Origin: Slackia sp.
GTDB taxonomy: Bacteria; Actinomycetota; Coriobacteriia; Coriobacteriales; Eggerthellaceae
Reading direction: 5' to 3'
Assembly: GCA_029266945.1 (NCBI GenBank)
Contig: JARIED010000005.1
Location: 1-64,000 of the forward strand
DNA length: 64,000 bases
The position numbers and the translations under genes are program-made. This document shows, piece after piece, positions 1 to 64,000 of the stretch. Each line of letters starts with the position of its first letter. The first letter of the stretch is position 1. The notes beneath the pieces were generated by a model. It saw only the letters and a list, made by a program, of their open reading frames with translations. It was not told where the DNA came from and ran no database searches.

Positions 1-919
1 ACACCAGCAGCACCGCGGCGACCACCGACGCCAGAAACAGCGAGTCGCATCGGTCGAGGATGCCGCCGTGGCCGGGCATGATGGTGCCCGAGTCCTTGAC
101 GCCGGAATTGCGCTTGATGCGGCTTTCCGCCAAATCGCCCAGCACGCCCGCCAGACCGCACGTCATGCCGAAGCACACGGCCTGGACGATGCTCATGTCC
201 ACGCCGGGAATGAACGACAGGGCGCACCAGATCGCCACCGAGCCAAGCAGGCCGCCGATAAAGCCCTCCCAGCTTTTCTTCGGCGAGATACGCGGCGCCA
301 GCTTATGCTTGCCGAGCTTGCTTCCCACCAGGTAGGCGAACGAATCGTTGGCCCACACGCTGCAGAAAATGCCGACCACCAGCACACCGCCCCAGAATCC
401 GGAAACGGACTGGCGCACCACGATCAGGCTGGACAGGAGCAGACCCGTGTAGGCTGCGCCGAAAAACGACACGCCCACGTCGCCGATGCGCGCCCTCATC
501 CAGAAGACATACCACACCAAAAGCGCCACGAGCAGCGCGCCCGTGACGACGAGCGCTCCGGGCATGCCGAACTGCCACACGCTGATCGGGTAGGCCACCG
601 CGGCCATGATGCCTAAAAGCTCGTTGGGAAGCTTCGCGTCGCTGCGCAGCATGTAGAAGAATTCTCCCGCCGCGATGCCCGACAGGGCGCACAGCAGAAG
701 GACGGTGCTCAGCTCGCCGCCCATGATGCACAGGATGGAAACCGTCACGTAGATGAATCCCGTGCGGAAACGCACCTGCAGATCGCTTGCATTCTTGAAC
801 TTGGCAGGCGTCTTGTCGTAGACGAACTTCTTGGCGGCGTTCTTCTTGCCCACCGCCGTGGATTTCGCCGACTCGTACGCCTGATGGGCATGTTCTCTCA
901 TTTCGTGCGTATCGCTCAC
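1..919 (-). CDS. cdsA: Phosphatidate cytidylyltransferase, 3' end cut by the window edge (GTG start)
   Basis: Minus-frame translation MSDTHEMREHAHQAYES...WEGFIGGLLGS...CGLAGVLGDLAESRIKRNSGVKDSGTIMPGHGGILDRCDSL contains the CDP-diglyceride synthetase signature; directly downstream of uppS. Confidence 0.9.
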   Translation of the reverse strand, partial: MSDTHEMREHAHQAYESAKSTAVGKKNAAKKFVYDKTPAKFKNASDLQVRFRTGFIYVTVSILCIMGGELSTVLLLCALSGIAAGEFFYMLRSDAKLPNELLGIMAAVAYPISVWQFGMPGALVVTGALLVALLVWYVFWMRARIGDVGVSFFGAAYTGLLLSSLIVVRQSVSGFWGGVLVVGIFCSVWANDSFAYLVGSKLGKHKLAPRISPKKSWEGFIGGLLGSVAIWCALSFIPGVDMSIVQAVCFGMTCGLAGVLGDLAESRIKRNSGVKDSGTIMPGHGGILDRCDSLFLASVVAAVLLV

Positions 920-921
920 GA

Positions 922-1707
922 CTACACCGCCCCGAAACGCCTGTCGCGGCTCTGGTAGTCCAGCAGAGCACGCAGGAAATCGTACCTATTGAAATCGGGC
1001 CACAGCACGTCGGTGCAGTAGAACTCCGAATAAGCCATCTGCCACAGGAGGAAGTTGGACACGCGCATCTCGCCCGACGTGCGGATCACCAGGTCGGGAT
1101 CGGGAATGTCGGCGGTATAGAGACCGCGTTCGAACATGCGCTCGTCGATCTGCGGGATGGTTCCCGTCTCTTCAGCGGAGATGACGGCCTCGCGCATGCA
1201 TGCCTGCACGGCGCACAGCATCTCTTGGCGCGAACCGTAGTTCACCGCCACGAGCAGCGTCATGCCGTCGTTGTCCATCGTCTTTTTCCAGGCTTCGTCG
1301 AACGCCGCGCGCGTCTCCTCGGGCAAGGCGGAGATATCGCCGATCGTGCGCACGCGCACGTGCTCTTCGTGCAGGCCGTCCACTTCGGCGAGCATGGTCT
1401 TGGCGAACAGGTCCATCAGGCCGACGACCTCTTCTTCGGGGCGCTTCCAGTTCTCAGTGGAAAACGAGTAGATGGTCAGGTAGCGCACGCCGGCATCGCT
1501 CGCGCAGCGAATGGTCTCGCGCACGGCTTCGATTCCGGCCTTGTGCCCCTTGAGGCGGTTCAAGGCGCGTTTTTTCGCCCAGCGGCCGTTGCCGTCCATA
1601 ATGACGGCGACATGTTCGGGAACGCGCTCCGGATCGAGCGCGAAAGGATCGAGCCCGTCGGGCGGGCTCGGGAATATAGTGTCGAGAGGCTTGTGAAGCA
1701 TAAGCAC
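922..1707 (-). CDS. uppS: Isoprenyl transferase (undecaprenyl diphosphate synthase)
   Basis: HVAVIMDGNGRWAKKR, YLTIYSFSTENWKRP, DLVIRTSGEMRVSNFLLWQ motifs. Confidence 0.95.
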   Translation of the reverse strand: MLMLHKPLDTIFPSPPDGLDPFALDPERVPEHVAVIMDGNGRWAKKRALNRLKGHKAGIEAVRETIRCASDAGVRYLTIYSFSTENWKRPEEEVVGLMDLFAKTMLAEVDGLHEEHVRVRTIGDISALPEETRAAFDEAWKKTMDNDGMTLLVAVNYGSRQEMLCAVQACMREAVISAEETGTIPQIDERMFERGLYTADIPDPDLVIRTSGEMRVSNFLLWQMAYSEFYCTDVLWPDFNRYDFLRALLDYQSRDRRFGAV

Positions 1708-1742
1708 CCCTTTCCTTCGAATCGGGTGCCGCGTGGAAACGC

Positions 1743-1815
1743 GGGCTGGAAATGGACCGAAAAAACAGGTGCCGCCCGCGTCATGCGGACGGCGTTATCG
1801 GTGCATTTCCAGCCC
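1743..1815. repeat. Long imperfect inverted repeat / hairpin element
   Basis: GGGCTGGAAATG (1743-1754) and CATTTCCAGCCC (1804-1815) are perfect complements; inner arms GCCGCCCGC / GCGGACGGC also pair with one mismatch. Confidence 0.75.
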
Positions 1816-2005
1816 GGCCGCCCCCCCAGAAGGACGGCTCGGGCAAAAAGCGCGAAATAATGGAAGAATCCCAGGTCGCCGCAATGCAGGCGAGGACGAA
1901 TCCGACGGAACGAATCGCCGCGAACGAAGAGCGTCGCGCACTTCGTACGCAAGCGACGAGCGAACGGCAAGGCGCCCGTCCGATTCGTCCGCAGCCGGAC
2001 GACCC

Positions 2006-2033
2006 GTTTCGTCGTTCGGAAGAACGACGAAAC
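2006..2033. repeat. 12-bp perfect-stem hairpin abutting the frr stop codon
   Basis: GTTTCGTCGTTC GGAA GAACGACGAAAC; next bases are the frr stop codon. Confidence 0.8.
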
Positions 2034-2591
2034 CTAAATCTCCATGACCTCGGCTTCCTTCTTCTTCAGCATCTCATCGACGGAAGCGACGAACTTGTCG
2101 GTGAGCTTCTGGACCTGCTCCTCGGCGCGACGGGCGTCGTCCTCGGAAATCTCGGAGTCCTTCTTCAGGCGGTCGATCTTGGCGTTGGCGTCGCGACGGG
2201 CGTTGCGCACGGCCACGCGGGCTTCCTCGGCGTAGGTCTTGCAGTCCTTGACCATTTCCTTACGACGCTCCTCGGTGAGAGCAGGAATCGGAAGGCGGAT
2301 CACCGCGCCGTCGTTGGACGGCGTGATGCCCAGGTCGCTCGCCAGGATGGCGGCCTCGATGCCGCGCAGGATCGACTTATCCCACGGCTCGATGACCAGC
2401 ATATGGGCATCGGGGGTCTTCACGGCGGCCATCTGGTTGATGGGCGTGGGAACGCCGTAGTAGTCGACCCTGATCTTGTCGAGCATCATCGGGTTGGCGC
2501 GACCGGTGCGAACGCCGGCGAACGCCTCCTTCAGGTTCTCGAGGCCCTTGTTCATGTTGGCCTCGGCGGCACTCATGATTTCAGCAGTCAT
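2034..2591 (-). CDS. frr: Ribosome recycling factor
   Basis: ENLKEAFAGVRTGRANPMMLDKIRVDYYG, GAVIRLPIPALTEERRKEMVK. Confidence 0.96.
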   Translation of the reverse strand: MTAEIMSAAEANMNKGLENLKEAFAGVRTGRANPMMLDKIRVDYYGVPTPINQMAAVKTPDAHMLVIEPWDKSILRGIEAAILASDLGITPSNDGAVIRLPIPALTEERRKEMVKDCKTYAEEARVAVRNARRDANAKIDRLKKDSEISEDDARRAEEQVQKLTDKFVASVDEMLKKKEAEVMEI

Positions 2592-2610
2592 GTCCTGTTT
2601 CCCCTTTTCT

Positions 2611-3330
2611 CTAGTACACGAGCGTTCCGACATCTTCGCCTTTAAGGATGCGTCCGATATTGCCGGGCGTGGTCATATCGAACACGAGCAGCGGCATCTC
2701 GTTGTCTTTGCACAGCGAGATAGCGGCCGCGTCCATGACGTTGAGCTCCTTGGTGAGCACGTCGAGGTAGCTGATCTTATCGAACTTCTTGGCATCGGGA
2801 TTGGTCTTGGGATCGCTGTCGTAGATACCGTCGACCTTGGTGGCCTTCATCATGCAGTCGGCGTCGATTTCGCACGCGCGCAGAGCGGCCGTGGTGTCGG
2901 TGGTGAAGTACGGATTGCCCGTGCCCGCGGCGAAGATGACGACGCGGCCCTTTTCCATATGGCGGATGGCACGCAGGCGGATGTAGGTCTCGGCGACCTG
3001 GTGCATCTCGATCGCGGACTGGACGCGCGAAGAGACGCCATGGCGCTCGAGGCCGTCTTGCAGCGCCAGCGCGTTCATCACGGTGGCGAGCATGCCGATG
3101 TAGTCTGCCTGGGCGCGATCCATGCCGTCGGCGCTGCCGGCGACGCCGCGGAAGATGTTGCCGCCGCCGACCGTGATGGCCACCTGGACGCCGTCGTCGA
3201 CGATTTCCTTGATCTGTTCGGCAAGGTCGTCGATCACCTTCGGGTCGATGCCGTAGCCGGCGTCTCCCATCAGGGCCTCACCAGAAAGCTTCAGCAGCAC
3301 GCGGTTGTATTTGTAACCTTCTGCAGGCAT
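2611..3330 (-). CDS. pyrH: UMP kinase
   Basis: [43 protein letters not shown]. Confidence 0.96.
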
Positions 3331-3379
3331 GAAATCCCCTTTCGAAAGAATCATGGTGTCCGCGCTATTGTACGCTAAC

Positions 3380-3417
3380 AAAAAGGGCCGCACCCACTAA
3401 AGGCGCGACCCTTTTTT
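3380..3417. terminator. Probable Rho-independent terminator downstream of htrA-like gene
   Basis: AAAAAGGG...CCCTTTTTT hairpin with T-tract on the minus strand. Confidence 0.65.
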
Positions 3418-3485
3418 CCATGTTCATCGAAATTGCCGAGCGCTGCGCGATGCGCGGCGTCGGGCGTGCGCGACGGTGGTGCGGC

Positions 3486-4967
3486 TTAGTAGCCGAAGCC
3501 GAACATGCCGCCGCCGTTGCCGTAGCCGTGGCCGTAGCCTTCGCCATAGCCGTTACCGCCGTTGCCGTACTGGCCGCCCTGAGACGAAGCGGCGAGGGCG
3601 TTCTCATCAGAGCCCAACGTCACCGAAAGCGTCTGCTCCTGGCCGTCGCGGTTCACCACGACGTCGACGGTGTCGCCCGGATTCTTCTGACGCACCATCA
3701 GCTGCAGGTCGGAAGGCGACGTGACGCTCTGGCCGTCGAAGCCGGTGATGATATCGCCGCGCTGCAGGCCCGCATCGGCCGCGCCCGTGCCGTCATAGAC
3801 GTTGGCCACATACACGCCGGTATCGGTCGGAAGACCGTAGTAGCGCGCCATCTGCGCATCGATCTGCGCCATCGACACGCCCAGCTGGGCATGCGTGGGG
3901 GCCTCGCCCTCGATGATCTGCTGCGCCAGGTTCATCGCGTAATCTACGGGAATGGCGAAGCCCACGCCCGAACTGGAGCCCGAGGCCGACTGGATCATGG
4001 AGTTGATGCCGATCAACTTGCCGTCGGCGTCGACCAGCGCACCGCCCGAGTTGCCGGGGTTGATCGTGGCGTCGGTCTGAATCATGTTGGGATAGATGAC
4101 CGTTTCGCCGGTGGCCTCGTCCTGCATGGTGGTGGAACGCTGTAACGCGCTCACGATGCCTTCGGACACGGAGTTCTCAAGGCCGAACGGGCTGCCCAGG
4201 CTCATGACCCACTCGCCCACCTGCAGATCGGATGAAGAACCGATTTCGATCGGGGTCAGATCGGGGGCGTCCACCTTGATCACCGCGATATCGCTCGAGG
4301 CGTCGCTGCCCACGAACTGCGCGTCGTATTCCTGACCGTTAATCGTGGCCTTGATGGCATCGGCGCCTTCCACCACGTGATTGTTCGTGATAATGTAGCC
4401 ATCCTTGGAAATAACCACGCCGGAACCGAGCGATGCCTGCGTGAGAGCGCCGTCGGCGCCTGCGCCCGGCACCTCGAAGCCGAAACCGGACTGCGAAGAC
4501 GCGCCGGTCTTCTGATAGATGTCGATGCTCACCACGGAAGGCAGGGCCTTGGCCGCAACCGCTTCGGCCAAAGTGGCCTCGGTGTCGGAAGCGGTCACGT
4601 TGGCGTTCGTAGACGCGCCGAGCGTCGTAGAGCCGCCCCGGTCGTTCAAGGCGTTAAAGCCCGCGAAGCCGCCCAGGCCGAGCACCACGGCCAACGCCGC
4701 GCCCGCGAAACTCACCCCGAAGGTCTTCATGAGGCTTTTCTTGACGGGATCTTTCTCGGTCTTGACGTGCTGAGCGCCGTTCTGGGCGGCATACGCCTGA
4801 TAGACCTGCTGCTGATAGGCGGCCTGCTGCTGGACATAGCCCTGCGCCGAAACGCCCGTCTGGGGCTGCGCGGCGTGACGCGGATGCGGCTGGGTCTGGA
4901 AGGTAGCGTCGGTGGCCTGAGGCTGCTCGGAGCCGGGCTCGAACGTGTTCTTGGTCTCTTCGCTCAT
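3486..4967 (-). CDS. HtrA/DegP-like membrane-anchored serine protease with PDZ domain and Gly/Tyr-rich C-terminal tail
   Basis: TNNHVVEGA, SSDIAVIKVDAP, NPGNSGGALVDADGKLIGIN catalytic motif, PDZ GLQRGDIITGFDGQSV, tail GGQYGNGGNGYGEGYGHGYGNGGGMFGFGY. Confidence 0.93.
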   Translation of the reverse strand: MSEETKNTFEPGSEQPQATDATFQTQPHPRHAAQPQTGVSAQGYVQQQAAYQQQVYQAYAAQNGAQHVKTEKDPVKKSLMKTFGVSFAGAALAVVLGLGGFAGFNALNDRGGSTTLGASTNANVTASDTEATLAEAVAAKALPSVVSIDIYQKTGASSQSGFGFEVPGAGADGALTQASLGSGVVISKDGYIITNNHVVEGADAIKATINGQEYDAQFVGSDASSDIAVIKVDAPDLTPIEIGSSSDLQVGEWVMSLGSPFGLENSVSEGIVSALQRSTTMQDEATGETVIYPNMIQTDATINPGNSGGALVDADGKLIGINSMIQSASGSSSGVGFAIPVDYAMNLAQQIIEGEAPTHAQLGVSMAQIDAQMARYYGLPTDTGVYVANVYDGTGAADAGLQRGDIITGFDGQSVTSPSDLQLMVRQKNPGDTVDVVVNRDGQEQTLSVTLGSDENALAASSQGGQYGNGGNGYGEGYGHGYGNGGGMFGFGY

Positions 4968-5271
4968 GTCGGTATCTCGCTTTCCTCGTATGAAGGCATG
5001 TGCTCTTTTCGCTGTGAACTCTAAACGCCGTTCGCCTTCTTGAAAAGAGGGACGGCCCGCATCGTCATCGCCGCGTTGCCCTTTATACGTTTGTAGACGT
5101 AGGTGCGACACATTGCGTACACATTCGGCGCGACCCTATCGAAAAACGAACCGCCGAAAACGCCGTTTGAAAACCCGGGAACGCCTGCGCGCGACCGACG
5201 CGAGGGCGAGACGCATGCTAGCATCCTAGTCTAGGACATAAGCGAAACAAGACATGAGAGGAATGGTAGCA

Positions 5272-5949
5272 ATGAACCTCGCAGGACTGACCGCCGTGAA
5301 ACCGGAAGACCGCGAGCTCGTGCAGCGCGCCATGAACCTGCTCAGCGACGGCTTCATGGAAGAGATGTGGTTCGTCACCTGACTCGAAGCCCTCGACGAA
5401 ATCGGCGCCGACGACGCACGCAAGCGCGAACTGCTGCGCGCCGTGTTCCTGGACGACGTGGAGGCATTCGCCCCGTACGGATCCGCGCACATGCTCGACG
5501 ACATGGCGGCGGCCGTGGGCGGCTACCTGTATAGCGAACTCGACGGCGAGACCATCACCTCGGTGGAGGACGCGCAAGCGGACAAGCGCTTCCTCGAGAT
5601 CGCCACTCCGCAGGAGGTCGAGCTGCTCGAGCGCAGGGAGCAGGAAATGGACGCCATCTCTTCGTTCGACTGGGCGCGCGAGCATGCGGGCGATGAGGAC
5701 CACATCAACTTCTTCGCATAGGCCGTCAATCCCGCCGCGCGCGACAAGGGCTCGCTGCGCAGAGCGCTCACCCCGTTTTTCGCGTTCGCCGACGAAAACG
5801 GCCTGAACTGCTACCCGGAGTGCTACTCCGACAGGCTACAGAGCACGTACGAGCACCTGGTATTCGAAATGGTGGACGAGCGGCACTCCCCCGATTTCGA
5901 CGTGTACGAGCGCCGCATGGTGCGCCGCCCCAGGCCGCTGGCGGCATAG
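5272..5949 (+). pseudogene. Degenerate GNAT-family acetyltransferase: one reading frame interrupted by TGA (5380-5382) and TAG (5719-5721)
   Basis: Same frame gives MNLAGLTAVKPEDRELVQRAMNLLSDGFMEEMWFVT*LEALDEIGADDARKRELLRAVFLDDV...HINFFA*AVNPAARDKGSLRRALTPFFAFADENGLNCYPECYSDRLQSTYEHLVFEMVDE; C-terminal part matches the GNAT acetyl-CoA binding / C-terminal pattern. Confidence 0.8.
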
Positions 5950-6000
5950 TCGCAGCGCGCTCGTATCGTGCAACCCGGCGCGGCGCCTTTATAAATGAGA

Positions 6001-6050
6001 ATCGCCCCCGTTTTCCTTCCTCGAGCATCGAAGGCGGAAACGGGGGCGAT
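6001..6050. terminator. Strong hairpin between convergent GNAT remnant and dxr
   Basis: ATCGCCCCCGTTT...AAACGGGGGCGAT perfect arms. Confidence 0.55.
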
Positions 6051-6077
6051 GTCGTTGTAGCGCCGATGCGGCGCGCG

Positions 6078-7307
6078 CTACTTGGAAGCGATGAATTCGC
6101 GCGCGACGGTGCGGGCCCAGGCATCCACATCGTCGAGCTGGTCGAGGCCTTCGACGCGCTGCACGCCCTGCTTCTCGTGAAGCTCCATGGTGTGCTCCAC
6201 ACACGCATCGATGTCGAGATAGCCGCAGGCATCGTCGAGGAAGGCCGCCACGGCCACTTCGTTAGCCGCGTTCATGACGCACGGAAGCGTGCCGCCCGCG
6301 GCGCCGGCGTGGCGGGCCAAAGCGAGGCAGCGGAACGTGTCGGTATCGGCGGGATAGAACTCGAGCGAGCCCAAGCGCGTGAAGTCAAGCGGCTCGACCG
6401 GCGCTTCCCAACGATCGGGATAGCTCAGCGCGAACTGGATGGGAATGCGCATATCGGTGGTGCCCAGATGCGCCTTCACGCTGCCGTCGGAGAATTCGAC
6501 CATCGAATGGATCGCACTCTGCGGCTGCACGACCACTTTAATCCTGTCGTAATCCATGGCGAACAGATGATGCGCCTCGATCACTTCGAGGCCCTTGTTC
6601 ATCAGCGTCGAGGAATCGATAGTGATCTTCGGTCCCATCTTCCACGTAGGATGCGCAAGAGCCTGTTTGGCGGTCATGTCGGCAAGCTGGGCGCGCATCA
6701 TGCCGCGGAAAGGACCGCCCGAAGCCGTGACCCACAGGGCCGACACTTCCTCATGACGCTCGCCCAGCAGGCACTGATAGATCGCGCCGTGTTCGGAATC
6801 GATCGGCATGAGAGCACCCGCGGGGCCCGCCTGCGGCGCGATGCCGCGCTCGATACGGGCCGCGTCGACCTGGGCCACCAGCGGCATGATCAGGTCGCCC
6901 GCCACCACGAGGCTTTCCTTGTTGGCCAGCGCGAGTTGCTTGCCGCACGCGAGGGTCTCGTACGAAGCGCGCATGCCGGAGGCGCCGACGAGGGCGTTCA
7001 CCACCACGTCCACTTCGTCCAGACGCACCAGGTCCAAAAGGCCCTGCTGGCCGAAGCCGACCGACACGCCGCCATGAGCCTGCGCGAGCATCGGATTTTC
7101 TTTAAGGCGCTCGTCGCCGAACGCGATGTTTCTCACCTTGAACTCATGCGCCTGGGCGATCACCTTAGCGACGCTCGCGTTGGCGGCAAGCGCAACGATT
7201 TCGAGCTCGTCGGAATGACGGCGCACCACGTCGAGCGCCTGCAGGCCGATGGACCCCGTGGAACCGAGCACTGCGATGCGCTTGCGCGCACGACCTTCTG
7301 TCGACAT
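6078..7307 (-). CDS. dxr: 1-deoxy-D-xylulose 5-phosphate reductoisomerase
   Basis: IAVLGSTGSIGLQALDVVRRH, LANKESLVVAGDLI, PIDSEHGAIYQCL, ATIDSSTLMNKGLEVIEAHHLF-like motif. Confidence 0.96.
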   Translation of the reverse strand: MSTEGRARKRIAVLGSTGSIGLQALDVVRRHSDELEIVALAANASVAKVIAQAHEFKVRNIAFGDERLKENPMLAQAHGGVSVGFGQQGLLDLVRLDEVDVVVNALVGASGMRASYETLACGKQLALANKESLVVAGDLIMPLVAQVDAARIERGIAPQAGPAGALMPIDSEHGAIYQCLLGERHEEVSALWVTASGGPFRGMMRAQLADMTAKQALAHPTWKMGPKITIDSSTLMNKGLEVIEAHHLFAMDYDRIKVVVQPQSAIHSMVEFSDGSVKAHLGTTDMRIPIQFALSYPDRWEAPVEPLDFTRLGSLEFYPADTDTFRCLALARHAGAAGGTLPCVMNAANEVAVAAFLDDACGYLDIDACVEHTMELHEKQGVQRVEGLDQLDDVDAWARTVAREFIASK

Positions 7308-7423
7308 AGAAACCCTCTTTTCTGAATCGAACGGTATTTTTCAGCCATTGTAGCGCCCAGGCGCATAAGCACCCCGGCCGCCCCCGCAACGAGCGTCAAA
7401 CCTGCGGATGCGCGACAGGGCAT

Positions 7424-7455
7424 AAAAAAATCCCCTCGCGATCGCGAGGGGATTT
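7424..7455 (-). terminator. Rho-independent terminator of the spc cluster after secY
   Basis: AAATCCCCTCGCGATCGCGAGGGGATTT with U-tract in minus-strand transcript. Confidence 0.85.
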
Positions 7456-7481
7456 CTAAGCCTTCGAGGCAGCTACGCCGC

Positions 7482-8762
7482 TTACTTGAAGAAGCCGTCG
7501 TAGTTGTGCATCTTCAGCTGCGACTCAATCTTGGACATGGTGTCCAAGGCGACGCCGATCATGATGAGGATCGACGTACCGCCGAATGCCTGGATTAGCT
7601 GATTACCCGTGAAGTAGAACAGGATCGAAGGCACGACGGCGATCAGAGCGATGAACAGACCGCCAGGCAGCGTGATTCGGTTGATCACGCGCTTGATGTA
7701 GTCGGTCGTCGCAGAACCCGGACGGACGCCCGGGATGAAGCCGCCCTGCTTACGCAGGTTGTCGCTGGTCTCTTCGGGATTGAACACCATGGAGGTGTAG
7801 AAGTACGCGAAGAAGACGACAAGACCCAGCGTGAGCAGCCAGTTGATCCAACCGGTGCTCATCGCGTTCGCAGCAGCCGTCAGCCAACCGACGTTGAACA
7901 GAGCGGCAAGCTGGGCCGGGAAGTAAATCAGGCAGCTCGCGAAGATGATGGGGATAACGCCCGCCGCATTCACCTTGAGGGGAATGTAGGTGGTCTGGCC
8001 GCCCATCATACGACGACCCTGGACGCGCTTGGCATAATTGACCGGAATACGGCGCTGAGCACGCTCCACGAAGATGATCGCGGGGATGCACAGGAGCACG
8101 ATCGCGACGATGATCACCGTGATCACGATGCCCATGCCCATGTCGGCCTGCAGGTTGACGCTGCTGAAGATGGCCGAGGGAACGCGGGAGATGATCGAGG
8201 TGAAGATGATCAGCGACATGCCGTTGCCGATACCGCGCTGAGTGATCAGCTCGCCCATCCACATGATGAAGGCGGTGCCTGCCACCAGGGTGAACACAAC
8301 GATGATATCGGTCACGATCTCGGGGGTTTCGCTCGAGAACACCACGCCGTACTGGCTGCTCTTAAACAGGAAGAGGTAGCCGATGGCATTGATCAGACCC
8401 AGACCAAGCGTCAGGAAACGAGTGACCTGAGTAATCTTCTTGCGACCGGTCTCGCCCTCCTTCGACCAGCGGCCCACAGCGGGAATGACGCCCTGCATGA
8501 GCTGCATGATAATGGACGCGGTGATGTAGGGCATGATACCCAACGAGAACACCGAGAAGTGCGACAGAGCACCGCCGGTGAACAGGTCGAGCATGGTCAT
8601 GCTCACACCGCTCGACGCGAATGCATTCGCGAATTCGTTGAAGGGGATGCCGGGCACCGGCACGTACGCGCCGAAGCGGTACAGTGCCAGGATGCCCAAG
8701 GTGAACAGAATCTTATTCCTAAGTTCCGGCACCTTGAACGCATCGATGATGGTTCTTAGCAA
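7482..8762 (-). CDS. secY: Preprotein translocase subunit SecY
   Basis: [30 protein letters not shown], multi-[22 protein letters not shown]. Confidence 0.97.
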
Positions 8763-9205
8763 GACTGCTCGACCTTTCCTCCGGCTGCCTCGATCTTGGC
8801 AACAGCGCTCGCGGAAACCTTATCGACCTTGACGGTCAGAGCCTTGGTCAGCTCGCCGTTGCCGAGAACCTTGACCAGAGCGTCGACGCTCTTGATGATG
8901 CCCTTCTGAACCAGAGCCTCGTGATCGACGACATCGCCGGCCTCGAACTTGAGCTCGAGACGGTCGACGTTGACGGGCACGTACTCGACGCGGTTGAAGT
9001 TGCGGAAGCCGGGAAGCTTCGGCAGGCGCATAGCCAGAGGAGTCTGGCCGCCCTCGAAGCCGGGGCGCTTGCCGCCGCCGGAGCGGGACTTCTGGCCGTT
9101 CATACCACGGCCAGAGGTCTTACCATGACCGGACGCAGGACCGCGACCGACGCGCTTGCGGTTTTTGGTAGAGCCCTCTGCGGGGCGCAGGTCTTTGAGT
9201 TCCAT
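8756..9205 (-). CDS. rplO: Ribosomal protein L15
   Basis: [57 protein letters not shown]. Confidence 0.97.
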
Positions 9206-9390
9206 GTTCATTCCTTTCGCTTTTTTCGGACGGGAGCATCCCGTTCTCAGCCGACAGCTCGCTCGCCGGCCAACTATGATTACCTGCCTGTGCGGGCGCG
9301 AATGCCCTTGGAAACACAAGCCTTTCTAGAATACACCGAAACCCCCGTAATTGCCAGAATAATATCCGACTTGACCGGGGGTTTCTTAAA

Positions 9391-9426
9391 AAGCAAAGAA
9401 AAAGGCCGCTCATGCGAGCGGCCTTT
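9391..9426 (-). terminator. Rho-independent terminator inside the spc cluster (between rpmD and rplO)
   Basis: Minus strand AAAGGCCGCTC GCAT GAGCGGCCTTT TTCTTTGCTTTTT right after the rpmD stop. Confidence 0.8.
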
Positions 9427-9431
9427 CGTTG

Positions 9432-9623
9432 TTAGTCTTCGACGACCTCGACGAGGTGCTTGACCTTGAAGATCATGCCACGGATGGTCGGGTTGTCGGC
9501 ATGGTCGACCGTGCGGCCGATTTTGCCCAGGCCCAAAGCCTTCAGGGTAGCGCCCTGGTCGGCCTTGCGTCCGATAGCGGAACGGGTCTGGGTGATGTGG
9601 AGGGTCTTCTGAGCCTCGGCCAT
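9432..9623 (-). CDS. rpmD: Ribosomal protein L30
   Basis: [44 protein letters not shown]. Confidence 0.95.
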
Positions 9624-9626
9624 GAT

Positions 9627-10166
9627 TTATGCCTCCTTCTTCTCAGACCAACCGTAGATGTGAGCGACGCTCACGTTACGGCGGGCGGCAACCTCATTGA
9701 CGTTGGAGAGCTCCTTGAGGCCCTCGGCAGCTGCCTTGACGATGTTCATAGCATTGTCGGAACCGAGAGACTTGCCGAACACGTTCTTGACGCCAGCGAG
9801 CTCCATGAGAGCACGAACCGGGCCGCCGGCGATAACACCGGTACCAGGGGTAGCAGGCTTGAGAAGCACGCGGCCTGCACCGAACTCGCCCATGATCTCG
9901 TGGGGGATGGTGCCAGCCTCGGTCAGCGGGATGCTGAACATGTTCTTCTTGGCATCCTCGATGCCCTTCTTGATGGCGACAGGCACTTCCTGGCTCTTGC
10001 CCATGCCCACGCCGACGCGGCCATTGCCGTCACCGACGACGACCAGCGCGGTCAGAGCGAAACGACGGCCGCCCTTAACAACCTTGGAAACGCGGTTGAT
10101 GTAAACCACGCGCTCCTGAAGCTCAGGAACGGCAGACTGGTTCTTTTCTTCTTTACGAGGAGTCAT
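9627..10166 (-). CDS. rpsE: Ribosomal protein S5
   Basis: [45 protein letters not shown]. Confidence 0.97.
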
Positions 10167-10181
10167 TTACCCTACCCTTTC

Positions 10182-10550
10182 CTAGAACTTCAGGCCGGCT
10201 TCGCGAGCAGCATCGGCCAGAGCCTTGACGCGGCCGTGGTACAGGTTACCACCGCGGTCGAAGACGATTTCGGTGATGCCGGCTTCGACGGCCTTCTTGC
10301 CCGCGATCTCGCCGAGGGCGGCAGCGCCTTCGACGTTGGCACCGGACTTGCCAGTGGCCTTGAAGTCGGGGCCCAGGGTGCTCACGCCGAGCAGGGTCTT
10401 GCCTGCGACGTCGTCGACGAACTGGACATACACGTTGGAGTTAGAGCGGGTGACGCAAAGCCTCGGACGAGCGGCGGTGCCGGAGATCTTACCGCGCACG
10501 CGACGATGGCGACGAGCCAGCGCAGCTTGTTTCTTCTGAAGTTTCTTCAT
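10182..10550 (-). CDS. rplR: Ribosomal protein L18
   Basis: [35 protein letters not shown]. Confidence 0.97.
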
Positions 10551-10576
10551 CTTAAAATCCCTTCACACCTGAGTCG

Positions 10577-11122
10577 CTATTTGTCGCCCTTGGCGGCCTT
10601 GCCCAGCTTGCGGCGGACCTGCTCGCCGGCGTAGCGGATGCCCTTGCCCTTGTAAGGCTCGGGTTTACGCCACTTGCGCACGATAGCCGCGGTCTCGCCG
10701 ACCAGCTGCTTATCTGCGCCCTTGACGGTGATGTGCGTCTGATCGGGAACCTCGAAGGTGATGCCTTCGGGAGCCTCGACCACGACGGGGTGAGAGTAAC
10801 CGAGCTGCAGCTCCAGGTCGGTGCCCTTGAGAGCGGCACGGTAGCCGACGCCCACCAGCTCGAGCTTCTTCTCGAAGCCGGCGGAAACGCCCTCGACCAT
10901 GTTGGCGATGAGGGTGCGGGTCAGGCCGTGGAAGCTGCGGGCTTCACGGGAATCGTCGGGACGGGTGACGATGATCTCGTCGCCATCATGAGCGACGCCC
11001 ATGATGGGGTTGAAATCGTAAGAGAGTTCGCCCTTACCGCCCTTGACGGTGATGTTGTTGTCGTTGATAGCGACTTCGACTCCGGCAGGAACCGGAATAG
11101 GCTGCTTACCGATACGAGACAT
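10577..11122 (-). CDS. rplF: Ribosomal protein L6
   Basis: [44 protein letters not shown]. Confidence 0.97.
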
Positions 11123-11141
11123 ATCTAGCTCCTTCCTTTCC

Positions 11142-11540
11142 TTACCAGATGTACGCGATCACTTCGCCGCCGACGCCGGCCTTGCGGGCGTCGCGGTCGG
11201 TCATAACACCCTTAGAGGTGGACACGACAGCCGTGCCCAGGCCGCCCAGAACGCGGGGCAGCTCATCCTTGCCGGCGTAGATACGCAGACCAGGCTTGGA
11301 AATACGCTTAATACCGCGGATGACCTTCTCCTTCTTGTCACCGTACTTGAGGGTGATCTCGAGGATGTCGCGCGGAGTGGCCGGGGTGATTTCATAACCC
11401 TGGACATAGCCCTCTTCGGTCATGATGCGGGCAATCTCGACGAGCTTCTTCGAGGACGGCATAGAAACCGTAGCCTTGCCAGCAGAGTTTGCGTTACGCA
11501 CACGCGTAAGCATATCTGCGATGGGATCGTTCATGCTCAT
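11142..11540 (-). CDS. rpsH: Ribosomal protein S8
   Basis: [38 protein letters not shown]. Confidence 0.97.
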
Positions 11541-11638
11541 GTTTTCTCCTTTGGTTCGTGATGAGCGGAGTCGGAGGTACGTAATGGCGCCCGTAGCGCG
11601 TACGCCTTACCGACCGGCACACGCCGATGTGCGAAGTC

Positions 11639-11824
11639 TTACCAGGAAGCTTTGGTCACACCGGGCAGTTCGCCTTTGTGAGCGAGTTCACGCAGGCACA
11701 CGCGGCAGAGACCGAACTTGCGATACACAGAGTGCGGACGGCCACAGCGGGTGCAGCGGGAATACTTACGAGTCGAGAACTTCGGCTCGCGCGCAGCCTT
11801 GGCGATCATCGATTTTTTTGCCAT
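11639..11824 (-). CDS. rpsN: Ribosomal protein S14, zinc-binding type Z
   Basis: [43 protein letters not shown] (C+ form). Confidence 0.96.
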
Positions 11825-11873
11825 GCTTTTCCTTCTTTCCTATTTCTTCACTCAACAGATGTCGAGTAGAAAC

Positions 11874-12422
11874 CTAGTTCTTCTTGAACGGGAAGCCCAG
11901 GGCATCCAGAAGGGCCTTGGCGTCCGTGTTGTTTTCGGCGGTGGTAACGAAGGTGATGTCCATACCGCGGGTACGGTCGACCTTGTCGTACTCGATCTCG
12001 GGGAAGATCAGCTGCTCGGTGATGCCGAGCGTGTAGTTGCCGCGGCCGTCGAAAGAGGTCGCGGGGATGCCGCGGAAGTCACGCACGCGAGGAAGAGCCA
12101 TGGACAGCAGACGGTCCAGGAACTCCCACATGCGGTTGCCACGCAGGGTGACCTTGCAGCCGATGGCCATGCCCTGGCGAATGTGGAAGCCTGCGATGGA
12201 CTTCTTGGCATGGGTGACGCAGGGCTGCTGGCCCGTGATGACGCGCAGGTCGGCCATGGCGGCGTCGAGCTGCTTGGAGTCGGACGCAGCAGCGCCGACG
12301 CCCATGTTCACGACGATCTTCTCAAGGCGGGGAACCTTGTTAACGTTGTCGATGTTGAGCTCGCGCTCGAGCTGTGCGACGATTTCGTTGGTGTACTTTT
12401 CCTTCAGACGAGGAGTAGCCAT
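11874..12422 (-). CDS. rplE: Ribosomal protein L5
   Basis: [58 protein letters not shown]. Confidence 0.97.
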
Positions 12423-12557
12423 CTTGAAATTTCTCCTTTTCGATGATTTAAACGCAGGATTTCCGACCCTACGTCCCTATCCCCACGCTAAACACGCAGG
12501 GAGGGTCATTGTACCAAGCAAGCGGGGATTATAAAACCCCCGCTCACAAAAATTTAG

Positions 12558-12881
12558 TTATTTAGCCTCGACGATGTCAGCGCCGCACTTCTTGCAGACG
12601 CGGACCTTCTTGCCGTCGACGCGCTTGTTAGCAACGCGGGTCGGCTTGCCGCAGCTCGGGCAGACGAGCATCACGTTGGAGACGTGGATAGGAGCCTCCT
12701 TGGTGACGATGCCGCCCTGAGGGTTCTGCTGGGTGGGACGCATGGCCTTCTTGACCATGTTCACACCCTCGACCAGAACGCGCTCGTCCTGAGGGATGCC
12801 GCGCAGGACCACGCCCTGCTTGCCCTTGTCCTTGCCGGTGATGACTTCGACCTTGTCGCCTTTGCGGATGTTCATTTTCAT
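12558..12881 (-). CDS. rplX: Ribosomal protein L24 (with CxxC...CxxC zinc-ribbon-like insert)
   Basis: [63 protein letters not shown]...VCKKCGAD. Confidence 0.96.
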
Positions 12882-12895
12882 GTTTCTGACCTCCT

Positions 12896-13264
12896 TTACA
12901 GCGTTTCAGGTGCCAGAGACACGATCTTCATGTACTTCTTATCGCGCAGTTCGCGAGCCACGGGTCCGAAGATACGGGTGCCCTTGGGAGCGCCGTCGTT
13001 GTTGATCAGCACGGCGGCGTTCTGGTCGAAGCGGATATAAGAACCGTCGTTGCGACGGACTTCCTTCTTCACACGCACGACAACGCAGCGCACGACATCG
13101 CCCTTTTTGACGTTGCCGTTAGGAGCCGCCTCCTTGACGCTGCAGATGATGACGTCGCCAAGGCCCGCGTAACGGCGCTTAGAGCCGCCGAGAACCTTGA
13201 TGCACTGCACCTTGCGTGCGCCGGAGTTGTCGGCAACGTTCAGCATGGTTTGCATCTGAATCAT
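12896..13264 (-). CDS. rplN: Ribosomal protein L14
   Basis: [37 protein letters not shown]. Confidence 0.97.
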
Positions 13265-13304
13265 TGTGCAATCCTTCCGATACTAGCTTACGCAGAAGCG
13301 TAGA

Positions 13305-13568
13305 CTATTTGGCCTTCTCGATGATCTCGACGAGGCGCCAGCGCTTCGTCTTGGACAGCGGACGCGTCTCCATGATGGAAACGGTATCGCCGACGCCGCA
13401 CTCGTTGTTCTCGTCATGAGCGTGGAACTTCTTGGTGCTCGTCATCATCTTGCCGTACACGGGGTGCGGCTTGCGTTCTTTAATCTGAACCACAATGGTC
13501 TTGTTGCCGGGGGCGCTGACGACGATACCCTGGCGGACCTTGCGGGAGTTACGGATTTCTTCAGTCAT
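13305..13568 (-). CDS. rpsQ: Ribosomal protein S17
   Basis: [45 protein letters not shown]. Confidence 0.96.
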
Positions 13569-13584
13569 CTGTTTCCCCGAATCC

Positions 13585-13794
13585 TTACTTCAGTGCGCCG
13601 GCAGCGGCGATCTCGCGAGCGCGCATCTCGGTCTGCAGACGCGCGATGTCCTTTTTGACCTGCTTCACACGAGCGGTGTTGTCCAACTGGCTGGTAGCCA
13701 TCTGGAAACGCAGGTTGAACAGCTCGGCGCGAGCCTCTTTCAGCTTGACGTTCAGGTCGTCGGAAGAGAGTTCACGAATCTCTACGGGCTTCAT
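13585..13794 (-). CDS. rpmC: Ribosomal protein L29
   Basis: [39 protein letters not shown]. Confidence 0.96.
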
Positions 13795-14216
13795 TATTCA
13801 GCCACCTCCGTTTCCTTGGAAACGATCTTGCACTTGATGGGCAGCTTGTTGATGGCGAGACGGAGAGCCTCTTTAGCGGTGGCCTCGTCGACGCCGTCGA
13901 TCTCGAACATAATGCGGCCCGGCTTAACGACGGCCACCCAAGCCTCGGGGTTACCCTTACCGGAACCCATTCGGGTCTCAGCGGGCTTCTGGGTGATCGG
14001 CTTGTCGGGGAAAATCGTGATCCAAACCTTACCGCCACGCTTCATGTAACGAGTCATAGCGATACGGGCGGCCTCAATCTGACGGTTGGTGATCCAGTGG
14101 GCCTCGAGAGCCTGGATGCCGTAGCTGCCGTGGTTGAGGGTGGTATGGCCCTTGGCCTTGCCCTTCATGGAACCACGCTGCACCTTGCGGTGACGGATGC
14201 GCTTAGGAGCGAGCAT
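13794..14216 (-). CDS. rplP: Ribosomal protein L16
   Basis: [38 protein letters not shown]. Confidence 0.97.
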
Positions 14217-14938
14217 TATTTAGCACCCCTTTCGTTGCGATCGTTGCGGTCGTTGCGACGGCCGCGAGACGGACGAGAGTTGCCCTCGAGAGCGGGCTGG
14301 GGAACCTTACCGCCGGGGAGCTTTTCACCGTGGTAGACCCAAACCTTGATACCGATGGAACCCATGGTGGTAGCAGCGGTGGCGAAGCCGTAGTCGATCT
14401 TCGCACGCAGGGTGTGCAGAGGCACGCGACCCTCGCGATACCACTCGCGGCGGCTCATCTCGGCACCGCCGAGACGACCGGAGCACTGGATACGGATGCC
14501 CAGGGCGCCGGACTTGCGGGCGGACTGGACGGCCTTGCGCATGGCGCGACGGAACGCGACACGACCCTCGAGCTGCTCGGCCACGGACTGAGCGATCAGG
14601 TTGGCATCGAGCTCGGGGCGCTTGACCTCGACGACCTCGATGTTGACCGGAGCACCGACGATCTTGGCAAGCTGCTTGCGCAGGCTCTCGATCTCAGCGC
14701 CCTTCTTGCCGATGACGACGCCTGGACGAGCGGTGGTGATAATGATCTTCACCTTGTCGCCGGCGCGCTCGATCTCGATCTTGGAGACAGCGGCCTTGGC
14801 CAGGTACTTATCCAGGAAACGACGGATAGCGAGGTCGTTTTCCAGGTTCTTGGCGTAATCCTTGTCGGAATACCAGCGGCTACGCCAGTCTTCGGTGATG
14901 CCGAGACGGAAGCCGGTGGGCATGATTTTCTGACCCAT
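14216..14938 (-). CDS. rpsC: Ribosomal protein S3
   Basis: [41 protein letters not shown] motif [12 protein letters not shown]. Confidence 0.97.
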
Positions 14939-14940
14939 GC

Positions 14941-15282
14941 TTATGCCTCCTCTCGCGGCGCAACGATGACGGTGATGTGGCTGGTGCGCTTGCGGATACG
15001 CGAAGCGGAGCCCTTAGCACGCGGACGAATGCGCTTGAGAGTGGGACCTTCGTCGACATAGGCAGCCTTGACGACGAGATTGGCGGAACGCATGTTGTGG
15101 TTGTTCTCCGCGTTCGCGACGGCGGAGTTCAGGACCTTCTCCACGACCTCGGCGATAGCGCGCTCAGAGAAGCGGAGGATTTCGCGGGCGGCGACGACGT
15201 CTTTGCCGCGAACCTGGTCGATGACGAGACGTGCTTTGCGGGGGGTCACACGCACGTACTTAGCGGTTGCTTTTGCTTCCAT
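14941..15282 (-). CDS. rplV: Ribosomal protein L22
   Basis: [48 protein letters not shown]. Confidence 0.97.
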
Positions 15283-15296
15283 GTGTGTTTACCTCC

Positions 15297-15566
15297 TTAC
15301 TTCTTGCCCTTGTTGGCATGGCCCTTGAACGTACGGGTGGGAGCGAACTCACCCAGTTTGTGGCCGACCATGGACTCGGTGACATAAACGGGCACGTGCT
15401 TGCGACCATCATGAACGGCGATGGTGTGGCCCACCATTTCCGGGAAGATGGTCGAAGAGCGAGACCACGTCTTGATGACGTTCTTTTCGCCGGCAGCGTT
15501 CATCGCATTGATGCGACCGAGAAGACGCGGCTCAACGAAAGGACCTTTCTTCAAACTTCTGCTCAC
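15297..15566 (-). CDS. rpsS: Ribosomal protein S19
   Basis: [49 protein letters not shown]. Confidence 0.97.
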
Positions 15567-15590
15567 AGTTTCTCCTTAACGTTTAGTCGC

Positions 15591-16421
15591 TTACTTCTTG
15601 CGGCGACGAATGATCAGGCGGCTCGAAGCCTTCTTCGGGTTGCGGGTGCGATGACCCTTGGTGGGAACGCCCCACGGGCTGACAGGATGACGACCCGAAG
15701 ACTTGTTCTTGCCCTCGCCACCACCGTGCGGGTGGTCGACGGGGTTCATGACGGTACCGCGGACGGTAGGACGAACGCCCTTCCAGCGGTTACGGCCGGC
15801 CTTACCGATCTTGATGTTGGCATGCTCGGCATTGCCCACCTCGCCGATGGTGGCACGGCAGGTCAGGAGCACGCGGCGCATCTCGGAGGAGGGCATACGC
15901 AGGATGGCGTACTTGCCCTCTTTACCCATGAGCTGGATAGAGGTGCCGGCGGAACGGGCGATTGCAGCGCCCTTGCCGGGCTGAAGCTCGACGGCATGAA
16001 TCAGCGTACCGACGGGAATCTCGGACAGCGGCATGGCGTTACCGGGCTTGATGTCGGCACCGGCGCCGGAGAGAACCGTATCGCCGACCTGCAGGCCCTT
16101 GGGGTGCAGGATGTAGCGCTTCTCGCCGTCTGCGTAGTGCAGAAGAGCGATGCGGGCGGAACGGTTGGGGTCGTACTCAATCGTGGCAACCTTGGCGGGC
16201 ACGCCGTCCTTGTTGCGCTTGAAGTCGATGATACGATAACGACGCTTGGTGCCACCGCCCTGATGGCGAGTGGTGATGCGACCGTTGTTGTTGCGACCGG
16301 CCTTCTTAGGCAGCGGTGCAAGCAGCGACTTTTCCGGCGTGCTGCAGGTGATTTCGGCGAAGTCCGAAACCGTCTGGAAGCGGCGGCCGGGGCTAGTCGG
16401 CTTGTATTGCTTGATTCCCAT
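15591..16421 (-). CDS. rplB: Ribosomal protein L2 (first gene of this r-protein cluster)
   Basis: [47 protein letters not shown]. Confidence 0.97.
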
Positions 16422-16596
16422 CAAACAACCTTTCTTCCTTGGAGCCCTGCTCGCGTGCCACTCCTTGCACGTACCAGGCGCTCCCCTTACATTGGTGGGA
16501 AACGATTGCCGAATGAGCCGCAAAAGGGAGTGCGCGGCCTCGACTCCGTTTCCACGCGCCCGGGTGTATCCATTCACCTTCAGACGCAATTGCTGA

Positions 16597-16625
16597 ATTG
16601 TAAGGGATTACGCAATCTATCGCAA
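16597..16625 (-). promoter_or_regulatory. Predicted sigma70-type promoter for the rplB-headed r-protein operon
   Basis: Minus strand TTGCGA-N17-TACAAT located about 170 bp upstream of the rplB start. Confidence 0.7.
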
Positions 16626-16768
16626 GATTCTTTTTTCGCAATGTGGAGATACGTTGGAGCGATGCCGTTCCTCCCCCGACCGAGCACCGTACGGAGGACG
16701 ACGGGGCGCGCGAACCCGCACGCTACAATGCCGTCTATCCGGAAAAACCGAGCCTGAAAGGGGCCGCC

Positions 16769-17243
16769 ATGTTCGATATCGGCTTGATACGCGTCCTTAC
16801 CTCGTCTGACGAAACGTTGTTGAACGCGCACGGCGCCCTGCTCGAGAAGGCCTACCCCGGCCTGCGCGTGGAAAGCCGCTGCATTCCCGACCAACCCGAG
16901 GGAATCCACTCCCCCCGCCATGGAGGCGCATGCCATGCCGAAGATCGTCGAACTGGCGCGCACGACCTTCGCGCATAAGGACATGATCATGGTGAGCTGC
17001 GCCGAAGACCCCGGCGTGCATTCCACCCTGGACCTCATGGACGACGAGGGGCGCGCGGCATGCCTCGCAAGCGCGCGGGCTCTGCGCGACAAGGGCGCGG
17101 GCGTGATCGCCTTGGGATGCACGGGCATGGCGACCATCGGCATCGCCTCGGCCATGGAGCAGACGAGCGGCCTTCCGGTAGTCGATCCCGTGCTGGCCAT
17201 GGGCGCGTTCGCCTGCTTCGAGGCGGCGAAGAGGCGCCTGTGA
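16769..17243 (+). pseudogene. Asp/Glu (hydantoin) racemase-like gene, frameshifted at a C6 run and apparently internally shortened
   Basis: MFDIGLIRVLTSSDETLLNAHGALLEKAYPGLRVESRCIPDQPEGIHSP continues in another frame as MEAHAMPKIVELARTTFAHKDMIMVSCAEDPGV...GAGVIALGCTGMATIG. Confidence 0.75.
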
Positions 17244-17303
17244 TCCGCATCCGACCGGCGCGAAAACGCAGAGAAGGGACGCCGCGGCGTCCCTTCTTCG
17301 TAT

Positions 17304-19865
17304 CTATTCTTCGGTCGCGGCCTTTTTCGCCGGGGCCTTTTTCGCGGGCGCCTTCTTGGCCGGCGCCTTCTTCGCGGCGGTCTTGCTCTTCGACACAGCC
17401 GCTTTCTTCTTCTCTGCGGCCTTGGCCTCTTTCTCGGCCGCTTCCTTCTCTTTGCCGGGGCAGCTGAAGTTCGGGCAGAGCTTCCAGGGGCCGCGGGCGG
17501 TCTTGACGATCACCATGGGCGCGCCGCAATGCTCACACACCTCGTCGGTGGCGGTGAGCTCGCCGTACTGCGGCAGCGGATAGCTGGTCTCGCATTCGTC
17601 GTAGTTCTCGCAGCGGATGAAGCGCTTGAGGGTGCGCGGATTCTTGGTGGCGATCAACTTCTTCTGCAGGCCCTTCTCGGCGCAGGCGGGGCAGGCGCCC
17701 ACCACCACGTCGGGCTCTTGGTTGGTCGGACAGTTCGGATCGATGCACAGCACACGCGGCTTCGAACGAAACGCCGTCACCTTGATTTGCGGCATGCCGC
17801 AGGTGGGGCATTTCTCCTCGAGCGACTCCACCTTGCCCTTCGGCAACGGATAGGTGACGTCGCAGTCGGGCCAGCCGGCGCAGCCGATGAACATGGATCG
17901 GGTCTTGGACGAGGCGCGCAGCTGCAGATCTTTGCCGCACTTCGGGCATGGACCGACGTAGGCGTCGGCGGCCACGGCGTCGGCCAGGGCGTCCTTGATT
18001 TCCTCCTGGTGCGGAAGCAGCTCGTCGAGCACGTCGTGCAGGATGTCGCGCGACAGGTCCACGACGTCTTTGCGCGATTTCTCGCCCGCCGCAATCTTGT
18101 TCATGTCCTCTTCGAGCGTCGCCGTCATGTCGGGGCTCGTGATCTGCGGGGCGAACTTGCCCAACGCGTCGCACACGGCAATGCCCAGCTGGCTGGGTTC
18201 GATCGGGTCGTTCTGCACGTACTTCACCGTGTAGAGGCGCTCGATGATCGCATGGCGCGTGGCCTTGGTGCCAAGGCCCAGCTTCTCCATTTCCTGGATC
18301 AGCTTGCCCTGCGAGTAGCGCGCCGGCGGCTCGGTCTGCTTCTTCGTGCAGGTGGCGCCGCCGAAATCGACCGTCTGGCCTTCTTCGAGCGCGGGAAGCT
18401 GCTCGTCTTTCTTCAGGCCGTACGGATAGATCGCGCGAAAGCCCGGCTTCACCAGCACGTCGCCCTTCACGGCGAACGGCTCCTCGTTGACCGCGATGGT
18501 CACCTTGGTGCCCTCGACCACCGCCGCCTCGGACAGCGTGGCCAAGAAGCGCCTGGCGATGAGGTTGTAGAGCTTCCACTCGGGGGCACCCAGCTTATCG
18601 GGATCGGCCGCCGCCGTGGGATGGATCGGCGGGTGGTCGGTGGTCTCTTTCTTGCCGCGCGTCGCGACGAGCTTGCCCTTAGCCAGCAGCTCCTGGCAGT
18701 ACGGGCGATACACCGCCACGTCGGACAGCTTCTTGACCGTGCCCTCCAAATCGAGCGATTCGGGATAGACCGTGTTGTCGACGCGGGGGTAGCTGATGTA
18801 GCCGTCCATATAGAGGCTTTCCGCGATGCGCATGGTGCGCGCCGGCGACAGGCCCTCGGCGGCCGCGGCGGCCATGAGGCTCGTGGTATTGAACGGGACG
18901 GGAGCGGCGACCGTGCGCTTCTTCTTCTCGATCGCGGTCACGGCGCCGTGTGCCGCGCCGTCGACGTGGGCCATGACGGCCTGCGCCTCGGCCTCCGCCT
19001 TGAAGCGGGCCGTGGCGTGCGAGGCCTCGAAGCGGTCGGCGCCATGGGAGAACGTGCCCTTGATGACCCAGTAATCCTCGGGAACGAACGCCATGCGCTC
19101 GCGTTCGCGCGCCACGATCAATGCCAGCGTGGGCGTCTGCACGCGGCCGGACGAGCGCACGTTGCCGTAGCCCGCGAACTTCACGATGGTGAGGTAGCGC
19201 GTGAGCACCGCGCCCCAGATCAGATCGATATCCTGACGGCTTTCGCCCGCCTGGGCAAGGTCGTTGTCAAGCTCGACCAGATTGGTGAAGGCGTGGTTGA
19301 TTTCGTCTTTCGTGATGGCCGAATAGCGTGCACGGTACACCGGCGCGGTATCGTTGACCTCTTTCATGCAGCCCAGCGCGTCGGAGCCGATCAGCTCGCC
19401 TTCACGGTCGAAGTCGGTGGCGATGATGATTTCATCGGCTTTCTTCGCCAGGTTCTTCAAGCTGCGGATGATGTCCTTCTCCTTGGGGCGCTTCTCAATC
19501 GGCGCGTAGGCCAGATACGGCAGCGCATCCATCTTCCACGCGCCCATCTCGACGCCGTCGGCCTTGAAGGGCTTGCGCTTCGTTTTGAACGGCGGCTTCG
19601 GCAGGAAGTCGGGAATATCGGCCGCGACGACTTCGCCGTCGACGGTCACGCCTTGCCATCCTGCGGACTCGTCATAGACGATCGAAGACATGAAATCGGG
19701 CTCGAGGATATGGCCGCGCAGGCCGATGGTCACCCATTCTTCGCCGTCGATCTGAAAGCGATAGACGGGCGTGTTGTAGACCTTATCGGCCGTAGGCTTG
19801 CCGATGCCGAGCAGGTCGGCGATCTTCTGGGCGGCGATATTCTTCTCTGTGACGACCAGCTTCAC
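17304..19865 (-). CDS. topA: Type IA DNA topoisomerase, archaeal-type TopA-like, with zinc-ribbon repeats and Lys/Ala/Pro repeat tail (GTG start)
   Basis: KLVVTEKNIAAQKIADLLG, IIATDFDREGELIG toprim, SYPRVDNTVYP active site, multiple CPxCG ribbons, KKAPAKKAPAKKAPAKKA tail; RBS GGAGG before GTG. Confidence 0.92.
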   Translation of the reverse strand: MKLVVTEKNIAAQKIADLLGIGKPTADKVYNTPVYRFQIDGEEWVTIGLRGHILEPDFMSSIVYDESAGWQGVTVDGEVVAADIPDFLPKPPFKTKRKPFKADGVEMGAWKMDALPYLAYAPIEKRPKEKDIIRSLKNLAKKADEIIIATDFDREGELIGSDALGCMKEVNDTAPVYRARYSAITKDEINHAFTNLVELDNDLAQAGESRQDIDLIWGAVLTRYLTIVKFAGYGNVRSSGRVQTPTLALIVARERERMAFVPEDYWVIKGTFSHGADRFEASHATARFKAEAEAQAVMAHVDGAAHGAVTAIEKKKRTVAAPVPFNTTSLMAAAAAEGLSPARTMRIAESLYMDGYISYPRVDNTVYPESLDLEGTVKKLSDVAVYRPYCQELLAKGKLVATRGKKETTDHPPIHPTAAADPDKLGAPEWKLYNLIARRFLATLSEAAVVEGTKVTIAVNEEPFAVKGDVLVKPGFRAIYPYGLKKDEQLPALEEGQTVDFGGATCTKKQTEPPARYSQGKLIQEMEKLGLGTKATRHAIIERLYTVKYVQNDPIEPSQLGIAVCDALGKFAPQITSPDMTATLEEDMNKIAAGEKSRKDVVDLSRDILHDVLDELLPHQEEIKDALADAVAADAYVGPCPKCGKDLQLRASSKTRSMFIGCAGWPDCDVTYPLPKGKVESLEEKCPTCGMPQIKVTAFRSKPRVLCIDPNCPTNQEPDVVVGACPACAEKGLQKKLIATKNPRTLKRFIRCENYDECETSYPLPQYGELTATDEVCEHCGAPMVIVKTARGPWKLCPNFSCPGKEKEAAEKEAKAAEKKKAAVSKSKTAAKKAPAKKAPAKKAPAKKAATEE

Positions 19866-20143
19866 GGTGTTTCCTCCGATATGGGTCAATATTTCCGACT
19901 GTAGAATGCGCAGTCCGAGCGACTGAAAAACGATTTAACGGGCCGATAGCATACACGATTTCACGGCTAAGCTGAAAAACCCTTTGCCAACCTTTCGTCA
20001 GAAGATCCCTCGAACGGCATATGCACGACGATACCGGCAGCCCCCGGCCGGGACGCGGCGCAAACCCTTCCGCATGCATCCCATCTATATATTAGAAAGC
20101 CGAGCAAGCCGAATCGGAATCGGGCCCTTTCACGCGGCTGTTC

Positions 20144-21325
20144 CTACCGCGAGCTTGCATTCTTCTTGCGCATGGCCGGAACCAGCAGCATCGCGCACGC
20201 CACGACTCCGCCGACTGCGACAAGCGCCCCCGCTACACCGACGAAGGCCACCGATATCGCCGACCCCACGGCTCCGCCGATCGCCGATCCGCCGCCGATG
20301 CCCAAATTGAAAATGCCCGAGAAGATCGACATGGCCACAGCGGCCGACCCCGCGGGCGCATACCTGAGTATTTCGGCCTGAAGCGACACATTGAACGCCG
20401 TGCCGCAGGCGCCCCAAAGCACGCACATCCCAACGACGCCCGCAGCGCCCTCGACCGCAGGCAGCATGAACGCAAGCGAGGCAGCGATACCCGAGAGCAC
20501 CGCGACAAGGAACGCGTGTCGGCGGCGTTCACCTTCGTAGAAGCGCGCGAACAAGAGGCTGCCCGCGATGCCCGCCACGCCGAAGAGAGAAAGCGCAGCC
20601 GTGATGAAGCCGTCCGAAAATCCCCCGACCTGCTGCAAGAACGGCTCGATATAGCTGTAGCCGGTGTAATAGCCCGTGGCAACGAGCGCCGTGACCAGGT
20701 AGATCGCAAGCAGCACGCGGTTTTTCAACAGGCCCGGCAGCTCGCGCAGCGAAAAACGCTCGCCCACCCCCATCTTCGGGAACACGACGAACAGATACGT
20801 CAGCACGAGAAACGATACGACCGCGATGCAGACGAAGGTCATGCGCCACCCGAGCGCCAGGCCGACGACGCGACCCAGCGGCAGCCCGCAAATCATGGCG
20901 GCCGACGAGCCCGCGACGATGGTCGAAAGCGCGCGGGAACGGTACTCGGGACGAACGGTCTGCACGGCAGCAGGCGAGGCGACCGACCAGAACACGGCAT
21001 GCGCGCACGCTACGCCGACACGCGCGGCCATAAGGCTCCAATATCCGGGAGCTAACGCGGAAAATACCTGGCACATGCCGAAAAACGCCGCCAAGAACAG
21101 CAAGATCTTCCTGAAATCGAACCGAGATGCGAACACCATGAGCGGCAGAGAGAGCAAACAGACCGCCCACGCATACACCGAAATCAGCAGCCCCGCGCAA
21201 GCTTCCGTGACGCCGAAATCGGCCGCGATGTCGACGAGCAGCGCAATCGGCATGAACTCGGAGGTATTGAACACGAACGCCGCAACGGCGATGCCTATCA
21301 GGGGAAGCCATTCCTTCGCCGTCAT
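20144..21325 (-). CDS. MFS efflux transporter (SotB/AraJ-like)
   Basis: 12-TM pattern; EWLPLIGIAVAAFVFNTSEFMPIALLVDIAADFGVTEACAGLLIS. Confidence 0.85.
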   Translation of the reverse strand: MTAKEWLPLIGIAVAAFVFNTSEFMPIALLVDIAADFGVTEACAGLLISVYAWAVCLLSLPLMVFASRFDFRKILLFLAAFFGMCQVFSALAPGYWSLMAARVGVACAHAVFWSVASPAAVQTVRPEYRSRALSTIVAGSSAAMICGLPLGRVVGLALGWRMTFVCIAVVSFLVLTYLFVVFPKMGVGERFSLRELPGLLKNRVLLAIYLVTALVATGYYTGYSYIEPFLQQVGGFSDGFITAALSLFGVAGIAGSLLFARFYEGERRRHAFLVAVLSGIAASLAFMLPAVEGAAGVVGMCVLWGACGTAFNVSLQAEILRYAPAGSAAVAMSIFSGIFNLGIGGGSAIGGAVGSAISVAFVGVAGALVAVGGVVACAMLLVPAMRKKNASSR

Positions 21326-21534
21326 AAACCGCTTCGCACCATCCTTTTTTACGATGTAAACATATATGAGGAACGCGCGCAGAACCAAGCACATCCCCTT
21401 TTTGCGGACGGCGATTATAAACCGGGCCTACGCTCGACGGAGCGCAGGCCCCGATAAGACCCGGACGCATCGCATAAAACCCGCCTTCAAGGCGGCGGTG
21501 CGCTGACGATATCGATTATGCGCGCACGCGGCTT

Positions 21535-22074
21535 CTAGCGGCTTTCTCCGAACGCACTTGCCGCCATCGCGCAGAACATGCGGGCCATATCTTCGGGCGA
21601 TTCCTCCATTCCCCCTTCAAGCCACGCTACATATACGCTGAACAGCGCGCCGGAGAAAAAAGAAGCCCGGTAACGCGCCGAGGGATCCGTGTCGTTTTTG
21701 CGCGCCTCGTCTTCTATATAGTTCTGAAACAGCCCTTCGTAAATGCCTGTGCACCCCGTACGATGAAACGACAGAAGCGGTTCGCGATACGAAAGAAAGT
21801 AGCGAAACGTCTTCACGACGCCATCGTAGCTGCAGCATCCCCCCTCGATGCCTTTCATGTTTTTCTTGAAGTCGTCAATGATCATGCGCCCGGCGTCGAG
21901 CAGCACGTCTTCTTTCGAATCGAAGTTGCGGTAATACGACGCGCGGGCCACGCCCGCCTCTTCCACGATATCGGTCACCGAAACGTCAGAGAGTTTTTTC
22001 TCGCCGAGCAGCCGCACTGTTGCGCGGATGATCCGCAACCTGGTGTTCCTATTCGCCTCAATACGCTTATCCAT
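21535..22074 (-). CDS. TetR/AcrR family transcriptional regulator
   Basis: NTRLRIIRATVRLLGEKKLSDVSVTDIVEEAGVARASYYRNFDSKEDVLL N-terminal HTH. Confidence 0.92.
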   Translation of the reverse strand: MDKRIEANRNTRLRIIRATVRLLGEKKLSDVSVTDIVEEAGVARASYYRNFDSKEDVLLDAGRMIIDDFKKNMKGIEGGCCSYDGVVKTFRYFLSYREPLLSFHRTGCTGIYEGLFQNYIEDEARKNDTDPSARYRASFFSGALFSVYVAWLEGGMEESPEDMARMFCAMAASAFGESR

Positions 22075-22228
22075 ATTTCGCTCCTATTCGCCGATTCATT
22101 CGTTGACTTTTTGTAATACGCCCCGTATTGCCGTCCGCGCGCCTTCTTTTTAAGATAAGAATGATATGAGCCATTTTGTATCATGACACTTCGCTTCTAC
22201 GGCAACCGGACAAAGGATAAAAAGCATC

Positions 22229-23080
22229 ATGATGATCGTCACCGATACCGCGTCGGACCTCCTTGAGGACGAGGCCGCCGAACTCGGCGTCAAACTCGCT
22301 CCGCTCGACATCGCATTCGGAGACATCCATTGCACACGCAACACCCCCGAGAAGTTCGACGAGTTCTACCGCCTTCTCGAGACCTCGGAAGAATTCCCGA
22401 AAACGAGCCAGCCCTCCCCCGACACCTACCTGGGCTTCATCCGCAAAGCGCAGGAAAACGACGAGGAGGTCCTGATTCTTTGCATGACTTCCGACATTTC
22501 GGGAACGTACGAATCGGCCCGCATGACCGCAAATCTTTCAGGCTATGACCGCATTGCGGTAATTGACACGAGACAAGCCATCGTGAGCCAAGGCATCGTA
22601 GTACGCTATGCCGTCAAACTGCGCGACGAGGGAAAGACCCTTGCCGAAATGGTGCCGCTCATCGAGGAATTCAGCAGCCGCGTGCATGTGTGCGGAATCA
22701 TGGGCACGCTGACATATCTGCGCAAGGGCGGCAGGATCCCCGCATCGCTTGCCGTGATCGGCAATCTGCTGAAAATCAAGCCGACCATCGCAGTCGAAAA
22801 TGGAGAGCTGGTCAGCCCCGCGAAGGCCAAGGGAACCGCCGCTGCGAAGAAGGTCATCTGGAAACAGTTCGCCGGGGCCGATATCGACCCCGAATGGCCA
22901 GTCTACTTCCCTTATACAAGCGACCGCGAGCTCGCTGAAAAACTGTGCGAAGAAACCGTCGAGCACTTCGGGCTCGATATCGAGAATACCTGCTTCCAAC
23001 AGGTAGGCGGCACGATCGGCGCCCACCTGGGACCGGGGGCCTTCGGATTTGCTTACGTGGAGAAAAAGCACGAGGACTAA
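22229..23080 (+). CDS. DegV family fatty-acid-binding protein
   Basis: MMIVTDTASDLLEDEAAELGVKLAPLDIAFGD; ILCMTSDISGTYESARMTA; GTLTYLRKGGRIPASLAVIGNLLKIKP. Confidence 0.94.
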   Translation: MMIVTDTASDLLEDEAAELGVKLAPLDIAFGDIHCTRNTPEKFDEFYRLLETSEEFPKTSQPSPDTYLGFIRKAQENDEEVLILCMTSDISGTYESARMTANLSGYDRIAVIDTRQAIVSQGIVVRYAVKLRDEGKTLAEMVPLIEEFSSRVHVCGIMGTLTYLRKGGRIPASLAVIGNLLKIKPTIAVENGELVSPAKAKGTAAAKKVIWKQFAGADIDPEWPVYFPYTSDRELAEKLCEETVEHFGLDIENTCFQQVGGTIGAHLGPGAFGFAYVEKKHED

Positions 23081-23111
23081 CGCGACGAGCAACGCGAAAC
23101 GAAACGAAAAA

Positions 23112-23141
23112 GCGGCCCGACGAACATTCGCGTCGGGCCGC
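23112..23141. terminator. Hairpin/terminator downstream of degV-like gene
   Basis: GCGGCCCGACG aacattcg CGTCGGGCCGC. Confidence 0.55.
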
Positions 23142-23247
23142 TTCGCATTCACCCGCAACGGCATCACCCCGCTGGCTCAGAAAAAGCAACGCGGACGATT
23201 CGCTTTGAAAAACAATCGAGCCGCCCTTGCGAGCGGCTCGATTTTCG

Positions 23248-23544
23248 TTACTCCTGAATGCTCTTGTAAAACTTCGCGTCGGCGAACACGTCTTCGATGG
23301 TCTTGCCGTCAAGCCACGCCAGACCGAAGAACTCATTGAGCGTAGCGACCAAATCGGAACAATCGAGGAAATGGCCTTTGTCGTTGAACTCGGCACAATC
23401 CTGCGCGCGCCAGTATTCATCGGTATGGGTGAGATAGTACGTCTTCTCACCGAGCTCCATGAACACACGCGTATTCGCGCGAAGATAATTCGCGAACTCG
23501 TCGAACGAGGCCAGTTCGAGCGCCTCCTCGGCTTGGACTCCCAT
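23248..23544 (-). CDS. Hypothetical protein
   Basis: 99-codon ORF MGVQAEEALELASFDEFANYLRANTRVFMELG...KSIQE with good RBS (GGAAGGAGAGCATC ATG) and following terminator-like hairpin. Confidence 0.65.
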   Translation of the reverse strand: MGVQAEEALELASFDEFANYLRANTRVFMELGEKTYYLTHTDEYWRAQDCAEFNDKGHFLDCSDLVATLNEFFGLAWLDGKTIEDVFADAKFYKSIQE

Positions 23545-23863
23545 GATGCTCTCCTTCCGACTCGATGGAACGGCGCCGCGGTGCGCCGTCGGTTTCATAC
23601 CAAGCATCTTACTATAACGTTACGCGAGGTCGGCCAGCGATTCTCAGAGCGCCGCTCCACGCACCCGAGCGAAGCCGGAGCCGCACGGGAGCATGGACGG
23701 GCGAAACGGAAAAGCGCGGGCGAACGGCGCAGGCATGCGCCCTGCCTCGGCACCTCCGCGCAAATGCGCGCGCCTTCCGCGTTTCGGCGAACATCTATTT
23801 CGCATGATGGAAATCGCACCTCGACAACGGTTCGCACGCCCCGTCCCCCGCAAATATGGCATA

Positions 23864-23898
23864 CTAGATGTTACGTAATTGAAATTCGTAACATCTAG
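23864..23898. promoter_or_regulatory. Perfect 12-bp inverted repeat overlapping the leader/SD of the ABC importer operon
   Basis: CTAGATGTTACG taattgaaatt CGTAACATCTAG, followed by GAGG and ATG at 23907. Confidence 0.8.
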
Positions 23899-23906
23899 GA
23901 GGATTC

Positions 23907-25034
23907 ATGGGTATCAAGAAATCGTTCATAGCGGCGATCGCCGCATGCGCGCTCGCGTTCTCCGCGACGTTCATTGCGACGGGCTGCGCATCGCAAATTC
24001 AGGAAAACGCGGAACCTGCCGCCCCCGCGCAAGAAGAATCGAACCTGGTGACCGACGCGTACGGTCGCGAGGTCGAACTGCCCCAATCCGTCGAAAGCGT
24101 GGCGACCGTCGGCTCGGGCGCCCGTTTCGTCGTGTACGCAGGCGGCCAGGACAAGCTAATCGCCGTCACCGACAAGGAGACCGAGTCCGCACCCGTGCGC
24201 CCCTACACCATGGTCTACGCCGAACAGTTCTCCGCCCTGCCGTCCACGAGCAACGGCAACCATCTCATGGAAACCAGCGTCGATGCCGAGAAGCTGCTCG
24301 AACTGGCTCCCGACGTCATCGTCTCGAGCCGCAGTGCCCAGGAATGCGACCAGCTGCAGGAGCAAATCGGCATTCCCGTCGTAGGCATTTCGTACCAAGA
24401 CCAGCTTTTCGGCGATGACGTATACGCCTCCATCCTGGCCGTCGGCAAGGCGCTCGGCACCGAAGAGCATGCCCGACAGACCATCGATGCCATGAAGGGC
24501 TGGCAGGCCGACCTGCAGGAGCGCACCGCGTCGATCCCCGATGCCGAAAAGCCCGCCGTCTACACCGGCGCCGTGAACTTCAAGGGGGCGAAAAGCTTCG
24601 GCGGCACCTACGCCCAGTACGCCCCCTTCATAGCCGTCAATGCGAAAAACGTCGCCGACGAAACCGGACAGAAGGGCTCGTTCGAAGTCGACCTCGAACA
24701 GCTCGCCGAATGGAATCCCGACATCATGTTCCTCAATGCCGGCAACATGGACCTCATGAAGCAGGACTACGAGGCGAACACGGCGCTCTTCGATTCGCTC
24801 GCCGCATTCCAGAACGGCAAGCTGTACACGCAGCCCGCGTTCAACTTCAACGGAACCAATATCGAAATGGGCATCTGCGACGCGTACTTCATCGGATCGG
24901 TCGTCTACCCCGAAGCTTTCGCCGATCTGGACATGCCCGCGATGTACGACGAGGTCTTCACCACCATGCTCGGAAAGAGCTACTACGAGGACATGAAGGC
25001 CGGCGGCATGGACTTCAAACAGATTTCGTTCTAA
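23907..25034 (+). CDS. Iron/heme/corrinoid-class (FecB/BtuF-like) ABC substrate-binding lipoprotein
   Basis: Lipobox ATFIATGCASQ; VTDAYGREVELPQSVESVATVGSGARF; DVIVSSRSAQECDQL. Confidence 0.88.
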   Translation: MGIKKSFIAAIAACALAFSATFIATGCASQIQENAEPAAPAQEESNLVTDAYGREVELPQSVESVATVGSGARFVVYAGGQDKLIAVTDKETESAPVRPYTMVYAEQFSALPSTSNGNHLMETSVDAEKLLELAPDVIVSSRSAQECDQLQEQIGIPVVGISYQDQLFGDDVYASILAVGKALGTEEHARQTIDAMKGWQADLQERTASIPDAEKPAVYTGAVNFKGAKSFGGTYAQYAPFIAVNAKNVADETGQKGSFEVDLEQLAEWNPDIMFLNAGNMDLMKQDYEANTALFDSLAAFQNGKLYTQPAFNFNGTNIEMGICDAYFIGSVVYPEAFADLDMPAMYDEVFTTMLGKSYYEDMKAGGMDFKQISF

Positions 25035-25065
25035 CACCCCCGAGCGACACCCGCCCGACCACGAC

Positions 25066-25094
25066 AGCCTGCCGCCATGCGCGGCAGGCTTTTT
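25066..25094 (+). terminator. Intra-operon terminator/attenuator between binding protein and permease genes
   Basis: AGCCTGCCGC CATGC GCGGCAGGCT TTTT. Confidence 0.75.
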
Positions 25095-25102
25095 AGGAAG
25101 CC

Positions 25103-26191
25103 ATGGAAGAAGAATCGCTCAAGACCCGCCATGCGGGCGCGGCCGCGCGAAGCGGCAAGCAGCAGTATCTCGGATACGTCCGTCACAAACGTCTCGCTCT
25201 GTCAGGCATAGGAATCGTCACATTCTGCCTGGTCATCGCCTCGCTTATGGCGGGGTCGTCCGACATGGGAATACGCGAGGTACTGGCGGGCCTTTTCATG
25301 ACGGGCGACGAACGCGCCCGCATCGTCGTATGGAACCTTCGCATGCCGCGCATCCTGACGGCGCTCGTGGGAGGCGCGGCGCTCGCCCTTGCGGGCTGCG
25401 CGTTCCAAAGCGTCCTGCGCAATCCGCTGGCTTCGGCCAGCACGCTGGGCATTTCGCAAGGCGCGGCATTCGGCGCATCGGTTGCCATCGTGATCGTCGG
25501 CGGCGGGGCGGCGCTGCACGAAGGAGTCAGCTTCGGCAATCCTTATATCACCGTGATCTGCGCGTTCGCGGGAGCCATATCGTCCACGGTCGTCATATTG
25601 GCGCTTTCGCGCTTTCGCGACATGACTCCCGAAAGCATCGTGCTCGCCGGCGTGGCGCTTTCGGCCGTCTTCACGGGAGGAACGGCGCTCATTCAATACT
25701 TCGCCGAAGACACCCAGGTTGCGGCCGTGGTGTTTTGGACCTTCGGAGACCTGGGGCGCGTGACCTACCGAGAGCTCGGCATCATCGGAGCCGTCACCGC
25801 GGCGGCGGGCGTCTTCTTCCTTTTGAACCGTTGGAACCTCAACGCCATGGAATCGGGCGAGGGTTCGGCCCACGGCCTCGGCGTCAACGTGTCGGCCGCC
25901 CGCCTGGCGTCCATGTTCGTCGGCTCGGCCGCCGCAAGCACCGTCATCGCATTCTGCGGCACGATCAATTTCATCGGCCTGGCCGCGCCGCATATCATGC
26001 GTCGGCTCATCGGCAGCGACTACCGTCAACTGCTGCCCGGCTCGGCGATCATGGGAGCGGGGCTGCTTCTGGCAAGCGACCTGATCGCGCGCTCGGCGCT
26101 TGCCCCCGTCATCCTTCCCATCAGCGCCATCACGTCGTTCGTCGGCGCGCCCGTATTTCTGTACCTGCTGATGAAGGGAGGACGCCGATGA
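25103..26191 (+). CDS. FecCD-family ABC transporter permease
   Basis: LRMPRILTALVGGAALALAGCAFQSVLRNPLASASTLGISQGAAFGA; GTINFIGLAAPHIMRRLIGSDYRQLLPGSAIMGAGLLLASDLIAR. Confidence 0.94.
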   Translation: MEEESLKTRHAGAAARSGKQQYLGYVRHKRLALSGIGIVTFCLVIASLMAGSSDMGIREVLAGLFMTGDERARIVVWNLRMPRILTALVGGAALALAGCAFQSVLRNPLASASTLGISQGAAFGASVAIVIVGGGAALHEGVSFGNPYITVICAFAGAISSTVVILALSRFRDMTPESIVLAGVALSAVFTGGTALIQYFAEDTQVAAVVFWTFGDLGRVTYRELGIIGAVTAAAGVFFLLNRWNLNAMESGEGSAHGLGVNVSAARLASMFVGSAAASTVIAFCGTINFIGLAAPHIMRRLIGSDYRQLLPGSAIMGAGLLLASDLIARSALAPVILPISAITSFVGAPVFLYLLMKGGRR

Positions 26192-26970
26192 ACCTCGAAG
26201 CATGCGATATCGCTTTCTCATACGGCCGCGGCAACCAGATTCTACGCTCGGTATCCGCAGACATCGTGCCGGGTTCCTTTCTCGCCATACTCGGCGTGAA
26301 CGGATGCGGAAAGTCTACCTTCCTCGACTGCCTCGACGGCATGCTATCGCCGCAGCACGGATGCGTCAGGCTCGGCAACCGCGACCTGAAAGAGGTCGAC
26401 CGCCGATCGAGAGCGCAGTCGATCGCCTACGTGGCCCAACACAGCCATGCCAACCGCCTGATCGCCTACGATGCGCTGTTGCTCGGCCGCAAGCCCTTCG
26501 TGAAAACGGGGCCCACGGAAGAGGACTTCGCGATCGTAGACGGAGTCATCGCCGACATGAACCTTGACGAACTGGCATTTCGCTATGTCGACGAGCTGTC
26601 GGGCGGCGAATACCAAAAGATCGTCATCGGCCGCGCGCTCGTGCAATGCCGAGACGTGCTGCTTCTCGACGAGCCCACGAACAACCTCGATATCGCCAAC
26701 CAGATCGAAGTGATGGAGCTGGCCAGACGCGCCGTCGACCGGCGATCGATCGCCGCCGCGGCCGTCATGCACGACATCAATCTGTCGCTTTCCTATTGCG
26801 ACCGGTTCCTCGTCCTCAAACAAGGCCATGTGGCGGCCTACGGAGGTCCCGAAGTGGTCACGGAAAAGCTTCTGCAAGAGGTCTACGGCATAGACGCCGA
26901 CATCATCGAACGAAACGGAAAGCGCATCGTCATCCCCTACGGACGGCATGCGGAAAGCGAGGAATCATGA
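26188..26970 (+). CDS. FepC/BtuD-like ABC transporter ATP-binding protein
   Basis: LGVNGCGKSTFLDCL, DELSGGEYQKIVIGRALVQ, LLLDEPTNNLDIAN; ATGA overlap with the permease stop. Confidence 0.95.
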   Translation: MNLEACDIAFSYGRGNQILRSVSADIVPGSFLAILGVNGCGKSTFLDCLDGMLSPQHGCVRLGNRDLKEVDRRSRAQSIAYVAQHSHANRLIAYDALLLGRKPFVKTGPTEEDFAIVDGVIADMNLDELAFRYVDELSGGEYQKIVIGRALVQCRDVLLLDEPTNNLDIANQIEVMELARRAVDRRSIAAAAVMHDINLSLSYCDRFLVLKQGHVAAYGGPEVVTEKLLQEVYGIDADIIERNGKRIVIPYGRHAESEES

Positions 26971-27650
26971 CGAATACAGGATTCGAGAACGAACTCGACG
27001 GGGCGGATGAGCAGGTGCGGCGCGAACACATCCGCTGCACGCTCAAGCACGGCAACGAGCCGCGCATGGGCGACTATTTCGACAGCCTCGCGCGAACATG
27101 GGAGGAAAATCTTGAACCCTGCGGCGCAAAGCACCGCGCGACGGCTTTCCTTGCAGGGGTGAAGCCAGGCTCCCGCGTGCTCGACGTCGGGTGCGGCACG
27201 GGCATCATGGCCCAGGCATACCTCGACGCCGGAGCGGCGGAAGTAGTGGCGCTCGACGTAGCGCCCGGCATGATCGAAATAGCGCGCGAGAAATTCGCAC
27301 GCGAACCGCGCGTACGTTTCGAGTGCGCCAGCATTTACAATTTCGAAGACGACCGCCCCTTCGACGCGTTCGTCGCCTACAACGTTTATCCCCACCTGAT
27401 GGACAAACACGGCCTCGCACGCAAGGCAGCCTCTCTGCTCGGAGAACAGGGGCGATTCATCGTAGCCCACGGACTAGGCCGCAAAACCATCAACGCCCAT
27501 CACGATTGCGTGCCCGCGCACATCTGCACGCACTTGGAAACCGCACGCGCGTCGGCCCAGGCATGGGAGGAGCTTTTCAACATCGACCAGATTGTCGACA
27601 CCGACGAGTACTACTGCTTCGGCGGCACGCTGAAAAGCGCGGCGCTTTAG
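26967..27650 (+). CDS. Class I SAM-dependent methyltransferase, translationally coupled to the ABC importer
   Basis: VKPGSRVLDVGCGTGIMAQAYLDAGAAEVVALDVAPGMIEIAREKF; ATGA overlap with the ATPase stop. Confidence 0.9.
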   Translation: MTNTGFENELDGADEQVRREHIRCTLKHGNEPRMGDYFDSLARTWEENLEPCGAKHRATAFLAGVKPGSRVLDVGCGTGIMAQAYLDAGAAEVVALDVAPGMIEIAREKFAREPRVRFECASIYNFEDDRPFDAFVAYNVYPHLMDKHGLARKAASLLGEQGRFIVAHGLGRKTINAHHDCVPAHICTHLETARASAQAWEELFNIDQIVDTDEYYCFGGTLKSAAL

Positions 27651-27910
27651 TCTGCGATGGCTGATAAGCGGATTCGAAATATTCGCGGCGAAACGCAATG
27701 AGGTGACGGTCGAGGCAGTCGAAGCGGCCGAACCCGAGCGACGAAATGCAGGGAAAGGCGGCCTGCGCCGCATGACCGGCTGGCAAGGCCAAGTCGCTTT
27801 CGTTGCACGACGAATGGAGCGAATACACCCGAATTCACCGCCATACAAACCCCGCCGCGCATTGCGACATCGGGGGATTCAAGACGCTTCGAAACGCCGA
27901 ACCGTTCGCT

Positions 27911-29290
27911 CTACAGCACGCGGCCTACATCTTGGCCATCGCGGCGGATGCGCATGATGTCGCGCTCGTGCAGTTCGAACGGCGCGGCGAACGAATAGCG
28001 CTCCATGGTGCGGTTGGCCACCTCCACGGCCACCAACGTACCGCCTTCGCAGGACGGGTCGGGGCCGATAATGCGACCCAAGCCGTCGCGTTCGACATCC
28101 TTCAGATCGGCATCGGGGCCCGCGTGCCACACCAAGCGCTTCACCGGGCAGGTGCGCACCGCCGCATCAGGGCTGATCACCTCGAGCTCTTCCCCTTCGA
28201 AGAAGCGATTGCGGCACAGCACCTCCACACGTTCGGGCTCGTCCTGCGCATCGCACGCGGCATCCGCACGAAACGCCGCGCTTTCACCCAGGTCATCGGG
28301 CGCGCAGCCCAGCACGCGCGCCACCATCTGGTGCGAGCGGGCGTATTCCACCGTGCCCTGGTTCTGACCCGGGTCGCCGTAATAAAAGCCGGTGCAATAC
28401 GGGCGATGGCTCGTGGTTTCAAGCTCGCCCTGCCAAGCCTCGACGCTACCGCCGTCCAGCACGTGACGATACGCGTTGACCACCGACGCCACGTAATAGG
28501 CACCCTTCGCGCGGCCCTCGATTTTGATGCTGTTCACACCCGCATCGGCCAAATCTTGCAGGTGCGAAAGCATGTTCATATCGTTGGAGCTCATGATGAA
28601 GCTGCCGCGTTCGTCCTGCTCGATCGGGAAATACTGACCCGGTCGCTTCTCTTCGACAAGCGCGTACTTCCAGCGGCACGGCTGCGCGCAGTGGCCCACG
28701 TTGGCGCCGCGGCCCGCCATATAGTCGCTGATCAGGCAACGGCCGGAATAGGCCATGCACATGGCGCCGTGCACGAACGCCTCCAACTCGATTTCTTTAG
28801 GAAGGCGGCGGCGCATTTCCGCGATCGCCTTCAGGCTCATTTCGCGCGCCAGCACGATGCGCGACACGCCCAGGCTCGCATACACGCGCGCTGAGGCCGC
28901 ATTCATGCACGAAGCCTGCGTGGACAGATGAATCGCCACATCGGGCGCCGCCTCGCGCGCCACGGCGAGCGCGCCCATATCGCCCACGATCACGGCATCC
29001 ACGCCCGCGTGCTGCAGCACCGTGAAATAGCGATGCAGGTCATCGATATCCTCATCGGTCATCATGGTGTTCACGGTGACGTGCACATCCACGCCATGCG
29101 CGTGGGCGTACTCGACCACGCGGGGCAGCTCGTCTTCGGAGAAGTTGTCGGCGCGGCGGCGCATACCGTAGCGCGTCGAAGCCAGATACACCGCATCGGC
29201 GCCGAAGTGGATCGCATATTCGAGCTGTTCCCAGCCGCCCGCAGGCGCGAGCAGCTCCATCGATGCGAGGGGTATAGGCGTGACAGACAT
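27911..29290 (-). CDS. U32 family peptidase / tRNA hydroxylation protein family
   Basis: MELLAPAGGWEQLEYAIHFGADAVYL, EAFVHGAMCMAYSGRCLISDY, GHCAQPCRWKY, INSIKIEGRAKGAYYVASVVNAYR-like segment. Confidence 0.93.
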   Translation of the reverse strand: MSVTPIPLASMELLAPAGGWEQLEYAIHFGADAVYLASTRYGMRRRADNFSEDELPRVVEYAHAHGVDVHVTVNTMMTDEDIDDLHRYFTVLQHAGVDAVIVGDMGALAVAREAAPDVAIHLSTQASCMNAASARVYASLGVSRIVLAREMSLKAIAEMRRRLPKEIELEAFVHGAMCMAYSGRCLISDYMAGRGANVGHCAQPCRWKYALVEEKRPGQYFPIEQDERGSFIMSSNDMNMLSHLQDLADAGVNSIKIEGRAKGAYYVASVVNAYRHVLDGGSVEAWQGELETTSHRPYCTGFYYGDPGQNQGTVEYARSHQMVARVLGCAPDDLGESAAFRADAACDAQDEPERVEVLCRNRFFEGEELEVISPDAAVRTCPVKRLVWHAGPDADLKDVERDGLGRIIGPDPSCEGGTLVAVEVANRTMERYSFAAPFELHERDIMRIRRDGQDVGRVL

Positions 29291-29531
29291 AGCATTCCTA
29301 TCGATGAAAAGCGCACAGCGTTCGGTGCGCGTGAGATGTGTTTCGTGTTTCAGCGGCACAGTATAGCGAAGGGTACGAAGCTGCGGCGCGCTTCCGCCAA
29401 AAGAGCGCAGCGTTCAAGGCCCGTAGCACCCGACGCGCCGCCTGCACGCGCACAGCCTTGACTCGGCGCACTGCCACGCATTCCCCTTCCCTGCATGAGA
29501 CAATAGGGGCAATCGATTAAAGGAGGCCATT

Positions 29532-30032
29532 GTGAACATCGTCATGCATCTTGAAAACGGGTTTCTGCCCGACGCCTACGGCAAATACGCCGAGCCCGCC
29601 GACTGTCACGGATGGAGCTGCCGACGCTCCTTCCCCTTCGAAGTGACGGGCATTCCGGTCGAAACGAAAGCGCTCGCGATCGTTTTTCTGGATTGGGACA
29701 GCACACCCGTGTACGGCTTCCCATGGATTCACTGGGCCGCCTATGCGAACGGCCCGTTCGACGGCGCGTTCGCGCTGGCCGACGATGCAAGCCGCCATGG
29801 CGCGGAAGGCCTTGCGCAGGGCTGCAACAGCGCCGCGCAGTCCGAACCCGAACGCGGCACGGGCTATGTGGGCCCCTGCCCGCCCGACGCGGACCATACC
29901 TACACCCTGCGCGTCGTGGCGCTGGACGAACCGCTCGCCCTGAAAGCGCCCTTCTGGGCGAACCAGCTCGTTTCCGCAGGCCGTGGCCACATTCTTGCCG
30001 AAGCGAGCATCGACATGATCGGCCGCTGCTAA
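29532..30032 (+). CDS. YbhB/YbcL (PEBP, Raf kinase inhibitor-like) family protein
   Basis: WSCRRSFPFEVTGIPVETKALAIVFLDWDSTPVYGFPWIHWAAYANG; GYVGPCPPDADHTYTLRVVALDEPL. Confidence 0.88.
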   Translation: MNIVMHLENGFLPDAYGKYAEPADCHGWSCRRSFPFEVTGIPVETKALAIVFLDWDSTPVYGFPWIHWAAYANGPFDGAFALADDASRHGAEGLAQGCNSAAQSEPERGTGYVGPCPPDADHTYTLRVVALDEPLALKAPFWANQLVSAGRGHILAEASIDMIGRC

Positions 30033-30221
30033 AACCGAAGCCCCGAAGCGAAAGGCGTGAGCGCCGCGGCGCTCGCTTCGCTTTAAACGCGTCCTTCATG
30101 CGGGTGCAAAGCATTTCTATACGCTGTAAATACAAGCCTTAACGCAAAGCGCCCCGCCTCGCGCCCACACCTTCGAAGTTCGGACGCGCCTGGCAGGGGC
30201 GCTTGTCATGCAAAGAAAAGC

Positions 30222-31937
30222 CTAGGCGATGATTTCGTCGACGGCGGCCTCAACGGCGTCCAGCGCCACGGAAACCTTCTCGCCCGTCGCGCGATTCTTC
30301 ACCTCGACGGTGCCTTCGGCCAGGCCGCGCTTGCCCACGACCACCTGGACCGGCCAGCCGATCAGGTCGTTGTCGGCGAACTTGACGCCCGCGCGCTCGT
30401 TGCGGTCGTCCAGCACCACTTCGTAGCCGGCGGCGGAAAGCTCGCCCGCCAGCTTCTCGGCGGCTTCGGTGACCTCGTCAGGCTTGGCGGACAGCGGAAT
30501 GACGCACACATGCGCCGGGGCGATGCCCGCAGGCCACACGATGCCGAAGTCGTCATGGCCCTGCTCGACGGCGGCGGCCATGGTGCGGGACACGCCCACG
30601 CCGTAGCAACCCATCATGAAGGGCTTCTCGGAACCGTCCTCGTCCATGAACGTGGCGTTCATGGCCTTGGAATACTTGTCGCCCAGCTTGAAGATCTGGC
30701 CGACCTCGATGCCGCGGGCGGCCTTGAGCGGCAGGCCGCAGTGCGGGCAGGCGTCGCCTTCGTGCACGGTGCACAGGTCTTCCCAAACATCCACCTGGAA
30801 GTCTTCGCCGTGCTTGGCGCCCACGTAGTGGAAGCCGTCCTCGTTGGCGCCAACGACCCAGCGCTCGATACCGCGCAGGCTTTCGTCGGCGGCCACCTTG
30901 ACGCCCTCGGGCAGACCCACGGGGCCCATAGACCCCTTGGTCAGACCGATTTCGATCATTTCCTCGTCGGTCAGCGGCGTGAAGCCGGGAACAAGGCGGT
31001 CGGCCTTGCATTCGTTGACCTCGTAGTTGCCGGGAACGAACAGCACCCAGACGGAGCCATCCTCGCCCTTACCGGCGAGCGCCTTGGCGGTGGCGCTTTC
31101 CTCGCAGTTCAGGAAGGCGGCCAGCTCGGCAATCGTATGGACGCCCGGGGTTTCCACCTTGGTCAGCGCATCGGCGGCATACTGGGCAGGCTGCGGATGG
31201 CACTCGCCCACCTCGATGTCGGCCGCATAACCGCAATCGCAGTACACGAGCTCGGCTTCGCCCGTCTCGGCCAGGGCCATGAACTCCTCGGTAGCGTTGC
31301 CGCCGATCTGGCCCGGATCGGCCTGGACGATGCGATACTTCAAGCCCATACGATCGCACATATTGGTATAAGCGTCGCGCATGAGGCCGTAAGATTCATC
31401 GAGACTTTCCTGATCGGCATTGAAACTGTACGCATCCTGCATTATGAATTCACGACCACGCAGCAATGCAAAACGCGGACGGCGCTCGTCACGGAACTTA
31501 ACCTGGATCTGATAGAGATTCTTCGGAAGGTCCTTGTAGCTGCGTAGCTCGTTGCTCACCAGATCGGTGATAACCTCTTCATGGGTGGGTCCGAGGCAGA
31601 ACTCGTTATCGTGACGATCGGTGACACGCAGCATCTCGGCGCCGTAGGCGTTCCAACGGCCCGAACGTTGCCACAATTCGGCAGGCTGGACGAAGGGCAT
31701 CAGCACTTCCTGGCCGCCGTGCGTGTCCATCTCTTCGCGGACGATGTTCTCGATCTTGTGGATGACGCGAAGACCCAGCGGCAAGAACGTGTACAGGCCC
31801 GCCGCCTCCTTGCGAATCATACCCGCGCGGGCGAGCAGCTTGGCCGACACGATATCGGCGTCGGAAGGATCTTCCTTCAGCGTGGGAGCGTAGATATCGC
31901 TCATGCGAAGAACCGCACGATTGATGTGTTTGTTCAT
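30222..31937 (-). CDS. proS: Prolyl-tRNA synthetase
   Basis: SAKLLARAGMIRKEAAGLYTFLPLGLRVIHKIENIVREEM; LGPTHEEVITDLV; GCYGVGVSRTMAAAVEQ. Confidence 0.97.
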   Translation of the reverse strand: MNKHINRAVLRMSDIYAPTLKEDPSDADIVSAKLLARAGMIRKEAAGLYTFLPLGLRVIHKIENIVREEMDTHGGQEVLMPFVQPAELWQRSGRWNAYGAEMLRVTDRHDNEFCLGPTHEEVITDLVSNELRSYKDLPKNLYQIQVKFRDERRPRFALLRGREFIMQDAYSFNADQESLDESYGLMRDAYTNMCDRMGLKYRIVQADPGQIGGNATEEFMALAETGEAELVYCDCGYAADIEVGECHPQPAQYAADALTKVETPGVHTIAELAAFLNCEESATAKALAGKGEDGSVWVLFVPGNYEVNECKADRLVPGFTPLTDEEMIEIGLTKGSMGPVGLPEGVKVAADESLRGIERWVVGANEDGFHYVGAKHGEDFQVDVWEDLCTVHEGDACPHCGLPLKAARGIEVGQIFKLGDKYSKAMNATFMDEDGSEKPFMMGCYGVGVSRTMAAAVEQGHDDFGIVWPAGIAPAHVCVIPLSAKPDEVTEAAEKLAGELSAAGYEVVLDDRNERAGVKFADNDLIGWPVQVVVGKRGLAEGTVEVKNRATGEKVSVALDAVEAAVDEIIA

Positions 31938-31943
31938 GATTGC

Positions 31944-33017
31944 CTAACCCTCTAACTCGAGTTTTTCGATTTCCTCACTCAAGGCCTCAACGATACAGGC
32001 CTCATCGACCTTGCGCAAGACTTTTCCCTTGGCGAAGATCACGCCGGAACCGGCGCCGCAGGCCACGCCCAAATCGGCATCGGCGGCTTCGCCGGGGCCG
32101 TTGACCACGCAGCCCATGACGGCCACTTTGATCGGCGCGGTGCTGGCGCTCAGACGCTCGTCGACGCGCTTGGCCAGATCGATCAGGTCCACCTGGCAGC
32201 GCCCGCACGTGGGGCAGCTGATAATTTCGGGGCCGCGGCGGCGCAGGTCGAGCGCCGAAAGCAGCATCCAGCACGCGCGCACCTCGGCCGTCGGCTCGTC
32301 GGTGAGCGAGATGCGCATGGTGTCGCCGATGCCTTCTCCCAGAAGGATCCCCAGGCCGCTGGCTGATTTCACCACGCCCTGCAGCAACGTGCCCGCCTCG
32401 GTGACGCCGATATGCAAAGGCACCTGCGGAATCTCGCGCGCGAGGATGCGGTAGGTCGCCACCGTGGTCATGACGTCGTGCGCCTTCGCGGAGGCCACCA
32501 CATCATGGAAGCCGCGTTCTTCAAAATGCGCCACGTATTCGACCACCGATGCCGCGAGCTTTTCGGGCAGCGTGAGGTCGGTGCGCGCCTTAAGCGCCTC
32601 GTCGAGCGAGCCCGCGTTCACACCGATGCGGATGGGGATACCCGCCTCGCGCGCGGCCTCGATCACGGCGTCGGTCTTTTCCCGGCCGCCGATGTTGCCG
32701 GGATTGATGCGCAGCTTGGCCGCGCCGCGGCGGGCGGCTTCGATGGCGATCTGCGCGTCGAAGTGGATGTCGGCCACCACGGGCAGCGGGCTTTGCGCGC
32801 AAACGGCCTCGAAGGCGTCGAGGCACGAACGGCGCGGAATAGCCATGCGCACCACTTCGCAGCCCGCCTCGGCGAGCGCGGCGATCTGCGCGAGGTTGGC
32901 CTGCACGTCGTCGGCAGGCGCGTTGAGCATCGACTGAACCACGCACGGCGCACCGCCGCCCATGGGCACGTCGCCCACCATCACGCGACGCGTGAGCTTA
33001 TTCGGTTCGACCGTCAT
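31944..33017 (-). CDS. ispG: 4-hydroxy-3-methylbut-2-en-1-yl diphosphate synthase
   Basis: VVQSMLNAPADDVQANLAQIAALAEAGCEVVRMAIP; ADIHFDAQIAIEAA; ISCPTCGRCQVDL; VMGCVVNGPGEAADADLGV. Confidence 0.96.
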   Translation of the reverse strand: MTVEPNKLTRRVMVGDVPMGGGAPCVVQSMLNAPADDVQANLAQIAALAEAGCEVVRMAIPRRSCLDAFEAVCAQSPLPVVADIHFDAQIAIEAARRGAAKLRINPGNIGGREKTDAVIEAAREAGIPIRIGVNAGSLDEALKARTDLTLPEKLAASVVEYVAHFEERGFHDVVASAKAHDVMTTVATYRILAREIPQVPLHIGVTEAGTLLQGVVKSASGLGILLGEGIGDTMRISLTDEPTAEVRACWMLLSALDLRRRGPEIISCPTCGRCQVDLIDLAKRVDERLSASTAPIKVAVMGCVVNGPGEAADADLGVACGAGSGVIFAKGKVLRKVDEACIVEALSEEIEKLELEG

Positions 33018-33153
33018 AGGAAACCCCCTTTATTCGTCGGTCGGTCCAGTGTAAACCCAACGAGACACGCCGCAGGCACGCGGGAAAAGTTCCTATGAAA
33101 CGCGCGGAAACGCGACGGCGCGGGCGGGCATGAGACGCGCGGGGGCCGGCCCG

Positions 33154-34431
33154 CTACGCCGCGCAGCGACGCAGGACCGAAACGATGCGCTCGGCCAGAC
33201 CCTCCCATGAAATATGGGCCATGTCCGCCTGTGCGTGCGGCATCATGCAGGCTTCGGCCGTGGCGCGCGCCAGACGCTTCTCGAAGGCTGGCAGGTCTTC
33301 GGCGAGCGGCTCGTCGACCGACGCCATGCGCGGGGGCTCCACGTAGAGCACCGATGCGCCCGGAACACGGGACGAATACCACGAGCGAACGCCCGGAAGG
33401 TCGGTCGCCACCGCCTTGCAGCCGCATGCGAGCGCCTCGGCGATCACGAGCGGCAGGCCTTCGTAAAACGACGGCAGCACGAACACGTCGGACACGCGAT
33501 AGGCCGCCACCAGGTCGTCCTGGCTGATCCTGCCGGGAAACGCCACGGGGAACCGGCAGGCGCGGGCGCGTTCGACGATGCGCTCGTATTCGGCCTCGTC
33601 GCTATGGCCTCCCACCAGGTTCAAACGAAACGGCGCCTGGTCGCGACCCAGGGCGCCTTCGGCGAATGCGGGTTCGAAGAAACGGCGCGCCTCGTCGCTC
33701 GCCGCGACCATGTCGAGCGCCTCGAGCAACGACGGGACGCCCTTCTTGCCGCAGACCTTACCCGCGTACATGATTTCGAAAGGCTCCGTGCGCAGGACGT
33801 CTTCGGCCGGGCGAGGGCGCGGCCCCTCGTTGAACACGGACGCGTTGAATCCCGTCCCCACCACGTGGACGCGCGCCTCGTCGATGCCGTACATCTCGAC
33901 GATCTGGGCCTTCTGTTCTTCATGCAGGGCGAACACCGCGTCGAGGCGACGCGCCGCCGCGATGATGCGCTCGCGTTCGAGGCCGTGCATCTTCATCTGG
34001 CGGATGTCGGTGGAATGGCACACCGCGCACACCGGCACGTCGGGCAGCATCTCGCGCGCGATCGACGTGACCAGGTACAGGTGATGGCACAGCACCGCGT
34101 CGGGACGAAACGCCTCGGCCGCCTGCGCGATCGTACGCGCAAACGCGGCCGAAAACGCCGCCGCCATAGCGTGCGTCATGTCGCGATAGCGCGTCGAAGG
34201 GTACGGCATGACGTCGGACATGCCCGCTATATGAAACGGCAGCTCATCGGTGTCGAAACGCACCGGAAAGCACGGCACCGACGCGTCGAGGGACGACTCG
34301 TCGTGCAGGCCGATGCCGGCGACAACCGCCGCCTCATTGCCCACAGCCACCTGGCAACGCACCGTTTCGGCCAGGTAGACGCCGCTTCCGGTGCTATCAG
34401 GCCTTTGCGCCGTGATGTTGAGGATTCTCAT
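33154..34431 (-). CDS. Glycosyltransferase family 4 protein
   Basis: MRILNITAQRPDSTGSGVYLAETVR; VVGTGFNASVFN; FVLPSFYEGLPLVIAEALACGCKAVATDLPGV. Confidence 0.9.
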   Translation of the reverse strand: MRILNITAQRPDSTGSGVYLAETVRCQVAVGNEAAVVAGIGLHDESSLDASVPCFPVRFDTDELPFHIAGMSDVMPYPSTRYRDMTHAMAAAFSAAFARTIAQAAEAFRPDAVLCHHLYLVTSIAREMLPDVPVCAVCHSTDIRQMKMHGLERERIIAAARRLDAVFALHEEQKAQIVEMYGIDEARVHVVGTGFNASVFNEGPRPRPAEDVLRTEPFEIMYAGKVCGKKGVPSLLEALDMVAASDEARRFFEPAFAEGALGRDQAPFRLNLVGGHSDEAEYERIVERARACRFPVAFPGRISQDDLVAAYRVSDVFVLPSFYEGLPLVIAEALACGCKAVATDLPGVRSWYSSRVPGASVLYVEPPRMASVDEPLAEDLPAFEKRLARATAEACMMPHAQADMAHISWEGLAERIVSVLRRCAA

Positions 34432-34643
34432 GCATCCGCCTTCGATCGACCCTCGCCGCGCACTCGCGCGGCGATCGGCTCCGCAGACGCGAACCATGCG
34501 TCGGAGCCCTGCGGCATGGGGGTATAATGCCGCGAATATGACACTGGGCGACAAGCATATCACCACCTCTTCGCCCCGATGACACGGGGCAAGGCAAAGG
34601 CGGAAACGACCGCGATTTCGGTACCGGCGAGAAAGGCAGGGCC

Positions 34644-36098
34644 ATGCCGAACCAATCGAACCGCGAGCTTCTTCGCTCGCTCCCTTCCATAGAAGAGCTG
34701 CTCAACGACCCCCGGCTCAAAGCGCTCGAGGGGCGCATCGCGCGCCGTGCGCTCGTGCAGGCGGCGCGCGAAGCCGTCGACGACGTGCGCACGGCCGTGC
34801 TCGAAGGCGCGCGCCAGGCCGTCGAGCGCGACGACATCGCGACCAACGCGCTGCTGCGCGCGACCGCATCGCAGCGTCCTTCGCTCAGGCGCGTGGTCAA
34901 CGCCTCGGGCGTCGTCATCCACACCAATCTGGGACGAAGCGTCATGGCTCGCAGCGCAGTCGAAGCCGCGGCCGATGCCGCCGGGCGCTATTCGACCCTC
35001 GAATACGACACCGCCGCCATGGCGCGCGGCAGCAGGCACGCGCACTGCGAGAAGCTGATCTGCGCGCTCACGGGCGCCGAGGCGGCCATCGCGGTGAACA
35101 ACAACGCCGCGGCCGTCATGATGGTGCTCTCCGAATTCGCCTCGGGGCACCGCGCCGTGGTCTCGCGCGGCGAACTGGTCGAAATCGGCGGGTCGTTCCG
35201 CATCCCCGACATCATGGCGCTTTCGGGCGCCGACATGGTCGAAATCGGCACCACCAACAAGACGCACGCGCGCGATTACGTGCGCGCGATCGACGACGAC
35301 ACGGCCATGCTGCTGAAGGTGCATCCGTCGAACTACCGCCTGATCGGCTTCACCGAAAACGTCGCGATCGACGAGCTGCGCGACATCGCCGACGAAACGC
35401 TGGCCGACCGTGCGGCGCGCGACGTGCGCGGCGAGCTGTTGGTCTACGAGGACCAGGGATCGGGCGGCTTCGCCGCGCTGCCCTTCTTCGGCGGCTACGG
35501 CGAGCCCACGGTTGCCGAATCGCTCAAACAGGGCGCCGACCTGGTTTCATTTTCGGGAGACAAGCTGCTGGGCGGACCGCAGGCGGGCATCATTGTAGGC
35601 TCCAAATTCCATATCGACCGCCTGAAAGCCAGCCCCCTCGCCCGCGTCCTGCGCCTCGACAAGATAACGATCGCGGCGCTCGAAGCAACGCTTCGCCTGT
35701 ACCTGGACGAGGAGCGCGCCCGCCGCGAAGTGCCTACCCTTCGCATGCTCTCGGAAACCGTCGACGACCTGCGTCCGCGCGCCGAACGCCTTGCCGCGGC
35801 CCTGCGCGGCGCACTCGACCCGCAGGATGCGGCCGTCGATGTGGTGGACGAGATCTCGCGCGCAGGAGGCGGGGCGCTTCCCATGTGCGACATCCCCACG
35901 TGCGTCGTGCGCGTCGCCTTCATCCGCGGCGATGCCCAAGAGTGCGAACGCCGCCTGATCTGCGAACGCGACGTGCCCGTCATAGGCCGTATCAAGAAAG
36001 ACGCCCTGCTTCTGGACGCCCGCACGATCCTCGACGAAGGCGAAGAGGCCGAAATCGTGCGGGCGCTCACGGAATACTTCGAAAGGCCGAACGCATGA
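34644..36098 (+). CDS. selA: L-seryl-tRNA(Sec) selenium transferase
   Basis: RRVVNASGVVIHTNLGRSVMA; EIGTTNKTHARDY; DLVSFSGDKLLGGPQAGIIVG. Confidence 0.97.
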   Translation: MPNQSNRELLRSLPSIEELLNDPRLKALEGRIARRALVQAAREAVDDVRTAVLEGARQAVERDDIATNALLRATASQRPSLRRVVNASGVVIHTNLGRSVMARSAVEAAADAAGRYSTLEYDTAAMARGSRHAHCEKLICALTGAEAAIAVNNNAAAVMMVLSEFASGHRAVVSRGELVEIGGSFRIPDIMALSGADMVEIGTTNKTHARDYVRAIDDDTAMLLKVHPSNYRLIGFTENVAIDELRDIADETLADRAARDVRGELLVYEDQGSGGFAALPFFGGYGEPTVAESLKQGADLVSFSGDKLLGGPQAGIIVGSKFHIDRLKASPLARVLRLDKITIAALEATLRLYLDEERARREVPTLRMLSETVDDLRPRAERLAAALRGALDPQDAAVDVVDEISRAGGGALPMCDIPTCVVRVAFIRGDAQECERRLICERDVPVIGRIKKDALLLDARTILDEGEEAEIVRALTEYFERPNA

Positions 36099-38047
36099 CG
36101 AAACGAAACGAACCTTCCCGCGCGGCATCCGCGCCACGCCTGATGCTGGGCACGGCAGGCCATATCGACCACGGCAAATCGAGCCTGATCCAGGCGCTGA
36201 CCGGCACCGATCCCGACAGGCTTGCCGAAGAGAAGAAGCGCGGCATCACGATCCAGCTCGGATTCGCCAGGCTCGAGCTTCCCGACGGACGCAGCATGGG
36301 CGTGGTAGACGTTCCCGGCCACGAGCGCTTCGTGCGCCAGATGATCGCGGGCGCCACCGGCATCGACGTCGCGCTTCTGTGCATCGCCGCCGACGACGGC
36401 ATCATGCCGCAGACCGTCGAGCACCTCGCCGTGCTCGAGCTTCTGGGCGTGCCCTCCTGCGTCGTGGCCCTCACGAAGATCGACCTGGTCGACGACGAAT
36501 GGGTCGAGTTCATGAAAGACGAAATCGCGCGCGCCCTGGAGGCGACGCCCTACGGCGGCGCGACCATCGTGGGCGTCTCGAGCCGCGACGGCCGCGGACT
36601 GCCCGAACTGCTCGACGCCGTCGCGGCCGTAGCGAAGCGCCCGGTGCGCTCGCGCGAGACCGACGCGGCGCGTATGCCGATCGACCGCGTATTCACGGTC
36701 AAGGGATCGGGCACCGTGGTCACGGGAACGCTGTGGAGCGGCACGATGCGCGTCGACGACGAGCTCGAAATCCTGCCGCACAGCACGAAGGCGCGCGTTC
36801 GTTCCGTCCAGATGCACGGCGAGAGCGTCGACGAGGCGGGCGCCGGCAACCGCGTAGCGCTCAACCTGAACGCGGTAAAGGCGTCCGAACTGCATGCGGG
36901 CGATTTCCTGGCAAGCCACGGCGCCGCCACACTCACCGACCGCTTCGATGCGCGGTTCTCGTACGTAGGAACGCAAAGCGGCGCCGACAAGCCGTTTCCC
37001 ACGGGAACGCGCGTGCATATCGCACACGGCACGCGCGAGGTCACGGGACGCGTGCTGCTCATGGGCGGACGCAGCGACCTCAACGTCGGCGAAAGCTGCT
37101 ACGCCCAGATACGCCTCGATGCCCCGCTGCCCGTCGCAAGCGGCGACCGTTTCGTGGCGCGCTCCTATTCGCCCGTCCACGTGATCGGCGGCGGAAGCGT
37201 GCTCGCCGGCAGGCCGCGGCGCCGCACCACCTTGTCGCAGGACGAAACCGCGCTGCTCGACGCGCTGCGAAACGGCAACGTGCAAGGCGTCTGCGAAACG
37301 GCGCTCGCCATGCAGCGCCACCCCGCCTCGATCGAGCGCATCGCCGCCGACGCAGGTATCGAGGCGGCCCTCGTGCGCGAAGGCCTCGAAGCGATGGCGA
37401 GCGCGGGCAAGGCGCTTTCGCTCGGAGGCGCGCCGGGCGCATGCCTGGCCACGCGTGCCGTCCTGGCGCGCGACCTGTCCGCGATCGAAAACGAGCTGCT
37501 GCGCTTCCATGCCGAAAACCCGCTGCAGACGGGCATGCCCAAGGCGGTCCTTTCCTCGCGTCGCTTCCCGCGCATGGAGCCGGAATGCTTCGACGCGTTG
37601 TTGAAAGAGGCCGCACGCGCAGGACGCGTCGTGCTTTCGGACGGAGCGGTCAGCCATCCGAGCGCGGCGGGCGGCGCCAAAGCTGCGCAGGAGCAGGCGG
37701 AACGTGCCGTGCTGGCCGCGCTCGAGAAGGCAGGCCGCACGCCCCCGCCCGTCGACGACCTGATCGCCGGCCTGGATGAAAACGCATCCCTATGCAAGAA
37801 GGCGCTCGGAGCGCTCGAGCGCAGCGGCGACGCGGTGCGCATCGATGCGTCCCTGTGCTTCGCGCGTTCGGTCTACGACGAACTGGAAGCCGCGGTGCGC
37901 ACGCTGCTGGAATCCGCGGGCGGCGCGTCGGCGTCGGAGCTCAAAGACGCCATGGGCCTTACGCGCAAATACGCCATGCCGCTGCTCGAGTTCATGGACG
38001 ACCGCGGCGTCACCGTGCGCGACGGCGACGTGCGACGCCTTCGCTAG
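36095..38047 (+). CDS. selB: Selenocysteine-specific translation elongation factor
   Basis: LGTAGHIDHGKSSLIQALTGTDPDRLAEEKKRGITIQLGFA; VDVPGHERFVRQMIAG; ATGA overlap with selA. Confidence 0.97.
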   Translation: MTKRNEPSRAASAPRLMLGTAGHIDHGKSSLIQALTGTDPDRLAEEKKRGITIQLGFARLELPDGRSMGVVDVPGHERFVRQMIAGATGIDVALLCIAADDGIMPQTVEHLAVLELLGVPSCVVALTKIDLVDDEWVEFMKDEIARALEATPYGGATIVGVSSRDGRGLPELLDAVAAVAKRPVRSRETDAARMPIDRVFTVKGSGTVVTGTLWSGTMRVDDELEILPHSTKARVRSVQMHGESVDEAGAGNRVALNLNAVKASELHAGDFLASHGAATLTDRFDARFSYVGTQSGADKPFPTGTRVHIAHGTREVTGRVLLMGGRSDLNVGESCYAQIRLDAPLPVASGDRFVARSYSPVHVIGGGSVLAGRPRRRTTLSQDETALLDALRNGNVQGVCETALAMQRHPASIERIAADAGIEAALVREGLEAMASAGKALSLGGAPGACLATRAVLARDLSAIENELLRFHAENPLQTGMPKAVLSSRRFPRMEPECFDALLKEAARAGRVVLSDGAVSHPSAAGGAKAAQEQAERAVLAALEKAGRTPPPVDDLIAGLDENASLCKKALGALERSGDAVRIDASLCFARSVYDELEAAVRTLLESAGGASASELKDAMGLTRKYAMPLLEFMDDRGVTVRDGDVRRLR

Positions 38048-38155
38048 ATGCGGCCCGTGCCTCAAACCGTCCCGAACATGCGCGCATTGCGCATTTTCCG
38101 TGGCGGACCGCAAGCGCTGCTATACTGTTGAACTCGTCATTGACGGCAGTCATAC

Positions 38156-38252
38156 GGAGATGAATGGGTCCTGGTGGGCCCCGCGGCCTTCAAAGCCGTT
38201 GTGAGGCGTGCAGAGCGTCTCGGGTGTGTTCGATTCGCACGCATCTCCGCCA
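38156..38252 (+). tRNA. selC: tRNA-Sec (TCA anticodon), encoded CCA
   Basis: GGAGATGAATGGGTCCTGGTGGGCCCCGCGGCCTTCAAAGCCGTTGTGAGGCGTGCAGAGCGTCTCGGGTGTGTTCGATTCGCACGCATCTCCGCCA: GGAGATG/CATCTCC acceptor, CTTCAAA anticodon loop, long variable arm, TTCGATTC T-loop; immediately after selAB. Confidence 0.95.
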
Positions 38253-38264
38253 TAGAATGTCAGA

Positions 38265-38295
38265 ACGCCCGCGCATCCGTACGCGGGCGTTTTTT
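38265..38295 (+). terminator. Rho-independent terminator of selA-selB-selC
   Basis: ACGCCCGCG catccgta CGCGGGCGT TTTTT. Confidence 0.85.
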
Positions 38296-38445
38296 CATAT
38301 ACGCGCGAAACCGCCTGCATCGCTCAGGCCGCAAGCCGACGCAGACGCCGTCTCCTCGTTCGCACGTCTCCGAAACGCACGAGGACCCCGCCGAAGCGGG
38401 GCCCTCGTCTCTCGGCACGAAGCCGATAGTATTCGCTGGGAGAGC

Positions 38446-38775
38446 CTACACGAAACGGTAGATATCCTTCGTCGCCTCGACGAACGCGTCGTAGACTTCC
38501 TGGGCGATGGCCTCGTCCATCAGGAGCTCGAACGCGGCCGGCTGGCCCTCTTCGTCAAGCTCGGTGACCTCGAGGATCAGCACCTCGCCCGACGAGCCCG
38601 CGGGAGCGTTCTCGTCGACGGGGAAGAAGAATCCGTAACGGTGGTCGTTATGCAGAATCAGGCCCAGGAATTCGAGCTGCTCGATTTCGCCCTTCTCGTC
38701 CTGGAATTCGAAGACGACGCCCTCCTGGACGGGGGGTGCGAAATTCGGAGCGCTTCCCTCGCGGATTTCAGCCAT
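38446..38775 (-). CDS. DUF1292-like small acidic protein
   Basis: VVFEFQDEKGEIEQLEFLGLILHNDHRYGFFFPVDE...GEVLILEV. Confidence 0.7.
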   Translation of the reverse strand: MAEIREGSAPNFAPPVQEGVVFEFQDEKGEIEQLEFLGLILHNDHRYGFFFPVDENAPAGSSGEVLILEVTELDEEGQPAAFELLMDEAIAQEVYDAFVEATKDIYRFV

Positions 38776-38777
38776 GG

Positions 38778-41330
38778 CTACTTTCCCTTCTTCTTATGGT
38801 CGGACTCGCCCGTCGCGGCGGTCTTCGTCGCACCTTCGGCGACGACGGCCCGGCCGTGCTCGGAAGCCGCAGCCTCGGCCTTGGCGGCCACGGGCAGCTT
38901 GTTCAGGAAGAAGCGCTGCACGCCGGTGCCGTACTTCTTCTGCAGCTTGGCGAACCTATCTTCGCGCGTCTTCCAGATGGCGTAAAGCGGCGTCGCAATA
39001 GCGATAGAAGAATAGCAGCCGGTCACCAGACCGATGGTCATCGCAAGCGCGAAGTCCTTCAACGTCTCGCCGCCGAACAGCAGCATGGCGACGACGGGGA
39101 TCAGCGAGGTAATCGAAGTGTTGAGCGAACGGATGAGCACCTCGTTGACCGAATGGTTCGCCATGCTCATGAACGTGCACTTCACCGAATCGGACTTCAT
39201 GTTCTCGTTGATGCGGTGGAACACGACCACCGTGTCGTAGAGCGAGTAGCCCAGGATGGTGAGCAACGCGGCGATGGTGTTCGGGGTCACCTCGTGGCCC
39301 AGAATCGCGTACACGCCGAAGACGATCACCAAGTCGTGCAGCAGCGCGACGACGGCGGTGACGCCCATCTTGTAATCGCGGAAGCGGATCGAGATGTAGC
39401 CGATGATCAGCACCAGCGACACCACGAATGCCAGGATCGAGCTCTGGATGACCGAAGCGCCCCAGTCGGGACCGATCGTGGTCACCTCGAAGCCGCTCGT
39501 GGACCAGCCGAAGGTGTCGGCGACGTCGTTGGCGACGGCCGTGGCGTCCTCGGCCGACGTGGACGCAGTGCGCACGAGGAAGCCTTCCTCGCCGTCGGTG
39601 ACGGTGGTCTGAACCACGGCGTCGGGCTCGCCCGCCTCGTCGAAGGCGTCGCGAACCTGCTCGATCGACACGTCGCCCGTATCATGGAACGCGATGGACG
39701 TGCCGCCGATGAACTCGATGCCGAAATTGATGCCGCGCACGCCCACGACGATGGCGATGGCCGCCACCACGATGCATGCCGCGGTCAGGAAGTACTTGCG
39801 CAGGCCCAGGATGTCGAAGTCGCGCTTGATGAAGCGGCCGCGCAGCTTCTCGCCCTCGGCAAGCTGCTTTTCGCCCTCGAAGTACGGAGCGGCGTTCTGC
39901 GAGTCGGAAACGCCCCAGAAGCCGGGATGCTTCGCGATGGCGCGCGGAGCGAGCAGACGGATCAACGGAGCCTTGAACAGCAGCATCATGGCGATGTCGC
40001 ACAGGATGCCCAGCGCAAGCGTCAGGCCGAAGCCCTTGACCGACGCGCTGGCCAGAAGGAACAGCGTCAGCGCGGAGACCAGGGTGACCAGGTCGGCGTC
40101 GATCGACGTCATGATGCCGTGGCGCACGCCCGTCTTCGACGCGGCGCGGACGCTGCGGCCCATGCGGATTTCCTCGCGGAAACGCTCGAGGGTCAGAATG
40201 GACGAGTCGGCCGCCATACCGATGGTGAGCACGATGCCGGCGATGCCCGCAAGCGACAGGCTGAACAGCCCGAAGTGCGAAAGCGTAGCCAGAACGCCCA
40301 GGTACAGCGCGGCGAACACAGCCATGGCAGCAGCCGTGATGAAGCCGAGGCCGTGGTAGAACAGCAGCAGATACAGCATGACGAGAGCAAGGCCGATGCC
40401 CGCGACGAGCACGCCGGAAGCCAACGCGTCCTGACCGAGGGTAGGACCGACCGTCTGGCTCTGCGCGAACTCGAAGCTCACCGGCAGCGAGCCGGACTCG
40501 AGCACGGTCTGCATGCTCTTGGCCTCGTCGAGCGTGTAGCCGCCCGTGATCGAGACATCGCCGTTGGGGATTTCGCCCTGCACGGCGGGAGCGGACTGCA
40601 CCACGCCGTCGAGGATGATCACGATCTGGCCCTTGGTGGGAGCGAGCTCCTTAGTGGCCTGGGCGAAGGCGGATGCGCCTTCGGAATCGAGCTTCAGGTT
40701 GACCGCGTAGTCGGTCGAGGCCTCGCTGGCCTGGCCCACCGTGACGCGCTCGATGTCGTCGCCCGTGACGATCGGCGTGTAGGTGCCCTCATCGACATGC
40801 AGCGTCAGCTTCTGCTCGCTGGTGGGGAACCTGTTGCCCATGGCGTCGGTGACGCTTTCCTGCTCCATGTACTGGCCGGCCTCGATTTTGGTGCGTACCG
40901 CTTCGTCGGTGAACGAATCGAGGCGAGCGAACTCGAGCTTGCCGGTCTTGCCGATGGTGGCGAGGGCTTCCTCGGTGTCGGAGAGGCCGGGGATCTGCAC
41001 CAGCACCTGGTCGGTGCTCTGCAGCGCGACAGTCGCCTCGGACGCGCCGAGCGAGTTCACGCGGCTCTCGATGATGGCGCGCGATTTCTCCATGTCTTCC
41101 GCGGACACGGCGGCGCCGTTCTCGCCTTTCGCGGTGAGAACCACCGACAAACCGCCCTGGATGTCGAGGCCCTGGTTGATCTTCTCTTGCGGGGGCGTGA
41201 ACATGAACACCGAGCCGACGATGAGCAGCGTGGTGACGATAAGCAGCCACACGTTGCGTCGGTTCACATGCTGCGATGTTTTCCTCCGCTTCTTCGATGA
41301 GCTCGAAGAGCCCGGGTTGGAAGGCTTCAT
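38778..41330 (-). CDS. secDF: Fused protein translocase SecD-SecF
   Basis: NQGLDIQGGLSVVLTAKG; MAADSSILTLERFREEIRMGRSVRAAS; GIEFIGGTSIAFHDTGD; SLYDTVVVFHRINENMKS. Confidence 0.95.
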   Translation of the reverse strand: MKPSNPGSSSSSKKRRKTSQHVNRRNVWLLIVTTLLIVGSVFMFTPPQEKINQGLDIQGGLSVVLTAKGENGAAVSAEDMEKSRAIIESRVNSLGASEATVALQSTDQVLVQIPGLSDTEEALATIGKTGKLEFARLDSFTDEAVRTKIEAGQYMEQESVTDAMGNRFPTSEQKLTLHVDEGTYTPIVTGDDIERVTVGQASEASTDYAVNLKLDSEGASAFAQATKELAPTKGQIVIILDGVVQSAPAVQGEIPNGDVSITGGYTLDEAKSMQTVLESGSLPVSFEFAQSQTVGPTLGQDALASGVLVAGIGLALVMLYLLLFYHGLGFITAAAMAVFAALYLGVLATLSHFGLFSLSLAGIAGIVLTIGMAADSSILTLERFREEIRMGRSVRAASKTGVRHGIMTSIDADLVTLVSALTLFLLASASVKGFGLTLALGILCDIAMMLLFKAPLIRLLAPRAIAKHPGFWGVSDSQNAAPYFEGEKQLAEGEKLRGRFIKRDFDILGLRKYFLTAACIVVAAIAIVVGVRGINFGIEFIGGTSIAFHDTGDVSIEQVRDAFDEAGEPDAVVQTTVTDGEEGFLVRTASTSAEDATAVANDVADTFGWSTSGFEVTTIGPDWGASVIQSSILAFVVSLVLIIGYISIRFRDYKMGVTAVVALLHDLVIVFGVYAILGHEVTPNTIAALLTILGYSLYDTVVVFHRINENMKSDSVKCTFMSMANHSVNEVLIRSLNTSITSLIPVVAMLLFGGETLKDFALAMTIGLVTGCYSSIAIATPLYAIWKTREDRFAKLQKKYGTGVQRFFLNKLPVAAKAEAAASEHGRAVVAEGATKTAATGESDHKKKGK

Positions 41331-41628
41331 AATCTCCCTCTACAGTCGCCTTGCGCGACGGTGCCCCATGCATCGCCGCAAATTACGTATAACTTCGCTA
41401 TTGTGCCACAAAAGACCCGATAGGTGCCATTGTTTCGCACGACCGAAGCAGAACGCCGCGCGCGGCCCCGCGTGGCGGATGCGGCCGTCCCGCCAAACAC
41501 GTCGGAGCCGCGAAGCATCGCCCTCCCCCGCGCGTTTTCGGCGCAATGGCGCGCGCGTGGCGGGCATCGAAGCGTCGCAGCAATCGAAGCTTGGAAAAAT
41601 CCCCGCCTCGGGCCATTTTTTCGAGGTT

Positions 41629-42237
41629 CTACCGCGAAGCTCGCGCCTTCGAAGCGATGCCGAGTTCCGTGACCTGGAGAAGCGCTGCCGCACCAGGAAA
41701 ATGTCCCGAGAAAAAGCCCGCGATGCGTGCGTTTTCGTGCCAAACCTCGCGAAAAACGACCCCGGACGCCTGTTTTTTCCAAAGAAGCATCCGGCGCAGG
41801 CTTCTATGGCGCCCTTCGTAGCCCCCGCCACGTCTGCGTATGCGCAAACCGAGCCGCTTCGCAAGCAAACGCACCAACCGGTCCATTGCCGCCCGGTCAT
41901 AAAGCCGGCGCCTCGTCACGGTCGCCGCCATGAAGCCCGCCAGCTCCAGCTCGCCGCGACGCCACGAATCATGGGCGATGCGCCCGGAGCCCGCATGATG
42001 GCCGTCGCTATCGTATTCGACGCACAGCTTCGCTTCCGGCCAGCATAGATCGCCCCTGAAGAAACGAGGAGCCTGAAGGGACCCCGTCATATCGCGTCCG
42101 TATTCCGCCGCGTCGATCCGCATGTTCATAACGGGCCTGGGCAAACCGTAGCCGCCGAGCGAAACGTACGTGCCGTAGCAAAACGGCGACGTATTCGGTT
42201 CTTCGAAGATAAAGGTATCCGCGTCGAAAGCCGCAGA
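41629..42237 (-). pseudogene. 5'-truncated DUF559/endonuclease-like protein remnant next to tRNA-Glu
   Basis: Minus frame: FCYGTYVSLGGYGLPRPVMNMRIDAAEYGRDMTGSLQAPRFFRGDLCWPEAKLCVEYDSDGHHAGSGRIAHDSWRRGELELAGFMAATVTRRRLYDRAAMDRLVRLLAKRLGLR; E-Y-D-S-D nuclease-like core; no start upstream before the tRNA terminator. Confidence 0.6.
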
Positions 42238-42268
42238 AAAAGAAAGAAGCCCTCGAATGAGGGCTTCT
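42234..42268 (-). terminator. Terminator of the tRNA-Gln/tRNA-Glu unit
   Basis: Minus strand AGAAGCCCTC ATTC GAGGGCTTCT TTCTTTTTC. Confidence 0.85.
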
Positions 42269-42277
42269 GAAGATTCG

Positions 42278-42353
42278 TGGTAGCCTGGAGGGGATTCGAA
42301 CCCCCGATCTTCGCCTTGAGAGGGCGATGTCCTAAACCGCTAGACGACCAGGC
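42278..42353 (-). tRNA. tRNA-Glu (CTC), encoded CCA
   Basis: GGCCTGGTCGTCTAGCGGTTTAGGACATCGCCCTCTCAAGGCGAAGATCGGGGGTTCGAATCCCCTCCAGGCTACCA; anticodon loop CTCTCAA. Confidence 0.93.
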
Positions 42354-42376
42354 CATATGTTTCGCGCTGAATGAAA

Positions 42377-42450
42377 TGGCTGGGGTGGAAGGAGTCGAAC
42401 CCTCACATACGGCACCAGAAACCGCTGTCCTGCCATTAGACGACACCCCA
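42377..42450 (-). tRNA. tRNA-Gln (CTG), encoded CCA
   Basis: TGGGGTGTCGTCTAATGGCAGGACAGCGGTTTCTGGTGCCGTATGTGAGGGTTCGACTCCTTCCACCCCAGCCA; anticodon loop TTCTGGT. Confidence 0.93.
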
Positions 42451-42550
42451 GTGCGTATCGCATTTCAAGCGCAGGACAAAATAATATCGGCATGCTCCTG
42501 TTTCGTCAACAACTTTTTTGAAAAAATTTCGACGGAGCCCGAAATTCTTC

Positions 42551-43762
<1,212 letters not shown>

Positions 43763-44848
43763 CTAATGGATGAACATCGCGTCGCCGAAGCTCAGCATGC
43801 GGTAGTCGCCCTCGATCGCATGGCGATAGGCCGCCATGATGTTCTCGCGCGTCGAGAACGCGCTCACGAGCATCATGAGCGTGGAACGCGGCACGTGGAA
43901 ATTCGTGATCAGCGCGTCCACCACGCCGAATTCGTATCCGGGAAGGATATAAAGGCTCGTGGCCTCGCGATCGCGGGCGCGCATGCGGCCGAGCTCGCGG
44001 TCGTAGGCGCTTTCGAGCGAACGCACGCTCGTGGTGCCCACGGCGATTACGCGGTTGCCGCGCGCATGGGCGGCGTCGCACGCGTCGATCACGTCCTGGC
44101 TCACGGTGTAGAACTCGGTGTGAATGGTGTGCTTCTCAGGGTCGTCCTCATCGACCACGCGGAAGGTGTCCAGACCCACCTCCAGCTCGACGGTGCGCCA
44201 TTCGACGCCCTTCTCGCGCAGGCGCTCGATGAGCTCGGGCGTGAAGTGCAAGCCCGCGGTGGGAGCCGCAGCGCTTTTCTCTTCGCGCGAGAACACGGTC
44301 TGATACATTTCCTCGTCGCCCGCGTAGCCCTTGATGTAGGGCGGAAGCGGCGTGTGGCCCACCGCATGCAGGGCGGCGTCGAGCGAATCGAGCAGCGTGG
44401 TCAGGCGCACCAGGCGCTCGCCCCTTCCCTCGTCGGCGCCCCAGCCGATGACCTCGGCGGACAGCGCAACGTTGCCTTCGACGTCGGTGAAATCGACTAC
44501 CGCGCCGCTGCCGGGCTTCAGACGCTTGCCGGGACGGACGAGCACTTCCCAAATCGCGGAAGAATCGGTCTTCGGCTCCACGTCGAAGCGCTCGCGCAGC
44601 AAGAACACTTCGGCCGCGCCGCCCGTGCCGCGCTTGGCGCCCAGGAGACGCGCCGGAAGCACGCGCGTGTCGTTGGCGACCAGCACGTCGCCCGGCTGCA
44701 GGTAATCGTAGATGTCGCGGAAAATGCGGTCTTCGATGGCGCCCGTCGCGCGGTCCATCGCGAGCATCTTGCAGGCGTCGCGCACGGGCGCGGGCTCCTG
44801 GGCGATGCAGCATTCGGGAAGTTCGTAATCGAAATCGTCGGTTCTCAT
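43763..44848 (-). CDS. queA: S-adenosylmethionine:tRNA ribosyltransferase-isomerase
   Basis: DYELPECCIAQEPAPVRDACKML; VANDTRVLPARLLGAK; APTAGLHFTPELIERL; GTTSVRSLES. Confidence 0.97.
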   Translation of the reverse strand: MRTDDFDYELPECCIAQEPAPVRDACKMLAMDRATGAIEDRIFRDIYDYLQPGDVLVANDTRVLPARLLGAKRGTGGAAEVFLLRERFDVEPKTDSSAIWEVLVRPGKRLKPGSGAVVDFTDVEGNVALSAEVIGWGADEGRGERLVRLTTLLDSLDAALHAVGHTPLPPYIKGYAGDEEMYQTVFSREEKSAAAPTAGLHFTPELIERLREKGVEWRTVELEVGLDTFRVVDEDDPEKHTIHTEFYTVSQDVIDACDAAHARGNRVIAVGTTSVRSLESAYDRELGRMRARDREATSLYILPGYEFGVVDALITNFHVPRSTLMMLVSAFSTRENIMAAYRHAIEGDYRMLSFGDAMFIH

Positions 44849-44948
44849 GGTATGCGTTCGCCGTTCGTCGCACGGCGGCGTGGTCGCGGCCGAAACGCGA
44901 TCCGCATGCCGGGCGCTGCCTCGGGCTTGCGGGCGCTTCGGCGGCCGG

Positions 44949-45689
44949 TTATTCCGCCGCCTGCTTCTTGGCTTCCTCCTTCATCTTCTTCAACAGCGCA
45001 CGCTGGCGCTGGCGTTTCTCGTTGTAGGCCTGCTTCTCGGCCCGGTTACGCGCGCGTTCGGCCTCTTCGGCCGCCCTGCGCGGAGCCTCGGCCGCTTCCT
45101 TGGCGGCCTTCGCGGCGGCGCGCTCGGCCTTGCGCTGCTCGCGCTCTTCAGCCGCCTCCACCTTGGAAAACGCGCATCCGCAGTAGTTCTGGCGATACAT
45201 CCCCAGCGCCTTGCTCCTTCTGGTAGCCTCGGGATACTGTTCGCGGAAATCCTGGAACACAGGTTCGATCCCATGAGCCGCGCACGCGGCGGAAAGCTCC
45301 TCCGCGATCAGGTCGATATATTGGTACGGACTCACGGAAAGCGTGGTGGCGAGCCCTTCGAAACCGTGCTCGGCGGCGTAGCGCGCGGCCTCGTCGAGGC
45401 GCAGGCGGTAGCAAGCGCGGCAACGGTCGGGGCGCGCGTCGGGGTCGGTTCCATACACGCCCGCGGCGTTCGCCCACGCCCGGGGGTCGTACGGCCCCTC
45501 GATCACGGCGATCCCCTGGCTCTCGGCGAATTCGAGCATCGTCTGGAGACGGTGGTCGTATTCCGCCGCAGGATGGATGTTGGAATTCATATAGGCGATC
45601 GTGATGTCGTGGCCCGCCTCGAGCAGCAGGCGCAACGGCTCGAGCGAGCACGGCCCGCAGCACGCATGCAGCAGCAGTTTCACGTGCAT
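44949..45689 (-). CDS. queH: Epoxyqueuosine reductase QueH-like with long charged C-terminal extension
   Basis: MHVKLLLHACCGPCSLEPLRLLLEAGHDITIAYMNSNIHPAAEYDHRL; DRCRACYRLRLDEAA; TTLSVSPYQ; QNYCGCAFS; ends with about 70 aa of Ala/Glu/Lys/Arg-rich sequence. Confidence 0.93.
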   Translation of the reverse strand: MHVKLLLHACCGPCSLEPLRLLLEAGHDITIAYMNSNIHPAAEYDHRLQTMLEFAESQGIAVIEGPYDPRAWANAAGVYGTDPDARPDRCRACYRLRLDEAARYAAEHGFEGLATTLSVSPYQYIDLIAEELSAACAAHGIEPVFQDFREQYPEATRRSKALGMYRQNYCGCAFSKVEAAEEREQRKAERAAAKAAKEAAEAPRRAAEEAERARNRAEKQAYNEKRQRQRALLKKMKEEAKKQAAE

Positions 45690-45932
45690 TCCTCCTCTCT
45701 GGGCGGCCCTCGACGGATCGAAGGCGCAACAACGCGCGAAGACGGCGGCCTGCGCCGCGAAAACGACGCGCCAGGCCCGAACCGAGGCCGCGGCCGTCCT
45801 TTCGGCATGCTCTGTAAAATCGAAGCCGGAAAGCGGGCCCCGACATCGGGCGCATACCGAACGTCCATAAAGCTGCACTATACTACCATGCTGTTTTACC
45901 AGCCCCGCATCCTTCAGAAAAGGACGATACGC

Positions 45933-46667
45933 ATGCACACCACGCGCCCCTACTCCACCGTCTTCTTCGACCTCGACGGAACGCTGCTTCCGATCGACAC
46001 CCACGCCTTCATGAAGGCCTACACCGTGTCGCTCGGCGAGTTCGCGCATGACCAGGGGCTCGACGCGCGCGCCGTGATGGGTGCGTTCCTTGCGGGCGTC
46101 AAGGCCATGGCGTCCAACGACGGATTGCAGACCAACCATGATCTGTTCTGGCGCACCTTCGAGGCGGCCACGGGCCTCGATGCGAAAGAGACCGAGACGC
46201 TGTTCGACACGTACTACGAAGGCCCCTTCAACAAGGTGGCTGAACTGGCCGAACCCGATCCCGCAGCGGCGCAGGCGATTGCCACGTTGAAGGCCAAAGG
46301 CTACACCCTGGCCGTGACCACCATGCCGATGTTTCCGCTCAAGGCCGTTCATGCCAGGATCGGCTGGGCGGGGCTTGATCCGAACGACTTCCTGTTCGTG
46401 ACCGACTACGCCAGCGCCACGTCCGTCAAGCCGCACGTCGCCTACTACGAAGAGGCCATGCGCCGCGCGGGAGTCGACGCCGGCGACGTGCTCATGGTGG
46501 GCAACAACACCCTTGAAGACGGCGCGGCCTTCAAAGCGGGCGCTGACATCTATTTCGTCACCGACCACCTGATCGAAGGCGAAGGCGGCCTGCACGTCGC
46601 GCAACACAAGCACGGCACGCTCGAAGAGTTCGCCCGCTTCTGCGAAGAACTGCCCGCCCGCGCATAG
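45933..46667 (+). CDS. HAD-superfamily hydrolase
   Basis: STVFFDLDGTLLPIDTHAF; VLMVGNNTLEDGAAFKAG. Confidence 0.9.
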   Translation: MHTTRPYSTVFFDLDGTLLPIDTHAFMKAYTVSLGEFAHDQGLDARAVMGAFLAGVKAMASNDGLQTNHDLFWRTFEAATGLDAKETETLFDTYYEGPFNKVAELAEPDPAAAQAIATLKAKGYTLAVTTMPMFPLKAVHARIGWAGLDPNDFLFVTDYASATSVKPHVAYYEEAMRRAGVDAGDVLMVGNNTLEDGAAFKAGADIYFVTDHLIEGEGGLHVAQHKHGTLEEFARFCEELPARA

Positions 46668-46740
46668 ACGCGAAAGCCCGATCGGCGTTCTTTGGAAAAA
46701 ATCGCCGTCTCAAGCCGAAAAATCGAAGCTCTGCCACACA

Positions 46741-46773
46741 AAGCGCCGCCTCGCAACGAGACGGCGCTTTTTT
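46741..46773 (+). terminator. Rho-independent terminator after HAD hydrolase gene
   Basis: AAGCGCCGCCTCG CAA CGAGACGGCGCTT TTTT. Confidence 0.8.
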
Positions 46774-46930
46774 CATGGACATATTTCTCTTATATGGGGC
46801 ATATATCGCCTTATTTCGCGGAAATCGACGCGATTCGCGCGCAAAACCGTGCCATACCTCGCATTTTTCGGCCGCGCGGGCCACTTTTTTCCAAGAAGCG
46901 GCCCAAACCGCCGAGGCCGCGCGATCGGGG

Positions 46931-47704
46931 CTAACGAACCTGGCGCAGCAGCAGCGGCAGGTCGGCCATCGTATCGATGACGGCGTCGGCGCCGGCCGCA
47001 CGAAACGTCTCGACCACACGCGCGCGCAGCGCCGCGCGCTCGGCGGGCGCAAGCGCCTCGAATTCGTCCTGGGTCAGCGCCGCCTCGGAGCTTCCCTCGA
47101 CAACGCCCACTGTGAACACGCCCGCCGCCTTTCCCTCGAGGATGTCGCTGACGGTGTCGCCCACCTTGGCCGTCTCGACCACGCTCTTCGCAGCGAGCTC
47201 CTGCATATTGCGAAACACCATATACGGATACGGCCCGTCCTTGCCGCCGACGGAATCGGGCGTCACCATGCAATCGGGAGCGTAGCCCTGCGCGGCAGCG
47301 GCCGGCGCCACGACATCCATCATGGCCTGCGTGTATCCTGTGGTCGATCCGATGCGAACGCCCATCTCGCGCAGCTCGGAGACCGCGTCGAGCACATGGG
47401 GCTTCGGGGCGGCGAAATCATGCAGGATCGAGAACAGCTTCTCCTCGAACAACGGATACATCTCTTGCACATCGGATTCTTCGGGCGCCCTGCCGTGCAC
47501 GGCGCGCCACTGCTGCTCGATGCGCTCCATATACAGCATCGTGCGGATGTGATCGATTTTCAACATGCCCATAGGCTTGCGCGTCTCGTCCATCGTCGGC
47601 TCGACGCCGTATTGCTTGAACACCTCCACTAATGCCTGAACGGGAGCGAAGCATCCGTAATCGACCGTCGTGCCCGCCCAGTCGAAAATAACCGTTTTGA
47701 TCAT
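46931..47704 (-). CDS. phnX: Phosphonoacetaldehyde hydrolase
   Basis: MIKTVIFDWAGTTVDYGCFAPVQALVEVFKQYG; GSTTGYTQAMMDVVAPAAAAQGY; KVGDTVSDILEGKAAG. Confidence 0.94.
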   Translation of the reverse strand: MIKTVIFDWAGTTVDYGCFAPVQALVEVFKQYGVEPTMDETRKPMGMLKIDHIRTMLYMERIEQQWRAVHGRAPEESDVQEMYPLFEEKLFSILHDFAAPKPHVLDAVSELREMGVRIGSTTGYTQAMMDVVAPAAAAQGYAPDCMVTPDSVGGKDGPYPYMVFRNMQELAAKSVVETAKVGDTVSDILEGKAAGVFTVGVVEGSSEAALTQDEFEALAPAERAALRARVVETFRAAGADAVIDTMADLPLLLRQVR

Positions 47705-47764
47705 GGGTCGTCCTTTCGAAACTTTATCCGGCACAGCCGTGCGCGACGCCGCGCTCGCCCTTCC

Positions 47765-48874
47765 CTACGCTTGGGCGGCGCGCTTTTCGGCCAGAAAATC
47801 GCGCAGGGCGTCGGTCACGTTCTCGATGTCGGCCGGATAGATTTCGCCGACGTTGCCGATACGGAAGGTGTCGCCGTCGAGCAGCTTTCCCGAATAGAGC
47901 ACGTAGCCGCGCGCTTTCACGTAGTCGTACATCTCCTTGAAAGCGAACGACACGTCTTCGGGGTGACGGAAGGTCGTGATGATCGGGCCCTGATGGTCCT
48001 TGAGATAGAGCGTGAAGCCCATCTCGACCATGCGCTCGATCAGCAGCGCATTGTTTTCCGCGTAACGCGCGGTGCGTGCCTCGATGCCGCCTTCTTCGGC
48101 CAGCTCGCGCAGGGCCTTGGCGAACGCGAGAACCGTATGGGTCGGCGACGTGAAGCGCCACTTGCCGCCGTCGCGTTCCATGGCCTCGTACTGGGCGTAC
48201 AGGTCGAGCGACAAGCTGCGCGCCTTGCCCTTGCTGGCCTCGAGCAGGTCGCGACGGCAGATGATGAACGAGAACCCAGGCACGCCCTGAATGCATTTGT
48301 TCGCGCTGCTCACCAGGAAATCGATGCCCCATTCCTGCATGGGGATATCCACGCCCGCAAAGCTCGACATGGCGTCGACGATGAAGACCTTGCCGGATTC
48401 CTTGACCGCCTTGCCCACGGCTTCGACATCGTTGAGCAGCCCTGACGTGGTTTCACTGTGAACCATGGCGACATGCGTGATCGACGGGTCGGCCTCGAGG
48501 TATTCGGCGACTTTGCGCGCGCTCGGCACAGTGTCGAACGCTTCGGCGTACTCGGTGCACGCCACGCCCGCCTGGCGACAGATGTCGGCCAGGCGCACGC
48601 CGTAAGCGCCGTTGCTGCATACGAGCACGCGCTCGTCCGCGCCGACGACGCTCGTGAGAACCGACTCGTTGCCGAAAGTGCTGCTACCCTGCATGAGCAC
48701 GGCCGTATACAGCCCCGAGTCGACATGGGCCAGCTCGAGCAGCGCCGAACGGATTTCCTGGCTGATGCGCTTATAGTCGTCATCCCAAGTGCAATGATCG
48801 AACGCCATCCCCTGCTTGACCGCGCGCGTCGTGGTCAAGGGGCCGGGAGTCAAAAGCTTGTAGGTATGCTCCAT
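47765..48874 (-). CDS. phnW: 2-aminoethylphosphonate:pyruvate aminotransferase
   Basis: YKLLTPGPLTTTRAVKQGMAFDHCTWDDDYKRI; LMQGSSTFGNESVLTSVV; ANKCIQGVPGFSFIICRR. Confidence 0.94.
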   Translation of the reverse strand: MEHTYKLLTPGPLTTTRAVKQGMAFDHCTWDDDYKRISQEIRSALLELAHVDSGLYTAVLMQGSSTFGNESVLTSVVGADERVLVCSNGAYGVRLADICRQAGVACTEYAEAFDTVPSARKVAEYLEADPSITHVAMVHSETTSGLLNDVEAVGKAVKESGKVFIVDAMSSFAGVDIPMQEWGIDFLVSSANKCIQGVPGFSFIICRRDLLEASKGKARSLSLDLYAQYEAMERDGGKWRFTSPTHTVLAFAKALRELAEEGGIEARTARYAENNALLIERMVEMGFTLYLKDHQGPIITTFRHPEDVSFAFKEMYDYVKARGYVLYSGKLLDGDTFRIGNVGEIYPADIENVTDALRDFLAEKRAAQA

Positions 48875-49029
48875 CGATTCGTCGCCTTTCCTTATGCATG
48901 GCCTGCAACCGTGAAAAAGCGCTCGGGGCCGGACCTCCGAGCGCGTCTTTTCGAAACGATATTGTGAACAGCCCCTGCATACGAGGCGTCAGAGCAGCGC
49001 AAAATCTCGGCGAATCCGTCCCCTGAAAT

Positions 49030-49059
49030 GCAAAAAAGGAGGCAATGCCTCCTTTTTGC
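49030..49059. terminator. Bidirectional terminator between phnW promoter side and cspA
   Basis: GCAAAAAAGGAGGC AAT GCCTCCTTTTTGC. Confidence 0.8.
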
Positions 49060-49119
49060 GATCACACGCCTCGTGCGAGGCGATCGGCTTCGATCCATGC
49101 GGCCCAGCCGCGTCAGGCG

Positions 49120-49323
49120 CTACAGCTTGACGACGTTGCTTGCCTGCTTCTTGCCGTTCTGACCCTCGGTCACCTCGAAGGACACGCGCGCGCCCTCGTC
49201 GAGGGTCTTGTAGCCGTCCATCTTGATCTCCGAGAAATGCACGAACAGGTCTTCACCATCCTCCTGGGAGATGAATCCGTAACCCTTCTCAGCATTGAAC
49301 CACTTGACAGTTCCTTCAGCCAT
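49120..49323 (-). CDS. cspA: Cold shock protein (CspA family)
   Basis: [54 protein letters not shown]. Confidence 0.96.
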
Positions 49324-49546
49324 TTTCGGCCTCTTTCCCTTCTCCCAAAAGAGAAGTTAACGCCCCGGCGTAGCAGCCGAGTAACCCATCCCATCGACCG
49401 ATGGGACCATACAAATGACGCCGTCTCCGACGTTAGTTCACAGCCTATCATCTTTTGGTGCGAGAAATGCCGAGCGCAGACAAGCCGCAGGTTTTTTTCG
49501 TATCGCCTCAAGAAATACAAAACCGGGGAAAGGGCCGCGCGAAATT

Positions 49547-49969
49547 CTAGTATCCCTCCTCGTCAAAGCCGTCTTCGGCGAGCAATTCGTCGAAATCTTC
49601 CTCGCAGGGAATGTCATTAGGACCAGGGGCCGAAACGCCACAGGCCGCAGCGAATGCGACCGCCTGGTCATAGCGCAGCTGCGCCGTATCGTGACAACCC
49701 GCTTCGCGCAGATAATGCGCTTCGAGCGCCATGGTGTAGACCACATAGACCGCGATGCGCGGGTCGGCAATCGAAATCTGCGCCACCGAGGCGAAGCTTT
49801 CGGGCGCCAGGTCCAAAAGCACCTCGGCGTCCATATCGAGCGCGCGCGAAAGCGCGTCTTCGAGCGAGTCGGCCGCTTCTTTCGGATTTCGCTTCTCTCG
49901 GTCCATACTGCGTTTGATGCCGTCGACGAACTGCATGATAAGACGCATCAGATAGTCTTGCTGCAACAT
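49547..49969 (-). CDS. Hypothetical protein overlapping ruvB stop
   Basis: [54 protein letters not shown]...; acidic C-terminus; coupled to ruvB. Confidence 0.75.
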   Translation of the reverse strand: MLQQDYLMRLIMQFVDGIKRSMDREKRNPKEAADSLEDALSRALDMDAEVLLDLAPESFASVAQISIADPRIAVYVVYTMALEAHYLREAGCHDTAQLRYDQAVAFAAACGVSAPGPNDIPCEEDFDELLAEDGFDEEGY

Positions 49970-51024
49970 CAGCTACGATTCACCCCCACATGGTCGAATG
50001 CACGGTCGGTTGCCTGGCGGCCTTTCGGCGTGCGCATAATCAGGCCTTGCTGGATAAGATAGGGCTCGTACACGTCCTCGACCGTATCGGGGTCCTCGGC
50101 CAAGGCCGATGCGAGCGTCGACAGGCCCACCGGCCTTCCGCCGAACGACACGCACAATAGCTCGAGAATCTTGTTGTCCAAGGCGTCGAGCCCCAGGGAA
50201 TCGACCTCGAAAAAGCTCAGCGCGCGAGCGGCGGTGTCCTCGTCGATGTCGCCCGTGCCGCGCACCTGCGCCCAGTCGCGCACACGTTTGAGCAGGCGAT
50301 TGGCAAGACGCGGAGTTCCGCGGCTGCGACGCGCGATTTCGAGCGCGCCCTCTTCATCCACCTTGACGCCCAGGATGCCGGCCGAGCGCTTCACGATCGA
50401 AGAAAGCTCTTCAGGCGTGTAGTAGTCGAGCCTGAAGACGATGCCGAAGCGGTCGCGCAAAGGACCCGTCAAAAGCCCGGTACGCGTCGTGGCGCCGACC
50501 AGCGTGAACTTCGGCAGGTCAAGCCTGATGCTGCGCGCCGCGGGACCCTTGCCCACCACGATGTCGAGCACGTAGTCTTCCAAGGCAGGATACAGGACCT
50601 CTTCGACCTGGCGGTTCAGGCGGTGGATTTCGTCGATGAACAACACGTCGCCATCTTCGAGATTGGTCAGGATCGCGGCCAAGTCGCCCGGACGGGCGAC
50701 GGCGGGACCGCTCGTGGTACGGATGTTGGCGCCCAGCTCGTTGGCCACCACGGCGGCCAACGTGGTCTTGCCCAGACCAGGAGGGCCGCTGAACAGCACG
50801 TGGTCCATGCATTCGCTGCGCTGGCGCGCAGCCTCGATCAGAATGGACAGGCTGTCTTTCACGCGCGTCTGGCCCAAATAGTCTTCCAGGCGCTTCGGAC
50901 GCAGCGAGCGGTCGAGCGCCAGATCGTCTTCGATCAGCTCGGTGGCCACCATGCGCTCGCCCGAAACACGCGAGCTTGCGCCCGCGTCGAACACCATGCC
51001 TTCTATTTCGATATCGTTGTCCAT
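49969..51024 (-). CDS. ruvB: Holliday junction branch migration ATPase RuvB
   Basis: [81 protein letters not shown]. Confidence 0.97.
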
Positions 51025-51087
51025 GAGTTCCTTCACGCCTTACCTACGCCGCCCGCGCGGCCGCTTTCGATGCGCGACGCCGCGCGC

Positions 51088-51681
51088 CTATGCCGAGCCC
51101 AGCCGCTTGAGAGCATACTGCAGAAGGGCTCCTTCCGTATCGGCGGAATCGGGCGCGCCCTTCAAGGCCAGGTCGGCTTCGGCCGCCGAAAAACCCATGG
51201 CCAACAGCGCGTCGCGCGCTCCCTGCAGACGCTGGGACGCCTGCGCGAGCCGGTCGTCGAAAAGCGTGTCGCCCTGCATCTCGGCAAGCGAACCCTTCAA
51301 TTCCAAGATGAGGCGCTGCGCGGTTTTCTTGCCCACGCCGGGAATGCTGGACACGGCCTTGACGTCCTGCGCCTGGATGGCCGACACCAGCTCTTCGGGC
51401 TTGAACGTGGAAAGCGCGGCCAAAGCGACCTTCGGCCCGACGCCCGACACGCCGATCAGGCGCAGAAACAGCGCATGCGCCTCCTGCGAAAGAAACCCGT
51501 AGAGAGCCATGGCGTCTTCGCGCACGGCCAAATGGGTATACACCATGACCTCGCCGCCGCGCTCGGGCAGGCGCGCCAGGTCGCGCGCGGGCATGCCGAC
51601 CGAAAATCCCATGCCGTTGACTTCTATGAACGCCGCCTCGGGCGTATGGCCCGCCACGCGGCCCTTCAGAAACGCGATCAT
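51088..51681 (-). CDS. ruvA: Holliday junction branch migration protein RuvA
   Basis: MIAFLKGRVAGHTPEAAFIEVNGMGFSVGMP; LIGVSGVGPKVALAALS; IPGVGKKTAQRLILELK. Confidence 0.96.
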   Translation of the reverse strand: MIAFLKGRVAGHTPEAAFIEVNGMGFSVGMPARDLARLPERGGEVMVYTHLAVREDAMALYGFLSQEAHALFLRLIGVSGVGPKVALAALSTFKPEELVSAIQAQDVKAVSSIPGVGKKTAQRLILELKGSLAEMQGDTLFDDRLAQASQRLQGARDALLAMGFSAAEADLALKGAPDSADTEGALLQYALKRLGSA

Positions 51682-51694
51682 GACCGGCTCCTTT

Positions 51695-52189
51695 CTAGCG
51701 CATGTCGCCGTGCGTCACATAGCAGATGGCCGCCGCCAGCGCATCGGCCGCATGGTCGGGGCGGGGCAGGTCTTCAAGTCCCAGAATCTGGCGCACCATG
51801 TACTGCACCTGGGCTTTGTCAGCCGTGCCTTCGCCCACCACGGCCAGCTTGATCTGACGTGGCGTGAACTCTCCCACGGCAAGCCCGTTCTGCGCGCAGG
51901 CAACCAGCGCCGCCCCGCGCGCCTGGCCCGTATCGAACGCCGCCGTGACGTTCTGCCCGAACCAAACGGTCTCGATGCCGACGCACGACGGCTCGAAGCG
52001 CCGCGCGACCGCATCGATCTGCTCGTGTATCTTGGCAAGGCGGCAGGAAAGGTCCATGCGCGCGGGCGTGGAAACGCAACCGTACGCGCGACACGTCAGG
52101 CGCGAACCGACCTGTTCGATCACGCCCCAGCCCGTATTGGCCAAGCCTGGATCGATACCCAGAATGGTCCGTGAAACCGTACGCGCCAT
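51695..52189 (-). CDS. ruvC: Crossover junction endodeoxyribonuclease RuvC
   Basis: TILGIDPGLANTGWGVIEQ; VGIETVWFGQNVTAAFDTGQARGAAL; RPDHAADALAAAICY. Confidence 0.96.
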   Translation of the reverse strand: MARTVSRTILGIDPGLANTGWGVIEQVGSRLTCRAYGCVSTPARMDLSCRLAKIHEQIDAVARRFEPSCVGIETVWFGQNVTAAFDTGQARGAALVACAQNGLAVGEFTPRQIKLAVVGEGTADKAQVQYMVRQILGLEDLPRPDHAADALAAAICYVTHGDMR

Positions 52190-52385
52190 GCCCGCCCTTC
52201 CGCCTACCGAAAGCGCGCCGCGAGACGCGCTTGAAAACTATCAAACGTCTGTTCGATATTACACCGGAAACGCCTGTCGCTGCATGACAATTCGCGCATT
52301 CGATCGAGGCACACAAGGCATGAGCCCCCACGAAAATCGCCGCCATGCAAAAAGCCACCCTGCGCAAAGCAGGATGGCTTCCATC

Positions 52386-53564
52386 TCATCGTCGCTCATC
52401 GGAGGCATCCGCGACGCATTCGGCAATCGCAGACGCAGGACCATCGAACTCGACCGGCGCGTCGGCCTGCGCCGCAGGGCCTTCGACCCGGGCATCGGCC
52501 TTCTCGCCTTCCCCATCGGGCAGCGCATCGGGGCGCTCGCCCTTCTTGCCCTTCGACGACCCGTCGCCTTTGAAGGTCTTCGTGCGCTGGATCAACACCG
52601 CGCCGATCAAGAACGGCATCCAGAACACCAGGCCGCGATACACGAGCACCGCCGCCATGCCCGCCGCCGAATTGATGTCGTAGGCGCTGAACAGCACCAT
52701 GACGCCCGCCTCGACGAAGCCGACGCCCTGCGGAACGGGAGAGATCATGGCCAGCAGCGTGGCGATCACGTATCCGCAGATCAGCGCTTCGGGATTGGTG
52801 ATATTGAACGCGAGGCCCACCAGGCAGAACGCCGCAAGCTCGCACGTGCTGGCGGCGATCGAGCATCCGAAGGCCTTCGCCGCCGTTTTCGGATTGCCAG
52901 CGATCGTGCCCGCGGCATCGCCGAACGAAGAGACGGCGTGAACCGCCCACGGAGCGAGCGGCTTCCTGTTGAACTTGGACAGAATCCTATTCACCAGACG
53001 CTCGATCGGACGCAAGAGGCCGATCAGCATCTGGGGGCTTTTGCGGCCGATGAACATGATGCCGCCCATGAAGCCAACCATGACCACCACCACGAGGCCC
53101 GTCAGAAACCACGCGGGACTCAAATTGCCCGTGACCTGCAGGATGATGAATCCCACGATCATGATGGTCATGAAACCCGACTCGATCGTCATCTGCATGA
53201 GCAAGGCGGCCGACATGGCCTTGCCGCCGGGAATGCCGCGGCGCCTGGCGTCGTCGACCACCAACGTGGCACCCGCCATATTCAGCGACGGCGCGATCGT
53301 GTTCATGAAGAATGTGCCGAATACCAGGGGCAGCGTCTCTTTCGGCCCCATCTTTTCATCTACCGCGGCAAACGTGAAATGATACGACCAGCTTTGCGCG
53401 TAGTATTTGCCGAGCTGCGTCAAAATGGCGGCCACGAGCGGAATCACGGCGCCGCGCTTCATGGTCTCGACCAGCTCGACCAGCTGATCGCCCCTCAGGA
53501 GGATGAACGCCAAAACGATGACGATGACGAACCCGACGAGAAGTTTTTGGATGCTCGGCTTCAA
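52386..53564 (-). CDS. Lysylphosphatidylglycerol synthase TM region / flippase-like (UPF0104) membrane protein
   Basis: Multi-TM; SFMNTIAPSLNMAGATLVVDDA-type segment; ISPVPQGVGFVEAGVMVLFSAYDINSAAGMAAVLVYRGLVFWMPFLIG. Confidence 0.88.
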   Translation of the reverse strand: MKPSIQKLLVGFVIVIVLAFILLRGDQLVELVETMKRGAVIPLVAAILTQLGKYYAQSWSYHFTFAAVDEKMGPKETLPLVFGTFFMNTIAPSLNMAGATLVVDDARRRGIPGGKAMSAALLMQMTIESGFMTIMIVGFIILQVTGNLSPAWFLTGLVVVVMVGFMGGIMFIGRKSPQMLIGLLRPIERLVNRILSKFNRKPLAPWAVHAVSSFGDAAGTIAGNPKTAAKAFGCSIAASTCELAAFCLVGLAFNITNPEALICGYVIATLLAMISPVPQGVGFVEAGVMVLFSAYDINSAAGMAAVLVYRGLVFWMPFLIGAVLIQRTKTFKGDGSSKGKKGERPDALPDGEGEKADARVEGPAAQADAPVEFDGPASAIAECVADASDERR

Positions 53565-53787
53565 GGCGAACCAGCTTTCCTATCGAACGGCCGGCGAAAA
53601 CGCCGCCGGCGAATGGACGGCCGCGAAAAGCGCCGCATGCCTACGTGTCGAAACGCGGCCTGGGCCGTGCGACGGCGTGATTATACTCCGCGAACGCACG
53701 GGGCCGCCCCAAAGCGGCCCATCGTTTCGTATGCGGCACGCGAACGTCACCGTTTCGCGACAAAGAGCGCCCCGTTCGCAAGAAACG

Positions 53788-54714
53788 TCAAGAAAGGTTT
53801 TCGGCACCCTCGAGCACATCGCAATACACGTCGTAGAAACGGGGCCCCAAACCGAGCGCGAACGCCTGGTCGACCGCCCATACGCGCTCCGCATGTTCCT
53901 GCGAAGACTCTACGGATGCATCGGCACAGCATGCGACCAAATCGGCGTTTCGCGCATAGAAATCAAACGCCTCGAGACTCATTATCTCCGCACGAACCGC
54001 GCGCGCCGTCTCCTCGTCCACGCTTTTACGAGCGCAGAAATACGTCGGCAGAAGAAGCGGACCTTCCGCAAATGTCCCATGGACCCGCCGCACGCCGTCG
54101 GCGCGCAAACCGTACAGCGACGGCGCGATCGATACATCGACGGCGCCCATACGGGCAGCCTGAAACGCCTCGATCGGCATGTCCGTAACGCGGCATTCCT
54201 CCAAAACATGACGCGCCGCCTCTTCCCCGTAGCGCTCCCATACCGCTTTGACCACCGTTTTCGCGGCAGAATTGTCTATGCCGCCGAACGAGACGCGGCA
54301 TTGATCGACCGCTTCGATCAACGACGCCCCTTCGCACGAAACGCTCCCGTACGCTGTCATGGGGATCGCGACGAAAGGCAGCAGGCCATCTCCCCGACGA
54401 GACGCACGCACGATCGGGGTGTTTTTCAACTCCATCCACGACGAGCACGGATGGCACGGACCGAGCTTCGCGGCGATCAGCGCGTTCTCGAACACCTCCA
54501 AATCGGCGGAAACCACGATATCGGGAAGCAACGCATCTTCGTCGCGCAGATACGATGCCATATGGCGGCCGTAGCCCATGCCGAAGCATGTCACGCGAAG
54601 ATCGATGCCTTGACGCGCCAGGCGATCGCGCGCCCGGGCTAGATGCTCCTTCTCGAAATTGTGCATGACGCAGATATGGCTCCAATACAGCTCGACCGTA
54701 CGCATAGACATCAT
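53788..54714 (-). CDS. ABC-type substrate-binding-like protein lacking a recognisable signal peptide
   Basis: MMSMRTVELYWSHICVMHNFEKEHLARARDRLARQGIDLRVTCFGMGYG...LLPDIVVSADLEVFEN; no hydrophobic N-terminus; start overlaps ATPase stop (ATGA). Confidence 0.75.
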   Translation of the reverse strand: MMSMRTVELYWSHICVMHNFEKEHLARARDRLARQGIDLRVTCFGMGYGRHMASYLRDEDALLPDIVVSADLEVFENALIAAKLGPCHPCSSWMELKNTPIVRASRRGDGLLPFVAIPMTAYGSVSCEGASLIEAVDQCRVSFGGIDNSAAKTVVKAVWERYGEEAARHVLEECRVTDMPIEAFQAARMGAVDVSIAPSLYGLRADGVRRVHGTFAEGPLLLPTYFCARKSVDEETARAVRAEIMSLEAFDFYARNADLVACCADASVESSQEHAERVWAVDQAFALGLGPRFYDVYCDVLEGAENLS

Positions 54715-55454
54715 GCGACCTCCTCGCCCTCGCGCAGCGCGCGTTGCAACGCGCGCTGCCTACGATACTGTTCGTCGAGCGCGCGATACGCCTCGCACTC
54801 GCGCGGGCTGCGCGCCCTGACGCAGGCGACCGACCCTTCTTTCATGACGATGCGCTCGTGCGCCATCAGCGCGGTATGGGGATCGTGCGTTACGGCAAGC
54901 ACCAGCTTCTCGGCGCCGCAAAGCGCCGAGAGCGCTACGGCCTTGTCGATGCCCGCGTTCTCGATCTCGTCCACCAAAACGACGGGGCTGTCGCAGACCA
55001 GAGCGACGTCCGCCGTCATCAACGCGCGCGATTGACCGCCCGAAAGCAGGTTGAGCTTCGATTCTTTGAGCACGCGCTCGGGCGTGATTTCGTTAGCAAG
55101 CGCCACCACGTCGTCGACGTGAACCTCTTTGCCGCGGCAGCGCGCATGCATAGCGACGAACTGCTCGACGGTCGCATCGAGCACGAACCGCATATTCTGG
55201 CCAAGATGCGCTATGGACGACCGCTCGAACGCCGAACGCTCGGCGTAGTCGAGTTCCTTGCCGTCCACCAGCACCTTTCGCCTCGTAGGCGAATCGCCCA
55301 CGCAAAGCTGCTCGATATCTTTGACGAACCGGCTCTTTCCCGACCCGGTATTGCCGACGATCGCATACATCTTGCCCATTTCAAGCTCGATCGATCCGAA
55401 GTTCTCGGCACGGCCGCGCTTGTCGGTACCGGCCATGACGGTGATAGACCTCAT
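54711..55454 (-). CDS. Stand-alone ABC-type ATPase
   Basis: Walker A YAIVGNTGSGKSRFVKDIEQL, signature LLSGGQSRALMTADVAL, Walker B SPVVLVDEIENAGID, H-loop AVTHDPHTALM; overlaps GTPase stop (ATGA). Confidence 0.88.
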   Translation of the reverse strand: MRSITVMAGTDKRGRAENFGSIELEMGKMYAIVGNTGSGKSRFVKDIEQLCVGDSPTRRKVLVDGKELDYAERSAFERSSIAHLGQNMRFVLDATVEQFVAMHARCRGKEVHVDDVVALANEITPERVLKESKLNLLSGGQSRALMTADVALVCDSPVVLVDEIENAGIDKAVALSALCGAEKLVLAVTHDPHTALMAHERIVMKEGSVACVRARSPRECEAYRALDEQYRRQRALQRALREGEEVA

Positions 55455-56152
55455 CGTGCAGCCTCCTCGAATTCCATTTTCCCTACGACGCCCTGCTGGA
55501 ACGCCGAGCCGACGCGGCATTCCCCGACGCAATACGAGCACACGCCCGCAGGCATCGCGTGACGCAATACGTCGCCTTCGTACGTCCCGACGGCAGGCGC
55601 CGCCTCGATGTAGCGGGAAAGCGCCTGAACGCCGTAGCCCGCCAAAGCGTCGACCGCGAATACTTCGGCCCCGGGATTCACATCGGCCACGGCGCGACAC
55701 ACGATTTCACGCTCTGCCTGAGAAATCATGTCGACCTTCGTCAATACGACGAAATCGGCCTGCGAAAGCATCGGCCCCAGATGGCCGGGCGCCTTGCAGC
55801 TCGCCGTGGCATCGACCACGCATCCGGCGACCATCGACCGCGTAGCGGGCGAGCAACGATTGCAAAGGCCCGCCGTCTCGACGAACAGCACGTCGCTTCC
55901 CTGGCCATCGGCCCACGACCATATCTCGGGAATGTTCGACACGAGATAATGATCGGGGCATATATCGGCGCTGATGCCGGCAACCGTCGGCACGCCGAGC
56001 GCACGAAACGTCTCTTTGTCCTCGTCGGAAACGCAATCGATCTTGCATACCGCCGAAGCCAATCCCCTTTCACGCAGACAATCGACCACCCACGAAAGAA
56101 CCGCGGTTTTGCCGACGGCCGACGAACCGCTGAAAAGAACGATTTTGCGCAT
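55451..56152 (-). CDS. UreG/HypB/CobW-like (SIMIBI) GTPase with C-terminal CxxCxxxC
   Basis: MRKIVLFSGSSAVGKTAVLSWVVDCLRE; DVLFVETAGLCNRCSPATRS; VVLTKVDMIS; PAGVCSYCVGECRVGSAFQQG. Confidence 0.86.
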   Translation of the reverse strand: MRKIVLFSGSSAVGKTAVLSWVVDCLRERGLASAVCKIDCVSDEDKETFRALGVPTVAGISADICPDHYLVSNIPEIWSWADGQGSDVLFVETAGLCNRCSPATRSMVAGCVVDATASCKAPGHLGPMLSQADFVVLTKVDMISQAEREIVCRAVADVNPGAEVFAVDALAGYGVQALSRYIEAAPAVGTYEGDVLRHAMPAGVCSYCVGECRVGSAFQQGVVGKMEFEEAAR

Positions 56153-56357
56153 AAGCGCCTCACTCTCGTTTTCCGTACGCCGCAAAATATGCGCCCGACG
56201 GCATATCTTGCGGCCCTCTCCGCATTCGCCCAGCATCGCCGCAAGGACCTTTCCCGTCAGTCCCGAATGGGACGAAATGGTAAAAAAGTTTCACTAAGCT
56301 AACACTTCTCGCGTACAATGCAGCTGCAAAACAGACACGAAGAAAGGAGGAAGCCTC

Positions 56358-57014
56358 GTGGATCGAGCCACCGCTCGCGCCATACACGCATCGCCGCTAT
56401 TCGCGGGAACCCATTTCGACGAATCGGCTATTCGGACCGAGACGCTTCGCAAGGGACGCCTGCTCGATGACATGCGAGGGTCGTGCGCCTGCGTCGGCCT
56501 GGTCGTCGAAGGAGCGATCGACGTATACAGCGTCGCCGCCGACGGCTTCGAGGTCAAATTGGCGGAACTGGGCATCGGGGATTCATTCGGCATCTGCAAC
56601 CTCTGCTCGGAACGCGCCTTGCCGACGGTCCTTCGCTGCCGCACCGCCTGCCGCGTCATGCTCGTGCCGAAGGCTCGATTCATGGCCATGATGGAATCCG
56701 ATGCGGAGCTGGCGCTGCGTTACGCACGCGTCTGCAACGAAAAGATCGCATTCCTGATCGGGCGCATCGAAGAGCTCGCGCAAGCCACATCCGCCGTGAA
56801 ACTCGAAACCTACCTTTGCGAACATGCCGACGAAAACGGCATCGTCCGCATCGAAGGAACGCGCGACGACCTGGCCCGCTATCTCGGTATTAGCCGTTCC
56901 GCGCTTTTCAGGCAGATCGCGAGGCTGAAAGAAGAGGGAGTGGTATGCTCGCACGGCCGCGCGCTGCGTCTATGCCGCGCGCCCCGCCTGCCACGATCGA
57001 ACGAGGCGCACTGA
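56358..57014 (+). CDS. Crp/Fnr family transcriptional regulator, Cys-rich sensor domain (GTG start)
   Basis: cNMP-binding-like beta-roll GLVVEGAIDVYSVAADGFEVKLAELGIGDSFGICNLCSE; C-terminal HTH GTRDDLARYLGISRSALFRQIARLKEEGVV. Confidence 0.9.
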   Translation: MDRATARAIHASPLFAGTHFDESAIRTETLRKGRLLDDMRGSCACVGLVVEGAIDVYSVAADGFEVKLAELGIGDSFGICNLCSERALPTVLRCRTACRVMLVPKARFMAMMESDAELALRYARVCNEKIAFLIGRIEELAQATSAVKLETYLCEHADENGIVRIEGTRDDLARYLGISRSALFRQIARLKEEGVVCSHGRALRLCRAPRLPRSNEAH

Positions 57015-57089
57015 CACGATGCGGGCCTACGGCCCGTCTGCCTTTTCGACGCGACTGCGCGCCGTCTATTCACTGAAAGGAAATCGTCC

Positions 57090-58115
57090 ATGAACAAAAA
57101 ACTCGTCGCGCTTCTGCTCGCAGGAGCGCTCGCGCTTGCAGCCCTCGCAGGCTGCAGCACGCAGGCCGCCGACCAGGGCCCGGCACAACCCGAAAGCCAG
57201 GCGCCCGCCGAATCGGCCGTCGTCAACGCCGCAGCATTGAAAGGCCCCACCGCCATGGGACTCGTCGGCTTCATGAACGACGCCGAAACAGGCGTCGCCT
57301 CCGATAACGACTACCGATTCTCCATCGCGGCATCGCCTGACGAGCTGGCGCCGCAAATCGCCCAAGGCGCGCTCGATATAGCCTGCGTTCCCGCAAACCT
57401 GGCATCGGTGCTCTACAACAACACCGACGGCGGCATCCGCGTCCTGGCCCTCAACACGCTCGGCGTGCTGTATATTTGCGACCGCAACGAATCGATCGGA
57501 AGCGTTGCCGACCTTGCAGGAAAGACCATCTACGCAAGCGGCAAGGGGTCCACGCCCGAATACGCCCTCAACTACATCCTCGAAGGAAACGGCCTGACCC
57601 CGGGCGTCGACGTGACGATCGAATGGAAGAGCGAGCATGCGGAATGCGTGGCCGCCATGGCGCAGGACGAAAACGCCATCGCCTTGCTGCCGCAGCCCTT
57701 CGTCTCCGCCGCCCAGCTGAAAGACGAATCCATCCGCATCGCGCTCGATCTGACCGAAGAATGGGACGCCCTGCAGTCCGGCGCGAATGAAAGCTCGCTG
57801 ATCACCGGCGTCGTGGTTGCACGCGCGGCGTTCGTCGACGAGCATCCCGAAGCCGTCGCGGCCTTCATGCGGCACTACCGCGACTCCGTCGCGTTCGTCA
57901 ACGACGACGTGCAAGGAGCAGCGGAACTGGTCGGCTCATACGACATCGTGCCCGCCCCCGTGGCGCAGAAAGCCATCCCCGCCTGCAACATCGTCTGCAT
58001 CGAAGGCGACGATATGAAAACCCGTCTTTCCAGCTACCTCGAAGTGCTCTTCGAGCAGAACCCCAAAGCCGTCGGCGGCGCGCTGCCGAACGACGATTTC
58101 TATTACGCGGCCTAA
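57090..58115 (+). CDS. NMT1/THI5-like (SsuA/TauA-class) ABC substrate-binding lipoprotein
   Basis: Lipobox ALAALAGCSTQ; KGPTAMGLVGFMNDAETG; GKTIYASGKGSTPEYALNYILEGNGLTPGVDVTIEW. Confidence 0.9.
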   Translation: MNKKLVALLLAGALALAALAGCSTQAADQGPAQPESQAPAESAVVNAAALKGPTAMGLVGFMNDAETGVASDNDYRFSIAASPDELAPQIAQGALDIACVPANLASVLYNNTDGGIRVLALNTLGVLYICDRNESIGSVADLAGKTIYASGKGSTPEYALNYILEGNGLTPGVDVTIEWKSEHAECVAAMAQDENAIALLPQPFVSAAQLKDESIRIALDLTEEWDALQSGANESSLITGVVVARAAFVDEHPEAVAAFMRHYRDSVAFVNDDVQGAAELVGSYDIVPAPVAQKAIPACNIVCIEGDDMKTRLSSYLEVLFEQNPKAVGGALPNDDFYYAA

Positions 58116-58212
58116 CAACGCAGGCTCGAACGGACGGACGGCTTCGGGCCGCCGGCCGTCACGGAAACGACATGCGGCCGTCGGATTCCCGCCCGTTTAA
58201 GAAAGGAGGGGC

Positions 58213-58989
58213 ATGAGCGCCCAAACATCCCGATCGCGCCTGAAAGCGTGGGCACATCGGCTCTGGCCCGTGGCATTCTGGCTTGCCGTGTGGCATATCG
58301 CCAGCGTAGCCGTGGGGCACGACATCCTGCTCGTATCCCCTCTCGATGCGGGCGAGCGCCTCGTCGAGCTGGCAAGGGAGGGCGACTTCTGGCTCTCGAT
58401 CGGGCTTTCGCTTTCCCGCATCGCCGCAGGCTTCGCCTCGGCCCTGACGGCAGGCACCCTCTTGGCCGCCGCATCGGCGCGCCTGCCCCTCGTGCGCGAA
58501 TTGCTCGCGCCCCTCGTGACCACGATCAAATCGGTTCCCGTGGCATCGTTCGTCATCTTGATTTTGATCTGGGTTTCGTCCGACCGACTTTCGGTGGCCA
58601 TTTCGTTTCTGATGGTGTTCCCCATCGTCTACACCACGATGCTCGAGGGCATCGAGCGGACCGACTCCGACCTGCTCGAGATGGCAGACGTCTTCGAGGT
58701 CGGCCGTCTCGACCGCCTGCGCTTCATCTACGTCTCGCAGGTGCTGCCCTACTTCCAAGCCGCCTGCTCGCTCTCGCTCGGCATGTGCTGGAAAGCGGGC
58801 ATCGCCGCCGAAGTGATCGGCCTTCCTGCCGCATCGATCGGCGAGCATCTCTACGAAGCGAAGGTCTATCTGGCCACATCCGACCTGTTCGCCTGGACGT
58901 TCGTGATCATCTGCATCAGCATCGCAGGCGAAGCGCTGTTCACCAAGCTCGTCGCGACCGTCGTACGCGCGATCGAACGAACGTTGTAA
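58213..58989 (+). CDS. SsuC/TauC-class ABC transporter permease
   Basis: Six-TM pattern; VTTIKSVPVASFVILILIWVSSDRLSVAISFLMVFPIVYTTMLEGIE; SLGMCWKAGIAAEVIG. Confidence 0.92.
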   Translation: MSAQTSRSRLKAWAHRLWPVAFWLAVWHIASVAVGHDILLVSPLDAGERLVELAREGDFWLSIGLSLSRIAAGFASALTAGTLLAAASARLPLVRELLAPLVTTIKSVPVASFVILILIWVSSDRLSVAISFLMVFPIVYTTMLEGIERTDSDLLEMADVFEVGRLDRLRFIYVSQVLPYFQAACSLSLGMCWKAGIAAEVIGLPAASIGEHLYEAKVYLATSDLFAWTFVIICISIAGEALFTKLVATVVRAIERTL

Positions 58990-59039
58990 ACACGGACGGC
59001 GCCCCGCGCAGGGACGCCGTCGATACGAAAGGAGGCGCT

Positions 59040-59711
59040 ATGGACGAACGCCGTCTTCGCGAAACGCCGCGGCAAGCGTGCACCGAAGGCGCCGTGGCGC
59101 TTGAGCACGTCGCCAAGCGCTACGGCGAGCACATCGTGTTCGACGATGCGAACGCTTCCTTCGCCCACGGACGCATCCATGCGATCATGGGCGCGTCAGG
59201 CCAAGGAAAAACCACGCTCCTGCGCCTGGTCGCAGGCTTGGAGCAGCCCGACGAAGGACTCATCGAAGGCATGGCGGGCCTACGCCGCGCCGCCGTGTTC
59301 CAAGAAGACCGCCTCTGCGAGAACCTCAGCGTGGCAGCGAACGTACGCATGCCCCACCCCGGCCTGAAAGGCGCCGAAAAACAGGCATTTCTCGAGCGCT
59401 GCGAGGCGTTGCTGGCCGCCATGGCCATACCCGGCTGCCTGGCGCGACCGGTACACGAACTCTCGGGCGGCATGAAACGGCGCGTGGCGATCGCGCGGGC
59501 CGTCATGGCCGAAGCAGACGTGCTGTTTTTCGACGAACCGCTTAAAGGGCTCGATCCCGCGGGGTCTGCGTTGGTCTTGAAGGCGATCGACCCGCTTCTC
59601 GACGGCAAGACGGTCTTTTGGTCGACGCATCGCGAAGAAGAGCTCGCACTGCTCGGCCGGCCGACGCTGCTGCGTATCGAGGACCTGAAACGAAACGGCG
59701 CCGAGGCCTGA
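59040..59711 (+). CDS. SsuB/TauB-class ABC transporter ATP-binding protein
   Basis: IMGASGQGKTTLLRLVAGLEQPDEG; VFQEDRLCENLSVAANV; ELSGGMKRRVAIARAVMAEADVLFFDEPLKGLDP. Confidence 0.94.
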   Translation: MDERRLRETPRQACTEGAVALEHVAKRYGEHIVFDDANASFAHGRIHAIMGASGQGKTTLLRLVAGLEQPDEGLIEGMAGLRRAAVFQEDRLCENLSVAANVRMPHPGLKGAEKQAFLERCEALLAAMAIPGCLARPVHELSGGMKRRVAIARAVMAEADVLFFDEPLKGLDPAGSALVLKAIDPLLDGKTVFWSTHREEELALLGRPTLLRIEDLKRNGAEA

Positions 59712-59732
59712 GCCCCGGCGCCGTCGCGCATC

Positions 59733-60791
59733 CTACAGGTCGTCGACCAAGGCGGTCGACTTGGCATATGCGGTCGATTTCGCCTCGAAGAAGTCGGTCT
59801 TGACCATGTTGGCGTTGGAGTACTGCGACACCCAGCGCATGTTCTCGGGCTCCTGCACGTTGTCGGGGAACAGCGGCTCGTAGCCCAGGCTCGTCCAGCG
59901 CTGGTTGCCCAGATAGCGGATGTAATCGGTCACCATATCCTTCGTCAGGCCGGGAATGTCGTCGCCGATGACGTAATGACCCCAGGCGATTTCCTGACGC
60001 ACGCCCTCTTCCAACATGGCACGCAGCTCGGCCACGTTCTCGTCCACGAACAGCGACGGTTCTTCCTTCTGCAGCTCCAGGATGATGTTGCGGAACAGCC
60101 ACAGATGCGTGTTCTCGTCGCGGTTGATGTAGCGAATCTCCTGCGCCGAGCCCGGCATCTTGCCGTTACGGGCCAGGTTGTAGAAGAACATGAATCCGGA
60201 ATAGAAGTACACGCCTTCCAGAATGAAGTTCGCCATCATCACCTTGAGCAGCGTGAACGGGTGCTTGTCGCGCTGGAACTCGTTGTACAGGTCGCCGATG
60301 AACGTGTTACGCGCAAGCAAGCGCTCGTCGGTGCGCCACTGGTACAGGATGTCGTTGCGCTGATCGGGCGAGCAGATCGTGTCGAGCATGTAGCTGTAGC
60401 TCTGCGAATGCACGCACTCCTGGAACGTCTGGATGTTAAGGCACAGGTTCACCTCGTTGGCCGTGATGTACTCGCCGATGGCAGGCAGGTTGGCCGACTG
60501 GATCGAATCCAGGAACACGAGGAAGGACAAGATCTTGTCGTACGCGGTGCGCTCGGCGGGATCGAGGTGCGGATAATCCTTCACGTCCTGGCCCAGGTTG
60601 ATTTCCTCGGGGATCCAGAAGTTGTTCATGGCCTGGCGGTACCAGTCGGAAACCCAGGGGTACTTCATGTTGTTGAAGTCGTTGAGGTTGGTGGTGTTGC
60701 CGCCGATCATGCGGCGCTCGCGCACATCGACATCGCCCTGCGGATTGAACAGGGGTTTCTTCATCAACGATTCGTTCGGTTCTATGGTCAT
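59733..60791 (-). CDS. nrdB: Class I ribonucleotide reductase beta subunit
   Basis: FLVFLDSIQSANLPAIGEYI; FQECVHSQSYSYML (Glu/His/Tyr); INRDENTHLWLFRNIILEL. Confidence 0.95.
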   Translation of the reverse strand: MTIEPNESLMKKPLFNPQGDVDVRERRMIGGNTTNLNDFNNMKYPWVSDWYRQAMNNFWIPEEINLGQDVKDYPHLDPAERTAYDKILSFLVFLDSIQSANLPAIGEYITANEVNLCLNIQTFQECVHSQSYSYMLDTICSPDQRNDILYQWRTDERLLARNTFIGDLYNEFQRDKHPFTLLKVMMANFILEGVYFYSGFMFFYNLARNGKMPGSAQEIRYINRDENTHLWLFRNIILELQKEEPSLFVDENVAELRAMLEEGVRQEIAWGHYVIGDDIPGLTKDMVTDYIRYLGNQRWTSLGYEPLFPDNVQEPENMRWVSQYSNANMVKTDFFEAKSTAYAKSTALVDDL

Positions 60792-60924
60792 GGTCGTTAC
60801 CTTCTTTTCTTATCGGAGGAACGGGGCGGCGCGGGCGAGACCGCGGCTCGAACGGTCCCGGGATTTCAGGGACAGCACGAAGGGCTGAGACGGGGTGCCT
60901 GGCGGCTTTTGCAGCGTCGATCCC

Positions 60925-60952
60925 GTTGCGTCGGCCGGCAGGCCGACGCAAC
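60925..60952. repeat. 12-bp perfect-stem hairpin abutting the nrdA stop codon
   Basis: GTTGCGTCGGCC GGCA GGCCGACGCAAC directly followed by the nrdA stop codon complement. Confidence 0.8.
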
Positions 60953-63466
60953 CTAAGACGAGCAGCTTTCGCACTCTTCCACTTCGAGCGATTTGCTGCG
61001 CACGTAGTAGACCGTCTTCACGCCGCATTTCCACGCCTCATGATACAAGTCGAACACCTGGCGCATCGTGTAGTCGTTCGTGATGTAGAGATTCATCGAC
61101 TGCGCCTGGTCCACGTGGCGCTGGCGGACGCCCGACGCGCGCACGCTCCACGTCTGGTCGATCAGATGCGCGGGCTTGTACAGCCAATACGTCGCAGGCG
61201 ACAACTCGGGTGCGACGCGCGGCAGCATGCCTCCCTTCTTCTCTTCCAGGAAGAAACGGCGCATGATCGGATCGACGCCGGGCGTGGTGCCCGAAAGGAT
61301 GCTCGTCGAAGACGTCGGCGCCACGGCCATGAGATACGCGTTGCGCATGCCGGCGGCGGCTTTCGCGCGCACGCTTCCCCACGCATCGGACACGTAGCCG
61401 CGCTTGTCGAAGTAGGCGCCCGTCTGCCAGTCGCTTCCCTCGAACACCTGATACGACCCCTTCTCGGCGGCCAGGTCGGCCGAAGCCTCCACGGCGCAGC
61501 GGTTGATGCGCTCGAACACCTCGTCGGCGAAGGCCAGATGCTCCTCGGATTCCCAGCGGATGCCGCGCGTGGCCAGCATATGGTGGTATCCCGAAACGCC
61601 CAGGCCGATCGAGCGATAGCGCTTGTTCGTGATGCGAGCGTACTCGAGCGCGTAGAAATTCAGGTCGATCACGTTATCGAGCGCGCGAACCGCCGTGCGT
61701 ACCACGTCGCGCATGGCGTCCTCGTCTTCGACCGGCAGCCTTCCAAGCGAAAGGCTTGCCAGGTTGCACACCACGAAGTCGCCGGGGCGGGTGGTGGAAA
61801 CCACCACGGTATCGCCCTCCGACGTACGGGTTTCCACCGAAACGCTTTCGACGGGCGCCATGTTCTGCGCGATTTCGGTGCACAGGTTGCTGCAATAGAT
61901 GATGCCCGCCTGCGGGTTGGGGTTGGCGCGGTTGACGATGTCGCGGTTGAACGTGAAGGGCGTGCCCGTCTCGACCGCGCTCTTGAGCATCAGGCGCACG
62001 ATGTCTTTAATCGTCATGGTGCGCTTCGGAATGCGCGGGTCGGCCACGCAGTCGAGATAGCGCTTCTCCCATTCTTCGCCGAAATAGTCCTCGAGCGCGT
62101 ATCCTTTCACGGTCAGGATGTCGTGCGGACACATGAGGTGCCAGTCCTGGTTCATATCCTGGCCTGCCATACGCCAGAACAAATCCGGATAGCACACGGC
62201 CGGAAACACGTCGTGGGCCTTCATACGATCGTCGCCGTTGTTGGTGCGCAGCTGTAGGAATTCCGGCAGGTCTTTATGCCAGGCGTCCAGATACACCGCC
62301 GCCGCGCCCGCGCGCATGCCCAGCTGGTCGACGGCCACCGCCGTGTCGTTGATGATGCGGATCCAGCGGATGACGCCGCCCGCCGCGCCTTCGAAACCAC
62401 GGATGGTGCCGCCCGTGGCGCGCACTTTGCCCAAGTACATGCCCATGCCGCCGCCGAACTTGCTCACCTGCGCGAAATTATCGATGCTGCGATAGATGCC
62501 TTCGAGGCTGTCGGGCACCGTGTCGATGAAGCAGCTGGACAGCTGATGATGCGGCTTGCGCGCATTCGACATCGTAGGCGTCGCCATGGTCACCTCGAGC
62601 TTGGAGAGCATATCGTAGAAGCGATGCACCCAGCCCATGCGGTCGTTTTCCTCGTCCATGGCCAGATGCAGCGCGATGCCCAGAAACATTTCCTGCGGGC
62701 TTTCGATCGCCACATGCTGGCGCGTGGTGATCACATAGCGCTTGATCAGCAAGTCGAGACCCGAATAGGCGAACAGTTCGTCGCGCTCAGGCACGATGAA
62801 CGAAGCCGCCTGCTCGATTTCGGCGCGCGTGTAGCGCTGCAAAATATAGGCGCCGTACAGGTCCTGGTCGGTCAGCCAGCGCACTTTATCGTAGAAGGTG
62901 GCGATCCCGCGCGCGGCGCAGTCGACCGCAAGCATGCGACGGAACGAGAACGACAGCAGACGGGCCGCGATGAACTCCCACTGGGGCGCTTCCTGGGTGG
63001 TAAGCTCCACCGCGGCGCGCGTGAGGGCCGTCAGACGGTCATCGACCGACATGCCTGGCTTCACGAAGCTCTTGAACTTGGCGGCCAAGGCCGAAAGCGC
63101 GTAGGCGTCGTCGGAAAACTGCTTCTGGACGCGCGCCAAGCATTCGTCGAGCGAGGCCACGCCCGCCGTCGAAACGATGTCGGCACGCGCCGCGCGCAAG
63201 CGGGCGCGCTTGTCGCGATAAAGGATGTAGGCCTTCGCCTCGTCGAAATATCCCTGCTCCATCAGACTGCGCTCGACGATGTCCTGGATGCCTTCCACCG
63301 TGCGCACCTCGGCCGCGGCGATGGAGGTTTCGACCGCGGCGAGCAACGCCGACAGCTCGGCCTCCCCCGCTTCGCGGTCCGTGTCCGAAAACGCGCCTGC
63401 GATGGCCGCGACGATCTTCGAGCCGTCGTATGCCTCCGTCGCTCCGCTTCGTTTGACGATATCCAT
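60953..63466 (-). CDS. nrdA: Class I ribonucleotide reductase alpha subunit with ATP-cone
   Basis: MDIVKRSGATEAYDGSKIVAAIAGAF ATP-cone; SNLCTEIAQN; MRNAYLMAVAPTSSTSILSGTTPGVDPI; C-terminal ECESCSS. Confidence 0.96.
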   Translation of the reverse strand: MDIVKRSGATEAYDGSKIVAAIAGAFSDTDREAGEAELSALLAAVETSIAAAEVRTVEGIQDIVERSLMEQGYFDEAKAYILYRDKRARLRAARADIVSTAGVASLDECLARVQKQFSDDAYALSALAAKFKSFVKPGMSVDDRLTALTRAAVELTTQEAPQWEFIAARLLSFSFRRMLAVDCAARGIATFYDKVRWLTDQDLYGAYILQRYTRAEIEQAASFIVPERDELFAYSGLDLLIKRYVITTRQHVAIESPQEMFLGIALHLAMDEENDRMGWVHRFYDMLSKLEVTMATPTMSNARKPHHQLSSCFIDTVPDSLEGIYRSIDNFAQVSKFGGGMGMYLGKVRATGGTIRGFEGAAGGVIRWIRIINDTAVAVDQLGMRAGAAAVYLDAWHKDLPEFLQLRTNNGDDRMKAHDVFPAVCYPDLFWRMAGQDMNQDWHLMCPHDILTVKGYALEDYFGEEWEKRYLDCVADPRIPKRTMTIKDIVRLMLKSAVETGTPFTFNRDIVNRANPNPQAGIIYCSNLCTEIAQNMAPVESVSVETRTSEGDTVVVSTTRPGDFVVCNLASLSLGRLPVEDEDAMRDVVRTAVRALDNVIDLNFYALEYARITNKRYRSIGLGVSGYHHMLATRGIRWESEEHLAFADEVFERINRCAVEASADLAAEKGSYQVFEGSDWQTGAYFDKRGYVSDAWGSVRAKAAAGMRNAYLMAVAPTSSTSILSGTTPGVDPIMRRFFLEEKKGGMLPRVAPELSPATYWLYKPAHLIDQTWSVRASGVRQRHVDQAQSMNLYITNDYTMRQVFDLYHEAWKCGVKTVYYVRSKSLEVEECESCSS

Positions 63467-63533
63467 GTGTGCTCCCTTTCCGGCGCGAAACGCATGGCGG
63501 TCCGTTCCCCCTCCATGCGCCCCGTGCGGGCTC

Positions 63534-63556
63534 AATGCTACTTTTTCAGTAGCATT
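63534..63556. promoter_or_regulatory. Perfect palindrome upstream of nrdAB
   Basis: AATGCTACT TTTTC AGTAGCATT, about 70 bp upstream of the nrdA start. Confidence 0.7.
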
Positions 63557-63628
63557 TAATCACAGCACGCGAGATTGCGGGAGAGACGATGCGAACAAGC
63601 GCAGTTTCGCCGGAAACGCGGACACGAA

Positions 63629-63663
63629 AAACGTCCGCCGACGGCAACGTCGACGGACGTTTC
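63629..63663 (-). terminator. Hairpin/terminator downstream of the SMR transporter gene
   Basis: AAACGTCCGCCGACG GCAA CGTCGACGGACGTTT; U-tract on minus strand. Confidence 0.7.
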
Positions 63664-63684
63664 CGACAGGAATCCCGCTTACCT

Positions 63685-64000
63685 TTACGCGGCTTCGTTG
63701 AATCGGGCCGCCTCTTTATCGGTCTCTTCCTGCGAACCCGCATTCATCAGGTAGATGCCTACGACGACCAGGCCCAATCCCATACCCGTGAACAGGCCGA
63801 ACGGCTCGTTCCAGACAAGGCAACCAATCAAAGTGGTCAACGCCGTGCCCGCACCGCCCCAGATGCCGTACGCCAAACCAAGCGGCACGGTCTTGAGGAC
63901 GATGACGAAAATCGAGAACGACACCACATAGGCCACGATGGTCAAGGCCGCGGGGCCCAGCACCGTGAAGCCTTCGGAAAGCTTCATCATCGTGGTGCCG
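63685..64000 (-). CDS. Small multidrug resistance (SMR/EmrE-like) transporter, 5' end beyond window
   Basis: GTTMMKLSEGFTVLGPAALTIVAYVVSFSIFVIVLKTVPLGLAYGIWGGAGTALTTLIGCLVWNEP. Confidence 0.92.
   Translation of the reverse strand, partial: GTTMMKLSEGFTVLGPAALTIVAYVVSFSIFVIVLKTVPLGLAYGIWGGAGTALTTLIGCLVWNEPFGLFTGMGLGLVVVGIYLMNAGSQEETDKEAARFNEAA

Follow-up and report, generated by a model that had tools for sequence, protein, structure and literature searches.

A FecBCD-type importer operon of Slackia sp. with a NikR-type operator and a probable dedicated class I methyltransferase

Introduction

The FecBCD type of ABC importer includes NiuBDE of Helicobacter pylori. Import of nickel, and also of cobalt and bismuth, has been shown experimentally for this system (PMC5140060). 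Nickel uptake through importers of this type is thus already known, as is the NikR box, GTGTTAC-[N13/14]-GTAACAC, deduced for deltaproteobacteria (PMC545781). HmuW, encoded in a heme-uptake operon, was described as a methyltransferase that releases iron (PMC10404700).

The locus described here, from an anaerobic Slackia sp., resembles each of these systems in some respects. It is likened to NiuBDE by architecture, not by sequence: both are FecBCD-type importers, but NiuBDE has been described without a methyltransferase, so nickel import can in general proceed without such an enzyme. Its operator has the box length and half-sites of the NikR regulons of Geobacter and Desulfovibrio (NikMNQO), where nickel-uptake genes likewise lie downstream; however, those regulons involve a different transporter, the accessible part of the study names no methyltransferase in them (PMC545781), and some operons related to ours carry direct-repeat variants of the box. 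HmuW, ChuW and HutW are methyltransferases of metal-ligand uptake operons that act on the imported ligand and free its metal anaerobically (PMC10404700, PMC10035031), as is proposed below for the Slackia enzyme. They are radical SAM enzymes working on heme, whereas the Slackia protein is a class I enzyme in which no radical SAM domain is matched by Pfam. The best explanation of the locus, with a probability of about 0.6 on sequence grounds, is a NikR-controlled FecBCD-type importer of nickel, most likely as a chelate, that works with a dedicated cytosolic methyltransferase.

Organization of the operon

Positions refer to the window, the whole stretch of 64,000 nucleotides that was analysed; the genome it belongs to comprises 1.52 Mb in 39 contigs. 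The features of the locus are as follows.

23864..23898, strand not assigned: perfect palindrome CTAGATGTTACG-N11-CGTAACATCTAG in the sequence upstream of the binding-protein gene, candidate NikR operator
23907..25034, + strand: substrate-binding lipoprotein (Peripla_BP_2, Pfam 79 bits; ATGC lipobox-like)
25067..25094, + strand: hairpin GCCTGCCGC-N5-GCGGCAGGC followed by T5, with a 9-bp stem in the sequence, between the binding-protein and permease genes
25103..26191, + strand: FecCD-family permease (PF01032, 284 bits)
26188..26970, + strand: importer ABC ATPase (PF00005, ABC_tran, 97 bits), in ATGA overlap with the permease
26967..27650, + strand: class I SAM methyltransferase of 227 aa (Methyltransf_25, PF13649, 66 bits), in ATGA overlap with the ATPase

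The four genes occupy 23907-27650 on the + strand, and the functional unit begins at about 23864. An operon of binding protein, permease, ATPase and methyltransferase had been proposed in the initial annotation, and open reading frames, Pfam matches and gene order in relatives agree with it. The span of 26188-27650 assigned to it there takes in the ATPase and the methyltransferase but leaves the binding protein, the permease and the operator outside. Peripla_BP_2, FecCD and ABC ATPase proteins encoded in a single operon place the system among the FecBCD/BtuCDF-type ABC importers. The order of the four genes is kept in relatives, and their distance matrices correlate at r 0.84-0.96, a level reached in 0 of 500 permutations. 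The methyltransferase distances track those of the ATPase (r 0.91) and the permease (r 0.90), again with no permutation of 500 as high, which argues that the four genes are inherited together. An operon with a NikR-type operator and a dedicated methyltransferase partnership is strongly indicated by these sequence comparisons taken with those below.

The operon is flanked by DegV and U32 peptidase genes. A 97-aa reading frame without Pfam or NCBIfam match lies between the DegV gene and the operon (23248-23541, - strand), and an MFS transporter and a TetR regulator, apparently unrelated to the importer, stand in tandem at 20144-22074 (- strand). Elsewhere in the window, 38156-38248 (+ strand) encodes a selenocysteine tRNA (Rfam RF01852, 68.6 bits).

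Two ATGA overlaps had been reported and taken to imply stoichiometric co-expression. The overlaps are present exactly at 26188-26191 and 26967-26970, but the conclusion does not follow from them. Each of the two overlapping start codons is preceded by its own Shine-Dalgarno (SD)-like sequence, so that overlap implies no stoichiometry, and the ATGA at the ATPase-methyltransferase junction is rare, being found in the window and a few other loci while elsewhere the closest methyltransferase start lies up to ~190 bp beyond the ATPase stop. The hairpin and T5 tract after the binding-protein gene also speak against equal expression: this element, identical in the nearest relative (L032) and matched by hairpins at several other relatives, is likely a partial terminator or processing site and probably leads to a surplus of the binding protein. 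A scan for consensus promoters and terminators did not pick up this hairpin. The start of the methyltransferase at 26967 is supported by an N-terminal extension of ~33 residues ahead of the conserved core, which it has in common with relative G001.

A NikR-type operator

The palindrome at 23864-23898 lies between a CATACT hexamer at 23860-23865, a possible -10 box, and the SD sequence of the binding-protein gene, and is the sole perfect site of its kind in the genome. Its core, ATGTTAC-N13-GTAACAT at 23868-23894, fits the published NikR box; that consensus being deltaproteobacterial, the fit makes NikR binding an inference from sequence here. Related operons were scored by the number of matches to the 14 half-site positions, inverted or direct, with N13 spacing and a threshold of at least 12/14. 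Of 23 orthologous operons, 18 have such a box no more than 330 bp from the start of the binding-protein gene, and the rest of these loci, 291,164 bp in all, contains none. Another two operons have a box of 11/14, a score reached by their shuffled upstream regions in 0/100 and 1/100 cases. The remaining three (G025, G313 and G283) have no recognisable box. NikR was not found in G025 or in G313, the latter a genome 75% complete; G283 encodes NikR, yet its operon lacks the box. Across the window's own genome, full matches to the half-site pattern are confined to the operon and a tandem pair at C37:64128-64193, with one weaker one-mismatch site and no hit for the reversed-pattern control.

An RNA hairpin masking the SD sequence was considered for the palindrome. 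Such folding is possible in the window, but the direct repeats of relatives cannot fold in this way. The distance of the box also differs between relatives, up to ~220 bp upstream, which together with the direct repeats fits a DNA operator better.

The conserved upstream box and the presence of nikR in the genome together suggest membership of a NikR regulon. The nikR gene is directly upstream of hypF (identified from its reading frame, without a model search), and the large subunit of a [NiFe] hydrogenase, carrying the motifs RICGIC and DPCLSC, is encoded in the genome as well. The tandem pair of NikR-type boxes on C37 noted above stands ahead of an ABC operon of Nik/Dpp type (L005 6372-8193, G000:C37), which is probably a second nickel importer.

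The transported ligand

A siderophore, heme or corrinoid ligand had been suggested for the importer at first. The family-level FecBCD annotation leads to this expectation, and heme and B12 ATPases and permeases are among the best models. On this reading the methyltransferase would be an unrelated gene co-transcribed with an importer of iron, heme or corrinoids. However, the importer proteins reach no NCBIfam equivalog (heme ATPase, BtuCD, FecCDE, FepDGC and siderophore models all stay below cut-off), and at the Rfam gathering threshold the window contains neither a cobalamin nor a NiCo riboswitch, its Rfam matches being tRNAs only. Along with the NikR-type operator and the conserved methyltransferase partnership, these results make an iron, heme or corrinoid importer very improbable.

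The closest solved structure to the binding protein is TM_0189 (2etv, 330 bits), for whose ligand a literature search returned nothing relevant. Next, at 90 bits, comes HI_1472, which we take to be MolA, a binder of molybdate and tungstate. Transport of these oxyanions would accord with the latter match, though it is far behind TM_0189, and with the FmdE carried by a paralogous importer class described below. Against it stand the NikR boxes and the adjacency of nikR, the TonB receptors found in relatives, and the fact that an oxyanion offers nothing to methylate; its likelihood is equally slight.

The NikR-type operator instead points to nickel, presumably both as the regulating and as the transported metal, and the operon is, on sequence evidence, very probably a NikR-controlled importer of nickel or a nickel chelate. 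The TonB receptors of relatives make a chelate seem likelier than the free metal, and the ligand is hypothesized to be an organic nickel chelate. Some carriers of the methyltransferase are without NikR (L048, L049, L051, L053, L065), so nickel may not be the sole metal involved.

Partnership of the methyltransferase with importers

Among 61 relatives, the methyltransferase is found in 13 genomes including that of the window, and in all 12 other carriers it directly follows the importer, within the limits of the contigs. Ellagibacter isourolithinifaciens (L046) has the operon too. A wider survey of 399 genomes from the same order locates it at 30 places in 29 genomes. All but one adjoin the importer ATPase; the exception, L191, is a degenerate fragment. 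At L190, from an Eggerthellaceae relative (G313:C5:92000-102000), in-frame TGA codons occupy the positions of conserved tryptophans of the methyltransferase (equivalents of W45 and W200). The genes for the binding protein and the permease contain them too, as though this codon were read as Trp.

Outside the order, the same methyltransferase subfamily accompanies other importers at 30-35% identity. In the Clostridia-like class of Fervidicola ferrireducens it occurs in 15 of 26 genomes, in each case (15/15) after an ECF S-component, with nikR immediately upstream at five. In a deltaproteobacterial class, 20 of 46 genomes carry it and all 20 copies adjoin an ABC-3 permease. Nearly all delta loci with longer flanks consist of a TonB receptor, a ZnuA-like protein, an ATPase, a permease and the methyltransferase; about half of these clusters visibly begin with nikR, and several have NikR-type boxes. 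Bacteroidales and Bryobacterales loci combine a TonB receptor, an S-component and the methyltransferase. At the edge of the family, matches in a broader genome scan that are below ~30% identity or confined to the SAM domain merge with generic methyltransferases that lack an importer.

Orthologues generally devoid of an importer, which the initial annotation held to count against a link between enzyme and transport, are not what these surveys found: the methyltransferase is importer-adjacent in 29/30, 15/15 and 20/20 cases. The association of methyltransferase, importer and nikR is strong, not universal, and a role as dedicated importer partner is strongly indicated by this pattern of gene neighborhoods.

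Several neighboring systems were noted along the way. The ZnuA-like protein of loci L061, L074, L072, L075 and L255-L268 is short, has a CPxxxD motif (CPGHYD, CPGHFD or CPSQFD) and is paired with an ABC-3 permease; in the delta loci, nikR and a TonB receptor are often present too. This importer is a candidate nickel counterpart of ZnuABC. A second, divergent class of FecBCD importer has a binding protein ~35% identical to that of the window (L172 2573-5194; L174 2055-6042; L175 1475-6116). Its partners are a different methyltransferase of ~280 aa (L174, L175) and/or an FmdE-like protein (L172, L175), and NikR-type boxes occur in L172, just before FmdE, and in L174. L232 brings FmdE and both methyltransferases together with an ECF S-component. 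FmdE was also considered as a required partner and set aside, as it was not found in the window's genome.

Metallophore biosynthesis genes often lie beside the importers of their products. The methyltransferase might accordingly finish a secreted nickel chelator from a common metabolite, to be retrieved by the importer once loaded, and its apparent co-regulation with the importer through NikR-type boxes would suit such a role. Opine-like zincophores, the subject of a published paper (PMC7438024), can be set beside this reading. Yet the operon contains neither an exporter nor a second biosynthetic gene and has DegV and U32 peptidase genes as neighbors, and the same lone methyltransferase recurs in unrelated groups without a common biosynthetic cluster. 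Nickelophore biosynthesis is unlikely, if less so than the other alternatives.

The enzyme

The Rossmann-like fold and a DxGCGxG SAM motif assign the methyltransferase to class I. Known methyltransferase equivalogs of NCBIfam (UbiE, UbiG, CpaM, BchM, BioC, PrmA and DVU_1556) all score below cut-off, the best being CpaM at 58/180 bits, and the possibility raised earlier of an unrelated rRNA, tRNA or quinone substrate finds no model that reaches its cut-off. Searches of the PDB by sequence and by fold (Foldseek) returned generic methyltransferases only.

One of the weak equivalog matches bears on the ligand. FecBCD/BtuCDF-type importers carry tetrapyrroles, the host is an anaerobe of gut type, and BchM is among the models matched, as might be expected if the ligand were a nickel tetrapyrrole, such as F430 shed by methanogens, and the enzyme performed one step of its salvage for nickel. 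However, BchM is far under its cut-off (48 of 158.9 bits), no tetrapyrrole gene was seen near the operon, and a ligand of this kind fits the small ECF S-component partner poorly. A nickel tetrapyrrole is accordingly improbable.

Residues F38, W45, the GCG motif, D97, P142-H143, H168 and H179 are invariant in the methyltransferase alignments, and the N-terminal F and W, the SAM motif and the three histidines (window numbering) remain so across taxonomic groups. In class I enzymes the substrate edge lies after strands beta4 and beta5. H143, H168 and H179 follow these strands in the AlphaFold model (pLDDT 91.6), and the PDB sequence search places H143 opposite the second His in the 3DTN motif IHHL. 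That structure was the starting model in solving CysG/BelI, where His122-His123-Asp191 bind a divalent metal (PMC11408123). The alignment and the CysG/BelI site make it plausible that the window's enzyme binds a metal in its active pocket. CysG and BelI are metal-dependent class I O-methyltransferases of similar fold (Foldseek), with H143 falling at their HH-motif position via 3DTN, but they are biosynthetic enzymes for beta-lactones at ~20% identity, and the other two conserved histidines of the window's enzyme differ.

Proposed mechanism and implications

The following sequence of events would account for the place of a methyltransferase in a nickel importer operon. Under nickel shortage, NikR would come off the palindrome (23864-23898), allowing transcription of the operon. 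The lipoprotein would capture a small nickel complex, which FecCD and the ATPase would carry into the cell. There the methyltransferase, made from the same mRNA, would move the methyl group of SAM to a donor atom of the ligand (N, S or O). Methylation would weaken nickel binding and stop the ligand from re-chelating the metal, and the freed nickel would pass to the hydrogenase maturation machinery. Action of the methyltransferase on the imported ligand has about an even chance of being correct; that methylation actually frees nickel is a more tentative proposal. Slightly more tentative still is its extension to a widespread family of class I methyltransferases that demetallate or inactivate imported nickel chelates, with the apparently unrelated FecBCD, ECF S-component, and TonB receptor plus ABC-3 importers sharing one organic nickel ligand.

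Searches of the open-access literature returned no account of nickel being stripped from an imported ligand in the cytosol, and nothing that connects NikR-linked importers with a class I methyltransferase of this sort; given that scope, the latter is weak evidence. How anaerobes obtain chelated nickel for their hydrogenases, and in what form, is poorly known. The recurring association of NikR, importer and methyltransferase points to one shared ligand, and the methylated product of a single enzyme would reveal it, which makes the question directly testable. If the proposal is true, these enzymes would be the nickel counterpart of the heme-opening methyltransferases.
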